The notes under the pieces: model-generated | Told to the model about the DNA's origin: nothing | The model's input: only the letters and a program-made list of their open reading frames with translations | Database searches by the model: none | Made by a program: the position numbers and the translations under genes | Shown here: one piece after another, positions 1-64,000 of the stretch | Numbering within the stretch: position 1 is the stretch's first letter | Layout: every line of letters begins with the position of its first letter | From: an uncultured Bacilli bacterium | Lineage (GTDB): Bacteria; Bacillota_I; Bacilli_A; RF39; UBA660 | Direction: 5' to 3' | Length of the DNA stretch: 64,000 bases | Assembly: GCA_947626565.1 (NCBI GenBank) | Contig: CANQSQ010000001.1 | Location: 28,900-92,899 of the forward strand

Positions 1-881
1 ATGCCCTTTTTACTAGCAGCTCCGATTCCACAAAAGTAACCAAGAGGAATGGAAATAACTAGGGCACAGGGACAAGAAGTTACTAAAAAGACGAGAGCTC
101 TATAAATCCAGGTATGATAATCTTTAGTGATTAAAGTTGGAATAAGAGCAATTATAAGAGCACAAAAAACAATAACAGGTGTATATATTTTAGCGAAGCG
201 ACTAAAAAAAGTTTCAGTTTTACTTTTACCCTCTTCAGTTTCAGAAAGTAATTTCATGATTCTCGCAGCTGTAGTAGAAGTAGCGGTTGATGTTGATTTT
301 ACTTTGATAAGTGAATCTCTATTGATACAACCACAAAGTATTTGATCATTAATGGTTACCTTTTTAGGAATGGCTTCACCGGTTAAGGGATAGGTATCAA
401 GAAAAGTTGTTCCTTCTAAAACTATTCCATCTAATGGTACTCTTTCACCAGGTTTTACAATAAAAATATCATCTATTTGGGCATCATCAACAGGAATAAT
501 TTTAGTGGCATTGCCATCTTGTAAAGTAACAGAATCAACTCGTAAATTGAGAAGTTCAGTAATAGACTTTTTACTTTTATAAACAGCTAAATCAGATAAA
601 TACTCCCCTATTTCAAATAAAAGCATAACCATGACAGCTTCTTCATAATTTTTTATTATAAAAGCGCCAATAGTAGCAATAATCATAAGTAGATTTTCAT
701 CAAAGAAATTTTTTTCTTTAATATTATCTAGTGCTTCAAGATAAATGGGATAACTAATAACTACGTAAGAAATAATTAAAAGGACTAACTGGAAGGGATT
801 ATTTTTAAAAAATAAGGCACTTATAAAAAATGCAATACTAATTATAATTCTTACTAAATTGACATTAAAAAACTTTTTCAT
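1..881 (-). CDS. Heavy-metal-translocating P-type ATPase (CadA/ZntA-like), C-terminus cut by window start
   Basis: Hand translation of the minus strand from ATG at 881-879 gives MKKFFNVNLVRIII...GERVPLDGIVLEGTTFLDTYPLTGEAIPKKV...VTSCPCALVISIPLGYFCGIGAASKKG; contains the TGE and SCPCAL P1B-ATPase motifs. No stop inside the window, so absent from the ORF track. Confidence 0.93.
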   Translation of the reverse strand, partial: MKKFFNVNLVRIIISIAFFISALFFKNNPFQLVLLIISYVVISYPIYLEALDNIKEKNFFDENLLMIIATIGAFIIKNYEEAVMVMLLFEIGEYLSDLAVYKSKKSITELLNLRVDSVTLQDGNATKIIPVDDAQIDDIFIVKPGERVPLDGIVLEGTTFLDTYPLTGEAIPKKVTINDQILCGCINRDSLIKVKSTSTATSTTAARIMKLLSETEEGKSKTETFFSRFAKIYTPVIVFCALIIALIPTLITKDYHTWIYRALVFLVTSCPCALVISIPLGYFCGIGAASKKG

Positions 882-1177
882 TGCATTACCTCCGAAATAT
901 GTTCAAGACCATATTTTAAAATTATTTTAATATGTTCATCACTAATAGAATAGTATACGTTCTTACCTATTTTTTCGGTTCTTACTAAGTTGGATGAACG
1001 AAGATTTTTCAGTTGATGAGATATAGCCGATTGAGATACATCTAAAATATCACTTAACTCATTAACACATAATGGTTTATTTAAAAGAGCATCTAAAATT
1101 CTAAGTCTGGTTTGGTCACCAAATATTTTATAAAATTCACTTAAACCGTATAATAATTCTTTACTATGTAATCGCAT
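878..1177 (-). CDS. ArsR/SmtB-family metal-responsive repressor
   Basis: wHTH ELSDILDVSQSAISHQLKNLR; C-terminal DEHIKIILKYGLEHISE fits the alpha5 D-x-H-x10-H-x2-E metal site; overlaps the ATPase start by ATGA. Confidence 0.93.
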   Translation of the reverse strand: MRLHSKELLYGLSEFYKIFGDQTRLRILDALLNKPLCVNELSDILDVSQSAISHQLKNLRSSNLVRTEKIGKNVYYSISDEHIKIILKYGLEHISEVMQ

Positions 1178-1190
1178 TTTATTCTCCTTT

Positions 1191-1243
1191 ACATGAATGA
1201 TTGTTCATATATTCATACTATTATATGTTACAATTATTGTCAA
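1191..1243 (-). promoter_or_regulatory. Putative promoter and SmtB/CzrA-like operator of the arsR-ATPase operon
   Basis: Minus strand: TTGACA (1243-1238), 17-nt spacer, TAGTAT (1220-1215), then ATATGAACAATCATTCATGT (1210-1191) with TGAA..TTCA dyad resembling SmtB-family operators. Confidence 0.6.
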
Positions 1244-1337
1244 TATATTTTAAGTATAGTTGACAAATTTTTTTGTTGAGTATTTTAGTCTTCTATGATA
1301 GACTAGAAAATAGTTTTAAGTGAAAGGATATAGTAAT

Positions 1338-2243
1338 ATGGCTTGGAATTATAGACTTATTGAAAAAAGAATATTTGACTTAGAATGTAAACCAAGTCTT
1401 GATACCAAAGAGAAAATTGCTTTAGCTCAACTACGTTATTTATTAGGAATTTATGATAATTTTATGTTTTTTAAGTATCAAAAAAGTGATGAGCAAATTT
1501 TCTCTATATTACAAGAACGCGCTACTATTTATAACGATATTTGGAAAGATGAAAAACTTAGGCTTAAGAAAACACAAGAAGTTGATTTTTCTTTAGATGA
1601 AGCATTAGAAATAATGCATGACTTTTATATGGAACAAAGTGATACTTTTAAAAAGGCTTTTTTACAATTATTTAAAGAGCAAAGTAATATTATAAATGTT
1701 AGTGATAGTGACTCGTATACTTTTTATATTAGTATTTTTAAACAGACCTATATTAATATTACAAAAGATAAAACAATGAATTTTTTAAGTGATTTAGTTC
1801 ATGAATTTGCGCATGGTATGGCTAGTGTTATTAATGAAGATTTTAATAATAATAAGAATTATTCTTTAATAACAGAAGTTAATTCTATTTATTTTCAAAA
1901 GAAATTTTTAGATTATTTATTTAAAAATAATATTTATCCGGAGTTAGCTTTAAATGAAGAAATTAGATATGACAAATTTATTAATAGTGCTGGTAAGAGT
2001 ATTATTAATAATAAATATCTTTTAGATTGTTGGGATGAGTGTACTTATTTTAATTCTTTTTTGGTGGCGATAGAATTATATATGAATGAAAACGGATTAG
2101 ATTACTTAGAAAAAATTTTGTTAGAGACACCGCAAGATATTTATGAAGGGGCAATAGCTCCTGATAAGTATATTGAAGTTAATAAGAATATAGAAAATTA
2201 TCAAAAAAAACTTATTATATTAAATAATCAATATAATAAGTAG
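1338..2243 (+). CDS. Putative zinc metallopeptidase (HEXXH, M3/oligoendopeptidase-like)
   Basis: LSDLVHEFAHGMASVINEDF contains HEXXH. The ATG at 1338 follows a GAAAGGA RBS-like motif and is preferred over the 1320 start. Confidence 0.55.
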   Translation: MAWNYRLIEKRIFDLECKPSLDTKEKIALAQLRYLLGIYDNFMFFKYQKSDEQIFSILQERATIYNDIWKDEKLRLKKTQEVDFSLDEALEIMHDFYMEQSDTFKKAFLQLFKEQSNIINVSDSDSYTFYISIFKQTYINITKDKTMNFLSDLVHEFAHGMASVINEDFNNNKNYSLITEVNSIYFQKKFLDYLFKNNIYPELALNEEIRYDKFINSAGKSIINNKYLLDCWDECTYFNSFLVAIELYMNENGLDYLEKILLETPQDIYEGAIAPDKYIEVNKNIENYQKKLIILNNQYNK

Positions 2244-2249
2244 GTTAAT

Positions 2250-3476
2250 TTATTTTTTTATTTTATGAATAAGTTTTAATAAATAATAGTGATAAGAAAG
2301 AGGTAATTCAAACTCCCCTATTAGTTCTTCAACATAACCATTAAAACCTTTTTTAAATTCATAGATACCATAATCTTTAGGATGAGTAGCAATATTAGCA
2401 GGAATACCATAAAAATTATGCTTTTTAAAGCCATGTTTTAGACCATATTTAATTAGTTCCCATTGAATTAAATATTGAGAATTAAATTTCAAAAATTCCT
2501 CATAATTACCACTTGATAAATAAATAATTTCAGGTTGAATTAATATAAACATAGAGCCAGATAAAGTTATGATATCTTTTTTTTGTTCGTTACGAATAGC
2601 ATTAGACTCATCTATTCTTTTATTTAATGTCTTAAGATCTTCTTCTATATTTTTTCTTTTACCATCATTAGCTTTATTAGGACTTAGTTTAGCTAGTTTG
2701 TCTTCTTTTTCGTGTTTTTCAGCTTCTAATTTAGTAATATATTTTTTTAAATTAAGCTCAGTAATAAAAAATTTAACTTCATCTTTGTCATGGAATAATT
2801 TATACATGTCTTGATAATAAGATATGTTACGAACATGGAAACTTTTTCTAGCACCTGTTTCTTCCAAAATATTATGAAAACGTTCTAATTCATCATAAGA
2901 AACTTCATGAACTTCAATACCAAATTTTTCTGTTTTACGAATAATATTACGGGTATTTTGACGCATTTCTTTTAATAAATCTTCTTCCGTTTTATTTTCT
3001 AGGTCTAAAGAAAACATCCACCCTACTTGTTCCATATCTTTGATAGGAACTTTTTTAAAGCCAAGTTCTTCTAAATGTTTAACAACATTAGAATTATCTA
3101 CGCCTCCTTCAACAAGGTTGCCGTCAATATCACGTTGTTTATAAATTAGATATGGGTCAACACGAAAAACATAGGCTTTTTTAGTTTTAAGATATTTCTT
3201 TAATTCAGTGGTAAAAAAAGTCACTAACTCTTCATTATGAAAATCAAGAAGATAACCACGAGGAGAATAATATTCATAACGATTAAAATGGGCTTTACGA
3301 GATAAAAGCATGGTTGCAGCGATGATCTTTTTCTTGTCTTTTACACCTACATAAGTTGTGGTCCAATGGGCTTTTTCACGTAGTTTTCCTATTTCAATAG
3401 CCGATAAAAAGGTTTTTAAAGGATGTTTTTCCCAGTATTTTTGATATTCTTTTTCGGTTAATTCAACAAATTGCAT
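2250..3476 (-). CDS. FemAB-family aminoacyltransferase (peptidoglycan interpeptide bridge)
   Basis: FemA/FemX-like protein with internal coiled-coil arm (ITKLEAEKHEKEDKLAKL...KNIEEDLKTLNKRI) and C-terminal KHNFYGIP...GIYEFKKGFNGYVEELIGEFELPL. Confidence 0.9.
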   Translation of the reverse strand: MQFVELTEKEYQKYWEKHPLKTFLSAIEIGKLREKAHWTTTYVGVKDKKKIIAATMLLSRKAHFNRYEYYSPRGYLLDFHNEELVTFFTTELKKYLKTKKAYVFRVDPYLIYKQRDIDGNLVEGGVDNSNVVKHLEELGFKKVPIKDMEQVGWMFSLDLENKTEEDLLKEMRQNTRNIIRKTEKFGIEVHEVSYDELERFHNILEETGARKSFHVRNISYYQDMYKLFHDKDEVKFFITELNLKKYITKLEAEKHEKEDKLAKLSPNKANDGKRKNIEEDLKTLNKRIDESNAIRNEQKKDIITLSGSMFILIQPEIIYLSSGNYEEFLKFNSQYLIQWELIKYGLKHGFKKHNFYGIPANIATHPKDYGIYEFKKGFNGYVEELIGEFELPLSYHYYLLKLIHKIKK

Positions 3477-3486
3477 TATATCACTC

Positions 3487-4173
3487 CTAATGTTTTTTAG
3501 ATTTTCTTTTTCTTAAAGAAATATGTAGTGGATGGTAAATCTCAATATTGAATATAGTCATTAATAAAGAGATAATGGTAAGAATTAAAATGACACTTAC
3601 TATAAACAAAGGCATATTAAATTCATTAGTTTTTTCTTTAGTAGTATCAAGATAACTGTTAGTTAAATATTTTTCATAATTGTCATCAGTTATAACTACT
3701 TCATTATCAGCTGGGACAAAGTTAGGAAGATTTTTGATAGCTAATGTTTTTAAATTACTATTAACGATAACGGGATAGCCATAAACCTTTAGAGGTTTAG
3801 GAACGGTAGTTGTTCTTTCATAAGTATAATCAATTATATCTTTATACTTGGCATAATCATCTTCATTTATCGCAATGAGATAAGTGTGCCATTTTCCAGT
3901 AATTTCTTTTTCAATTACAAAATGAATACCAATATTTTTTTCTGGATAAGAGGCAAATTGCTCCGACATTTTAGATATTTCAATATAAGTATAATCAGTT
4001 GTTTCTTCGACTTCATTCCATGGTAAGATAGCTATATCTTCTTGATATAATTTATAGTCATATACCCCTAATATAGTAATAATAATTAGATGTATTATGA
4101 TTAGTAGCATCTTCATGGCAAATGATTTTTCATTAAATTTTTTCTTTAATTTGGTTCTTTTTTTATTATGCAT
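3487..4173 (-). CDS. Hypothetical membrane protein with extracytoplasmic domain between two TM helices
   Basis: ORF; N-terminal TM (MLLIIIHLIIITILGVY) and C-terminal TM (LFIVSVILILTIISLLMTIF). Confidence 0.7.
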   Translation of the reverse strand: MHNKKRTKLKKKFNEKSFAMKMLLIIIHLIIITILGVYDYKLYQEDIAILPWNEVEETTDYTYIEISKMSEQFASYPEKNIGIHFVIEKEITGKWHTYLIAINEDDYAKYKDIIDYTYERTTTVPKPLKVYGYPVIVNSNLKTLAIKNLPNFVPADNEVVITDDNYEKYLTNSYLDTTKEKTNEFNMPLFIVSVILILTIISLLMTIFNIEIYHPLHISLRKRKSKKH

Positions 4174-4186
4174 AATAAAACCCCTT

Positions 4187-5011
4187 TTATTCTTCTTTTA
4201 ATTGTCGTTTCTTCTTAGGAATAAAGCGGGAAGCAAATTTATAGTCATCCCTATTCTTTATATATAGACTTCCTAAAATACAGAAGGAAATAGCACCAAC
4301 AAAATTAACAAATAGATCTTTCATCGTATCTATTAATCCAACTTCTAAGTAGCCACCTTCAATGGTCATTAATTTATCATTGTTTTGATTAAAAAGTTCG
4401 GTTTTCGATATATTATCAACTATGACAGGAGTATTTTTTTTATCTTTGTTTAATTCAACGGAAGAAATTTTTTGAACTAGACGATCTTTTTGCATATCAA
4501 GGGCAAAATACTGGTCCATTGTAAATTCACAAAATTCCCATAAAACCCCGATAGTCATGGAAAAACAAAAAGCAACAAGTCCAACAAAAGCAGGAGTTAA
4601 ATTAAATTGAATCGTTTCCGTATTATTTAAAATATCAATTAATGATAACCCAACAGCGGCACATAAAAAGCCGTTTAAAGTATGAAGCATAGTATCCCAA
4701 TGAGTAAAAACACCATAAAAATTTTGAATTTCACCAAGAATTTCAGCGGAAAATATAAAAAGATAAACAACAATTTCTAAGGTAGTTGGTAATTCAATAT
4801 TAAATCGTTTGGAAATAAGATTAGGCAACGTAAACAATATTAAAGTAAAAATACATAGGAAAACATTGTTCCAATTGCCATGGATACTTTGAGCTACCAT
4901 ACAAATGATAACTAAAAATCTTAAAAAAAGATAAACAAATAAATTTAAAGTTAATTTAGGTTTTTCTTTTTTTATGGGACTTTGATTACTTTTAATTTTT
5001 TCTTTTTTCAT
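4187..5011 (-). CDS. Multi-pass membrane protein (DUF2238/YjdF-like)
   Basis: HWDTMLHTLNGFLCAAVGLSLID...GVLWEFCEF; multiple TM segments. Confidence 0.65.
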   Translation of the reverse strand: MKKEKIKSNQSPIKKEKPKLTLNLFVYLFLRFLVIICMVAQSIHGNWNNVFLCIFTLILFTLPNLISKRFNIELPTTLEIVVYLFIFSAEILGEIQNFYGVFTHWDTMLHTLNGFLCAAVGLSLIDILNNTETIQFNLTPAFVGLVAFCFSMTIGVLWEFCEFTMDQYFALDMQKDRLVQKISSVELNKDKKNTPVIVDNISKTELFNQNNDKLMTIEGGYLEVGLIDTMKDLFVNFVGAISFCILGSLYIKNRDDYKFASRFIPKKKRQLKEE

Positions 5012-5015
5012 AATA

Positions 5016-5942
5016 TCATTCCTTATTTTGAAAAAGCTTATTGATTTTTTCGGTCGGCAATAGCATTTTCATATTCTTTTCTACTTTAAAAGAAAACTTT
5101 TTAGTATCCGTACGATATTCTTCACCATCAATACACCAAGAAGTCTTTGGACCTGTTAAAAATTCAATCTCAAAGTTATCGGTTCGGTAATAGGTTATTC
5201 CAGGTATATCTTTAACATCAATAGTATTAATTAAAACGAGCATTTTAAGCATATCTTTTTTTGTTTTTACATCGGCTAAAGCTATTTCAAACTTATTATC
5301 ATCTAATTTAACATCATAATAAATATCTGATACACCTGCTACTCGGGAAGAATTAGTTATAAAGATAAAGGAATATTTACCTTCATAGGTTTTGTTGTTG
5401 ATTTTGTATTTTATATCATAGCAATTTATTTTGTTGCGAAATTGTTTAAGACCATACATGATATAGGCAATTTTTCCATATTTCTTTTTTAATTCACGTG
5501 GTGTATTATAGGCCATATCGATATAATCACCAAGACAAGCTACATAGACAAATGGAGTATTATTTATATAGCAAATATCAATATTCTTGGCTTTACCTTG
5601 TAAAATTTTTTCAAGATTTTCATTGATGTTGCGACTAAGTCCATACATATTACCAACATCATTAGTGGTACCCATAGGAAGATTAGCCAGAGTAAGTTTT
5701 TTTATTCTTTGCGTATTACCAGTTACTACTTCATTTAATGTTCCATCTCCACCAGCTGAAATAACTAAATCAATGTCATCGTCTAGTTCTTTTACAATAC
5801 GAATGGCATCAAACTTAGCTTTAGTAACTTTAATCTCTGTTTCATAACCATATTTACGGAGAATGTCATAGAGATTTTTTAAGTTATTGATTTTTTTCTT
5901 CTTACCACTAGCTGGATTCATGATAATTACACATTTTCGCAC
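5016..5942 (-). CDS. Diacylglycerol/lipid kinase family protein (DagK/YegS-like)
   Basis: IIMNPASGKKK, SAGGDGTLNEVVTG and LPMGTTNDVG motifs. Confidence 0.93.
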   Translation of the reverse strand: MRKCVIIMNPASGKKKKINNLKNLYDILRKYGYETEIKVTKAKFDAIRIVKELDDDIDLVISAGGDGTLNEVVTGNTQRIKKLTLANLPMGTTNDVGNMYGLSRNINENLEKILQGKAKNIDICYINNTPFVYVACLGDYIDMAYNTPRELKKKYGKIAYIMYGLKQFRNKINCYDIKYKINNKTYEGKYSFIFITNSSRVAGVSDIYYDVKLDDNKFEIALADVKTKKDMLKMLVLINTIDVKDIPGITYYRTDNFEIEFLTGPKTSWCIDGEEYRTDTKKFSFKVEKNMKMLLPTEKINKLFQNKE

Positions 5943-6040
5943 AAAATCATCTCCATTTTATTAGTTTTATTATAACACATTTTGAAGCAAATAACAGGTT
6001 GATTTAAATATATAGAAAAAGTACTAATTAATAGTACTTA

Positions 6041-8197
6041 TTAGTAATAAAAAATATTCATATCAACATTACCATTAACGCCTGGTACTTGAGCTTCATT
6101 AGTAAATTGCCAGCCTTCATATGGTCCTTGATAAGTTATATGATCATTCCATTGTCCAACCCAAGTAGTATACTCTCTAACATCAGTTGGAAATCTTGTT
6201 TCAATAAAATATTTTGAAGCATAAACACGAGCATTTACATGCAATAACGATTGAATCTGATTAGTAAAGGTTTTAATTATTTTACCATATGTTTCTTTAC
6301 TAATGTAATCACTTGATTGACCAGTGGAATTAATATGCCAAGATTCTATATCATAGTAAATAGCAAAAAGATTAGATGAAATATAAACATTATTATTTCT
6401 GATAACATTTATAACATAATTAGCTTCTTGAAGAGCCTCTTGTTCATTTTCGGCATAACTATAGAGATAAACTGAGTAAGGAATACCTAAACGATTTAGT
6501 TCTTTGATATTTCGTAAAAACTGACTATCTAGGGTATCGGAACCACTACCTAAACGAACTATGACACCATCAACTAAACCGGAATTTCTTACTGCATCCC
6601 AATTAATTGTACCATTGTGGTAGGAAACATCGATAACATATTTTTGATTAACATAACCTTCTAGGGCACCTGTTATAGTGTTGAATTTGTAATAAGCTCC
6701 AGCTAAACGTTGGACACCAAGTGCTTGAGAACCATCAGGATTATAATAGTAAGTTAGACCATTAACATTTTTAAAACCTTGAAGATAACCATCACTATTA
6801 AAGAGATAAGCTCGACCTTCAACAGTTTGATTGCCGGTAACTAAAACACCATTTTCATCTAGGTAGAAAATATTACCATTAAGACTTTGCCAACCTCTTT
6901 TTTGACTAGAATCAATATAAGAGAAAAAGTACTTTTTATCATCAATAACCTTAAAACCTTGAACAGCAAAATAATCAGAATCAAAATAATAAGTATGTTG
7001 ATTAATTGTTTGCCATCCATATTGGACAATTCCTTCTTCATTTAAAAGAAAAAGACGATTATTTAAACTTTGTAACCCTGTTAAAAGGGCAGAAGTATTA
7101 GAACTAAAGTAATAAGTATTATTGTCTATGGTTTGAAAGCCTTGATAAGCAAAGCCATCTTCACCAAAATAGTATTTTTGATTAGCAATCATTTGCCAAC
7201 CGTATTGGACAATTCCTTGATTATTTAAGTAAAATAATTTACCATTAAGGCCTTGCCAACCACTTTTTAAAGTAGAAGTTATATTACTGAAGAAATATGT
7301 TTCATCCCCTATTTTGTGGAAACCTTGATAAGCAAAACCATCTTCACCAAAATAGTATTTTTGATTAGCAATGGTTTGCCATCCATATTGAACAATTCCT
7401 TGATTATTTAAATAAAATAATTTACCATCTATACCTTGCCAACCACTTTTTAAAGCGGAAGTTATATTACTGAAAAAGTAGGTTTCAGCCCCTATTTTAT
7501 GAAAACCTTGGTAGGCAAAACCATCTTCACCAAAATAGTATTTTTGATTAGCAATTGTTTGCCATCCATATTGGACAATTCCTTGATTATTTAAATAAAA
7601 TAATTTACCATTAAGGCCTTGCCAACCACTTTTCAAAGCGGAAGTTATATTACTGAAGAAATAAGTTTTATCCCCTATTTTGTGGAAACCTTGATAAGCA
7701 AAACCATCTTCGCCAAAATAGTAAGTATCATTATTAAACTTTTTCCAACCATAGTAAATAGTTCCATCATTATTTAAGAAAAATAATTTACCATTTAAAC
7801 CTTGAAGGTCTTTTTTTAAGACATAGTTAATATTACTAAAAAAGTATGTTTTACCATCAATCTCATGGAAACCATTATAGGCATAGTAATCATCAGGACT
7901 AAAATAATACTTATTTCCAGCAATAGTTTTCCAACCTGTATAAACAGTTCCGTCATCATTTAAGAAAAATAATTTACCATTAAGGCCTTGAAGACCTTTT
8001 TTTAAAGCACTATTAACATAACTGAAAAAATAAGTCTTCCCCTCAATATCTTTAAAACCTTGAACTTTAGTACCATTTTCATAATAATAAGTATTATTAT
8101 TTTCTTTTATCCAGCCATCATTTAAGGCGTAAATATTTTTTGGTAAAAGAATGATATTAAGAATTATAAAGAAGCTTAAGAACCATCTTTTTTTCAT
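6041..8197 (-). CDS. Cell-wall-binding-repeat protein with C-terminal GH25 muramidase-like domain
   Basis: Signal peptide; many CW_binding/glucan-binding-type repeats (GWQTIANQKYYFGEDGFAYQGF); C-terminal YVIDVSYHNGTINWDAVRNSGLVDGVIVRLG...VDMNIFYY. Confidence 0.9.
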   Translation of the reverse strand: MKKRWFLSFFIILNIILLPKNIYALNDGWIKENNNTYYYENGTKVQGFKDIEGKTYFFSYVNSALKKGLQGLNGKLFFLNDDGTVYTGWKTIAGNKYYFSPDDYYAYNGFHEIDGKTYFFSNINYVLKKDLQGLNGKLFFLNNDGTIYYGWKKFNNDTYYFGEDGFAYQGFHKIGDKTYFFSNITSALKSGWQGLNGKLFYLNNQGIVQYGWQTIANQKYYFGEDGFAYQGFHKIGAETYFFSNITSALKSGWQGIDGKLFYLNNQGIVQYGWQTIANQKYYFGEDGFAYQGFHKIGDETYFFSNITSTLKSGWQGLNGKLFYLNNQGIVQYGWQMIANQKYYFGEDGFAYQGFQTIDNNTYYFSSNTSALLTGLQSLNNRLFLLNEEGIVQYGWQTINQHTYYFDSDYFAVQGFKVIDDKKYFFSYIDSSQKRGWQSLNGNIFYLDENGVLVTGNQTVEGRAYLFNSDGYLQGFKNVNGLTYYYNPDGSQALGVQRLAGAYYKFNTITGALEGYVNQKYVIDVSYHNGTINWDAVRNSGLVDGVIVRLGSGSDTLDSQFLRNIKELNRLGIPYSVYLYSYAENEQEALQEANYVINVIRNNNVYISSNLFAIYYDIESWHINSTGQSSDYISKETYGKIIKTFTNQIQSLLHVNARVYASKYFIETRFPTDVREYTTWVGQWNDHITYQGPYEGWQFTNEAQVPGVNGNVDMNIFYY
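7141..7740 (-). repeat. Tandem 183-bp (61-aa) near-identical cell-wall-binding repeats
   Basis: The cttgataagcaaa(g/a)ccatcttc(a/g)cc block recurs at 7141, 7324, 7507 and 7690 (period 183 bp). Confidence 0.85.
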
Positions 8198-8207
8198 ATT
8201 TCACCTC

Positions 8208-10307
8208 TTAAAAATCTTTAGATTCTAAAGAATAAAATGCATAACCACCTGTTCTATCATCAGGATCATAACTTTGTTCATTCCAAACAGTATCAAGACT
8301 AAACCATTTGTTATTTAAAGTATTTAAAGGGTCACTGGCTAAAGTATTATTGTTATTTTGATCATATTTATAAAGTAAAATAGCATGATTCCAAGTTGGG
8401 GTTGCAAAGTGACCATTACCCATGGCAGCATAAACAATTTTGCCAGCAAGTAAAGCTGCTTTAACTTCTTCTTTAGTAGCTAGACCAGTATATTTTACAT
8501 TATAGTAATTAGAAGCATAAATTATACCCTTACCACTTGTTCCTTTTATATTTTTATTAAATTGATCAGTATTATTATATAGATAATAAGCTACATCAGT
8601 AGGAAGAATAGTTCTATTTAAGATAGAGCTAAAAGCCATAGCCATACTAGTTGGAGAACAGCCGGAACCACCCATAGTACTTAAACCAATTTTTAAATCC
8701 TTCCAACGAGAGTCTTTTTGATTATAATAAATAGGAATATATTGAATCTTTTCTAGAAGACCAGTAGAATTATTTAAATGCAATTCATTGTTATAATATT
8801 TTACTACACCAAATTTCTTTTCACCTGTTGAGTTATCAAGGAAGTAAGTTCCTTCAGGCATTTTTAAGAAGCCTTTGGCTAGAGTATAAGTTTCTGGGTT
8901 AAAATAATACACCTTATTATTGATAGTAGTCCATTCTTTAGCTAAAGCTTTTGTACTAGGATCAACATAGTAAGTTCTATTATTGTTAGTGTACCAACCA
9001 GTTACTAGTAGGCCATTGTTATAATCAAACAAATAAACAACATTATCAATAGTTTGAACACCAGTTAAATTAAAATGATTTTGGACATAAACATCATAAT
9101 TGTCTATTTTTTGCCAGCCTTCTGGTAAAACTTTTCCTTCGGAATCTAAGTAAAAAGGTTTACCATCTATACTTTGCCAACCAGATTTTAAAGCATAATT
9201 GATATTACTGAAGAAATAGGTTTGTCCGTCAATAGTTTGAAAACCTTTGACAGCATATGAATCGCTACCAAAATAATATTTTTGATTAGCAATAACTAAC
9301 CAGCCATAAGCAAGACTACCATCTTCTTTTACATAAAATTTATGATTATCTTTTTCTTGCCAACCAATGCTGGCGGCACATGTTTGAGGATCAAAATAAT
9401 AATTTTTACCATCTATTGTTTGGGAACCTCTTACAGCAAAGCCATTGGCATCAAAATAATAAATCTTTCCGTCAATATTTTGTAAGCCATAAGCTACACT
9501 GCCATCATTATTTAGATAAAATACATTACCATCTATACTTTGCCAACCAGATTTTAAAGCATAATTGATATTACTGAAGAAATAAGTTTTATCCCCTATT
9601 GTTTGAAAACCTTTAGCAGCAAAACCATCAGCAGCAAAGTAATAAGTTAAACCATCTACTTTTTTTAAGCCATGATAAACAGTTCCGTCATCATTTAAGA
9701 AAAATAGTTTACCATCAATACCTTGAATGCCTTTTTTTAAGACATAATTAATGTTGCTAAAAAAGTATGTTTTGCCATCAATTTCATGGAAACCATTATA
9801 AGCATAGTAATCTTCTGGACTAAAATAATATTTATTGCTAGCAATAGTTTTCCAACCTGTATAAACGGTTCCGTCATCATTTAAGAAAAATATTTTACCA
9901 TTAAGGCCTTGAATGCCTTTTTTTAGAGCATAGTTAATATTACTAAAAAAATATGTTTTGCCATCAATTTCACGGAAACCATTATAAGCATAATAATCTT
10001 CTGGACTAAAATAATATTTGCTACCAGCAAGAGTTTTCCAACCTGTATAAACAGTTCCATCATTATTTAAGAAAAATATTTTACCATTAAGGCCTTGAAT
10101 GCCCTTTTTTAAAGCACTATTTATATAACTAAAAAAGTATGTTTTTCCTTCTACATTATGAAAGCCTTGAACTTTGGTACCATTTTCATAATAGTATTTT
10201 CCAGTTTTATCTTCATGCCAACCAGTGTCTATAGCTTTGACGTCGAAGAAATTAAATACTAGGATGGTTATTAAAAGTAAAAAGAAATATTTTGATAATT
10301 TTTTCAT
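8208..10307 (-). CDS. Cell-wall-binding-repeat protein with C-terminal C39-like cysteine peptidase domain
   Basis: Same repeat type as neighbour; C-terminal YIPIYYNQKDSRWKDLKIG...GGSGCSPTSMAMAFSSIL...NHAILLYKYDQ...ASDPLN. Confidence 0.87.
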   Translation of the reverse strand: MKKLSKYFFLLLITILVFNFFDVKAIDTGWHEDKTGKYYYENGTKVQGFHNVEGKTYFFSYINSALKKGIQGLNGKIFFLNNDGTVYTGWKTLAGSKYYFSPEDYYAYNGFREIDGKTYFFSNINYALKKGIQGLNGKIFFLNDDGTVYTGWKTIASNKYYFSPEDYYAYNGFHEIDGKTYFFSNINYVLKKGIQGIDGKLFFLNDDGTVYHGLKKVDGLTYYFAADGFAAKGFQTIGDKTYFFSNINYALKSGWQSIDGNVFYLNNDGSVAYGLQNIDGKIYYFDANGFAVRGSQTIDGKNYYFDPQTCAASIGWQEKDNHKFYVKEDGSLAYGWLVIANQKYYFGSDSYAVKGFQTIDGQTYFFSNINYALKSGWQSIDGKPFYLDSEGKVLPEGWQKIDNYDVYVQNHFNLTGVQTIDNVVYLFDYNNGLLVTGWYTNNNRTYYVDPSTKALAKEWTTINNKVYYFNPETYTLAKGFLKMPEGTYFLDNSTGEKKFGVVKYYNNELHLNNSTGLLEKIQYIPIYYNQKDSRWKDLKIGLSTMGGSGCSPTSMAMAFSSILNRTILPTDVAYYLYNNTDQFNKNIKGTSGKGIIYASNYYNVKYTGLATKEEVKAALLAGKIVYAAMGNGHFATPTWNHAILLYKYDQNNNNTLASDPLNTLNNKWFSLDTVWNEQSYDPDDRTGGYAFYSLESKDF

Positions 10308-10410
10308 TGATATCTTCCCCTCTTTTAATTACATTAAATTTTCTTTTTTATTATACCACTAGCGATATATTTTTTAAATATATTTTATAATAAAATTATT
10401 ACAAATAACA

Positions 10411-10430
10411 ACAAGGACTAAAGTCCTTGT
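10411..10430 (-). terminator. Hairpin, probable terminator downstream of the 10436-12874 CDS
   Basis: ACAAGGAC-TAAA-GTCCTTGT stem-loop followed on the minus strand by a T-rich run. Confidence 0.6.
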
Positions 10431-10435
10431 GTTCT

Positions 10436-12874
10436 TTATTGTTTACCACGTAATTTACCAAAAAAGTCAAATATTTTATTGGTTAATTTCCATCTTTTGC
10501 TGTCATAAATTGATTTTAATTCACTGGCTATTTCTTGTTGCTTACTTTTTTCAATAGCTATTATTTCATTTAAACGAAGTTGTTCACTTTTTAATTCTTC
10601 TTTTAAAGAGTCAATGGTATGAATATTTTTTAAAGAAATAGTTTTCATATCTTCAGCAATAGTATATCTCCTTAGAGGTTTTACTGGTGATAAAAATAAA
10701 GCTTCATTACTTATACGTAAATTATTGATATTTGATTTAAGAGAAATAGTTTTTTGTAAAATATTATGTTCAGTTATGAATTTTAGACCATTTGACGAGT
10801 TAATAACTAAGGCGGAAACACCTTTTTCATCAAATAATTGTTTATGGTAATCAAAGATACCCCAATAGTCTCCTAAAATAATGTCCGCAGTATTGTTACT
10901 ACCTTTATATTGACAGTGGTAGCAACTTTCGCGTAAAACGGAATTTAAAAGATAAAGTCCCATTAGTGGATTATTACCAAAGCGTTCTATTTTAGTACTA
11001 GTAGGAGTTTGTACTTTTAAAGCTGAATGACTCCAGCCTTCGTCTTTACAGCGATAAGAAAAATTAGTTATAGTTTGACCTTTAAATTCTTGGTCTAAGT
11101 AAGTACTAGTTAATTTATCATTAATAACACCATGGCAAACGACAGAAACGTATAAGACTTTAGAATAATCTTTTAAGAAAACTTTAAACATTCCTATTTG
11201 ACAAGGCGTTCCACTAATAAGTATATACTTATTATCTAAAACATCTTGTTTTAGATAATCAAAAATTTCGGTTAAATTACTTTGAGCGTACTTTGAACCT
11301 CTTATTTTATCTAACTCATTTATTTGAGTTATTCGAATATGCTTAATTTTAAGATTATCTTGAGTAGCACCGTATACGACACCATCTTTTTTACTAAGAA
11401 CAGCTTCGGCAAGTAAACTAAAGATACCACCAGAAGTAGATTTTTCTAGAATAGCATCATTTTTATTTTTAGCGGCAAAAGTTAGAGGTTTAAACTTAGA
11501 TGGAACTACTTTATTATTGATAGGACAATTTTTGCGACACAAATCACAATTTATACAAAGTTTTTTGTTAATTTTAGGGTATTTATAACCTAATTCATCT
11601 TCTTCAAAGGTAATGGCCTTTTTAGGACATTGATGGAAACATAGACCGCAACCTATACATTTTTCAGGAGGACAAATTAAATCTTTTTGTTTTTTAGCAT
11701 TTGTTTCTAAACGTTCAAACATCTTTTCGGATAATTTTTCGGACTCTGTAATCATTTTAGGAATGATTTCTTCAAGATGTTTTTTGATGTCTTTTTTATT
11801 TTTATTTAGCCAGATAAATTTATTGACTAATTTGTTTTCAAAAATCTCATCACTAGGGATAACGTAGTTATTATAAGTTCCAAAGATATCTGTAGCAATG
11901 CCTTTTGACTTAACACTATAACCAATTACTAAAGTTGGTATGCAACTAGAATAAGCAGCAATTGAGGCATGAGTACGTGAGGCAATTAGCATATCACATT
12001 GGGAAATAATATATTTTAGTTCGGCACAATTATAGTTTCCTTCTTCTAAGTAAACTCTCGGTTCATTTTCAAATTTAGCATAAATAGCACTTAAAGTTGT
12101 CATATCATTGCATTCATCAGTAGCAACATGGGGAATTAATGCAATCTTATATTTGGTATTTTTTAAAATATAATTAATTAAACTAATTACTTCTTGAAAT
12201 CTTTCATTTTTTTCACTTATATCAGGTATAGTTAAAGGACTAAGATTTAAACCTACTACTTTGCCTTTTTTATAAAAGTCAGCAAGCTCTACTTTTTCTT
12301 TTTTTAGAGCAAAAGCTGAATCAGGAATTAGAATTAATTTATCTTCGGGAACAAATTTTTTTATTTCATTATAAGTTATGCTTTCTCGGATTAATAGAAG
12401 ATCAAAAAGATTCATGTCATTAGCAAGAAGATTATCTTCTATTTTTTCATAAAGAGATGCTCCCCATAAAATAAGTTTTTTATTTTGTCTTTTGACTTCT
12501 TCATCAATGGCATAAAGCCAGTCATTATTCTTATAACAGTAATTGTCTCCTCCAGCGGAGATACAAATATCACAATTCTTTATTTCAGAAATTACATCTT
12601 GTTGATAAATTCTTTCTATTTCTTTACGAGGAGCTTTTTGTCCTTCTAAAGTATAAATTTGTGCTTGGTCTTCTTCTGATAAATCTTCTAATTTCTTAGA
12701 ATGATTAATATAGTTTACTTTATCTGTATAGTAATTTTTATTATTATCATAATCATATGATGCAATAGTTATATCATTTCCAGTAAGCAAATCAATGCTT
12801 GTTTTTACAATGGCTTCTACTCCCCTGTTTTTAAAAGTTCCTACTCCATATAACAATATTTTTTTATTTTTCAT
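10436..12874 (-). CDS. Polysaccharide pyruvyl transferase - 2x[4Fe-4S] ferredoxin - FrhB-like fusion
   Basis: N-terminal CsaB/PPT-like region (GVGTFKNRGVEAIVKTS...SRTHASIAAYSS); CIGCGLCFHQCPKKAI and CINCDLCRKNCPI; FrhB-like region (STSGGIFSLLAEAVL...GTPCQIG...GDYWGIFD). Confidence 0.9.
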   Translation of the reverse strand: MKNKKILLYGVGTFKNRGVEAIVKTSIDLLTGNDITIASYDYDNNKNYYTDKVNYINHSKKLEDLSEEDQAQIYTLEGQKAPRKEIERIYQQDVISEIKNCDICISAGGDNYCYKNNDWLYAIDEEVKRQNKKLILWGASLYEKIEDNLLANDMNLFDLLLIRESITYNEIKKFVPEDKLILIPDSAFALKKEKVELADFYKKGKVVGLNLSPLTIPDISEKNERFQEVISLINYILKNTKYKIALIPHVATDECNDMTTLSAIYAKFENEPRVYLEEGNYNCAELKYIISQCDMLIASRTHASIAAYSSCIPTLVIGYSVKSKGIATDIFGTYNNYVIPSDEIFENKLVNKFIWLNKNKKDIKKHLEEIIPKMITESEKLSEKMFERLETNAKKQKDLICPPEKCIGCGLCFHQCPKKAITFEEDELGYKYPKINKKLCINCDLCRKNCPINNKVVPSKFKPLTFAAKNKNDAILEKSTSGGIFSLLAEAVLSKKDGVVYGATQDNLKIKHIRITQINELDKIRGSKYAQSNLTEIFDYLKQDVLDNKYILISGTPCQIGMFKVFLKDYSKVLYVSVVCHGVINDKLTSTYLDQEFKGQTITNFSYRCKDEGWSHSALKVQTPTSTKIERFGNNPLMGLYLLNSVLRESCYHCQYKGSNNTADIILGDYWGIFDYHKQLFDEKGVSALVINSSNGLKFITEHNILQKTISLKSNINNLRISNEALFLSPVKPLRRYTIAEDMKTISLKNIHTIDSLKEELKSEQLRLNEIIAIEKSKQQEIASELKSIYDSKRWKLTNKIFDFFGKLRGKQ

Positions 12875-12991
12875 ATATCAACCTCTACCTTATAAATCAA
12901 TTATATCAAAGGAAAAAATACCTGACAAGTATAATCAACTAGTAATTTTTTAGGATATTTTTATATTTCTTATTCCGATATAATATAAAAA

Positions 12992-13015
12992 CTACCTAGT
13001 AAATTTAGTAGGTAG
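12992..13015 (-). terminator. Intrinsic terminator downstream of the 13048-15336 CDS
   Basis: CTACCTA/TAGGTAG stem, minus-strand TTTTTAT tail. Confidence 0.75.
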
Positions 13016-13047
13016 CTTTATTTTTTATTAAGTTTTTTTCTTAAAAC

Positions 13048-15336
13048 TTAATTTTTAAGAGATATTAGAAATTGCTTAAAAAGTTTTAAAAGACATATTA
13101 TAAACATAAAGATTATTGGTATTAAATAAATAAGAGATAATACTAAATTCTTTATAAAGGTTACTAACCCAGTTACTGTTTTAGCATAATAACCTAGTTT
13201 TAAAAAGATAAAGTGCATTTCATTTTCAATATTATGTTTAAGACTAAAACCACGTATTCTTCTTTTCATAATAGCAAATTTACTACGGTCTATATATTCA
13301 CGTGGTTCAATATGATGAATATCTTTGTAATAAGCTAGGTATTTACTACGAAATTGATCTTTTAATTGTAGACAATAGTAAGAGTATAAAACATGGGAAT
13401 TAAATACTTCAGTTTTATTAGTTGCTTTAGCTTGAAGCAGTTCTTTTAATTTTTCAATATAAGTAGCAAAATATGCGTTATTGTTACTAGCAAAATCAAG
13501 AGCGTTATTTTGATATATTTCTAAATCAGCTAAGATAAGATTTATTTTTTCAAGATATTTTTCCGCATATATTTGGTAGTCAGTTTCATTTTTAGAATCC
13601 ATATACTCTACTAGCTCACAACACTTCGTATTAAGAAATTCATCTAAAGGTTTTAAATTGTTACTTATTACAGGTGTGCCAAGAGAAGCAGCTTGATAAC
13701 TAATAAATGATATTCCTTCCTTAGAAGCACAATTTATAACTAAATCACTTAGTTCTATTAAAGAAGAAGGATCCTCTTGCTCTTCTAAAAGTAGAAAATT
13801 ATTTAAAGCATTTAGTTTACTATATTTAGAAACATCTTTAGACATTTCGCCATCACCAGACATAATGAAAAATAAATTATCATTGTCTTGAAGAGCTTTA
13901 ACAATATTAAGGAAAACTTGTGGTCTAGTTTCAAAGCTAATATTATCAAGGAAAGAAATAATTATTTTATCCTTAGGTATAGAGTATTTGTCTTTTAACT
14001 TATCCTTATTAACTTTAGTTAGTTTATTATTTTTAGAAGAGTCCTTTTTTATTAAAGTTATTTTTAAATTAGATTTTAGTTTATTAAAAAGCTCTTCATT
14101 AGTAGTAATTATGCTTTCAATATAAGAAGAAAAAGCAGATATTTTTTCATTTTCTTGGTCTAAGGAAAGATAAATCTTAGTTGAAGGATTTTCTTCCTTA
14201 ATCGTTGGAAGTAAAGCATAACCAAAAGTATCATCAGTAGTAATAACATTAGAAACTTTTCTTGATTTAATAAGATAATTTATAAATAAAGGATAATCTT
14301 TAAAATCAAGAAAGTTTGATAAATCATAAAACTCAGTTGAACAACTTTGTAAATCTTGTCTAATATCAGTTGGGGCTGGTTCAGTACATACTAAAGTAAT
14401 ATGATATTTTTGGTCTTTTAAACGTTTTAAAATTTCATAAGTTTTTATATTATTAGAATTTAATTCTGTATTATTAATTATATAAAGTAAAGAATTAGTT
14501 ACTTTGTATTCAGGTAAAATCATATCCGTATAAGTATTAGATGTTTCTGCGACACTCATACGAGGAAATTGAATAACTTCAACATCTTTTTTTACTGTTT
14601 TGGATGTTTCGTTAATTAAAGCCATGGCTTTACGATGATTATTTTTAGAACGTGATAATTCCCCAGTATCACTGGTACGATACCAGAAGGATTGAGGATT
14701 GATACGAATAGGTATTTTTTCTTTAGCTAGTAATTTAAGCCATAAGTTCCAATCTTCATACATAGCTTTTTCTTTAATGCCAAAGCAACCTACTTCTAAT
14801 AAATCTTCTTTTTTTATCATAGTATTAATGCATAAAACATTATTTACTAGTTCTTCTTCAAGAGTAAAATATGGTTCCCAGTAATATTTATGAGCTCCAA
14901 AGTTGATGATTGAAGGATAAACAAAACTAGCTTCTTTATGAGTTTCAAGAGTCCAATACATCATTTCAAGCATATTATTTTCAATGATATCATCACAATC
15001 AATAAAATAAACGTATTTAGTACAAGGTGATGCTTTTTTAATACCAAAGTCTCTAGCTTGAGATGGACCACCATTTTCCTTAGTTAAAATAGTAACACGC
15101 TTATCCATTTTACGTAAATTTTCAAGAGCTAGTGGAGCATCTTTAGAAGTTGAACCATCATTAATAATTATCCATTCAAAATAAGGATAAGTTTGACTAA
15201 AAAGAGAATTAGCAGTGGCCATTAAAGTTTTTTCACCATTATAAAATGGAGTAATAATTGTAATAGTTGGTTTGAAATTTTTTTCTAGGGTACCAATAGT
15301 TTTAATTTCTTGACCAGGTATTTTTTTATATTTCAT
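13048..15336 (-). CDS. Bifunctional GT2-GT4 glycosyltransferase with C-terminal TM segment
   Basis: GT2 N-terminus TIITPFYNGEKTLMATANSLFSQTY...DCDD; GT4-like C-terminal half SDLVINCASKEGISFISYQAASLGTPVISN. Confidence 0.87.
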   Translation of the reverse strand: MKYKKIPGQEIKTIGTLEKNFKPTITIITPFYNGEKTLMATANSLFSQTYPYFEWIIINDGSTSKDAPLALENLRKMDKRVTILTKENGGPSQARDFGIKKASPCTKYVYFIDCDDIIENNMLEMMYWTLETHKEASFVYPSIINFGAHKYYWEPYFTLEEELVNNVLCINTMIKKEDLLEVGCFGIKEKAMYEDWNLWLKLLAKEKIPIRINPQSFWYRTSDTGELSRSKNNHRKAMALINETSKTVKKDVEVIQFPRMSVAETSNTYTDMILPEYKVTNSLLYIINNTELNSNNIKTYEILKRLKDQKYHITLVCTEPAPTDIRQDLQSCSTEFYDLSNFLDFKDYPLFINYLIKSRKVSNVITTDDTFGYALLPTIKEENPSTKIYLSLDQENEKISAFSSYIESIITTNEELFNKLKSNLKITLIKKDSSKNNKLTKVNKDKLKDKYSIPKDKIIISFLDNISFETRPQVFLNIVKALQDNDNLFFIMSGDGEMSKDVSKYSKLNALNNFLLLEEQEDPSSLIELSDLVINCASKEGISFISYQAASLGTPVISNNLKPLDEFLNTKCCELVEYMDSKNETDYQIYAEKYLEKINLILADLEIYQNNALDFASNNNAYFATYIEKLKELLQAKATNKTEVFNSHVLYSYYCLQLKDQFRSKYLAYYKDIHHIEPREYIDRSKFAIMKRRIRGFSLKHNIENEMHFIFLKLGYYAKTVTGLVTFIKNLVLSLIYLIPIIFMFIICLLKLFKQFLISLKN

Positions 15337-15346
15337 TTTGAACCTC

Positions 15347-16594
15347 CTACTTTGTTATTAATCTTTTTATTTTACTTAAAATTCTTTTTATAAATCTTTT
15401 GAGTCTTTTGAAGAAAGTATTTTCTTTTTTGGTATAAAGTTCATAATTAAGCTTAGTTAATTCTTCTAAGTAATTATTAATACTTTCAAAAAGGGCTCTA
15501 TAATCATTTGTATAATTATTAGTTAAAATGTCAGTATAAAGATTTTTATCGACATTATATTTTTCATTAACATATTTATAATTAGCGGTAGTAATTTTTT
15601 GATAATCGGTCTTAGTTAAAGAATTAATTTGAGAAAGTAAGTCTTTAGTTTCGGTTAAATTGTTACCAGAAAAGTTTTGAAGACTAGCTTGTTCAATATT
15701 ATCTTTATTAACTAAAGTTAAAAGGCCTTTATAACTAGAAATAATAGCTATTTTATGACAAGCTATGGCTTCAAGAATAGTTCTATCAACGCCTAAATAA
15801 AGATCTATTTTTTCCATGAAGTCTTTAGAATTAGTTATACTACCTATAAAGGTTACATTTTTACAATCTTTGGCATATTGCTTTAGGTCATTAAGCATAG
15901 GACCAGAACCAGCAATAAGAAACTTAGCATCTTGTTTTTCTTTAGAGAATTCTTTAAAGAAAGCTATAGCGGCTTTTATAGATGGTATTTTTTCTTCAGA
16001 TAATCGAGCTATTAAACCGAAAGTTTTGATTTCTTTAAATTCTTTAGTGGTTTTAAAATCTTCCATATTTAAAGAATTAGGAATTATTAAATATTTATCT
16101 TTATCTAGATGGAATAAGGCATCAATATCATTCCTGGTAGATTCAGCAATACAAACTACTTTAGAGGCATTTTCAAAGAAGATTGGTAAAGCTGTTTTAT
16201 AAACAGGAAAAGTAGCCATAAACCATTCAGGAGCGCCCGGAATTATAGAATGAACATAGGCAACATAAGGAATTTTTAATTGCATGATAACTGGCAACCA
16301 ATAAATAACGCAAGGATATTGATGAATATGAATTTCCGTAATTTTATTTTCTTTACAATAAGCCATTAATTCTTCTTGACGTTCTAAAACATATTTATTT
16401 TTTATTTCATATTCTATTTCGAAAAAATTAACACCTAGTTCTTCTAATTGTTTATTAAAAAGACCTCTCTTAGCGGCAACATAGACTTTGGCTCCAGCTC
16501 TAATATAACCTTTGCATAAAGTTAAAACAGCTGTTTCAACGCCACCAATATCTAATTGTTGAAGGCACATTAATATTCTTCTTTCTTTAGTCAA
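15347..16594 (-). CDS. Glycosyltransferase family 4
   Basis: MCLQQLDIGGVETAVLTLCKGYIRAGA...FGLIARLSEEKIPSIKAAIAFF...LIAGSGPM. Confidence 0.9.
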   Translation of the reverse strand: MTKERRILMCLQQLDIGGVETAVLTLCKGYIRAGAKVYVAAKRGLFNKQLEELGVNFFEIEYEIKNKYVLERQEELMAYCKENKITEIHIHQYPCVIYWLPVIMQLKIPYVAYVHSIIPGAPEWFMATFPVYKTALPIFFENASKVVCIAESTRNDIDALFHLDKDKYLIIPNSLNMEDFKTTKEFKEIKTFGLIARLSEEKIPSIKAAIAFFKEFSKEKQDAKFLIAGSGPMLNDLKQYAKDCKNVTFIGSITNSKDFMEKIDLYLGVDRTILEAIACHKIAIISSYKGLLTLVNKDNIEQASLQNFSGNNLTETKDLLSQINSLTKTDYQKITTANYKYVNEKYNVDKNLYTDILTNNYTNDYRALFESINNYLEELTKLNYELYTKKENTFFKRLKRFIKRILSKIKRLITK

Positions 16595-16670
16595 GGTATC
16601 ACTACTTTCTTTTTATTTTCTTGTTTTTATTGTATCATAGATAATTTTTTCTAACAAGTTTTTAGAAAAA

Positions 16671-16699
16671 AACTACTTTTGCTACAAACAAAAGCAGTT
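16671..16699 (-). terminator. Intrinsic terminator downstream of the ABC transporter operon
   Basis: AACTGCTTTTG/CAAAAGTAGTT stem followed by minus-strand T run. Confidence 0.75.
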
Positions 16700-16711
16700 A
16701 TATTTATTTTT

Positions 16712-17500
16712 TTATAATTCTTCAACAAAAGATTTTTCTAAATGTTTAAATAAGACATAACCTAAAACAAGTAGTATGAGACTAATTATTCCCCATAACC
16801 CAAGCATAAACATATCAGGTAAAGTATGATAATAAAGAATAGCTCGGTAAGCTTCAACTAGTTGAGCCATAGGATTTACTTTTAAGGCCCATTGAAACTT
16901 TTGCGGTAACATACTAGCTTGATAAACGATAGGTGTAGCATAAAAACCTAAGGTTAAAAAAACACTAACAAAATGATCAACATCATGTACAAAAACAGTT
17001 ATTGCAGATAAAACAAAGGTAAAAGCTAACGTAATAATATATTGAATTAAAACAATTAGAGGGAAAAGCAAAAGATGAATAGAAAAACCTACCCCACTAA
17101 AAATAATAAAAGCAAACATTATTAAGCAAGTAATTAAGAAGTTTACTAATTGACTAGTAGTAATCGAAATAGGAATAATTTCTCTGGGAAAATAAACTTT
17201 TTTTAAAATATTACCATTAGCAACAACACATCCTGTACCAGATTGTATTGCTACTGTAAAAAAGTTCCATGGTATTAGGGCAACTATCATAAAGATAGTA
17301 TAGTTTTCTACATTAACTCTTAAAATATAAGGAAAAACAAAAGCATAGACAGCAAGCATTAATAAGGGATTTAAAAATGTCCACAAAACACCTAACCATG
17401 ATCCTTTATATTTTCCTCTAATTTCCTTCTTAATATTTGTTTTTAACAGTTCACGATAATTATATAATTCTTTAAAAATTTTCATACAAATCACCCACAT
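16712..17500 (-). CDS. ABC-2 type polysaccharide/teichoic acid export permease (Wzm/TagG-like)
   Basis: KKEIRGKYKGSWLGVLWTFLNPLLMLAVYAFVF; overlaps the ATPase gene by 10 bp. Confidence 0.92.
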   Translation of the reverse strand: MWVICMKIFKELYNYRELLKTNIKKEIRGKYKGSWLGVLWTFLNPLLMLAVYAFVFPYILRVNVENYTIFMIVALIPWNFFTVAIQSGTGCVVANGNILKKVYFPREIIPISITTSQLVNFLITCLIMFAFIIFSGVGFSIHLLLFPLIVLIQYIITLAFTFVLSAITVFVHDVDHFVSVFLTLGFYATPIVYQASMLPQKFQWALKVNPMAQLVEAYRAILYYHTLPDMFMLGLWGIISLILLVLGYVLFKHLEKSFVEEL

Positions 17501-18234
17501 ACCTTTAAGTATTCTTCAAGAACTTCATCGACATTGCCATCTTTTCTAATTTCACCTTTATAAAGCCAAATAGCTCGATCACAAAATTTTTTTACTTGTT
17601 GCATACTATGTGTAACAATAACAATTGTTTTTCCTGCTTTTTTTAATTCAATTAATTTATTAAAACATTTATCTTGAAAGTGTTGATCACCAACAGCTAA
17701 TATTTCATCGATAAGAAGTATTTCAGCTTGAACATTAATGGCAACAGAAAAAGCAAGGCGCATATACATTCCAGAAGAATAAGTTCTAACTGGATTATCT
17801 ATAAACTCTTCTAACTCTGAAAAAGCAATTATTTCATCAATTTTTTCATCAATTTCTTTTTTGGTTAAACCAAAAATAGAAGCATTAAAATAAATGTTTT
17901 CTCTACCAGTAAAATCATCATGAAAACCAGCACCTAATTCTAGAAGTGATGTTAATTTACCATTAGTTGTTATTTTACCTTTATTTGGATATATTATTTT
18001 AGTCATTAACTTTAAAAGAGTTGACTTACCACTACCATTAGTACCAATTAAAGCAACACTTTCCCCTTTTTTGATAGTTAAATTAATGTCTTTTAACACT
18101 TCTAAAATATCATTTTTATCTTTATTTTTTTTGGAGAAAAAAAGAATTTTTTCTTTTAATGTATGGGCTTTATCATAGTATAATTTAAATGTCTTTGAAA
18201 CATGAGTTACTTTAATTGCAATGTTTTTTTCCAC
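17491..18234 (-). CDS. Polysaccharide/teichoic acid ABC exporter ATPase (Wzt/TagH-like)
   Basis: Walker A GTNGSGKST, YSSGMYMRLAFSVA signature, Walker B ILLIDEILAVGD. Confidence 0.94.
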   Translation of the reverse strand: MEKNIAIKVTHVSKTFKLYYDKAHTLKEKILFFSKKNKDKNDILEVLKDINLTIKKGESVALIGTNGSGKSTLLKLMTKIIYPNKGKITTNGKLTSLLELGAGFHDDFTGRENIYFNASIFGLTKKEIDEKIDEIIAFSELEEFIDNPVRTYSSGMYMRLAFSVAINVQAEILLIDEILAVGDQHFQDKCFNKLIELKKAGKTIVIVTHSMQQVKKFCDRAIWLYKGEIRKDGNVDEVLEEYLKVCG

Positions 18235-18496
18235 AACAATACCTCTTTTCTAGTTCTTTTACTTAATTATTTTATTTAGAAATACAATAGTGCTATTTAA
18301 TACTTATCTTAGAAGACAAATAGTAAAGAAAAAAATAGACTTCATAAGGAGACTAAACAATATATTATGATGATTTTAGATAATTGTATTAATATATTGG
18401 CATCTCACTTCAACTAATATTATAACATATAGAGTTTAAAGTCCAAAACAAATACTTAAAAAAATTATTTACTTTTCAATTGTTATGGACTAAAAA

Positions 18497-18515
18497 AAGG
18501 TATTTATTATACCTT
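18497..18515 (-). terminator. Probable terminator overlapping the stop of the GT2 gene
   Basis: AAGGTAT/ATACCTT stem with minus-strand T run. Confidence 0.6.
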
Positions 18516-19497
18516 ATTTATTTTTTTCTTCTAAGTTTTCAGATATGATATATCGAGGTCTAGATTTGGTCTCACTATACATTTTACCAACGTATTCACC
18601 AATTATACCTATACTTATCATTTGAATAGCACCAATAAACCAAATAGATATGGATAAGAAGGTCCAACCACTAACGGTATTACCAGTTAATTTTCGTACT
18701 AGAGAATAAATCATAATACCGAAACTAATTAATAAAATAATAAAACCTAGAGTACATATTAAACGTAATGGTTTGACACTAAAAGAAGTTATGCCATCCC
18801 AAGCAAAGTTTAACATTTTCTTTAAAGGATATTTAGATTCACCAGCAAAACGTTCATTTCTTTCATAATAAACAACATCAGTTTTAAAACCAACTAAAGG
18901 AAACATACCTCTTAAAAATAAATTAACTTCTTTAAAATTAGCAAATTCTTCTAAAACTTTTTTAGAAGTTAATCGATAATCAGCATGATTATAAACACAA
19001 TCTACTCCTAAAAATTTCATAAATTTATAAAAGCCTTCAGCAGTAAATCTTTTGAAAAAAGTGTCTTTTTTACGAGCACTACGAACACCATAGACTATTT
19101 CACAACCATCTTTATATTTTTTAAGCATTTCATCTATAGCATTTATATCATCTTGTAAATCGGCATCCATAGAAATAACGACATCGGCATAATTTTTAGC
19201 AGTCATTAAGCCGCCTAAAAGAGCATTCTGATGACCACGATTACGAGATAAAGTAATACCGGTAAATAGTTTTTCTTTGGCAGCAATATCTTTAATAATT
19301 TCCCAAGTTTTATCTTTTGAACCATCATTTACATACATAACTTTACTTTTTTCAGAAATGTTTTTATCTTTAATTAATTTTTGCATTTTAACTTTTAATT
19401 GTTTGGTTGTCTCGGCTAAAACTTCTTCTTCGTTATAGCAAGGTATAACAACATATAGAATTGGTTTTTCTTTCATACACTCACCTCTTAACTTCAT
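18514..19497 (-). CDS. GT2 polyprenyl-phosphate glycosyltransferase (GtrB/DPM1-like)
   Basis: VVIPCYNEEEVLAETT..., DADLQDD, C-terminal two-TM region. Confidence 0.92.
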   Translation of the reverse strand: MKLRGECMKEKPILYVVIPCYNEEEVLAETTKQLKVKMQKLIKDKNISEKSKVMYVNDGSKDKTWEIIKDIAAKEKLFTGITLSRNRGHQNALLGGLMTAKNYADVVISMDADLQDDINAIDEMLKKYKDGCEIVYGVRSARKKDTFFKRFTAEGFYKFMKFLGVDCVYNHADYRLTSKKVLEEFANFKEVNLFLRGMFPLVGFKTDVVYYERNERFAGESKYPLKKMLNFAWDGITSFSVKPLRLICTLGFIILLISFGIMIYSLVRKLTGNTVSGWTFLSISIWFIGAIQMISIGIIGEYVGKMYSETKSRPRYIISENLEEKNK

Positions 19498-19536
19498 TAT
19501 AGCATAATGTTTTTTTATTTCAAAGAAAAAGAAGGT

Positions 19537-22209
19537 TTACCACTCTTTTAAATCATTGGTTTCATCTAATAAAAATAGTAAAAATTCAGAAGCTGCTCTA
19601 CTATGCGTTAAAGCTACTTTAAAGGTTTTATACTTTTTATGGAGTATTGCCATTTTACTATAATCGGCCTTATCACCTCTATATTCCCAAGAAAGAGGAT
19701 AATAATTATAATTAATGGTCAATGATCCTTGCCTTGATTTATGATATTGTCCAATATTTAAATATGGATGAGCATAATTTTCAATTGATTTAATATTTTT
19801 TATGTTATAGTCACTCCACCAGGCAGTTGAACTATAATTATCTTCTTCTAAATCATTAATATCAAAAACAAATTCTTTGCCTACTGCTTTGATACCTAAT
19901 TTATACCATAAGTTTTTATATAAGGCATTTTTGCCATCTAGATAATAGCCATGCTCATTTTCTTCTGCAAGACTATTAGCTTTATCTATTATTTCATTAA
20001 TAATATTTTCATTAACATCTTCTTGAGTTGATAAAATATATAATAGCTGACCTAATTCGTCAACATTATCTATATTTTTAATGTTTAAAACCCAATTTCT
20101 TATTAAATCAGTATTATTAGTTTCTTTTAAAACCATAGCTGTTATTGCGGCATCTGTATATTTTGGTTTATTGTAAACCATGATGTTTGGATAAATTTTA
20201 CTATCTTTTATGTTAAATAATATTTCACTATATAGTACTTTTTTAATATTTTGATACTTTTGATTTTCAAAGGAAAATAAATTTAATTTGTTATTTGTTC
20301 CTTCTATAATTGTATCTTTATTATCTTTTTGATAATGAACACCTAATTCATCTTCATATATTTTAATGAATTCATTATCTACTGTTTGAATTAATACAGC
20401 ATATTCATTAGGTACAATTAATCTTTCTTTAACAACAAATTTATATAGAACTTTATTACTATCTAAAGCAATTAATTTATTATTTTTAAATATTATTTTT
20501 CTTCTATTACCTAAGCCAAAGAAATAATAATCTAGTATGTCACTGCCAATAGATGGAGTATTACATTGATACTGTTTTATAAAATCTTCATATTCATTCA
20601 TATAGTTATTTAAAGAATTTATTTCTTTGCTAAAATGTGTTTTAAAGTCTTTTTTTAAATAATAAATTTTATTATATCTTACTACTTCGTTTTTATTAGG
20701 AGTTATTTTTTTACCTAAAAACTTATTGGTTATAGTAGTATTTTGAATAGTTAGAAATGTACATTCGATAAATACAAAAGATATAAAAATTAAGAACAAA
20801 GCTATTATTTTATCTTCATTTCTTTTTCTCTTTAATTTCTTTATATTTTTTATAATAATAAAAATTGGTATAGATAAAACTAAGACTGCTATTATTTCAA
20901 AAAGAAAAGTTTTAATAAAACCAAACGTGTTTAAATAATAGGTACTTTGTAATATATTTTTCAAAAGTTTGACAATTTTTAAAAATACTAAATTATTAGC
21001 TATAATTTCAATACTTAAAAAGATAATTAAAAACTTGAAGATAAATTTTTTGAAAGCATTATTTTTTTCTTGTGATAAGTTTATGCCAAATGTAAGAATT
21101 ATTAAATATAAAAAATGTAAGGTGTATAAAAATGCACAATCATTACCATAGATTAAATGTAATAAAGAGTTAAATAGTAATGATAGTATTAAACCAATAT
21201 TGATATAAAGTGAACTTTTAAAATTTCTCCATAAGATAATTAACATTAAGGCATAGAAAGTTATCATTAGGATTGTTTTGATAAAATTTGGATTAGCAAA
21301 AGAAAGGTAATATGAATTGTAAGTATATTTTAGACCATGGTTAACTTTAATAAAAATATTACTCGCAATTATAGGATTAAGATAGTCTTCTTTTAAAACA
21401 TTTTGGACTTTTACATTAAGGGGAAAATCATCGGTATATTCTTTTTCATTGTTAAAATTTCCTTCCCATAATATTGGTGTATTACCCCATACTAAATTTT
21501 GAAAGTAGTTAAAACCTGCTAATAATACTAATGTACTTAAAGTAATTAAAAGAGCCTTTTTTAAATTTATTTTTTTAGAAATAAATAAGACAAAAATTAT
21601 TATTAAAAAGATAAAAAAATTAGTTATAGTAAAGGCTAAAGAAAATAAACCTAAAATAATTAAGCAAATAAGTGCTTTTTTATCTAGATTATTATTTTTT
21701 ACTTTCTTTAAGAAATAGTACCAAAGTAATATTAAGAAAAGAGCTGCTAGATTATATATTTCGATGCATGATGTGTAGATATAATTGGAAATAGAAAATA
21801 AATATATTAGCGAAAGAATAACTTTAAAGTTATTTTCTTTATGAAATAAAGAAAATATTTTGTAGACAAAAACTACTGAAAGTGATGATATTAAGGCAGA
21901 AATGATTATCAAAGCTAGCATCTTATTTTGCGTTAGACCATTCATTAGAAAAAAAATAGGTTCTACAAATATTACATATAGAGGATGAACAGTTAATCTA
22001 GAGTGTTCTATTAAAGGTTCAGAAGCATCATTAATTACCCTAGTATTATCAGATTCAAAAAAAAGATTATAGCTATTAGAAAAATCATAATTATAGGATA
22101 TTAATAAGCCTAAAACTATAAAAACAAAGAAAGATAAGATAAATAAAAAAGTAATTAATTGTTTATCTGTATAGTTATTTAAATTAAGTTTTTCTTTTAG
22201 CTTTTTCAT
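19537..22209 (-). CDS. Large membrane protein (GT-C-like N-terminal half, soluble C-terminal domain); paralog A
   Basis: Multiple TM in N-terminal ~480 aa; C-terminal soluble region NIMVYNKPKYTDAAITAMVLKETNNTDLI...LWYKLGIKAVGKEF; close paralog of 22282-24999. Confidence 0.75.
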   Translation of the reverse strand: MKKLKEKLNLNNYTDKQLITFLFILSFFVFIVLGLLISYNYDFSNSYNLFFESDNTRVINDASEPLIEHSRLTVHPLYVIFVEPIFFLMNGLTQNKMLALIIISALISSLSVVFVYKIFSLFHKENNFKVILSLIYLFSISNYIYTSCIEIYNLAALFLILLWYYFLKKVKNNNLDKKALICLIILGLFSLAFTITNFFIFLIIIFVLFISKKINLKKALLITLSTLVLLAGFNYFQNLVWGNTPILWEGNFNNEKEYTDDFPLNVKVQNVLKEDYLNPIIASNIFIKVNHGLKYTYNSYYLSFANPNFIKTILMITFYALMLIILWRNFKSSLYINIGLILSLLFNSLLHLIYGNDCAFLYTLHFLYLIILTFGINLSQEKNNAFKKFIFKFLIIFLSIEIIANNLVFLKIVKLLKNILQSTYYLNTFGFIKTFLFEIIAVLVLSIPIFIIIKNIKKLKRKRNEDKIIALFLIFISFVFIECTFLTIQNTTITNKFLGKKITPNKNEVVRYNKIYYLKKDFKTHFSKEINSLNNYMNEYEDFIKQYQCNTPSIGSDILDYYFFGLGNRRKIIFKNNKLIALDSNKVLYKFVVKERLIVPNEYAVLIQTVDNEFIKIYEDELGVHYQKDNKDTIIEGTNNKLNLFSFENQKYQNIKKVLYSEILFNIKDSKIYPNIMVYNKPKYTDAAITAMVLKETNNTDLIRNWVLNIKNIDNVDELGQLLYILSTQEDVNENIINEIIDKANSLAEENEHGYYLDGKNALYKNLWYKLGIKAVGKEFVFDINDLEEDNYSSTAWWSDYNIKNIKSIENYAHPYLNIGQYHKSRQGSLTINYNYYPLSWEYRGDKADYSKMAILHKKYKTFKVALTHSRAASEFLLFLLDETNDLKEW

Positions 22210-22271
22210 AATATCACCTTTATATCTTATAACAAAATTATTATAGCATAATAAATTTTAGTTTTGAAGAA

Positions 22272-22293
22272 AAAGAAGGTTTTAGCCTTCTTT
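22272..22293 (-). terminator. Intrinsic terminator overlapping the stop of paralog B
   Basis: AAAGAAGG-CTAAAA-CCTTCTTT followed by minus-strand T-rich tail. Confidence 0.65.
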
Positions 22294-24999
22294 CAAATCA
22301 TTTGTTTCATCTAATAGGTATAATAATAATTCAGATGCAGCCCAAGTATGAGTTGGTGATATTTCTTCATTAGAATACCAATCACTAATAAAAAGCATTT
22401 TAGAATAATCAGCGTTGGAAGCATGTTGCTCCCAAGATAATGGATAGACATTTTTATTTAATACTAGTTTATTAGTTTTTAGAGTATGATGATAAGCTGT
22501 TGTTAAATATGGGAATAGTTCATTATAGCCCATGTCTTCTTGGGTATTAGTTTTAGTACTCCACCAAGCTAATTTCGAATAATCATCTTCTAAATTAGAT
22601 ATATCAAAATCAAAGTTTCTACCAACGGATTCTATACCTAGTTTGTACCAAAGGTTTTGATAAAGATATTGATTGGAGTAATCAGTTTGACCAAATAAGT
22701 AATAACCATTTTCATTAGAAGTAGCTATTCTTTCAGCTTCTTCTTCAATTTTATCTACGAGATCGTAATTAATATTTTCTTGCGTTGATAGTAGATAAAG
22801 TAATTCACCTAAGTTATCAGGTTCAGCAATACCATTATTTTGTTTGTCATATATTTCTGTAATATTATTAACCCAATCAGTTATTAAAGAGGTATTATTC
22901 GTTTGTTTTAAAACCATAGCTGTTATAGCAGCGTCACGATACCAAGGCTTATCATAAACCATGATATTAGGGTATATTTTACTATCTTTGATATTAAAGA
23001 GAATTTCATTATATAAAACTTTTTTAATATTTTGATATTTTTGATTAGTAAAAGAATATAAATCTATTTTAAAAGAAGTCCCAGCAATTATTTTATCATG
23101 ATTATTTTTATTATAATGAATACCCTCTTCATCTTCATAAATTTTTATAAAATCGTTATTTTTAGTTTGAATTAATACTTCATACTTATTAGGCACAAGA
23201 AGTAATTCTTTAACATCAAAGGTATATAAAACTTCACCTGTGGAAATATCTAATAATTTATCTTCTAGAAAAAGGAGTTTACGACGATTAGCCATACCAA
23301 AGAAATAATATTCTAACCAATTAATATTATTTATAGTTTTAGCATTAGTAGTATTTAAAAATTCCGTGTATTCTTTTAGATAAACTTCTAAGTCTTTAAT
23401 ATCATCTTTAAAATAAGTTTTAAAATTTTTATTTAGATAAGAAGTTTTATAAGTAATTTTTTGAGTTGTATTGGTAGGTGTTAAATTAAACCACAATATT
23501 TTATTAGTATTCTTAGTTATATCGATACTTAAAAATGTTAATTGAATTAAAAGAAGGCAAAAAGTTGCTCCTATAAGGAAAATAATTCTTTTATCTTTAT
23601 CTTTAGTCTTTTTAAGTAATTTAATTGTTTTTAAGAATAGAAAAACTAATACACTAATAATGATTATAATGATTGCTTCTAATAGTAAGGTTAAGGGTGT
23701 ACCTAAGGTGTTAATAAAATAAGTAGTTGGTAAAATATCTTTGATGATATTATAAAGTTGATAAAAATAGTAATTATTAATAATTAGTTCAAAGATTAAT
23801 AAAGTGATAATGGTATAGAAAAAAGTCTTTTTTAATTGCGGAGATTTTTCGGTAGAATAATTAATACCAGCAAAGATGAAGATAATGTATAAAAAGTGCA
23901 ATGAGTATAAAAAACAACAATCGTTACCATAGAAAAAATGAAGAATGGTATTAAAAAGAAGTGATAATAATAAACCAATATTTAGATAAAGATTTTTTTT
24001 AAAATTTCTTATTACTATGACACTAGTTAGTAAATAGAAAAGAAAAAGAAGACAAATGTTAAGAAAGTTAGTATGGGTAAAAATTAATTTATAATTATTT
24101 TCAGCGTACTGCGAACCGAATAAGACTTTAACTTCAGCTTTGTTACCAAGTATAGAATTAAAGTAAGAATCTTTTACGACGTTAACTAAACGTTTAGGAT
24201 AATTATTTTCTTTACTAAAATTCTTTTCATGGATTAAGTCTTTAGATAGTACAAAGGGAGTATTTTGCCAGACAATTTTTTGAAGGCCACTTAAACTAAA
24301 TATTAAAAAAACTGATGTTAGGACAATAATAATACATTGACGTAATTTTAATTTTTTAGCTAAAAAGAGAATTAATAAAACTATTAAAAAAATAGCATAA
24401 TTCGTAATTGTAATGGCAAATGTTAAAACACCGAAAAGAATAAAAATAAAGATTTGATATTTAGTAAATTCTTTACTTTTATTTTTATATTTACTTATAG
24501 TGTAATACCATAAATAGATTAAAAATAAAGCCGCTAAATTATATAATTCTATACCAGAGGTATAAATATAGTTACCATAAGAAAATAAATAGCATAAGCA
24601 TAAAAGAACTTTAAACGTTTGATCTTTATTAAAGAGAGATAAGATTTTATAAATACCAATAACAGATAAAGCCGTTATTAAAGAAGAAAGAATTATTAGA
24701 GCTAATAATCTGTCAACAGTAAAACCACTTAATAGGAAAATAAAGGGCTGAAGTAATAAAATATATAAAGGATGAAGATAAATACGAAGATGTTGAGCTA
24801 AAGGATTAATAGCGTCATTTATAACTCTACTACTATCAGAATCAAATAAAAGGTTATAATTTTTACTAAAATCAAGATTATAAGAAATAATAAGAGTAAT
24901 AACTAAAGAAAAAAGAAAGGAAAAAAGAAATAAGTATTTTAAGATAGTTTTAGAGGAATATTTGTTTAAATTTAAAGATTTAGTTAATTTTTTTAACAT
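22282..24999 (-). CDS. Large membrane protein (GT-C-like N-terminal half, soluble C-terminal domain); paralog B
   Basis: Same architecture and shared segments as 19537-22209 (YSNEILFNIKDSKIYPNIMVY-type, LLLYLLDETNDLKE). Confidence 0.75.
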   Translation of the reverse strand: MLKKLTKSLNLNKYSSKTILKYLFLFSFLFSLVITLIISYNLDFSKNYNLLFDSDSSRVINDAINPLAQHLRIYLHPLYILLLQPFIFLLSGFTVDRLLALIILSSLITALSVIGIYKILSLFNKDQTFKVLLCLCYLFSYGNYIYTSGIELYNLAALFLIYLWYYTISKYKNKSKEFTKYQIFIFILFGVLTFAITITNYAIFLIVLLILFLAKKLKLRQCIIIVLTSVFLIFSLSGLQKIVWQNTPFVLSKDLIHEKNFSKENNYPKRLVNVVKDSYFNSILGNKAEVKVLFGSQYAENNYKLIFTHTNFLNICLLFLFYLLTSVIVIRNFKKNLYLNIGLLLSLLFNTILHFFYGNDCCFLYSLHFLYIIFIFAGINYSTEKSPQLKKTFFYTIITLLIFELIINNYYFYQLYNIIKDILPTTYFINTLGTPLTLLLEAIIIIIISVLVFLFLKTIKLLKKTKDKDKRIIFLIGATFCLLLIQLTFLSIDITKNTNKILWFNLTPTNTTQKITYKTSYLNKNFKTYFKDDIKDLEVYLKEYTEFLNTTNAKTINNINWLEYYFFGMANRRKLLFLEDKLLDISTGEVLYTFDVKELLLVPNKYEVLIQTKNNDFIKIYEDEEGIHYNKNNHDKIIAGTSFKIDLYSFTNQKYQNIKKVLYNEILFNIKDSKIYPNIMVYDKPWYRDAAITAMVLKQTNNTSLITDWVNNITEIYDKQNNGIAEPDNLGELLYLLSTQENINYDLVDKIEEEAERIATSNENGYYLFGQTDYSNQYLYQNLWYKLGIESVGRNFDFDISNLEDDYSKLAWWSTKTNTQEDMGYNELFPYLTTAYHHTLKTNKLVLNKNVYPLSWEQHASNADYSKMLFISDWYSNEEISPTHTWAASELLLYLLDETNDLKEG

Positions 25000-25014
25000 A
25001 AGTTCACTTCATTT

Positions 25015-26502
25015 CTATTTTTTTAACACAACATAGTTTTTATGATAAATGGTGGCAGTTGGAGTATTGCGCCAACTATTTGGATCAGTATCATATTCAG
25101 CATAAAAGATAGGATAAGGATAATTAGAAAGAGGTTCAAATTCAACATTTTTTTGCTTAGAATCTTCTAATATTTTTTGTCTTTCTTGCCATGCAGTATG
25201 ATATGTTTTTGCATCCTTATTGATTAGAATTTGATAAGTAGCATAACTGGTTGTTGGTGAGTTATTGGTGATTAGAAGATAACTTATTAGTCCTAAAAGA
25301 AAAAGAAAGATGATTAGACTATATTTTTTTACTAAAGAAATACTATTCGTTAAAGCATTGGTGGTAAATATTTTAGATTCTACTATTTTTAAACGAAGAT
25401 AGCCACCTAAGTAATAGAAAAAGAAAAAGGCAAATAAAAGATAACTAATATACATTATATTCCAAGCTCTTCCTTCCCCTATTGATGATTGAGCATATAA
25501 ACTAGGGGTAAATTCAGCAGCAAAAAGTAAGTAGAAAGCTAAAAATAAATAAAAAGGATATTTATAAGTAAGCTTTTTCTTTTTGTAGGTTGGTATTAAT
25601 AAGAGAAGAAGTAAGCCTAGAATAAGTAAATTAAGAGGTGTTAGCCATTCAAGAGCTTTTTTTATGGCAAAGGCTAAAGAGAAAAGAATGGCCTTAAAAG
25701 GATTCATTCCTGTAACAGCATTAGCTCTTATAGTATTGCCAGGAGCAAGGGCACTGATCGTAAAACTTATTATAGATGTTAAAAATGGAAGGAGAAAATC
25801 TTTTTCTTTTTTAAAGATAATTAAATATAGACTTAAAAAGAAAGAAATAATTAAATGTTGTAGAGCTGTTATATAATTGCCACTACTAATTAGAAAGCCT
25901 AAAAGAAAAAGAAGAAAATAATTAATTTTAGTTTTGTGCTTATGATAATATCTTTTTATTAACAGAGCTATTTCAATTAATTCAAAAGAGAAAAAAAGCA
26001 TATAATAACTGGCCCCATTCCACCAATACAAACCTTGTGTTTGATCGGGAAGGGTTTCAATAAATAACAAATAAAGACCTAAAATAAGAAGCCAAAGAGT
26101 GGTCTTATTTAATAAGTTAGCAAAGATTTGTTTAAATAAATAAGCAAGAGAAATTAATAATGATATTAAAATAATAAAGGTTGTTAAAAAATAAAAATTA
26201 TTTCCCCAAACACTAGGATTAAGTGAAAAAATGGCAATAGCGCTAAAGGTCCCTTGCCATTCATGATAATTCTTGGTAATTGTTAACCAAACACCTTTTA
26301 ATAGTTCAATTAGTCCTTTAGTAGAAAAAACATTTATTGTATAAAGTCCATAATTAAAGTCATCAGCTGCTGGATGGGTGTAAAAGGCTACCCAAATTAT
26401 GGGAATTAAGAGGATAATTGTTAGTACTATTAAAACTCCTAGGATTAATTTCTTAGTTATTTTATTATTTATTTTGTTATAAATAGTTAGGCTTTTTTTC
26501 AT
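25015..26502 (-). CDS. DUF6056-like multi-pass membrane protein
   Basis: N-terminal TM then HPAADDFNYG motif and many TM segments. Confidence 0.7.
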   Translation of the reverse strand: MKKSLTIYNKINNKITKKLILGVLIVLTIILLIPIIWVAFYTHPAADDFNYGLYTINVFSTKGLIELLKGVWLTITKNYHEWQGTFSAIAIFSLNPSVWGNNFYFLTTFIILISLLISLAYLFKQIFANLLNKTTLWLLILGLYLLFIETLPDQTQGLYWWNGASYYMLFFSFELIEIALLIKRYYHKHKTKINYFLLFLLGFLISSGNYITALQHLIISFFLSLYLIIFKKEKDFLLPFLTSIISFTISALAPGNTIRANAVTGMNPFKAILFSLAFAIKKALEWLTPLNLLILGLLLLLLIPTYKKKKLTYKYPFYLFLAFYLLFAAEFTPSLYAQSSIGEGRAWNIMYISYLLFAFFFFYYLGGYLRLKIVESKIFTTNALTNSISLVKKYSLIIFLFLLGLISYLLITNNSPTTSYATYQILINKDAKTYHTAWQERQKILEDSKQKNVEFEPLSNYPYPIFYAEYDTDPNSWRNTPTATIYHKNYVVLKK

Positions 26503-26517
26503 AATAACGCTCCTATT

Positions 26518-27390
26518 CTAGATAAGATATAAAAGACCAATCATAATAACGGCATAAAGGATGCCTGTTAAAAGTAAAACTTTGTCTCCTAGAATAACCT
26601 CAATTGGATCGCCATGAGAATTACCTTCAATATCTAGACTATATAGTTGTAAAATCACCATGACTAAAGGAATAGTCCAAAATAAATAGTCATTACCCAC
26701 ATGAGCTATAGTCGTTTTATCAACACTCCATAAAGTATAAGAAACAATGGCTAAAGCAAAAGCAACATACATATTTTTGTCTAGAAAATCTTTATTGTAT
26801 AGTTGTAAAACTTTACGACTTTTATTGCCATTTTTGATTATTTCATTACGTCTTTTACCAAAACCTAAATAAAAGGCTCCAAAAATAATCATTAAATATA
26901 AATATTTAGATACAACAACGTCGATGATTAGTCCTCCATACATAACCCGAAAAACAAAGCCAGATACTAAGATAACAACATCAATGATAGGAATATTTTT
27001 TAAACCTTTACTATAAAGAATATTAACAACTATATAAATTAAAGGAATAAGAATAGTAAAAATATTATGGGTATTTTTATAGAAGAAAAACATGATGATA
27101 GCCATAATTAGAGAAAGAAAAATAATTACATACCAGGCCTTAGTAATAGAAATAGCACCACTAGCTAGAGGGCGATTTTTTTTGATAGGATGTAATTTAT
27201 CTTTTTCAATATCACTCATGTCATTTAATACATAGACAATTGATGAGGCAAAACAAAAGACGATAAAGGCTAAAAAACAAGCCCCTAAATATTGAGGATT
27301 TAATATATTAATACTAAAAAAAGCTGGTAAAAAGACAAGGACATTTTTTAGCCAATGTTTTACACGAATTAATTTTAAATAATTTTTCAT
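26518..27390 (-). CDS. UbiA-family prenyltransferase, decaprenyl-phosphate phosphoribosyltransferase-like
   Basis: LIRVKHWLKNVLVFLPAFFS, YVLNDMSDIEKDKLHPIKKNRPLASGAIS. Confidence 0.9.
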   Translation of the reverse strand: MKNYLKLIRVKHWLKNVLVFLPAFFSINILNPQYLGACFLAFIVFCFASSIVYVLNDMSDIEKDKLHPIKKNRPLASGAISITKAWYVIIFLSLIMAIIMFFFYKNTHNIFTILIPLIYIVVNILYSKGLKNIPIIDVVILVSGFVFRVMYGGLIIDVVVSKYLYLMIIFGAFYLGFGKRRNEIIKNGNKSRKVLQLYNKDFLDKNMYVAFALAIVSYTLWSVDKTTIAHVGNDYLFWTIPLVMVILQLYSLDIEGNSHGDPIEVILGDKVLLLTGILYAVIMIGLLYLI

Positions 27391-27397
27391 AAGTCAC

Positions 27398-29692
27398 CTA
27401 CTCTTCGATATATCTTATTTGAAAACACAAGGTGTACTGAACATTGTTGGGTAATTCTTCTTTAGGTACAAATTTATAAGTTCCCCATTTAATATTATAA
27501 TCTCTTAAATTTAGAAGTAAACCATGAGATGAGTCTGTACTTAATGCTATAGTTATTTTTTTATTGGAATTGCTTAGAGCATATAGTTGGGAAACATCTT
27601 GACGATAAGTTTCAACATTTGTATGGTAAATATATAAATATGGTAAGAGGTTAATTACGACTAAGATGATAAGAAAAAGATTAGTTATTTTTAAAAGGGT
27701 CTCTTTCTTTTTACTTTTGTTAATAAAGTACATGGATAAAGCAATGGTATAGGGAACTATTATATAGAAATGTCCTACATAACGAAGACCACCATAACCT
27801 ATTGGAGATAAAACAGAGGAGATATAAATAGCTAGAAGAAAAACTAGTATTCGACGGCTTTCTTTATCTTTGAAAAGAGTTTGACGATTTTTAATAATTA
27901 AATATAAACTTAAAATAGTTATTATAATAAATATACCACTAAACATCATACCAAAGGTACCAAATTGACCAGCATGGACACCATAATTACCAATTTCTGC
28001 TTTAACAAATGTAAAAGGAATTTTTAAAGGTAAACTTTTTTGTTGCCAGTAATCCCCTACTTTAGAGAAAATATTGACATAAAATAATTGAATAGTATTT
28101 AAGTTCTTAGTAGAAACTGTAACATTACCAGTTGCTTTAGTTGAATTACCTGTTATACCAGGTAATAATTCATGGTAACGGGTAATATTGGTTACGAATG
28201 GTGAAAAATTAACGATAAAAGCTACTATAACAGCTAAAGCGTATAAAAGAAATATTGTCTTACTCTTTTGATAATTTTTATTTTTCTTATCTTGAAGAAG
28301 TTGCATTCCCCACATTAATAGACAGATGATGGCTATATACAGCATACCATTAAATTTGATAGAGAAAATATTTATGATACAAGTACAAATGATGAAGAGA
28401 TAAAGTTTTTTATAATCTCTAAAATATAAAATAGTACTAGCTAAGGCAATTAAGAGATAATTGCTTAAAGCAGCATCAACATAAAAAGTTCTTAATTGAC
28501 ATAAAGAAACAGGATTTAAAGCTATAATGAGACTTAAAATAATATTGGGGATTGTTTTAAAATATTTTTTTAAGACTAAGTACGCAAAAAAGAATAAGAT
28601 TAACATTGTTAATATGGTGTAGCATTTACCTGTTTCAATGTAGCCAGTAAAAAGAGCTATACAAGCACCAAAGGTTGCTAAACCTTTTGGATAAACATCC
28701 ATCCAAAACCATTGAGATTTATTACCAAAAACAGAAAGCTGGGATGGTAAAATACCTGCTTTATTATTAAAACTTTTAGCCGATTCTAAAACAGGGTTCC
28801 ACCCTTCACGCATTAGACCACTCGTTATTTTACGATAACTATTACCATCAACAGATGTATCAATCATGATAAGGCAAATAATTAGGGAAATAAAGATAAA
28901 AAGATAGGCTAATAAGGAAGCAATAATAGTTCTTTTATAATCTTTTTTCGTAAAGAAAAAATTAAAAATAACTATAATTAATAAAGCTAAAGGAAAATAT
29001 ATTTTTTGAATACCAATTTTAAAGAAGTACATGATAGTAGGAATTATACTTAAAAAGGATAAGAAGATAAATAAATCAAGGGCTAAAATTAGGGGATAAC
29101 TTTGTTTAGGGGGCTCTTGATAATTTTTTATGTCTATTTCTTCAACATTATCTTTCTTAACAAGATAGGCTTTAGATGCATATTCTAACATGGCACGATC
29201 TGCTTTGATGGAATCAGAATAAAAGGCTTTTATTTTTTTATTTGGATAAATTTCTTCATATCTTTTTATTTTTTCATAATCATGACAATTAGGAGATTCA
29301 AACTTACCGGTATTCTTATTAACTTTAGTGGCAATAACTTTACTAATTTTTAACTTTTTTTCTAAAGGTTTTAATAAAAATTCAGGCGATGCTGAAATAA
29401 TAACATCACTTTTTTGTTTTTGTTTTAGATACCAAGGTTTAATCTTTTGATATTTTTTCTGCCAAAATTCTGTAACATATTTATCGGGATTAGCAATTTT
29501 TTTTAAAAAGTGAAAGATTTTTTCTTTCATGTAATCTTTATTTTTTATTTTTAAAACATATAATAATATTCCAAATATTTGAATAGGTAAAAAAAGAATA
29601 ATAGATGGCTTTTTTCTCAGACAAAAGAAATAAAAATCTAGTGAAGAATCACCATCATATATAGTTCCATCAAAATCATAAGCATTAATCAT
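27398..29692 (-). CDS. HAD-IB phosphatase fused to a GT-C-like multi-pass membrane domain
   Basis: N-terminal DFDGTIYDGDSSLDF...IISASPEFLLKPL...YSDSIKADRAML; remainder GT-C-like TM protein related to 31846-33555 (DGNSYRKITSGLMREGWNPVLESA). Confidence 0.87.
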   Translation of the reverse strand: MINAYDFDGTIYDGDSSLDFYFFCLRKKPSIILFLPIQIFGILLYVLKIKNKDYMKEKIFHFLKKIANPDKYVTEFWQKKYQKIKPWYLKQKQKSDVIISASPEFLLKPLEKKLKISKVIATKVNKNTGKFESPNCHDYEKIKRYEEIYPNKKIKAFYSDSIKADRAMLEYASKAYLVKKDNVEEIDIKNYQEPPKQSYPLILALDLFIFLSFLSIIPTIMYFFKIGIQKIYFPLALLIIVIFNFFFTKKDYKRTIIASLLAYLFIFISLIICLIMIDTSVDGNSYRKITSGLMREGWNPVLESAKSFNNKAGILPSQLSVFGNKSQWFWMDVYPKGLATFGACIALFTGYIETGKCYTILTMLILFFFAYLVLKKYFKTIPNIILSLIIALNPVSLCQLRTFYVDAALSNYLLIALASTILYFRDYKKLYLFIICTCIINIFSIKFNGMLYIAIICLLMWGMQLLQDKKNKNYQKSKTIFLLYALAVIVAFIVNFSPFVTNITRYHELLPGITGNSTKATGNVTVSTKNLNTIQLFYVNIFSKVGDYWQQKSLPLKIPFTFVKAEIGNYGVHAGQFGTFGMMFSGIFIIITILSLYLIIKNRQTLFKDKESRRILVFLLAIYISSVLSPIGYGGLRYVGHFYIIVPYTIALSMYFINKSKKKETLLKITNLFLIILVVINLLPYLYIYHTNVETYRQDVSQLYALSNSNKKITIALSTDSSHGLLLNLRDYNIKWGTYKFVPKEELPNNVQYTLCFQIRYIEE

Positions 29693-29703
29693 ATGTCACC
29701 TTC

Positions 29704-30765
29704 CTAATATTTATAAATTATCTTTTTAATAGCTTTAGTAATTACTTTATAACCATCTTCAGAAATATGAAGGCCATCAGTTGTATAGTCTAAATTTAAA
29801 TTATCGTTTTCATCTATTAAAAGAGAATACATATCTATATAATGATATTTTTTAGCTGTTACTTTTTGTTTTAGAAGAGTATTTATTTCTTTGATACGGT
29901 CATTTTCTCTAACAGCAACCATACTTAAATCAACTTTATCATTATCCTCAGTATTATTAATAGGATAGATTGATTCAACATAAATTTGTGTATTTTTTTT
30001 ATGTTTATGAATCTTATCACAGATTTCTATTATTCTATCAACTAATTCTTCATTGGTTATATCCGTAAAAGCAATATCATTAGTTCCAATTAGGATAAAA
30101 ACTTTGGTAGGATTATAGATATAAACACGTTCTGGTAAATGATATAATAAATCACCATATTGGTTACCACTAATACCACTATTAACAACAGGAAGATCAT
30201 CATAGTATTTTTCTAAGTCATAAAAATCAGTTATAGAGTCACCTAAAAAAACATAATTTTCTTTGCCAAAATCAATTTTTTTAGAGACATTGGTACTTTT
30301 TTTCATAGTGCTAGTTTGTGTCGGATGAAGCTTAGTGTATGGATCTATTTTAGTAAAACCATAAAAAGAAAACAATGTTACTAAGAAGACAAAAAGAACT
30401 TGACAAGCTTTACGTAACAATCCTTTTGGAAAAAAAGAAGGTTTATTTGTACTAGAAATAAGTAATTCAATGACTTCTTTTTTAGATCTACAAATAAAGA
30501 TATTAGGTTTATTTTTGTATACTGATTTAACTAGTTCATCATCAAAACAACAAATAATAATATTTTTATGTAACTTAGTAAAATAATCAATTATTTTAGG
30601 ATTATTTTCGACTATAATATAGGAATATTTTTTGTAATTAAAATGATAATTTAAATCATCTGGTAAAAAAACTTTAACAGATTGTGGAGATGTAAATTCT
30701 CTTATTTGTTTGACTAAATTGTATCTGTATTCGATATTGATGGAAATTAAATACATTTTGTTCAC
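29704..30765 (-). CDS. SGNH/GDSL hydrolase, membrane-anchored
   Basis: FLGDSITDFYDL, NSGISGNQ, IGTNDIAF, TDGLHISEDGY blocks; internal TM anchor. Confidence 0.9.
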   Translation of the reverse strand: MNKMYLISINIEYRYNLVKQIREFTSPQSVKVFLPDDLNYHFNYKKYSYIIVENNPKIIDYFTKLHKNIIICCFDDELVKSVYKNKPNIFICRSKKEVIELLISSTNKPSFFPKGLLRKACQVLFVFLVTLFSFYGFTKIDPYTKLHPTQTSTMKKSTNVSKKIDFGKENYVFLGDSITDFYDLEKYYDDLPVVNSGISGNQYGDLLYHLPERVYIYNPTKVFILIGTNDIAFTDITNEELVDRIIEICDKIHKHKKNTQIYVESIYPINNTEDNDKVDLSMVAVRENDRIKEINTLLKQKVTAKKYHYIDMYSLLIDENDNLNLDYTTDGLHISEDGYKVITKAIKKIIYKY

Positions 30766-30788
30766 CTCTACTACTAATCTCTAATAAT

Positions 30789-31832
30789 TTATTTTTTTAT
30801 AGGTATTAATTTGTTAGTTAACTTTTCTAAGTTAATTTTTTTCTGAATATAGGTATAACTCTTTTCTAAGAAAATAGCAAGAATAACAGCTAAAGAGATA
30901 TTAATTATTAACATAATTACAAATAATAAATAACAATTAATAGTTGGCATATGTCCATAAAGTTTAATTAAAAATGAGGAAGATATGCCTTGAGCAAAAT
31001 AGAAGAAAATGGCATTCTTACCAACATAATTTAAAAGATTATTTTTCTTTATTTTTAGATAATCTTTTAAATAGAAAAAGATTATTAAAGAAAAATTAGA
31101 TATAAGAAGATAAGCCATTGATGGAGGAAATTTGTAACTTTGAACATTAGAGATATTTAAATTAAAACTTAAAAAGATAATAACTAAGAGTATAAAATTA
31201 ATAACACAATAAGTAATAGTTTGTTTTAAGGTTATTTTAAAATGACTAGTGATATAACCAAAAAGATAAATCATAGCATAAAAAATAGTGGTAACATTAA
31301 AGACAAAATTATTATTGTTATAGTAGGCATGGCCAAACATAAAAAAGAATATAGTTAGAATTATAAAAAGATTTTTAATGACTTCTTTTTTCTTACTAAA
31401 GTGCTGGGTTAAAAGAATAATGGCTGAGCCTAGGATAGTTACTTGAAAATACATTGGTAAAAACCAAATTGAACCACCAACAACGATTAAGGAATTTTTA
31501 GTTGGGAAAATGGTAAATAGATTACTTATCATATCACTTACTTTGAATTCTGGATGAAACAAGATGAAAAGAATTAAATTGTAAAAAAGAATAAAGTAGA
31601 TAAATTTTTTCCAAATATTAAGAAAGCCTTTTAATGTTTTCATAAAAGAATTGGTATAAGAAAAACTTAGACCAGCAATGTACATAAAAGCAGGAACATC
31701 TAAAAATAGACTTAAACTTTTAAACCAGGCTGGTAAATAAGCTTCTCCTGACCAAAAGGCAGTATGAATAACAATAATCCAAATTGTAGCTAAGCCACGT
31801 AAAAAGTCTATGTTATAGTTTCTTTCTTTCAT
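30789..31832 (-). CDS. Acyltransferase family 3 (OafA/WecH-like) membrane protein
   Basis: RNYNIDFLRGLATIWIIVIHTAFWSG and about 10 TM segments. Confidence 0.88.
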   Translation of the reverse strand: MKERNYNIDFLRGLATIWIIVIHTAFWSGEAYLPAWFKSLSLFLDVPAFMYIAGLSFSYTNSFMKTLKGFLNIWKKFIYFILFYNLILFILFHPEFKVSDMISNLFTIFPTKNSLIVVGGSIWFLPMYFQVTILGSAIILLTQHFSKKKEVIKNLFIILTIFFFMFGHAYYNNNNFVFNVTTIFYAMIYLFGYITSHFKITLKQTITYCVINFILLVIIFLSFNLNISNVQSYKFPPSMAYLLISNFSLIIFFYLKDYLKIKKNNLLNYVGKNAIFFYFAQGISSSFLIKLYGHMPTINCYLLFVIMLIINISLAVILAIFLEKSYTYIQKKINLEKLTNKLIPIKK

Positions 31833-31845
31833 TTAAGATTACCTC

Positions 31846-33555
31846 CTATTTTTTTACTCTGATGCGCCAAAAATATTTGTATAGTTTTTCTTCTTCTGGT
31901 ATTTCAGAAACTAATTTATATTTAATACCTTTGTCTCTTAAAACATATTGATATCCATAATGGTCTGGAATTATTTCGATGGTTAAATCTTCGGTACTAC
32001 GCATTTCAGCTAAGTCTCTATCAATATCATTAAAAACGCGATAGGTTTCTTCTGTCACATATAAAAAAGGAATGATATTAATTACTAATATTAATAAAGG
32101 AATATAATTAAGGTAAGTTAAAAAGTGATGTTTATAATATTTAGTCATGTAAACAGCTAATATTAAAGTTCCAAGTGGTATAAGATAAAATTGAGGAACA
32201 TACCTAGCCCACCAACATTCGCCTACCATAAGCATTGTAATAATTATAGCGGCTAATGGAATAAAAATATATTTTACTTTGTCTTTTTCCTTTCTTAGTA
32301 AAATGACAAAAGATGGAATAAATAATATTATAAATAAAATTAAAGATAAAGTAAAGTATGGACCAAAGCCCCCTATTCTAGTATCGGGACTATATAATTC
32401 CGTTACTTCGGATTTATAAATTTTAAATGGTAATTTTAATTTAGGTTTATTTCTTTCGTAAGTTGTATTTTCAGTTCTAGAAAATAAAGCATAAGTAAAC
32501 TTTTCGAAAGAAGACATTTTATTAAAGGCTTTAGGTTCCATTTTGGTAACTATATCAATTTTATCTTTACCAATTAAAGGATAAAGAGGATTATGATGAT
32601 CAATTGTATTTTTTATATAAGAAGAAGATCCTACTAAGGCAATGGCAGTTAAATAAATAATAACAAAATAAAGCGTAATTTTTTTAAAGTTAGGTAAAAA
32701 GTTTTTGTTTTTATGATATTTAATTAACCAGTAAAAGTAAAAAATGGCCGCAATGACACCAGAACACATTAAACCAGTAAATTTTAAATTAGAGAAAATA
32801 ATCGCAATTGTTCCTAAAGAAAGCCATAGCTTAGTATCAGGTTTAGAGAGTGGATTTACATAAAATAAAAGTAATAATTCAATTAGAAAACAAATACCAA
32901 GTAAGCCATCAAGATAGTAAGAGAAAAATTGACCTAAAACGATGGGATTTAAGGTTAATAATAATGAGAAAATAATAGTCCATTTTTTAGAAAAAATTTT
33001 ACTTAAAACATTATAAGATAAAATTAAGACCATAAGGGTTAAAATAATTGTTACAGCTTTGCCAGCTTCAATGTTATCAGTTAAATTGTACATTAAAGCG
33101 CCAATTATCCAAGTAGCTTTAGGATAGTGTTCAATCCAAATATCTACTTTTGATTTCTCATTTATAGGTATAACAGTAGTATGGTCTTGTTGAAAATCAC
33201 GAGCTGATTCATAAAGAGGATTCCAACCTTCTTTCATAAAAGCAATGGCTGTTTTATGATAAGCATTACCATCATAAGTTAAGTCATAAGTTTTAGCTGA
33301 AAAAAATGGTAAGGCAACTACTAAGAAAAGATAAAGACAAATTAAGATAAGAGGCTTTTCTTTTTTAGAATTAATATAGAGAATGGGAAGAATAATAGAA
33401 ATTGTTTCAATGAAACCTAAAACATGATTTACATTTAATAACTGCGTAATAGAATATAAAACTAAAGCAGATAAAAAATATAAACACAACATAAAAAATA
33501 AACTCATCGAGTTTGTAGAAAATAAGTTTTCAGTAAGATTATTTTTTTTAGGCAT
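31846..33555 (-). CDS. GT-C-like multi-pass membrane glycosyltransferase
   Basis: YDLTYDGNAYHKTAIAFMKEGWNPLYESA shared with the C-terminal part of 27398-29692. Confidence 0.8.
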   Translation of the reverse strand: MPKKNNLTENLFSTNSMSLFFMLCLYFLSALVLYSITQLLNVNHVLGFIETISIILPILYINSKKEKPLILICLYLFLVVALPFFSAKTYDLTYDGNAYHKTAIAFMKEGWNPLYESARDFQQDHTTVIPINEKSKVDIWIEHYPKATWIIGALMYNLTDNIEAGKAVTIILTLMVLILSYNVLSKIFSKKWTIIFSLLLTLNPIVLGQFFSYYLDGLLGICFLIELLLLFYVNPLSKPDTKLWLSLGTIAIIFSNLKFTGLMCSGVIAAIFYFYWLIKYHKNKNFLPNFKKITLYFVIIYLTAIALVGSSSYIKNTIDHHNPLYPLIGKDKIDIVTKMEPKAFNKMSSFEKFTYALFSRTENTTYERNKPKLKLPFKIYKSEVTELYSPDTRIGGFGPYFTLSLILFIILFIPSFVILLRKEKDKVKYIFIPLAAIIITMLMVGECWWARYVPQFYLIPLGTLILAVYMTKYYKHHFLTYLNYIPLLILVINIIPFLYVTEETYRVFNDIDRDLAEMRSTEDLTIEIIPDHYGYQYVLRDKGIKYKLVSEIPEEEKLYKYFWRIRVKK

Positions 33556-33591
33556 ATTAAGTCTCCTTTGTATTCATTATTTTAACACATT

Positions 33592-34539
33592 TTAGCGATA
33601 TAATAAACAATATAATTGTGTTAATGTTTTATTTTTTTCAATGGTTCTTCTTAAGAAACCTCGATTGGCATAATATTTATTATCTTTATAGTCAGGGACA
33701 TTTTCTTTAAGATATAAAAAAGCTTCATTAATAAATTTTTGGGCTATCTTTTTATCCTTTTGCATACGTTGTTGAATGGTATAATTAGTAATTATGCGAA
33801 CTGTTAGTTTGTCAATTTTTTCTTTAAGATAGTCTTTATCTTGGGTATAGTTTCTAATGATAGTAATTATTTTTAAAATATCAAAACATCTTTCATCTCT
33901 AATAGTTGTTTCACTATTACTGTGAATAACATAGTAGTTTAAACATTCATTTACTTTACCTATTTTTTTAGCGGTACATAAAGCTTTTATAATGAAAGGT
34001 GCATCTTCATATTTTAAGTTTTCAACAAATTTAATGTTGTTATCAATTAACATTTTTCTATTATAAAGTTTAGCCCAAGGATTTAAATATTCAGTTATAA
34101 TATCAGGATTTTCTTTTAAAGAAGAAATAGCAAAATCAGGAGTATGAATTTCTTCAAGAGACTGAGGATATTTTTTATAAAAGTCAGCTATTACTAAATC
34201 TAAAGAATTTTTTTGAGCAGCGGTAAAAAGAACTTCACAAGCAGTAGAAACAAGATAATCATCACTATCTAAAAACATGATATATTGACCAGTTGCTTTT
34301 TCAATACCAAAGTTTCGTGTTTTACCAATTCCTTGATTTTTGTTTTTAAAATATATTAGACGTTTATCAGAAAAGGACTTAATAATTTTTTCCGTTTGGT
34401 CAGTAGAACCATCATTTATAATGATAAACTCTAATTCTTTTTTAGTTTGTGATAGCAAAGAATTTAGACATTTGGAAATATGTTTTTCAGCATTATAAGC
34501 AGGAACAATTATACTTATATCAGGATTATTTTTTTTCAT
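33592..34539 (-). CDS. Glycosyltransferase family 2
   Basis: ISIIVPAYNAEKHISKCLNSLLSQT...FLDSDDY. Confidence 0.93.
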   Translation of the reverse strand: MKKNNPDISIIVPAYNAEKHISKCLNSLLSQTKKELEFIIINDGSTDQTEKIIKSFSDKRLIYFKNKNQGIGKTRNFGIEKATGQYIMFLDSDDYLVSTACEVLFTAAQKNSLDLVIADFYKKYPQSLEEIHTPDFAISSLKENPDIITEYLNPWAKLYNRKMLIDNNIKFVENLKYEDAPFIIKALCTAKKIGKVNECLNYYVIHSNSETTIRDERCFDILKIITIIRNYTQDKDYLKEKIDKLTVRIITNYTIQQRMQKDKKIAQKFINEAFLYLKENVPDYKDNKYYANRGFLRRTIEKNKTLTQLYCLLYR

Positions 34540-35497
34540 ATTCTACTCCTTTTTGATCTTTTTCAGTTTCTTTTACTATGTAAAGAGGTCTTCTCTTAAC
34601 CTCTAAATAGACTTTAGAAAGATACATTCCCATAACTCCGAAGAAAAATAATTGAACACCACTTGTGAAAATAATGATACAGGCAAGGGATGGCCAACCG
34701 GTAGCAGGATCTCCAAAAATTAAGGTTTTGGCAATAATAACTATAATAGCAATAAAGGCTATTAAACAAAATAGTAAACCAATGAAAGCGGCAAACATAA
34801 GAGGTGCAGTTGAGAAAGCTAGAATACCTTCAAGAGCATACTTAAATAATTTAAAAAAATTAAATTTAGATTTTCCGGCCATTCGTTTGTTAGTTTCAAC
34901 GTTAATCCATTTAGTATTAAAGCCAACAAAACTAAAAAGGCCTTTAGAATAACGATTATATTCTTTCATTTCTAAAATAGCATCAACCATTCTTCTTGTC
35001 ATTAAACGGAAATCTCTAGCTCCTGGTACTTGTTTAATAGATGATATTTTTCCAATTAAAATATACCAACATTTAGTGAAAAATTTACGTAGCAGTGAAT
35101 AATCTTTATGATTTTTAGTATATAAAGCTACGCAGTCATAACCTTCATTTTTAATACTAGTATACATTTCTTCTATCATGGAAGGAGAATCTTGTAAGTC
35201 AGCATCAATTATGGTAACATAGTCACCTAAAGAATTTTCAAGTCCGGCATACATAGCAGCTTCTTTGCCAAAATTTCTAGAAAAAGAAATAAAACGAACA
35301 CGTTTATCTTTCTTAGCAAAAGTTTTGATAATTTTTAACGTTTTATCTTGACTTCCATCATTTATAAAAATAAATTCAAAAGTTAGCATACTCATCTCTT
35401 TAGCAACTTTTTTTAGTTCTTTATAGAGAGCTGGTAAGACTTCTTCTTCATTATAACAAGGTATTACAATAGATAACTTTTCTTTACGTTTAGCCAT
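34526..35497 (-). CDS. GT2 polyprenyl-phosphate glycosyltransferase (GtrB-like)
   Basis: IVIPCYNEEEVLPALY, IDADLQDSP, two C-terminal TM helices. Confidence 0.93.
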   Translation of the reverse strand: MAKRKEKLSIVIPCYNEEEVLPALYKELKKVAKEMSMLTFEFIFINDGSQDKTLKIIKTFAKKDKRVRFISFSRNFGKEAAMYAGLENSLGDYVTIIDADLQDSPSMIEEMYTSIKNEGYDCVALYTKNHKDYSLLRKFFTKCWYILIGKISSIKQVPGARDFRLMTRRMVDAILEMKEYNRYSKGLFSFVGFNTKWINVETNKRMAGKSKFNFFKLFKYALEGILAFSTAPLMFAAFIGLLFCLIAFIAIIVIIAKTLIFGDPATGWPSLACIIIFTSGVQLFFFGVMGMYLSKVYLEVKRRPLYIVKETEKDQKGVEYEKK

Positions 35498-35523
35498 TTT
35501 CTACCTCCCCCTGTGTTTAGTTA

Positions 35524-36444
35524 TTAATGAAATATTTTATAATAAATTTTAGGACTAATTTTTAAAAGATGAACTTTTAATTTACGAGGCCATGTATCTT
35601 GTAATAACTGATCATAAACATGATCTTCTTTTAATTTTTGTTTATATAGTTGGTAATCTTTTCCTTGTAATTCACATATTTTTAAAATGACACTATTAGC
35701 GATAAAGCTTTTAAATACTTCTTTAGTAAGAGAGGTTTTTTCTATTTCCGTCATTAAATATAAATAATGGTTATAAAAATCGGCAACTTTCTTTTTAGTC
35801 CAAGTATAATTAGTGGTATTCATAATACTTCCACTTCTACGATAATAATTATATCCAATATAAGGAATGGAATTTACTTTAGTAGCTTTAATAATAATTA
35901 AAGGAGTTAAGCCAAAATCTTCATGAATCATACCTTTTTGAAAATGAAATTTTTCTTTTTGATAGAATGTTCTTTTTATAGCATAACACCAAACACTTTC
36001 CACAAAATGAAATGTACATATTTTAGCAAAAGCTTCAGGACCGGTAAGTCCAGTAAAGGTTTCTTCAACATAGTCAGTCTTTATGTTTTGATCTGTTACT
36101 GTTCGTACTTGAAAACGAACTAAATCAGGATTATTTGATAATGATTTAGATATTTTTTCAAGAACTTTTTTATCCCAATAGTCATCACTATCAAGGAAAA
36201 TTAAATATTCTCCTTTAGCGTGTTTTACGCCAATATTACGAGCTTCACTGACACTTACATGTTTAGTTTTTATAATTTTAATATCGGCATATTCTTTTAC
36301 AAATTCCATACTTTTGTCAGTAGAACCATCATCAACGACAATTACTTCAAAATCTTTTTCGGTTTGGTTAAATACACTATCTAAAGTTCTTTTTATGTAT
36401 TTTTCAACATTATAGACAGGAATGACAATGCTGTATTTTGGCAT
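35524..36444 (-). CDS. Glycosyltransferase family 2
   Basis: YSIVIPVYNVEKYIKRTLDSVFNQT...FLDSDDYW. Confidence 0.93.
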   Translation of the reverse strand: MPKYSIVIPVYNVEKYIKRTLDSVFNQTEKDFEVIVVDDGSTDKSMEFVKEYADIKIIKTKHVSVSEARNIGVKHAKGEYLIFLDSDDYWDKKVLEKISKSLSNNPDLVRFQVRTVTDQNIKTDYVEETFTGLTGPEAFAKICTFHFVESVWCYAIKRTFYQKEKFHFQKGMIHEDFGLTPLIIIKATKVNSIPYIGYNYYRRSGSIMNTTNYTWTKKKVADFYNHYLYLMTEIEKTSLTKEVFKSFIANSVILKICELQGKDYQLYKQKLKEDHVYDQLLQDTWPRKLKVHLLKISPKIYYKIFH

Positions 36445-36582
36445 TTTATCACCTCTTTTTTATTATAACATAACCTCTTACTATCGGCTATAAAGTCAAG
36501 GAAAAAGATAAGTTATAGTGTGAGATTTTTTTCTAATTTATTCTTATTTTTATTATAGCATACTCTTAATTTTAAGTAAAAA

Positions 36583-36600
36583 AACAACATTAAAGTTGTT
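36583..36600 (-). terminator. Probable terminator at the end of the Wzy-GT4 gene
   Basis: AACAAC-6 nt-GTTGTT with minus-strand T run. Confidence 0.55.
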
Positions 36601-38933
36601 TATTTAAAAAGTGTTTCTAGTTTTTTAATCCTTTTAGCTTGAATTGTTTTTAAATCTATTTTCTTTTTAGGAGATGGCTTTTTTAAAATAGCTTTAACTT
36701 CTTTAACCATTTGCTTTTCATCTTTAGAAACGATATAAGCATAATCTTTCATATTAATCTCATCATCACTAACATTAATGGTTGTAATAATATCTTTATG
36801 TAAAACTAAAGCTTCTAAATATGTTACTGGAAAACCTTCGTAGTCAGATGTTAAGATAATATAATTAGCTTTTTGCATATAAGGATAAGGATTAGATTTA
36901 GGACCAAAGAAAGTTATTCTTGATGTTAAATTTAATTTCTTAGTAAGGTCTACATATTGATCTTCATCCGGACCAGAACCAATAATCCACAATTCTATAT
37001 TTTTTATTTCTTTTACTAAATTAATAGCTCGAGATAATTTTTTAGAAGAATCATCTAAACGTCCTACAAAAACAAATAATATTTTATCTTTAGGAGCATT
37101 AACAAGTATTTGTTCTTTACTATTAGTAATAATTTGATCAATATCAATAAAATTATTAAAAACAAGAGTTTTATCTTTGTAGTTAGGATAAAGTTTTAAG
37201 AAAGACTTTTTAGATTCATTAGAAACAAAAATTATTTTATGAAATTCAGCTACTTTTCTAGTAGTAAAGAAAGTTAATATTTCTTCTTTAGTGTCATAAA
37301 CATCTTCATAATTACTATGTACATATAAGGCATTATTAAAAGATGCTAGTCTTGCTACTACATTAGAAGAATAACTATAAGTTGTGTAGCAGCAACTAAA
37401 GTCATAATTATCATAGTTAAAGATGGCAAAAATAAGCTTGCGACTAAAATTAAGAATTTTACGTAGAATTACATTGTGATTATTACTTACTTTTAATTCT
37501 TGAACTTTAACTTCTTGAGGAATACTTTTTAGTAAAGAACCTTTTTTTTCTTCTAAAATTAAAGTAACTTTGTACTGGTCATAATTTATATTTTTTAAGA
37601 GATTAAGTTGAGCTTTTTCAATACCACCTATTTCCATATTAAAATCAGCAAATAAAAGATTTTTTTGAGAACGAGGGGCAAGATCTAAAATTATAATAAT
37701 AGCAATTAAGCCAACTGAAGGAGCAGTAATGATATGACCAGTAAAAAAGGCTAAAAAGATAATTAAGAAAAAACTAATTAATAAAATATAACGTTTAAAA
37801 TTAAAAGTAGTTTTATTTTCTAATATTTTATAAAGCGTTGTTAAAGTTATAGCAAAGAAAAGAAGAAAACCAATAAGACCATGATTATAATAAATATCAA
37901 AATAATCCATCTCTACCATCTTAAGGCTTTTTGAGTTATTGTAGTAACCTAAGCCAAACATCTTTTGAGGAAGAGGGGCTTTCTTATAAAGAGCAATTTT
38001 TTTATGATGAAAACTTAGACGTTCGGAAAAAATAAAATGATCAAATAGTTTATAACTACTAAATACTTCTGTAATATTGTTTATTTCTAAGTAATCAAGA
38101 TGTGTTTTAATATTTTTATAAAAATTAGTTTTAGGTATTATTAATAGTAAAGAAAATACACCTAGTAAAATAATAATAAAGGACATAATTATAGGTTTAT
38201 AACTGTGTTGTTTTATTTTTTTTACCCAGTAATAAATAATAGTAAAGAAAGTTGTAATGATTAAGGTTAGTAAAGGAGTTTTAGTTCCCATCATTAAAAT
38301 AACAGGTAAATAAATAGCAATAGTAATTAATGTTAAAATTTTACTTTTTTTAGTAATAAGAATATAAAACATAATAGGTGTTAAAAGAGAGATAATTCCA
38401 CTTATTTCATTAGCAGAATTAAAAAAGCCTAGAGTTCCCGCTTTAGTTATTTCATATGTTTTAAAACCAACATTAAAAATAGTTGGTAAAAAGATAAAAC
38501 TTAGATAAAGAAAAAAGGTTGTAAAAAGAGTCATTTTACTGATATTAATATCATCTTTTAACGTATATAAAGTAATAAATAATACTGGAAAATAAAACGT
38601 TTTAGCAAAGCCTTGAATTTCTTGAAAATAATAGCCATTTTTATAAATAAAAGTTATTGCTAGATAGAAGATAAAATAAAGTAAGATTAAGGAATATGGA
38701 ATAAGAAGTTTTTTATTTTTGTATACAAAAAGGGAAAGATACATAAGAAAGAAAAGAAAAAGGACTCTTAAAACTATTCCTAAAGTAAAGTTCACATGTA
38801 AAATATGAAGAGATAATCCAGTTATTAAATCAATAACAGGTCCAATTAAAAGAAAAAGACCTACAATTAAATTTATATTTTTTTTAAGGTAGTCGTTCAT
38901 TTTCATCATTCCATTCTTACTTGTTATTGTCAT
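36600..38933 (-). CDS. O-antigen ligase/polymerase-like membrane domain fused to GT4
   Basis: About 10 TM N-terminal half (Wzy/WaaL-like); C-terminal GT4 FVGRLDDSSKKLSRAINLVKEI...TSDYEGFPVTYLEALVL. Confidence 0.85.
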   Translation of the reverse strand: MTITSKNGMMKMNDYLKKNINLIVGLFLLIGPVIDLITGLSLHILHVNFTLGIVLRVLFLFFLMYLSLFVYKNKKLLIPYSLILLYFIFYLAITFIYKNGYYFQEIQGFAKTFYFPVLFITLYTLKDDINISKMTLFTTFFLYLSFIFLPTIFNVGFKTYEITKAGTLGFFNSANEISGIISLLTPIMFYILITKKSKILTLITIAIYLPVILMMGTKTPLLTLIITTFFTIIYYWVKKIKQHSYKPIIMSFIIILLGVFSLLLIIPKTNFYKNIKTHLDYLEINNITEVFSSYKLFDHFIFSERLSFHHKKIALYKKAPLPQKMFGLGYYNNSKSLKMVEMDYFDIYYNHGLIGFLLFFAITLTTLYKILENKTTFNFKRYILLISFFLIIFLAFFTGHIITAPSVGLIAIIIILDLAPRSQKNLLFADFNMEIGGIEKAQLNLLKNINYDQYKVTLILEEKKGSLLKSIPQEVKVQELKVSNNHNVILRKILNFSRKLIFAIFNYDNYDFSCCYTTYSYSSNVVARLASFNNALYVHSNYEDVYDTKEEILTFFTTRKVAEFHKIIFVSNESKKSFLKLYPNYKDKTLVFNNFIDIDQIITNSKEQILVNAPKDKILFVFVGRLDDSSKKLSRAINLVKEIKNIELWIIGSGPDEDQYVDLTKKLNLTSRITFFGPKSNPYPYMQKANYIILTSDYEGFPVTYLEALVLHKDIITTINVSDDEINMKDYAYIVSKDEKQMVKEVKAILKKPSPKKKIDLKTIQAKRIKKLETLFK

Positions 38934-39033
38934 TATTATAACACTTTTTTTTATTTATAGACATATTTTTACAATTAGACATTTATATTTGTTTAAATTT
39001 ATTATATAATTATTATAATAATGGAGGTGTTTT

Positions 39034-41217
39034 ATGGATAATAAAAGTACAAAAGCAAAAACAAAAGATGATAAAAAAGATAAAACAATTGATTTTGATA
39101 AAACCATTAATGATAAAGAATTACATTTAGATGATGGAATTTTTGATAAGATAGAAGAAAAAACATTGAAAATAGCTACTAAAGACTTAGTTAATGATGA
39201 TGAGGAAGATAAAAAAGAAAAGAAAAAAAAGACTAAGTCTAAGAAGAAAAAGACAGAAGGAAAAAGAAAGAAAGAAGAAGTAGTTTCGGAAGAAGTTAAT
39301 TTGGAAGAAGACAGTAATTTAGAAGAAGAAAAAGAAAATATTGAAGTAGAAGAAAAAGAAGAGATAGAAGAGAAAAAAGAAATAGAAGATAAAGAACTTA
39401 TAAGTGATGAGTTTGTTGAAAAGAAAAAAGTAAAAAGACCTAAACGAATTTTAATTAATTTCTTTTTAATAATCGTGTTACTGGTAGGATTAGCCTCTTT
39501 TATCGTTAATCTTTATTTTATAAAGAATAGTACTAATTTGTTATATACTATTATTACTTCCCTACTCTTAGTACTTTTCGCAATAATATTTATTCCAATT
39601 AGTAATAGTAGTAAAAATAAAGGAGCTATATGTTTTGGTTCATTGTGTTTGATAGGTTATTTTGTTTTTAATATAATAACTAATTTAGGGGTTGTTGATA
39701 TTAATAAGTTTAATACTATGGAAGATTTTACAGGTAAAAATTTAACAGAAGTTGTTAAATGGGCTGAGGAAAATAAAATAACTATTAATCAAGATTATGA
39801 ATATAGTGATATGGTTCAAGAATACAAGATAATTAGTCAAAATGTTAAAGCTGGAACAAGTCTTAAAGATTGTGATGAATTAACAGTAGCTGTTAGTGAA
39901 GGACCTAATCCAAGTAAAGAAGTAGTTGTGCCTAATATGTTGACTTGGGATGCAGAAAGAGTTGTAGAATTTGTTACAAGTAATTACTTATCTAATGTAA
40001 AAGTAGAATTCGTAGAATCAGATAAGAATGTAGATACTGTTATCGAGCAAGATAAAAGTGGTAATTTAAAAAGAGATGAAGAAATAAACTTAGTATTTTC
40101 TTATGGAGAAGAATTAGGTTATGAAGAAGTAAAATTAATTGATTTTACAAAGAAAAGTAAATTTGAAGTAGAATTTTACTTAAAACAACATCATTTAAAT
40201 TATAAGTTTGAAAGAGATTTTTCAGATAAAATTAAACATGATTTAGCTTTTAAACAAAATAAAAAGCCTGGTACAATGGTAAAAATTAATGATGAAGAAG
40301 TTGTGATTACATTTAGTAAAGGTCCTAAAATAAAAGTACCTGATTTAACAAAGATGAATCTTTCGGAAATTGTAGAATGGGTCATTAAAAATAAATTAAA
40401 AGTAGAATTTAGTGATAAGTATGATGATAGTATTAAGGAAAATGAAGTTATAAGTGCTAGTCATAAAAAAGGTGACGTTGTAGAACAAGGGGAAACAATT
40501 AAAGTTGTTATTTCTAAAGGTAGTTTAAAGATGCCAAAATTTAAATCTTTTGATGAATTTAGAGAATGGGCAGATAAATATGAAATTAAATATGAAGAAA
40601 AACATGAATTTAGTAGTGAAGTTAAAGCTGGTGAAGTAATTAGTTACTCTTATAAAACCGGTGATACTATTAAAAATGATGATGTTATCATTGTAACTAT
40701 TTCTGATGGAGAAGCTGTTAAAGTTCCTAATTTAAAAGGATTGACTAAAAGTGAAGTTATTAAGAAGTTAGAAAAATTAGGATTAAAATATAGTTTTGTT
40801 AGTCGTTATAGTGATACAGTTAGTGAAGGAAAAGTAATTAATCAATCAATAAGTGCTGGTAGTGAAATATCTGAAAATACAACAATTTCTGTTACAATTA
40901 GTAAGGGTAAGGCTCCAGAAGAAAAGAAGACTAATAGTAATTCTTCTACTAATAATCGCGTAGAGGAAAACAATACTCCTGCTTGTGATGAGAGTATAAA
41001 AACAACTGTTTATATTTATGATGAGTTACTTGATTTTAACGATCCTAAAGGTACTTGTTCTAAGATAAAACAAGCTTATGGTAATGTTAAGTTTGCTTGT
41101 AGCTATGTTAAAAATGCTGGTTTAAGAAATGGTATGCTTCAAAATAGTAGTGAAATAGATGGTGTAGCTTTTGACCATTGTAATACAGTTACTTTAAAAA
41201 TTGTTAGTAATGATTAA
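39034..41217 (+). CDS. PASTA-domain membrane protein with acidic/Lys-rich cytoplasmic N-terminus, no kinase domain
   Basis: K/E-rich ~140 aa, TM segments, several PASTA repeats (VKVPNLKGLTKSEVIKKLEKLGLKYSFVSRYSDTVSEGKVINQS). Confidence 0.88.
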   Translation: MDNKSTKAKTKDDKKDKTIDFDKTINDKELHLDDGIFDKIEEKTLKIATKDLVNDDEEDKKEKKKKTKSKKKKTEGKRKKEEVVSEEVNLEEDSNLEEEKENIEVEEKEEIEEKKEIEDKELISDEFVEKKKVKRPKRILINFFLIIVLLVGLASFIVNLYFIKNSTNLLYTIITSLLLVLFAIIFIPISNSSKNKGAICFGSLCLIGYFVFNIITNLGVVDINKFNTMEDFTGKNLTEVVKWAEENKITINQDYEYSDMVQEYKIISQNVKAGTSLKDCDELTVAVSEGPNPSKEVVVPNMLTWDAERVVEFVTSNYLSNVKVEFVESDKNVDTVIEQDKSGNLKRDEEINLVFSYGEELGYEEVKLIDFTKKSKFEVEFYLKQHHLNYKFERDFSDKIKHDLAFKQNKKPGTMVKINDEEVVITFSKGPKIKVPDLTKMNLSEIVEWVIKNKLKVEFSDKYDDSIKENEVISASHKKGDVVEQGETIKVVISKGSLKMPKFKSFDEFREWADKYEIKYEEKHEFSSEVKAGEVISYSYKTGDTIKNDDVIIVTISDGEAVKVPNLKGLTKSEVIKKLEKLGLKYSFVSRYSDTVSEGKVINQSISAGSEISENTTISVTISKGKAPEEKKTNSNSSTNNRVEENNTPACDESIKTTVYIYDELLDFNDPKGTCSKIKQAYGNVKFACSYVKNAGLRNGMLQNSSEIDGVAFDHCNTVTLKIVSND

Positions 41218-41223
41218 GAAGAA

Positions 41224-41252
41224 AACTAGTTGAATTATTCAACTAGTTTTTT
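41224..41252 (+). terminator. Intrinsic terminator downstream of the PASTA gene
   Basis: AACTAGTTGAA-TTA-TTCAACTAGTT perfect 11-bp stem followed by TTTT. Confidence 0.88.
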
Positions 41253-41321
41253 GGTCTTTAAAGTTAAAAAAAGTAGATATTTGTATCTACTTAATATTTT
41301 AAATTTCCTTTTAAATGGGAT

Positions 41322-41684
41322 TTAACGATGATTATATTCCTTAGTACCACTGGCATTAGTAGTATATTGAACTCCTGTACCACTACCACCAAAGTAAGAT
41401 AAGTTTCTAGTATTATCAACACCTAAACTACTACCACTAGTGGTATGATTTAATTCTTTGTCTTGAACTTTTTGTTCTTCTTTACTGAAATTGCCATAAA
41501 CAGGAACAACCATACTTATACCAGATTCATAAGCTAAACGAGCGTCAATTCCATAGTTTTTTTCAATTGTTTTAGCTCTTTCACGTAAATTAAAAAATAA
41601 ATCTCTAGCATCACGTACTCCCATACTTATAAAATCATATTCTTGTTCTTGCTCTTGCCCTTGTACTTGTTCTTCTTTTTCCAT
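41322..41684 (-). CDS. Small hypothetical protein
   Basis: 120-aa ORF in intergenic space; N-terminal EQVQGQEQEQEYDF; no recognisable family. Confidence 0.55.
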   Translation of the reverse strand: MEKEEQVQGQEQEQEYDFISMGVRDARDLFFNLRERAKTIEKNYGIDARLAYESGISMVVPVYGNFSKEEQKVQDKELNHTTSGSSLGVDNTRNLSYFGGSGTGVQYTTNASGTKEYNHR

Positions 41685-41783
41685 AATTAACCTCTTTTCT
41701 TATTACAATTTGTATTCTACATTATTAATATGTTTTTGTCAAACAAGCATACTAGCAAAGAAGTGACTTGTTAGCCACTTCTT

Positions 41784-44700
41784 TTACTCTACTTTCATTT
41801 CAATACGATAACGTTTTTGACTATTTACTTGGAAAGAATATTTCTTGTCATTAATAGTAGCTGATACTTTACTGACATCACGTTGAAGAAGTTCATTTAA
41901 TTCTCCAAAATCAGAAATATTCGCTTTATTAGAAATATATATAGCATACGTTCCTTTAGGTATATTAGATATATCTAATGTTTTATCAAACCAAGCTCTA
42001 GTCTTATCTAAGTTATCTCCTAGGGTTGCTCCTACTGGATATAAACCATTAGTAATACTACCTAAATCATAACGATATTGTTTATAGTTGGTAGTATTTT
42101 CAAAGATGATAGAACGTTCTATAGAAGCATTACTAGATAAATTCATACCATAAGAGTAAGATGTTCCTTTAATATTTAATTTATTATTACTAAATTCTAA
42201 AGTACGATACTGATTATATTGATTGTAGGTGCTAGTTGCTGTCTTATCCCCTATTTTGGTACTTCTAACTATTAATTCAAGTGGAAGATCATCATCTAAA
42301 TAATCATTTCTAGTAGTAACATACTTAGAGCTAGAATAAGAAGCAACTTGTTCTTTCAATACTTTATTACTAACAGGTGATACAGCATAATTATGAGCAG
42401 ATAACGTAAAGATATATAATTTATAGTCACCATCAGGAATATCTTCTAAATCTAAGGTTCCTGTAAACCATGAATAAGTGTAATCTTTACCATCATTTTG
42501 ATAAACAGGTCTAGTCATTTCTTTTTGATCGGTAATTCTATCAAGACTTTGAACATAAAGGTCATCTTCATCATTTAGAGAAGCATATACTAAGAAAAAG
42601 TCTAAGTCGGTGTTTAAATCATTATTGATACCTTTAATTGCATTATAACCTTTAATTGTTAATTCTTTATTAACTACTTTTAAAGAATCAAAGTAGAAAA
42701 GAGCATCTTTTTCTTCTAAAGAATCTAAATCAAGAGCAAAGTCAATTACTTGTACTTTAATAGTTTTAGTCGTTTTGTTGGAAGCAGAATCACTTACCTC
42801 GTAAGTTACTTCATATGTTCCTTCTTCTTTGTTGTTGACAGTGTTTTTAGTAACTTTAATATTTTTTGTTAAATCGCCGTCTTCTTTATCAGTAGCCGTT
42901 ACGCCTTCTAGTTCGTTGAAATCTTCATCTAAAATAATTATTTGATCAGTTGCTTCAATAACAGGAGCTTGGTCTTTAACAACAGTTACTTTTATTTCTT
43001 TAGTTGTCGTTTGTTTAGCAGAATCAGTTACTTCATAAACTATTTTATAAGTACCTAATTGTTTATTATTAACGGTATTTTCTTTTTCAACTATTTTAGA
43101 AGTTAAATCGCCATCTTCTTTATCAGTAGCTGTTACTTTGATTTTTACTTCATGATTAATAGTAATTTCTGTATCTTCAGCGTTAATTATTGGTTTTTCA
43201 TCAGCTAAAACAGTGACATTAATTGTTTTAGTAGTAGTTTGTTTAGCACTGTCAGTTACACTATAAGTTACTTTATAAGTACCAGCTTTGGTTAAAACTA
43301 CATTATTTTCAGTAACAACTATTTTACTTGTTAAATCGCCATCTTCAGCATCACTAGCCGTTACATTAGTTAATGGATCAAATTTACTATTTACTTTAAT
43401 AGATAAGTCTTTAGCATTAATGATAGGAGGATTGTTGTTAAAGGTTGAAGTATATTTAGTAACACTTACTCCTGGATAACTAGCTAAAGTCCAACCATAA
43501 ATGTTTGAATTACTAGATAATTCTACAGGTACTTTATACCATAATTGGCCATTAACATAAGTCTCTTCTAGTATTGGAGCGTAGGAATTGGTATATTGAC
43601 CACCGATTACATATTGTTTTAAATCTTGGGTAGTAGAAGTAACCCAAGTATATTGATTACCACTAACAGTTACAGAGAATTTTCCATAGTTAGAAGTAAC
43701 AATTTTTAATGAAGCAGCATTTACCCAATGTTTTTGATCATATTTATAATCAGAAGTTACAAGATAAGAAACAGGAGTATTGCCATCATAGGCAATAGCA
43801 TATACCATAACATAACGATCTTTATCTAAAATTTTACCAGTTTTAGATTGAATAGTTGAATCAAAATAGTATGGAGTTGACTCTAGGGATACAGCTACTT
43901 TAGGTTTTAAATTAGTATTTTCAACTAATAAGTCATATTCATAATCTTTATCTTCATATTCAAATACATCATTAGGATTGAAATAAGCTGTTTTAGGAGT
44001 GTTTATTTTTTTAGCATAAGCAGCAGGTATATAAACATAACCATTCCAATTATAGTCACCAGAAGTTATTTCATTGTAGTTAGAGTCAATGTTTAAATCA
44101 CTTACTACTTTATACCATTTATTATTACCATCAACGGAAGTTCCAGTTGTCTCCCCTACTATAACGATACCATCTTCTGCTTCAGGATAAGAGTAAATAA
44201 ACTTAGCAGAAGTACTTGGAGAGGCATAAGCATTGGTTTGTCTAGTAACTACTCCTAATTGGTAAGTGTTATAATCTTGAAGACCAAGAGCTCTGTCAAG
44301 ACTATAGTAATTAGCAGCCATTTTTTCACTCCAGAAAGTATCTGAGGCATATTTAACATTCATACCAATCCATTTATCACCAAATTGAGGTCCGAAATAA
44401 CGCCAATCTTCAGGATGAGCATAGCCATAAGTAATATATTTAGAGGCATAACCTAAAATACTATTAGCAAATGAGGCATACCAATTAGCGGATTCAGTTG
44501 GACTAGAATCAACAGCATTTAAACCGAAACCATTATTTTTATTGATAGCTAAATTACTACGACCATTAGAGGTTTCATTACGGCTAAGACTTAAAGCTAA
44601 GATAGCATTAACACCATATTTTTCTTGAGCATAATAGAAAAAGGTTCCTTTACCATAAAGACGAGATGAACCATCTTTGGTATCATTACCATAAGCATCT

Positions 44701-45542
44701 TGATAAATACCCATATTGTTTCTAATATATTCGTTTATATTAGCACTAGAATATCTTGTTTTAGTATGATTAGATAAATACATATAATAATTATAATAAG
44801 CATTATTTTTATTAACAGCATTATTATAGTTACCATTCTTATAATCTTTTATCATAGTTGTAAGGTCAGTATAAAAGTAGTGACCATCATAAGAGTAATA
44901 AGTTCCGGCTTTTAATACATCTGGTTTAGGACCAATGGTACTACCAGATTTTCCAGAATAATAATTTTGAATTTTAGCTACATAGTTATGTCTAATATCA
45001 CTATCAGTAACTGTATAGGTACTAGCTGATTTAACCCAAGTAATAGGAACAATTTCATAATAATTTTGATGAATCCAACCAGTATAATCACCAGTTTTTA
45101 TTTTAGCAACCCAGGCATTTTTATAATTAGAATAAGCAGAATCAATAAAAGCTCCATCTACTCCACCATATAAAGAACCAGTATCAGCATAAGTATATGC
45201 AGAACCACTTAATTCACTATTATTGTAAAAGTAAGTAAGATCAGGAGGAATAGTCAAATCAACAAGAGCAGCATTAGCATCAATTATTTTAGTTCTGCCA
45301 TTTACTTTAGTCATAATAGCAAGGTCCGTGGCACCATCATTTCTCATAGCGTTACGAGCTTGCTCATACGTATTATGACAACCTATAGTTACAATAGAAC
45401 CATCACTACGAAAACTAGCTACTTCAAAATTTCCACATAAAGAACGATATTCATAATTACTAGAAGAAAAAGCATGGACTTTAGTCGTATTTAGTAAAAA
45501 TAAGCTAGAAAATAATATAGTTAAAAGCATTTTCTTTTTCAT
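41784..45542 (-). CDS. Secreted GH73-like glucosaminidase with SH3-like and Ig-like (DUF5011-type) repeats
   Basis: Signal peptide; EKYGVNAILALSLSRNETSNGRSNLAINKNNGFGLNA; three DAEDGDLTSKIVV.../DKEDGDLTSKIVE.../DKEDGDLTKNIKV repeats. Confidence 0.87.
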   Translation of the reverse strand: MKKKMLLTILFSSLFLLNTTKVHAFSSSNYEYRSLCGNFEVASFRSDGSIVTIGCHNTYEQARNAMRNDGATDLAIMTKVNGRTKIIDANAALVDLTIPPDLTYFYNNSELSGSAYTYADTGSLYGGVDGAFIDSAYSNYKNAWVAKIKTGDYTGWIHQNYYEIVPITWVKSASTYTVTDSDIRHNYVAKIQNYYSGKSGSTIGPKPDVLKAGTYYSYDGHYFYTDLTTMIKDYKNGNYNNAVNKNNAYYNYYMYLSNHTKTRYSSANINEYIRNNMGIYQDAYGNDTKDGSSRLYGKGTFFYYAQEKYGVNAILALSLSRNETSNGRSNLAINKNNGFGLNAVDSSPTESANWYASFANSILGYASKYITYGYAHPEDWRYFGPQFGDKWIGMNVKYASDTFWSEKMAANYYSLDRALGLQDYNTYQLGVVTRQTNAYASPSTSAKFIYSYPEAEDGIVIVGETTGTSVDGNNKWYKVVSDLNIDSNYNEITSGDYNWNGYVYIPAAYAKKINTPKTAYFNPNDVFEYEDKDYEYDLLVENTNLKPKVAVSLESTPYYFDSTIQSKTGKILDKDRYVMVYAIAYDGNTPVSYLVTSDYKYDQKHWVNAASLKIVTSNYGKFSVTVSGNQYTWVTSTTQDLKQYVIGGQYTNSYAPILEETYVNGQLWYKVPVELSSNSNIYGWTLASYPGVSVTKYTSTFNNNPPIINAKDLSIKVNSKFDPLTNVTASDAEDGDLTSKIVVTENNVVLTKAGTYKVTYSVTDSAKQTTTKTINVTVLADEKPIINAEDTEITINHEVKIKVTATDKEDGDLTSKIVEKENTVNNKQLGTYKIVYEVTDSAKQTTTKEIKVTVVKDQAPVIEATDQIIILDEDFNELEGVTATDKEDGDLTKNIKVTKNTVNNKEEGTYEVTYEVSDSASNKTTKTIKVQVIDFALDLDSLEEKDALFYFDSLKVVNKELTIKGYNAIKGINNDLNTDLDFFLVYASLNDEDDLYVQSLDRITDQKEMTRPVYQNDGKDYTYSWFTGTLDLEDIPDGDYKLYIFTLSAHNYAVSPVSNKVLKEQVASYSSSKYVTTRNDYLDDDLPLELIVRSTKIGDKTATSTYNQYNQYRTLEFSNNKLNIKGTSYSYGMNLSSNASIERSIIFENTTNYKQYRYDLGSITNGLYPVGATLGDNLDKTRAWFDKTLDISNIPKGTYAIYISNKANISDFGELNELLQRDVSKVSATINDKKYSFQVNSQKRYRIEMKVE

Positions 45543-45757
45543 GTGGATACCTCCTCATTATGTATTAATTATATTATATCAAGAAATATATAGACTGGGA
45601 GAAGTATTCGTATTAAAAATTTAGGGTTTTACATATTTTGACAAAATTTTACACAAAAAAAGTGGTTGCGAAAAGGAGAATTATCCTGTGCTTGATAAAT
45701 TAGAGGAAATTAGTTATAATTTATAATAGTACTTTAGCATTTTGAGTGGAGGTTTTT

Positions 45758-47737
45758 ATGGCAAAAAATAAAGATAATGTTCAAAGAAAATCAAAAATGG
45801 GATTAATTTTAAATATTTTTTTATTTATAGCGATAGGTACAAGTGCTTTTGCTATTTATGAAATATTTCTTTTAGATTCAATAGAAAATGTACTGCGCTA
45901 TATAGTAATAGGTATTCTTTTTCTGATAGATATTTTGTTAATTTGGAAACGTTTACGAATAAATAAAAGAAAAAAGAAGAAAAAGCCAAGAAAAGTTCTA
46001 TTTATTGTTTTTATGATTATATACTCTATTCTATGTGGAGCTGTTGGTGGAGTAATAAATTACATATATGGTCAAGTAGATAATATTAATAAAGTTTATG
46101 TAACTTACACCTCAGATTTAATTACGATGAGTAAGAATCCGGCTAAAGAGATTACTGATGTAAAGGACTTTACAATTGGTATTTTGGAAGATAAAAAATC
46201 ACCTGAGGGCTATATTATTCCACAGGAAATTATTAAAGAACATAATTTGAATGATGAAAATGAAATTAAAACATATGATAATTATAATTCAATGCTAGCA
46301 GATTTGTATGCTGATGAATTAGATGCGATGTTTATTACTAGTACTTATGTTTCGACATTTAAAGATATTACAGGTTTTGAAAATATTGAGACCGATACAA
46401 AAATTATCATTTCTAAAGATAAGAAAATGCGTAAAGCTGAAACTAGTGCCGTTGAGAAAGCTTCTTCTGGTAAAGATATAACGGAACCATTTACTATTTT
46501 ATTAATGGGAATTGATTCAACGGATGAGGTTTTAGAGAAAAATGCAGTTGCTAACGGAGATACATTAATTTTAATTACATTTAATCCTAAAACTTTAAAT
46601 GCTACGATGTTTTCAATACCACGTGATAGTTATGTACCAATATCTTGTTGGTCTGGAAAACCAGAGAATAAAATAACACATGCGGCTGCTTATGGAAATG
46701 ATTGTATGATGAATACAATTGAAGAATATTTTGATGTTAACATTGATTATTATGCTAAGATTAATTTTAAAGGTTTAGTTAAGTTAGTTGATGCTGTAGG
46801 TGGAGTTGAAGTTGATGTACCTATAGAGTTATGTACTGATGATTCTTCACGTGGACAAGAACGTTGTATTCAACCGGGTCATCAAGTATTAAATGGTGAA
46901 GATGCCTTAGTATTTGCTAGAAATAGAAAAGCTTTTGCTAATGGTGATTTTGCTAGAGCAGAACATCAACAAGAAATTATAATGGCTTTAATAAATAAAA
47001 TGAAAGGAATTTCTAGTATTTCAAAGTTTACAGAAATTTTAAATACTATTTCTAATAGTTTAGATACTAATTTAACAACAAAACAAATATTATCATTCTA
47101 TAATGTAGGTAAAGATATTGTAAAGAAAAGTTTATCAGCAGATGATGCTGATTTGGTAAATATTCAAAGATTATATTTAAGTGGTACGGGACAAATGATT
47201 TATGATGAAAGAATGCGTTTAGTACTATGGGATTATATTCCTAATAAAGATAGTCGTAAGGATATAATTCAAGCTATGAAAGAAAACTTAGAGTTAGTAG
47301 AACATGAAGAAATTAAACAATTTAGTTTTTCTATAAATGAGCCATACGAAAAAGAAGTTATTGGTAGTGGTCCATATAGAACAAATAGTACTTATAAGTT
47401 ATTGCCTAGCTTTATTGGTGATAGTGAAGCTGATGCGCGAGCTTATGCTATTAAATATGGAATTAGTGTTACCTTTGTAGGTTCTGGTGGTTATGTAATT
47501 GATCAAAGTTATCCAGCTAATAAAAGAATGGATTTGATAAAGGGTTCAGTTACTTTAACCTTATCAGGAAGTAGTAAGGCAAATGATAAAAAAGATGATG
47601 AGGAAGATGATGAAAAAGAAAAAGACGATGATGAAATTGAGGGCAAACCAGCAGAGCCTGAAGCATCACCTGAAGCGTCACCTGAAGCATCACCTGGAGA
47701 AACAATTCCACCTGAGTTACAGGATTCTGAAGAATAA
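45758..47737 (+). CDS. LytR-CpsA-Psr (LCP) family protein with C-terminal PASTA domain
   Basis: LLMGIDSTDE...NGDTLILITFNPKTLNATMFSIPRDSYVPI...VDAVGGVEVDV...ALVFARNRK; C-terminal LLPSFIGDSEADARAYAIKYGISVTFVGSGGYVIDQSYPA. ATG at 45758 follows GTGGAGG. Confidence 0.93.
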   Translation: MAKNKDNVQRKSKMGLILNIFLFIAIGTSAFAIYEIFLLDSIENVLRYIVIGILFLIDILLIWKRLRINKRKKKKKPRKVLFIVFMIIYSILCGAVGGVINYIYGQVDNINKVYVTYTSDLITMSKNPAKEITDVKDFTIGILEDKKSPEGYIIPQEIIKEHNLNDENEIKTYDNYNSMLADLYADELDAMFITSTYVSTFKDITGFENIETDTKIIISKDKKMRKAETSAVEKASSGKDITEPFTILLMGIDSTDEVLEKNAVANGDTLILITFNPKTLNATMFSIPRDSYVPISCWSGKPENKITHAAAYGNDCMMNTIEEYFDVNIDYYAKINFKGLVKLVDAVGGVEVDVPIELCTDDSSRGQERCIQPGHQVLNGEDALVFARNRKAFANGDFARAEHQQEIIMALINKMKGISSISKFTEILNTISNSLDTNLTTKQILSFYNVGKDIVKKSLSADDADLVNIQRLYLSGTGQMIYDERMRLVLWDYIPNKDSRKDIIQAMKENLELVEHEEIKQFSFSINEPYEKEVIGSGPYRTNSTYKLLPSFIGDSEADARAYAIKYGISVTFVGSGGYVIDQSYPANKRMDLIKGSVTLTLSGSSKANDKKDDEEDDEKEKDDDEIEGKPAEPEASPEASPEASPGETIPPELQDSEE

Positions 47738-47751
47738 CTATTAACAAAAAG

Positions 47752-47769
47752 AAAGCACTTAGGTGCTTT
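47752..47769 (+). terminator. Intrinsic terminator of the LCP gene
   Basis: AAAGCAC-TTAG-GTGCTTT then T run. Confidence 0.8.
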
Positions 47770-47786
47770 TTTAGTGACTAAAAAAA

Positions 47787-47810
47787 GATGTCAACTTATA
47801 TAGTGACATC
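47787..47810 (-). terminator. Intrinsic terminator of the 47822-48448 gene
   Basis: GATGTCA/TGACATC stem with minus-strand TTTTTT tail. Confidence 0.75.
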
Positions 47811-47821
47811 CCCTACTCTGT

Positions 47822-48448
47822 TTATTTTAATTCTACTAGACTAAGTTTAAAGTCATCATGAATAAAGATTAGTGTAGCCTCAGTTTGATATGAAGAATAT
47901 TTTTCATCGGTATAAGTCCATTTTACTTTAACCTTATAAGCTTCCTCATCAGAAGTGTTATTATAAGCAAAGATGTCTTTATCAAGGCTTTCAATTGTTA
48001 TTTCATCGACAACTTGTAATTCTTGTTTACGATTATCATATATATTACTTTCTAAGTATTTGTAGTAAGTATTTTCAGCATTTTCTAAGAAGTTATTAAG
48101 AACATCTTTATAGACAAATTCTACTCCTCCGACATCTGTTTTAGCTGTTTTATCTTCTAAGGAATAAAAGTCAAAGACAAACATTTCAGCTATTTTTTTG
48201 ACATAAGCTTCTTCATCAACTTCTTTAGCAGATAAAATTTCTTTTAATTCACTAAACATTTCCTTGTACTTTTTAGGTTTATTTTCTTTTAAATTATAGC
48301 CATATTTTTTGATGGAATTCTCTATTTTTACTTCTTTTACTTCAGGTTCCTTATCCTTTAATTTTACTAGGATAAAGCCCACTAAACATAATGCAATAAT
48401 TATAACAATAATGGTAAGGATTATTTTAGGTTTTTTCTTTAATTTCAT
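47822..48448 (-). CDS. Hypothetical membrane-anchored extracytoplasmic protein
   Basis: N-terminal TM (IILTIIVIIIALCLVGFILV); no recognised domain. Confidence 0.65.
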   Translation of the reverse strand: MKLKKKPKIILTIIVIIIALCLVGFILVKLKDKEPEVKEVKIENSIKKYGYNLKENKPKKYKEMFSELKEILSAKEVDEEAYVKKIAEMFVFDFYSLEDKTAKTDVGGVEFVYKDVLNNFLENAENTYYKYLESNIYDNRKQELQVVDEITIESLDKDIFAYNNTSDEEAYKVKVKWTYTDEKYSSYQTEATLIFIHDDFKLSLVELK

Positions 48449-48449
48449 T

Positions 48450-50531
48450 TTATTCTCCTTCTAATTCTTTACTATTTCTTTCTTTGTTTTCATTTAGTAA
48501 GTCAAAGACAATTATATCATCTGAAACATCAAGTAATTTAGTTGTATATTCGTTGTTTCTTTTAATTTCATCTTCAGTAATAGCCTCATTAGTTAAAGAT
48601 AGATAAGCTCCTTTTTGGCTATTATAATAAACTTTATTAGTAACCCAATTACCATTAGGGAAAACTACAATATTATTATCTTTTATATTAAAAATATCAT
48701 GACCTAATTGGTATTTATTGTAGAAACCAAACATATTACCTAAAGTTGGCATAACATCATACATACCCATAACATCGGTAATTTCTTTATTTAATTCGGT
48801 ACCTTTCATATCTTTAGTCCATATTAGGAATGGAACTTTACGACCTAATTCATATTGATATGAGTCATATTCTTTATATTCAGGGTCATCATCAGAAAGA
48901 ATTGAATCTGTTTCTTTATCATAATTATATAATCTATTATAGTCTTTTTTAGGTAAACGAGCATCATGATCACCATATAGAACTAAAACAGTATTGTCTA
49001 GAAGACCTTCTTTATCTAAATTATCAATGAATTCACCAAGGGCTTCATCAGCATAATGGTATGATTTAAAGTAATTACCTAATTTAGTTCCTTCCATATA
49101 AGGATGAATTACTTCTTCAGTAGTACCATCTTCATTGGTTATTGTTTCTTTCATGTTAACTTCAAATTCCCCATACTTTTCAACGTCAGAGAATGGTGTA
49201 TGATTGGTCAACATTATAAGTAAGCCATACCAATTTTTATTTTCTTTATTAATCTTTTTTATCTTAGATATAGATTGAGTAAAGAATTCTTTATCAGATA
49301 GACCTAATCCAATAGTATTTTCTTTGGTAACTTCATAATCTTTTTTACTAAAAAATCTATCGTAACCTAAAGATTCGTGCATACTACGACGATTCCAAAA
49401 ATCAGCATTATTAGCATGCATACTAAATGTATAATATCCTTTTTCTTTTAAAAGCTTAGGAGTAGAAATATATTCTCTATTATAGTAAGAGACAAAAGCC
49501 GTGCCACTTTTAGTTGGCATCAAGGAAGTATTATAAGTTAATTCGGCATCACTACTCGTTCCAACACTAACTTGAGAATAAAAATTAGAAAAATACATTC
49601 CTTCTTTAGTTAAACGATTCAAAGTTGGAGTTACTTCAATGTCATTAAAACGAAGATCTATAGCATTAGCTTGCATACTTTCAGCATGAATAACAATAAC
49701 ATTCTTACCAGCAAAGATATTAGTATATTCATTTTTTTGAGATTCAGATGGAGTTTCGGCAAAATAATCAAGGAATTCTTTTTTAGCTTTGTCATAACCA
49801 AACATAGAATTTATTTTAGGTTGAATAGTTGTTATGACGTCGTTTGCTTGATAAACATAAATACCAAAACGCATAACGATATATTCTTTATTCCATTGTT
49901 TAGCAAATCTTGATACATCTAATGGAGTCATAGTAATTAAGAAGATAACGGCTAAAACACCACCAACAGTTAAAGTTTGAAACATTCTTTTTTTACGTTC
50001 TGATTTAATTTCAATTTTACGATAATAGTTCTTTTTCTTTAACTTAGCATTAACGATAATTAAAATTATAGGACTTAAGATATAAACTAAATCTTTTAAT
50101 TGAATGACATTTTCTACAACGGCATCACCGACATCACCAATATATTGCGTAAGAGAAAGCATGGAAACGGAGGCAAAAGAAGTATAAAAAGTATAATAAA
50201 TAGAATTTATCATACAAATAGCTGTTAAGAAGATATTAACACTAAGAAAATAAGTAAATCGATTCTTTGGTTTAAATAAATAGCCTAACGAACCAATAAG
50301 AACAACAACTGTTACATCAGCTAAAATGGCTTTAATAGATAGATAGTTTTCTAGCATGTGCATGCAGAAAAATCTTAATAGTGTAGAATTAATAACACTT
50401 AATATAACAAAAGTTAAAAACAAAATATTATTCTTCATATAAGCGCTAATTAAATGTTCTGTTTTAATACGAATAATATTTTTTTTAATTTTATCAAATA
50501 AATTGCTCATAGCATTTTTTATGTTTTTCAT
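48450..50531 (-). CDS. ltaS: LTA synthase family phosphoglycerol transferase (sulfatase-fold)
   Basis: Five-TM N-terminus; NVIVIHAESMQANAIDLRFNDIEVTPTLNRL...SQVSVGTSSDAELTYNTSLMPT...VLYGDHDAR. Confidence 0.92.
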   Translation of the reverse strand: MKNIKNAMSNLFDKIKKNIIRIKTEHLISAYMKNNILFLTFVILSVINSTLLRFFCMHMLENYLSIKAILADVTVVVLIGSLGYLFKPKNRFTYFLSVNIFLTAICMINSIYYTFYTSFASVSMLSLTQYIGDVGDAVVENVIQLKDLVYILSPIILIIVNAKLKKKNYYRKIEIKSERKKRMFQTLTVGGVLAVIFLITMTPLDVSRFAKQWNKEYIVMRFGIYVYQANDVITTIQPKINSMFGYDKAKKEFLDYFAETPSESQKNEYTNIFAGKNVIVIHAESMQANAIDLRFNDIEVTPTLNRLTKEGMYFSNFYSQVSVGTSSDAELTYNTSLMPTKSGTAFVSYYNREYISTPKLLKEKGYYTFSMHANNADFWNRRSMHESLGYDRFFSKKDYEVTKENTIGLGLSDKEFFTQSISKIKKINKENKNWYGLLIMLTNHTPFSDVEKYGEFEVNMKETITNEDGTTEEVIHPYMEGTKLGNYFKSYHYADEALGEFIDNLDKEGLLDNTVLVLYGDHDARLPKKDYNRLYNYDKETDSILSDDDPEYKEYDSYQYELGRKVPFLIWTKDMKGTELNKEITDVMGMYDVMPTLGNMFGFYNKYQLGHDIFNIKDNNIVVFPNGNWVTNKVYYNSQKGAYLSLTNEAITEDEIKRNNEYTTKLLDVSDDIIVFDLLNENKERNSKELEGE

Positions 50532-50606
50532 ATTTACAACCTCGCTTATTATATTATAGCACTATAAAAAGCAATTTTCAATCTTATATAATTATGAAAA
50601 AACACT

Positions 50607-51449
50607 TCAATTATTGGAAGTGCTTATTTCTATAGTTTTATTATTTTCCTCATAAATACTAGCATTTATACCCATACCTAAGACAAAGATATAAGATAAT
50701 ATATAAACCCAGATTAAGAGAATTAAGAGATTGGAAATACTGCCATAAAAGATACTGTAAGTAGAGAAACGTTTTATATAAAAAGCATATATTTCAGTAG
50801 CAATAATCCAACCAATAGTAGTAAATATAGCCCCTTTAGTAGTAGTATGACTAGGTATTTGTTTATCAGGAGCAATTACATATAATAATTTTATGATAAA
50901 ATAAAGAATACTTATAACAAAAGGGTATTTTAAAACTTGGAACATATTATAAAAGAATTCTAGAGTTGTATAATCAGTAACAAATATTTTTAAGATTTTG
51001 AATAAACTATCACCAAAGATAGGAATTAAAAATAAAGTAAAGTATAAAACAACCATTAGAAAAATCATAATAATAGCTTTTAGACGACGACTGATAATAT
51101 CTCTTGGAGTTATTTTATAAATTTCATTAGAAGTTATAATCATAGAATGCGTACCATTAGAAGCTAAAATGAAGGCTGAGATAAAGAAAACTATGATATT
51201 AAAATTAAGGCCTTGACCCCCTATTAAGCCCTTTATTATATCAGCTATTTCTTTGGGTACTGAATCACCAATAGATACGGATAAGGCATTAGGTGATAAA
51301 GATAAAGATGAAGCAATAGTACCAATTAAAGCAATAGTAGGAATTAATGACATCACAATAAAAAAAGCAAGTTGACCAGGTAAAATCCTCATCTCAGGCT
51401 TTTTTATTAATTTGATAATGTTTTTAAAAAAACCTCTTGCTTCTTTCAT
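50607..51449 (-). CDS. YihY/BrkB family membrane protein
   Basis: GQLAFFIVMSLIPTIALIG...LLILLIWVYILSYIFVLGMGINA. Confidence 0.92.
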   Translation of the reverse strand: MKEARGFFKNIIKLIKKPEMRILPGQLAFFIVMSLIPTIALIGTIASSLSLSPNALSVSIGDSVPKEIADIIKGLIGGQGLNFNIIVFFISAFILASNGTHSMIITSNEIYKITPRDIISRRLKAIIMIFLMVVLYFTLFLIPIFGDSLFKILKIFVTDYTTLEFFYNMFQVLKYPFVISILYFIIKLLYVIAPDKQIPSHTTTKGAIFTTIGWIIATEIYAFYIKRFSTYSIFYGSISNLLILLIWVYILSYIFVLGMGINASIYEENNKTIEISTSNN

Positions 51450-51459
51450 ATTCGACCTC

Positions 51460-53499
51460 TTATTTATATTCTTCCTTGTTTGTTATCATTTCTAATGTAG
51501 CTTCATTGATAGCATCATCAATAGTTTTAATTTCATCGGTAATCATACTATAACCAATAGCAGCACCAAACTCATGAGGAAGTGTTTTCATTTCTTTAGC
51601 TAACTTTTTAGTATAAGTAGCAATTTGTCTTTCACTATAACCAACTAAATATATCAAGAATTCATTACCATCTGTTCTAATGACTTCACTATTTTCAAGT
51701 TGGGTATTTACAAGGATACCAGCGGCTTTTATAATTAACTGGTCTCCTTCTTCATGACCATAATTATCATTAACGTATTTTACATTATTTAAATCAACCA
51801 TAACTATAGCTTGAGGGAATACTTCACAATCTTCCCACTCAGCTGATTTAGCATTAAGATAATTACGATTTTTCAAAGAAGTTAACATATCTGTATATTT
51901 ATGACGATCAGTAATTTTTATTTTCTTTATTTGCTTTTTCTTTTTCAAAATTAAATATATTATACTAATAATAATTAAAGGAATAAAGATAATAGCTAGA
52001 ACAATGGTATATACTTGTTGGAAGGTAGAATTTTCCAAGATGGAAGCTTTCATATTTTCAATACCACTATTGCGATAATTATAGTAAGAATTAGTATTAA
52101 TTATATAGTTAAATAAATCATAAAAAGCTTCATTATCTTTTTTGACCATAAACTTGTAATCATTCATCATAGTATCTTTATATAGTAGTTTATAATCTTT
52201 AAACTTATCATTTTGATAATATGTATAAATCTCTGAATCTAGAACTATTATACGATTTTCGGCTTTTTCTAGTAAATCATCAAGGTTAGATACACCTTTT
52301 ATTTTAGCATTAGAGTTATTAGTAACATAATTATATAAAGAATCGTCTTTTAACATTATTAAGTCTTGATTTCTTAGACTTTCAAAGGAATTAACGATAT
52401 GATTATCTTCTTGTTTACCTAGAACAACATAATCCTCAATAAAAGTAGATAAAGTAGCAAAATATTTGTCATTATTGTAGTTATAATAGTCAAAGTAAAT
52501 ATCTACTTTACCAGTATCAATAGCTTTTTGAAGTTCTTCTTTGGTAGCATATTCTTTTAATTTGAAATTAATATCAGCTAGGCGGGAAACACGATCAATG
52601 TATTCACCAGCGATACCAGCTAATTTACCATTAACTTTTACTTCATAAGGAATATTTTTAACATAACCATAAACATAGTTTTTAGAAATTAGAGAAGCCT
52701 TTGTTTTGGCATCTAAATCATTTTCATCTAAATAATAATCTAAGTAGGCATCATTGTATTCACTTACATATTTAGTTAAACGCCATTTATTGTAATATTT
52801 TTTTATTATGTCATTCAATTCTTTATTTTTAGAATCTAAGGTCATAACAATTTGTTTTTTCATTTCAGTGAAATAATAATTAATAGAATATTTATCTTTT
52901 TTTATGGTATAATCTAAAAACATGATATTAGGTACAATAACCATATTTACTTGTTCACTATCTAAAGCTTTATATAAATCAGTTATAGACGTGTATGTTT
53001 TGTAAGATAAGTTAGTACCACTTTTTAGATAATAACTTATATCTTCTTCATCTTCTTCAAAGATTCCAAAAGATAAATTTTTCATATCAGTTATATGATT
53101 AATTCTTTGATAAGTCGTACCTACAGCTACATAGTTATCATTAAATAAGAATAAATCATTGTTGGTAAGTTTATCATCATTATCTAATATTCTAATTTGA
53201 TAACTTTTACCTGAAGGATTAGATTCTTTTAAATAAGGTATTTTATTAAATTTAATACCAATGTTATCTTCAAAATCTTTTAAAAAATCAAAAATAACAC
53301 CTGAACCATTAAGTCCATATAAGGGATAATCATTAACCACTTCAAAATCATAGGCTTGATCATTGTTGGATTCAACCCATCTTTTTTCAGAAACTGTTAA
53401 AGTGGTAGTGGAATCATTATGAGTATAATAGCGGTATACAAAAACAAAGGTTACTATTGCAATGATGATTGGTATTATAATTATTAATTTTTTTTTCAT
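51460..53499 (-). CDS. Transporter-substrate-binding-like extracellular domain(s) - TM - degenerate GGDEF domain
   Basis: Two SBP_bac_3-like segments; C-terminal DRHKYTDMLTSLKNRNYLNAK...VMVDLNNVKYVNDNYGHEEGDQLIIKAA...VIRTDGNEFLIYL. Confidence 0.87.
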   Translation of the reverse strand: MKKKLIIIIPIIIAIVTFVFVYRYYTHNDSTTTLTVSEKRWVESNNDQAYDFEVVNDYPLYGLNGSGVIFDFLKDFEDNIGIKFNKIPYLKESNPSGKSYQIRILDNDDKLTNNDLFLFNDNYVAVGTTYQRINHITDMKNLSFGIFEEDEEDISYYLKSGTNLSYKTYTSITDLYKALDSEQVNMVIVPNIMFLDYTIKKDKYSINYYFTEMKKQIVMTLDSKNKELNDIIKKYYNKWRLTKYVSEYNDAYLDYYLDENDLDAKTKASLISKNYVYGYVKNIPYEVKVNGKLAGIAGEYIDRVSRLADINFKLKEYATKEELQKAIDTGKVDIYFDYYNYNNDKYFATLSTFIEDYVVLGKQEDNHIVNSFESLRNQDLIMLKDDSLYNYVTNNSNAKIKGVSNLDDLLEKAENRIIVLDSEIYTYYQNDKFKDYKLLYKDTMMNDYKFMVKKDNEAFYDLFNYIINTNSYYNYRNSGIENMKASILENSTFQQVYTIVLAIIFIPLIIISIIYLILKKKKQIKKIKITDRHKYTDMLTSLKNRNYLNAKSAEWEDCEVFPQAIVMVDLNNVKYVNDNYGHEEGDQLIIKAAGILVNTQLENSEVIRTDGNEFLIYLVGYSERQIATYTKKLAKEMKTLPHEFGAAIGYSMITDEIKTIDDAINEATLEMITNKEEYK

Positions 53500-53966
53500 T
53501 ATTCTGTCCCCGTTCTATCCTTTGTCCAACTAAAATTATCTTTATTATGATGTTTATAACCTATAATTGGAAAATCATTAGCTTCAACATCTTTTTTGAT
53601 AATTACTTGTATATCGTAATATTTTACTTGTTTAGCACTTAATTGTTCTTGAACTTTCGTTCCTAAAGCTTTAGCTTGCTCTAAAGTGGCATTATCATCA
53701 GCAGTAATAATTACATTAATAATACGACCTGATTCTCTAATAGTTGTCTTTTTTACTTCTGATTTTAGAGCTTCAGTAATTTTATCTTTGTCGGTACTTG
53801 ATATTCTAACAGCATCTCTTCCTTCTAGACGATTACCATATAGGGCTTTTTCATCACTAGTAAAGAAGACATGGAATACTTGTACACAAAAAATTACACT
53901 TATGACAAATATAGCAACAGCTATTATAGTTCCTTTATTTTGTTTAATAAAATTCATATTACTCAC
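53499..53966 (-). CDS. Hypothetical membrane-anchored protein
   Basis: N-terminal TM (TIIAVAIFVISVIFCVQVF); coupled to the GGDEF gene by 1-bp overlap. Confidence 0.65.
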   Translation of the reverse strand: MSNMNFIKQNKGTIIAVAIFVISVIFCVQVFHVFFTSDEKALYGNRLEGRDAVRISSTDKDKITEALKSEVKKTTIRESGRIINVIITADDNATLEQAKALGTKVQEQLSAKQVKYYDIQVIIKKDVEANDFPIIGYKHHNKDNFSWTKDRTGTE

Positions 53967-54022
53967 ATCCTATTGTTTTAATTATACACTATGTCTTTAG
54001 CTTTTTCAATTACTACTTTTGG

Positions 54023-55462
54023 TTATTTATTTAATTCTTCAGTTAAAATTTTCATAGCCATTTGAGGATTAGCTCCACCTTTAGTTTCTTTCATTACTTG
54101 ACCCATTAAGTATTTAATAGCTCGATCATGACCGGCTTTATAGTCAGTGACACTCTCGGGATTAGTGTTAATAATTTTAGTAATAATATCTCTTAAAGCA
54201 CTGTCATTGGTAATATTTTCGATACCACTAGCGGCAATAATTTCTTTTATAGGAGTATCTTCTTCTAAAACTTTTACGATAATGTCTTTAAGATTTTTAC
54301 TAGTTAAGGTACCATCTTCTAGAAAAGAAATTAAATCAAGAAATCTTTCTTTAGTTAAAGTAGTTTCAGTAATGGTTTTTTCTGTTTTATTTAGGTAAGC
54401 TGAAATATCTCCTAAAAGCAAATTACTAGCTGTCTTAAAGTTAGTTTTGGTTGTTAATAAGGCATTAAAGTAATCGCTTAAAGGTCGATTTTGAATTAAT
54501 TTTGTAGCATTTATTTCAGATAAACCCTTTTCAAGATAAATCTTTTTACGTTCATCTGGTAACATAGGAATGTTTTTTCTTACTTCAGCAATCATTTCAT
54601 CAGTAATATAAAGATAAGGTATATCAGGTTCAGGAAAATAACGATAATCATTACCGGTTTCCTTAACACGCATTAAAACAGTATCTTGAATTTTGTCATC
54701 AAAACGTCTGGTTTGTTCTTTAAAAGTTTCACCTTTATCAAGAAGTTTGGCTTGACGAGCTATTTCTTTTTCAATACTTAGACCAACATTGGAAATAGAA
54801 CCAATATTTTTAATTTCACATTTAGTACCGTAAGGATCAGTAATTTTAGAGCGAAGAGAAACATTAGCATCAGCACGCATAGAACCTTCTTCAATTTTAC
54901 AGTCACTAATATCACAATAGAAAAGAGTTTCACGTAATTTTTCTAAGTATAATTTGGCTTCTTTACCACTAGACATACATGGTTTAGTAACAATTTCAAT
55001 TAAAGGAACACCCGCTCTATTAAAGTCAAGATAGGTTTTAGAACTACGATGGGTACTTTTACAAGTATCTTCTTCTATATGCATTTCTTCAATAGCTATT
55101 TTTTTCTTGGTACCATCTACTTCTATTTCTAAATAACCATCATAACCGATAGGAGTTCTGCTTTGGGTAATTTGATAATTCTTAGGATTGTCAGGATAAA
55201 AATAATTTTTACGATCAAAATGCATTTGTTTTCTAATTTTACAATTTAAAACAGTAGCGGCTTTTAAGGCTAAATTGACAACTTCTTCATTTAAAGTTGG
55301 TAATGTTCCTGGATAACCTAAATCAACAACATTAGTTAAAGAATTAGCCATTTCCCCGTAACCATTTAAAGAATTAGAAAATATTTTAGTTTTAGTTTTT
55401 AATTCAACATGGACTTCTATACCAATTGTGGGAAGATAGTTAGACATTTTTATCACCTCCAT
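54023..55462 (-). CDS. gatB: Aspartyl/glutamyl-tRNA(Asn/Gln) amidotransferase subunit B
   Basis: PTIGIEVHVELKTKTKIFSNS...FYPDNPKNYQITQ. Confidence 0.97.
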   Translation of the reverse strand: MEVIKMSNYLPTIGIEVHVELKTKTKIFSNSLNGYGEMANSLTNVVDLGYPGTLPTLNEEVVNLALKAATVLNCKIRKQMHFDRKNYFYPDNPKNYQITQSRTPIGYDGYLEIEVDGTKKKIAIEEMHIEEDTCKSTHRSSKTYLDFNRAGVPLIEIVTKPCMSSGKEAKLYLEKLRETLFYCDISDCKIEEGSMRADANVSLRSKITDPYGTKCEIKNIGSISNVGLSIEKEIARQAKLLDKGETFKEQTRRFDDKIQDTVLMRVKETGNDYRYFPEPDIPYLYITDEMIAEVRKNIPMLPDERKKIYLEKGLSEINATKLIQNRPLSDYFNALLTTKTNFKTASNLLLGDISAYLNKTEKTITETTLTKERFLDLISFLEDGTLTSKNLKDIIVKVLEEDTPIKEIIAASGIENITNDSALRDIITKIINTNPESVTDYKAGHDRAIKYLMGQVMKETKGGANPQMAMKILTEELNK

Positions 55463-56897
55463 GGGGATTTAAATCTAGTTTTAATTGTTGCTCTAGAAAA
55501 CTAGCTAATTGATATATTTTGGCTTCTTCAAAACTATTGGCAATAATGTGCATACCTATAGGCATATGATTTTTAGAAAAACCAATTGGTAAGTTTAAAC
55601 CAGGTAATCCTGTCATATTTACAGGTATAACTAAAACATCATCCAAAAAGCTTTTTAAAGGATCATCCATTGGATCAGTTAAGTTATAAGCTGTGGTAGT
55701 AGTTGTGGGACCAATGATGAAATCATAATCTTTAAAGACTTGAGAAAATTCCTTTTTCATATCATCACGAATGGATAAAGCTTTATTATAATAAATTTGA
55801 GCATTGGCTCCACTTAAAAGATATGAACCGACCATAATACGTCTTTTTACTTCTTCACCAAAGCCTTCTTGTCTAGTTCCATAATATAAATCAGTAATAT
55901 TTTTAGGATTTTCTTTAGAGTGACCATAACGAATACCATCATAACGTGCTAAATTAGAACTAGCTTCACCCATAGCAATTATTTGGTATAAAGTAACGGC
56001 ATTTTCTAAGTACTTAATATCAAGATAGTCAACTTGAACTTTATTTTTTTCTAAGATAGAGACAATATCTTTTAACTTAGCTTTAATTTCAGGATTGACA
56101 ATATCACTCATAAAATAATTAGGAATAGCAACTTTCATTTTGGAAATTGGCTTACCAATAAGAGCGGTAAAGTCTTCTTCTTTTCTAGAAGCTGATGTTA
56201 AATCTTTAGGATCTTTGCCAACTAAGGCATTTAGTAAAAGAGCATTTTCATAAACATTTTTAGTTAATGGTCCTATTTGATCAAGACTAGAAGCAAAAGC
56301 TACAAGTCCATAACGAGAAATACGTCCGTAGGTTGGTTTCATGCCAACTATTCCACAATAACTAGCTGGTTGTCTGATAGAACCACCGGTATCACTACCT
56401 AAGGCAAATAAAACATCACGACAAGCAACAGTAACAGCAGAACCACCTGAGGAACCACCGGCAATTTTCTCAGGATTCCAAGGATTTTTAGGAGCTCCAA
56501 AATAACTAGTTCGACTAGAAGAACCCATGGCAAATTCATCCATATTTGTCTTCCCAATAATAATCATATGCTTAGCTTTTATTTTTTCAATAACAGTAGC
56601 ATCATATAAAGGAATAAAATTATCTAAAATATGAGAAGCACAAGTAGTTAAAAGATTCTTAGTAACTATATTATCTTTAATAGCAATAGGAAGACCAAAT
56701 AATAAATTATCAACTTCCATATTTTCAAGTTCCTTAGCTTCTTGTAAAGCAGCTTCTTTATTTAAAGTAATATAGGCATTAAGGTCTTTATTATTTTCTA
56801 TATTAGCAAAGGCTTCTTCAACTAAAGTAACTGGCGTTATCTTCTTTTCTTTTAATAATTTATTAATTTCTAGTATAGATTTATCTAAGTATTTCAT
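55440..56897 (-). CDS. gatA: Aspartyl/glutamyl-tRNA(Asn/Gln) amidotransferase subunit A
   Basis: Amidase signature GGSSGGSAVTVACRDVLFALGSDTGGSIRQPASYCGIVGMKPTYG. Internal start MKYLDKS preferred; upstream ORF extension overlaps gatC. Confidence 0.97.
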   Translation of the reverse strand: MKYLDKSILEINKLLKEKKITPVTLVEEAFANIENNKDLNAYITLNKEAALQEAKELENMEVDNLLFGLPIAIKDNIVTKNLLTTCASHILDNFIPLYDATVIEKIKAKHMIIIGKTNMDEFAMGSSSRTSYFGAPKNPWNPEKIAGGSSGGSAVTVACRDVLFALGSDTGGSIRQPASYCGIVGMKPTYGRISRYGLVAFASSLDQIGPLTKNVYENALLLNALVGKDPKDLTSASRKEEDFTALIGKPISKMKVAIPNYFMSDIVNPEIKAKLKDIVSILEKNKVQVDYLDIKYLENAVTLYQIIAMGEASSNLARYDGIRYGHSKENPKNITDLYYGTRQEGFGEEVKRRIMVGSYLLSGANAQIYYNKALSIRDDMKKEFSQVFKDYDFIIGPTTTTTAYNLTDPMDDPLKSFLDDVLVIPVNMTGLPGLNLPIGFSKNHMPIGMHIIANSFEEAKIYQLASFLEQQLKLDLNPHGGDKNV

Positions 56898-56898
56898 A

Positions 56899-57201
56899 TT
56901 ATTCCTCCTCACTGATGACAACTGGTACTTCAATAAAATTACCACTATGACGAGGAGCATTGGCAATTACTTGTTTAGGATCTAGCATATCTCCTGGGAC
57001 ATCTTCACGAAGATGTGTTTTACTATCCCATGGAGCTATTAAAATGTCATCATCATAGCCTTTGACGTCATTTATTTTTTCTACTTCATCTAATAATTTT
57101 TTTAATTCAACTTGATATTTAGCAATTTCGGCATCAGATATTTTTATACGAGCAAGTTCTGCAACGTGTAAAACTTCTTCTTTAGTAAGTTTTGAATTCA
57201 T
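56899..57201 (-). CDS. gatC: Aspartyl/glutamyl-tRNA(Asn/Gln) amidotransferase subunit C
   Basis: LTKEEVLHVAELARIKISDAEIAKY; adjacent to gatA. Confidence 0.95.
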   Translation of the reverse strand: MNSKLTKEEVLHVAELARIKISDAEIAKYQVELKKLLDEVEKINDVKGYDDDILIAPWDSKTHLREDVPGDMLDPKQVIANAPRHSGNFIEVPVVISEEE

Positions 57202-57295
57202 AGATACACTTCCTTTAACTCTCTTATTATATCATGCCTAAAAATAGTTGTAAATTAGAGAATTAGTAATAAAAAAATTACAAATAAATAAAAAA

Positions 57296-57309
57296 AGCAC
57301 TTACGTGCT
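57296..57309 (-). terminator. Probable terminator of the 57316-58194 gene
   Basis: AGCAC/GTGCT hairpin with long minus-strand T run. Confidence 0.6.
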
Positions 57310-57315
57310 AGGTCT

Positions 57316-58194
57316 TTACTGCTCAGCAAAACAGTTGCTGATGGATAGTTGATTAGGTTTTGAATTATCTTTTAGTTTAAAGTCTTTAACAGTTCCAATA
57401 ATGGTTACTTTTTTACCTACTTCAAGTTCTTCGATGTTAGAGTTTTTTTCAGCCATTGTACAAACAATATCAAGGGTATATTTTTTACCATCATCACTAT
57501 AGCCTACGGTTAAAGTGTTTTTTACTTTATCTATTTTTTTCACGGAAGTTTCAATTCGTAAAAATTCATGATAGTATTTTTGATAAACTTTATCAGTATT
57601 ATCATTTAAGCCAATAGCTAAGTCAATATCAGAAATTGTAGTTGGTTCTACAGAATAAGGCATGGTCCAAAAACCGATTTTTTTATCACGACGACCTTGA
57701 AGTTGATGATATTTTATTACTTTGTATCCTAGGCCATAGTATACTTTAGTTCCACCATCTTTATAAGTAGTTGTTTTTATAGCAAAAAATGGACCAATAT
57801 CATAACGACCAACACAAATTACATCAATAGAAATTAAGCTCATTATAATAATAGCAAGTATAAAAACAATGTTAATTATTTTTTTATATTTCTTAGTAGT
57901 TGTTTTTTTAGAATGAGAAGATGTATCCGTATAATCATCAAATTCATTATCAGAATAGTAGTTATAATCAGTATAATCATCTTCTATGGAAGTTGATTCA
58001 TCTTGAGTATCTTGAGTATCTGATGTATCAGTATCATCTTGAGTAAAGTCACCTAGATAATCATAATCATCAGTTAAACTCTCTTTATAATCTTCAATTG
58101 ATGATTCATTATATTCTTCATATTGTTCTAATTTTAATCCTTTATCTTTTTTCTTCTTTTTAAACATAGGCATCATCCCTTTTTTATGGCTCAT
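57316..58194 (-). CDS. Hypothetical membrane protein with D/Y/T-rich N-terminus
   Basis: Acidic low-complexity N-terminus (DDTDTSDTQDTQDESTSIEDDYTDYNYYSD), one TM, extracytoplasmic domain. Confidence 0.65.
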   Translation of the reverse strand: MSHKKGMMPMFKKKKKDKGLKLEQYEEYNESSIEDYKESLTDDYDYLGDFTQDDTDTSDTQDTQDESTSIEDDYTDYNYYSDNEFDDYTDTSSHSKKTTTKKYKKIINIVFILAIIIMSLISIDVICVGRYDIGPFFAIKTTTYKDGGTKVYYGLGYKVIKYHQLQGRRDKKIGFWTMPYSVEPTTISDIDLAIGLNDNTDKVYQKYYHEFLRIETSVKKIDKVKNTLTVGYSDDGKKYTLDIVCTMAEKNSNIEELEVGKKVTIIGTVKDFKLKDNSKPNQLSISNCFAEQ

Positions 58195-58294
58195 ATTATA
58201 ACATATTTTTATTTATTTGTAAACTATAAGTATAACATTAAAGGGCAAATAAAAAGATTATTATCGACTATGTAGTGATATAATCTCATTATTT

Positions 58295-58633
58295 TTATAA
58301 GCCTAGTTCTTCTAGTAAACTTTGAGCTCCTTCATTAGCTTTATCAACAGCATTTTTAGCAGCAAGTTCAGATTGATATGATTGATCAGCAAAGGCATTC
58401 ATTTCTTCATATAACTCTCCATATGTACCTTGTAATTCGTTAAAAATTTTAGTCATGAAGTCACTAATAGTTTCCCATCCATTTTGAAGTGAAGGATTAA
58501 CACCTTGAAATATTTGGGATATGTCCAAAGCCATTTTAGCTGCATGGCTTAATCCAGAATCTTGAGCTTCTTTTTGATTGTAATCTGTCAATATTGCTAA
58601 AGCCTCTTTAAAATCATTAATTGATGTATTCAT
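58295..58633 (-). CDS. Small helical protein (possibly WXG100-like)
   Basis: 112-aa all-helical-looking protein, central GWETI; RBS AAAAGGAGG upstream. Confidence 0.55.
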   Translation of the reverse strand: MNTSINDFKEALAILTDYNQKEAQDSGLSHAAKMALDISQIFQGVNPSLQNGWETISDFMTKIFNELQGTYGELYEEMNAFADQSYQSELAAKNAVDKANEGAQSLLEELGL

Positions 58634-58652
58634 ATATTCCTCCTTTTAATAT

Positions 58653-58964
58653 TTAATTAGATTTTCCGCTTTGAAGTAATTGTTGTTGAGCATCAATAAA
58701 TTTATAAGTTTGACCGACTAAAGAATCTTCACCAATAATCATTCCATAGTATTTTTCTACGACACTAAAAATTTTAGAAAATCTTTCTCTTTCTAAATCT
58801 CCAAATTTTCCTGATGCATAGAAACTTTGCATTATTTGTTGATTGCTAAAAAAATTTAGAAAAACACCAGCAGCATCAAAATATTTATGGATGTCTGCAT
58901 CAAATGACATAAGTTCTGATTCTAAGGTTGAAATATCATTACTACTTAATATTCTACTATTCAT
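58653..58964 (-). CDS. Small helical hypothetical protein
   Basis: 103-aa ORF immediately upstream of 58295-58633; RBS GGAGG upstream. Confidence 0.55.
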   Translation of the reverse strand: MNSRILSSNDISTLESELMSFDADIHKYFDAAGVFLNFFSNQQIMQSFYASGKFGDLERERFSKIFSVVEKYYGMIIGEDSLVGQTYKFIDAQQQLLQSGKSN

Positions 58965-59021
58965 ATTATCTACCTCCTATTATTAACTATAACATAAAAT
59001 AAAATAAAATTCTATATTTTT

Positions 59022-61028
<2,007 letters not shown>

Positions 61029-61181
61029 TTAATTTAATTGATTCCTTTCCACTATTTTTATATTAAAATCTAAAAACACTTTTACATTCTTTTTTAGTAT
61101 AGCATTTTTTTTAGGCAAAAAAAAGGAGCTAATGATAAACTTACTTTATACTCCTTATTTACTAGTATGAGTTTATTTTCA

Positions 61182-62660
61182 TTATAAAAATTCATCAAAA
61201 ATAGAATTTATTTTTTGGTATAAATTCGGATTATTATTAAGAATTTTTTTTAGTTTTTCTATTAATTTTTCTTCATGAAGAATTTTATTATAACTTTTAG
61301 TTGCTAGTGTTAAATATGAAAGGTAAGTTTCATCATCTTTTTGGCACTTTAAAATTTCTTGTCCTTTATTTATAATCATATAATTAATATCTAATTTATT
61401 TAATTTCATAATTACTTTATCATAAGGGTTATTACCAAAGGAAACAGAATCTTTTTGATACTTATAATCAAATAAAAACCATAGAATTTTAGCGTCATCA
61501 TAAAATGTTTTATAAAAAATACCCTCTTTCAAAATAATTAAAAAATGAGGATACTGTTTTTTTAAAGCAGCATATTTTTCAATTAACTTCATTTTAAAAC
61601 TTACATCTCCTATTTTATAAATATCTTTTAAATAACCATAGTAACTAGCAAATGTTTTAGTAAATTTTATTTGGTTATTTTTTGATAATTTTTTTAATTT
61701 CTTTTTAATTTTAATTAATGTTTTTTTGCTACATGTTACAAATAACTTATTATTTATGACTTTGTAATTATAACCTAAAAAATTAAAGCCCTGATTTACA
61801 GAATAAATATTACTTTTTTTATTTTCTACTAATTTTAATTTTTGCAATTGTTTAGTAATTACTTTCCATATTTTATTTAATTTATTTTTATCAGTATCAA
61901 AAATAATAAAATCATCCATGTATCTAATATAGTATTTACATTTTAATTTTTCCTTAATGTAATGATCTAAATCATTTAAATAAAATATGGCTAAAAACTG
62001 ACTGGACATAGCTCCAATACTCAAGCCCTTATTATTCAAATAATATGGAATATCAATTTCAAAGGTGCTGTTATAGTAGGAAATTGCTTTATTAATATAA
62101 TCTTTATTAGTTTCAGAAATGATTATTTTTATAAGATTTAGAACATCTTGATCATAAATATATTTTTCTACAGCTTTAAGTAATAGTTCATGGTCTATAG
62201 AATAAAAATATTTACTAATATCTAGTTTTAAGCAATATATTTTAGATGGCTGTTCATTAACTATTATTTTTCTTAAATATTTTTTTATAAGATTATGTGC
62301 ATATTTACTGCCTTTTTCTTTTCTAGTAGCAACGTTAGCATCAATTAACTTACTTTCTAAATAAGGAAGTAAATAAAAGTTAGCAACGAAATGATTAATG
62401 ATTTTGTCACTAATTGTTTGGCTCATAACAAGTCTAGCTTTTGGTTCGAAAATAATAAATGTATGATATTTTGATGGATTATATAATTTATTCTTAAGAC
62501 GATAATATAAGGAATTAAGATTAGTATTTAGATTCAAAGAAAAATAAAATACTGCCTTTTTATTTTTACAAGTTTTTTTTATTATTTTCCACATAGAATA
62601 TAGATTTTCGAAAGTAATAGCTGACTCATAAATTGACTTAGTTTTTCTTTTTTTCTTCAT
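61182..62660 (-). CDS. DGR reverse transcriptase with C-terminal MutS-domain-I-like extension
   Basis: RT motifs LKLDISKYFYSID, GLSIGAMSSQFLAIFYLNDLDHYIKEKLKCKYYIRYMDDFIIF (DGR-type IGxxxSQ plus YMDD), FLGYNY; adjacent to TR, VR and avd. C-terminal YPHFLIILKEGIFYKTFYDDAKILWFLFDY...NNPYDKVIMKLNKLDINYMIINKG. Confidence 0.96.
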   Translation of the reverse strand: MKKKRKTKSIYESAITFENLYSMWKIIKKTCKNKKAVFYFSLNLNTNLNSLYYRLKNKLYNPSKYHTFIIFEPKARLVMSQTISDKIINHFVANFYLLPYLESKLIDANVATRKEKGSKYAHNLIKKYLRKIIVNEQPSKIYCLKLDISKYFYSIDHELLLKAVEKYIYDQDVLNLIKIIISETNKDYINKAISYYNSTFEIDIPYYLNNKGLSIGAMSSQFLAIFYLNDLDHYIKEKLKCKYYIRYMDDFIIFDTDKNKLNKIWKVITKQLQKLKLVENKKSNIYSVNQGFNFLGYNYKVINNKLFVTCSKKTLIKIKKKLKKLSKNNQIKFTKTFASYYGYLKDIYKIGDVSFKMKLIEKYAALKKQYPHFLIILKEGIFYKTFYDDAKILWFLFDYKYQKDSVSFGNNPYDKVIMKLNKLDINYMIINKGQEILKCQKDDETYLSYLTLATKSYNKILHEEKLIEKLKKILNNNPNLYQKINSIFDEFL

Positions 62661-63003
62661 TTAATTTCCATGCATAAATGATATTTTTTATTTCACTTAA
62701 TTTGCTAATAGATGAAGTTATTTTTTGAGAAGATATACATTTGTAATGTTTCAGTTCAGTTATTAGCATATCTAAAATTGATATATTAACTTGAATATCA
62801 GTTAAATATTTCATTCTAATATTTCCTTTGTTATAGATAGCATAAAACATATTTTTGGCCAAAAAATGTGTTTCATCTAAGAGATGAATTCTTAAGTCAC
62901 GATGAACATTCGGGATATTAGATACTATATATTGATTTAGATAAATTGTATAATCTAATATTTTGTTATATATATTAAATTGATGGTCTTCTGAAATAGC
63001 CAT
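62638..63003 (-). CDS. avd: DGR accessory variability determinant (Avd-like four-helix protein)
   Basis: Small helical basic protein between TR and RT; LRIHLLDETHFLAKNMFYAIYNKGNIRMKYLTDIQVNISILDMLITELKHYKCISSQK...IIYAWKLNE. ATG at 63003 preceded by GGAGG (track start 63015 lies in the RBS). Confidence 0.85.
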   Translation of the reverse strand: MAISEDHQFNIYNKILDYTIYLNQYIVSNIPNVHRDLRIHLLDETHFLAKNMFYAIYNKGNIRMKYLTDIQVNISILDMLITELKHYKCISSQKITSSISKLSEIKNIIYAWKLNEEKKKN

Positions 63004-63024
63004 TATTACCTCCATTGGTAGCTA

Positions 63025-63380
63025 AAACTATATTAACTTTCATATAGATAATTACTAGCTAATATAGTTTGTCTACCACTTTTTTGGGAATTATTTTCCG
63101 TAGAATTATACCTGTTTCACTTGCAGTAATATGCCAATCATTTTCATAGCAAAATGTTATATTCATGGCGAGGAGAAAAAGTGAAAATACGGAAGGACGG
63201 ACCCCGTTCGTGTTGTTGACGTTGTTGTTGTTCAAGTTGCCATTCGAATTGACGTTGAACCCGTTAGCGTTGTTGTTGTTGAAGTTGTTAGGGGACAACA
63301 GCCGCCACAGGAGGGTCAAGAACCAAAAACCAATTTTTACGGTATAATCCTAAGTTAATCTATATGAAACTATATAGTTT
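63025..63380 (-). other. Putative structured TR RNA closed by flanking inverted repeats
   Basis: 63025-63033 aaactatat and 63038-63049 tttcatatagat are exact reverse complements of 63372-63380 atatagttt and 63358-63369 atctatatgaaa. Confidence 0.5.
63190..63303 (-). repeat. DGR template repeat (TR)
   Basis: 114-bp repeat of VR; coding strand ...CCT AAC AAC TTC AAC AAC AAC AAC GCT AAC GGG TTC AAC GTC AAT TCG AAT GGC AAC TTG AAC AAC AAC AAC GTC AAC AAC ACG AAC GGG GTC CGT CCT TCC G. Confidence 0.97.
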
Positions 63381-63393
63381 AACCCTTTTTTTG

Positions 63394-63417
63394 CCCCACG
63401 AAAGGGTTTTCGTGGGG
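63394..63417. other. Perfect inverted repeat (10-bp stem, 4-nt loop) downstream of target gene
   Basis: ccccacgaaa-gggt-tttcgtgggg; no adjacent U-tract on either strand. Confidence 0.75.
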
Positions 63418-63444
63418 ATTTACTATGTTATAAGTTTGGAACAT

Positions 63445-64000
63445 TTATGGTTCTTCCATCATTATGGTGTAAGGATCATCACTAGTTCCTGTTCCACCTT
63501 CAGTCATTGTTCCATGGGCAAGTGAAACGGAAGGACGGACCCCGACCGTGTCGGAGACGTAGTAGACGTCCAAGTAGCCATACGAATTGACGTAGAACCC
63601 GCAAGCGTTGCGGTAGTAGAAGTAGTAAGGGGACAACAGCCAGTAATAACTACCTGTATATAGATAATAATTATAATTTGACGAACTTCTTCCTCCGGCT
63701 AACATTACTTCATCCGCACTTAATAATCCTACTGGATACTTTAACTTACCATTACCTATGTTTGAACTTACAGTAAAAGAGTCTAATTTATCACATTCGA
63801 GACTTGGTACATGAGTAGTATATACTCTATTTCTGGCATTAAAATATAAATAATCGGATGAATTGGCATCTTTATCCCAACCACCTAAACTAGAAATACT
63901 ACGGTCATTACAATATATAGTATCTTCTATTTTTTTGGCATATTCATTAGGTGTTTCATCTTCATTTAAAAATTTTTCCTTATACCATGTATCTTCTATA
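63445..64000 (-). CDS. DGR target protein, C-type-lectin-like (DUF6273/FGE-like) variable C-terminus; 5' end beyond window
   Basis: Open frame to the window edge: IEDTWYKEKFLNEDETPNEYAKKIEDTIYCNDRSISSLGGWDKDANSSDYLYFNARNRVYTTHVPSLECDKLDSFTVSSNIGNGKLKYPVGLLSADEVMLAGGRSSSNYNYYLYTGSYYWLLSPYYFYYRNACGFYVNSYGYLDVYYVSDTVGVRPSVSLAHGTMTEGG... Confidence 0.93.
   Translation of the reverse strand, partial: IEDTWYKEKFLNEDETPNEYAKKIEDTIYCNDRSISSLGGWDKDANSSDYLYFNARNRVYTTHVPSLECDKLDSFTVSSNIGNGKLKYPVGLLSADEVMLAGGRSSSNYNYYLYTGSYYWLLSPYYFYYRNACGFYVNSYGYLDVYYVSDTVGVRPSVSLAHGTMTEGGTGTSDDPYTIMMEEP
63528..63641 (-). repeat. DGR variable repeat (VR)
   Basis: Aligns without gaps to TR 63190-63303 (offset 338); 93/114 identical, 21 mismatches all at TR coding-strand adenines. 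Confidence 0.97.

Follow-up and report, generated by a model that had tools for sequence, protein, structure and literature searches.

Near one edge of the window, a stretch of 64,000 nucleotides from an uncultured Bacilli bacterium, two segments of 114 bp resemble each other closely and raise the question of how they came to differ at a single kind of base. One of them, the variable repeat (VR; positions 63528..63641, minus strand), lies at the 3' end of a target gene. The other, the template repeat (TR; 63190..63303, minus strand), is rich in AAC codons and has a G+C content of 49% as compared to 27% for the window. A sequence-only reading had aligned both over 114 columns without gaps, found all 21 mismatches at TR adenines, and taken this as the signature of mutagenic retrohoming. 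We cut both segments from the window and compared them in reverse complement, the TR block having the composition A37 C35 G21 T21. The 114 columns and 21 mismatches were reproduced. All 21 fall on the 37 adenines of the TR, none of the 77 other columns differs (0/77), and the recounted replacement spectrum is the same (A>T 13, A>G 6, A>C 2). The earlier estimate of chance placement, below about 1e-10, holds with a hypergeometric P of 3.0e-13 for all 21 on A. Absence of gaps applies within the chosen 114-bp block but not beyond it, where the similarity runs on 3' past a 3-nt gap of ambiguous placement (TR CCGTATTTTCACTT; VR CCG, the gap, then TTTCACTT). A search for mismatches at bases other than A across the extended alignment of 125 columns still gave 21 A-mismatches and 0/84 elsewhere.

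If the gene end had been duplicated and had then changed by drift or selection, with no mutagenic reverse transcription involved, this might account for a TR that lies in the frame of the duplicated target end (WRLLSPNNFNNNN...GVRPSV). There is next to no chance of this, however, given that 21/21 changes are on A (P 3e-13), that genes for a reverse transcriptase (RT) and an Avd protein adjoin the TR and that the same bias is seen across dozens of related loci; confinement to A, combined with the RT, rules plain duplication out. Mutagenic retrohoming is instead supported by the A-only pattern and by the location of all DGR parts on one strand. Comparison of the repeats thus supports a past rewriting of the VR from an A-substituted copy, and does not speak to present activity or to variation within the population. 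Since TR and VR show 0/84 differences at bases other than A, little drift appears to have occurred since the last rewriting.

The flanks of the repeats contain candidate signals for homing. TR and VR share the G+C-rich end GGGGTCCGTCCTTCCG (63528-63543 at the VR), which is followed by TTTCACTT. Directly 3' of the VR, this sequence is the candidate IMH (initiation of mutagenic homing; 63520..63527, minus strand). The candidate IMH*, TATTTTCACTT (63179..63189, minus strand), lies 3' of the TR and is 3 nt longer than its counterpart at the VR. Two relatives, L082 and L084, have the same TR/VR difference immediately ahead of TTTCACT. A strong hairpin, CCCCACGAAA/TTTCGTGGGG, is located at 63394-63417 between the target stop codon and the TR, with no T run after it on the minus strand.

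Target C-terminus/VR, TR, avd and RT follow one another in this order, all on the minus strand. The Avd-like accessory protein (62638..63015, minus strand; its start may be at 63003) has 125 aa. By itself it matches bAvd (PF22296) with E 5e-6, which is under the curated Pfam/NCBIfam cut-offs, and it found no match in the PDB. Nearly all related loci have a homologue at the same site ahead of the RT, and 11/16 of these positional homologues match bAvd, the best with 9e-18. We assign the 125-aa ORF as Avd because of these homologues and their matches. The RT (61182..62660, minus strand) is a fusion protein of 492 aa in all, its C-terminal part being an MSL (MutS domain I-like) module. It matches RVT_1 (E 2e-18) and carries the DGR motif IGAMSSQ as well as YMDD, which are invariant or conserved in the RT alignment A1. 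Its AF2 model has a mean pLDDT of 90.6, and the best PDB match of the model is the DGR RT complex 8ub7 (E 1.5e-19). No second RT was found in the genome. The spacer RNA region between the TR and avd (63003..63189, minus strand) would, from its position and by analogy with BPP-1, be the place of cDNA priming; the predicted fold of the TR-spacer RNA is not better than that of shuffles (z -1.6, not significant).

TR, VR, avd and RT share one contig of 92.9 kb with ligA and gatCAB. Nothing phage-like was seen near the cassette. A phage origin was rejected, as IMG/VR yielded no close RT relative (best 32%) and no TR-pattern match, and the neighbours are ligA and gatCAB. A group II intron was likewise rejected: the group II RT model scored 106 of 300 bits, far under the cut-off, and there was no Rfam match in 60000-64000. 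We are all but certain that the cassette is a complete, chromosomal (non-phage) cellular DGR, and it is an ordinary member of an already known kind of DGR. With the DGR of Bordetella phage BPP-1 (mtd/avd/TR/brt) it shares A-specific TR-to-VR differences, a VR at the target 3' end, Avd, a DGR RT and IMH/IMH*-like flanks, the latter being candidates here. Unlike the BPP-1 DGR, which is arranged VR-avd-TR-RT, it has the order VR-TR-avd-RT, is chromosomal, carries an MSL tail on its RT and may serve more than one target gene.

The target is protein-coding and has the VR inside its 3' end; of its open frame, the C-terminal 184 codons are present (63445..64000, minus strand). The window ends at the final base of the contig (G000:C1:92899), so that the frame is cut and the N-terminus of the target lies off the contig. 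The end of the frame is DUF6273-like, matching just above the Pfam cut-off (24.4 bits vs 23.5), and is 78-87% identical at the protein level to two relatives, with differences mainly within the VR. The genome contains about nine members or fragments of a VWA/DUF6273 paralogue family. A full-length paralogue on contig C5 has 988 aa and combines VWA, a divergent InlB-repeat and a DUF6273-type end with an N-terminal hydrophobic segment; the AF2 model of its C-terminus is too poor (pLDDT 53) for judging whether the variable domain has a C-type lectin fold. DNA similarity to the VR region was detected at two other places in the genome. We aligned the VRs of the paralogues to the TR, letting template adenines vary and permitting gaps. 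The paralogue on C45 (L005, G000:C45:493-748) showed 20 A changes, 1/84 other changes and a 6-nt insert. Of those on C5, the one at 57 kb (L006, G000:C5:57105-57354) showed 16 A changes, 9 others and a 6-nt insert, and the one at about 2.5-2.7 kb (L069) 20 A changes and 13 others. The remaining VWA/DUF6273 paralogues fit the TR no better than shuffles. Because 20 A changes stand against 1 other, C45 is a credible second target in trans. The two C5 paralogues look like older or decayed targets, or targets made from another TR. The VR-like tips of all three are G+C-rich, and the 6-nt inserts of C45 and of C5 at 57 kb are in-frame and lie at AAC runs relative to the TR. Several target genes are also a feature of cellular DGRs such as those of Treponema; these resemble the present one in that a single TR/RT is associated with more than one VR-bearing surface gene, and differ in target architecture, which is VWA + DUF6273 here.

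Two orphan target N-termini of about 760 aa (G000:C13:2-2272, G000:C54:596-2818) end at contig ends, and each overlaps the start of C45 equally, by an identical 77 bp. The break in the assembly falls within the repeated part of the target. One of the two N-termini probably belongs to the window target, and the equal overlap with C45 fits either. Such breaks at the target repeat, in a MAG with 6% contamination, raise the question whether the locus is an artefact of assembly or binning, particularly as the window itself stops inside the target. We consider this very improbable, since TR, VR, avd and RT lie together on the 92.9-kb contig with ligA and gatCAB, and uninterrupted RT-MSL frames are found in other genomes too (14 to about 15).

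A further explanation is that the locus is a DGR remnant, dead now though its VR was once rewritten. A static assembly cannot reveal activity, and the C5 tips at 57 kb and 2.7 kb, with 9 and 13 non-A differences, show no recent rewriting from the TR. Against this, the RT and avd frames are open with intact active-site motifs, and TR and VR are free of non-A differences (0/84). A dead system therefore appears unlikely.

How general is the A restriction? The RT is present in 205/389 genomes of the same family. In 38 TR/VR pairs, drawn from loci around these RTs and from named Bacilli loci and counting among them the pair of the window and some near-duplicates, the template A is changed in 649/1330 cases and other bases in 29/3220. 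By these counts, restriction to A is the norm for this lineage. In-frame TR/VR indels, mostly in AAC runs, occur in L035, L080, L084 and L046, as for C45 and C5; such indels could arise from slippage in cDNA synthesis or in the TR.

The fusion of the RT to the MSL module, which the sequence-only reading overlooked, is the sole unusual part of this otherwise routine DGR. Over its last 135 residues, the RT is similar to the MutS N-terminal domain. The module itself (61341..61589, minus strand; residues 358-440) matches Pfam MutS_I (PF01624) with 24.3 bits vs a cut-off of 20.6, and phmmer aligns it to residues 13-95 of E. coli MutS with E 1.5e-5. A profile search with alignment A5 also matched MutS strongly and was not counted, as A5 included a stretch of the host MutS locus; the kinship of MSL and MutS is based on the single-sequence match and on Pfam. 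In the F-x-E motif of E. coli MutS, the Phe stacks against the mismatched base, with which the Glu also makes contact. The window MSL has the motif EGIFYKTFYDDA, in which the Phe is kept and the Glu is replaced by Lys (F-x-K). Thus it resembles the mismatch-recognition domain of bacterial MutS in sequence and in the wedge Phe, and differs from it by the missing Glu and by being joined to a reverse transcriptase; a Pfam scan of the fused RT found no other MutS domain. We rejected the module as a MutS mismatch-repair protein on account of its F-x-K motif, the lack of other MutS domains and the presence of the genome's real MutS elsewhere. The host genome encodes a full MutS, plus MutL (MutL_C), and hence has a repair pathway to be avoided.

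The survey of Wu et al. 2018 is reportedly the main one on DGRs and is said to have named MSL; our literature search, which had this survey outside its scope, found no description of an RT-MSL fusion. MSL (PF01624, MutS domain I) has already been named as a DGR accessory protein (PMC10053308). DGRs with this accessory share with the present one the same MSL module and the same Avd and RT family. The nearest relatives in Bacilli carry MSL as a separate upstream ORF; in the window, the RT itself ends in it. Indeed, MSL is a separate ORF in most related cassettes, usually between target and avd, and scores over the PF01624 cut-off. The fusion is found in the window and the 14 to about 15 other genomes, with fused RTs of 490-519 aa. 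In a tree of the RT part only, the window belongs to a fully supported clade of 12 rows, 11 of them fused, and all 15 fused rows fall inside one clade of 20 rows (99/98). The fusions belong to one lineage of this bacterial family, and one or several fusion events are possible, 4 changes being needed. L097 and L098 have MSL as an adjacent ORF after the RT, and the RT tail has diverged in L103 and L088. At L088, the start of a genuine MutS gene (1-636, minus strand) lies beside the DGR, which falls in the same RT clade and has the diverged MSL tail just mentioned.

What might the module do? It may be a tail that serves the RT only structurally or by binding nucleic acid, in RNP assembly or on TR-RNA or a strand, and that has nothing to do with mismatches. 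This has not far from an even chance of being correct. The MutS Glu is replaced in nearly all MSL copies, all other MutS domains are missing, and MSL can be a protein of its own or part of a fusion. The conserved wedge Phe speaks against a purely structural tail, though a few decayed tails are without the motif. In a MutS_I-like alignment of 50 rows, the Phe is present in 48/48 rows with that column, including two genuine MutS, and a Glu two residues past it is present in 3 rows: the host MutS, the genuine MutS by L088 and one MSL (L056). The kept Phe, together with MutS and MutL in the host, makes a role on heteroduplexes a reasonable guess for MSL.

The cassette presents the parts, their order, and differences that are A-only in cis and nearly A-only in one gene in trans; how priming, misincorporation and homing would proceed at this DGR we infer from BPP-1. 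The TR would be transcribed together with its 3' spacer, and an RT-Avd complex would copy the TR RNA into cDNA, misincorporating opposite template adenines. The cDNA would then replace the VR at the target 3' end from the IMH side, altering mostly AAC codons for the DUF6273 tip of a VWA protein on the cell surface. The C-terminal MSL would sit on the mismatch-rich heteroduplex of cDNA and target, where it would help homing or stop host MutS/MutL from reverting the rewritten VR. The explanation as a whole we hold with great confidence. For the action of MSL on mismatched heteroduplex, aiding homing or blocking reversion by MutS/MutL, our confidence is low and the proposal tentative; it is drawn from homology and one motif, and many DGRs are without MSL. 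A simple role in structure or RNA binding is no less probable. In an E. coli assay of the BPP-1 DGR, loss of MutS left repair of an 18-nt insertion unchanged, this insertion being said not to be a MutS substrate (PMC12875486). More speculative still, and in our view improbable, is an in-built anti-repair DGR, in which a Glu-less wedge domain derived from MutS and delivered with the cDNA would hide A-derived mismatches from MutS/MutL.

With this cassette, the known cellular DGRs gain a further well-supported case that has a target in trans. Mutagenic homing must produce mismatch-filled heteroduplexes in a host possessing mismatch repair. As the motif-altered MutS domain is fused in one clade and a separate gene in sister clades, the escape of DGRs from reversion becomes testable via one residue, the Phe, and one host gene, mutS. 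The RT-MSL fusion is the part of the finding that could matter beyond a routine DGR.
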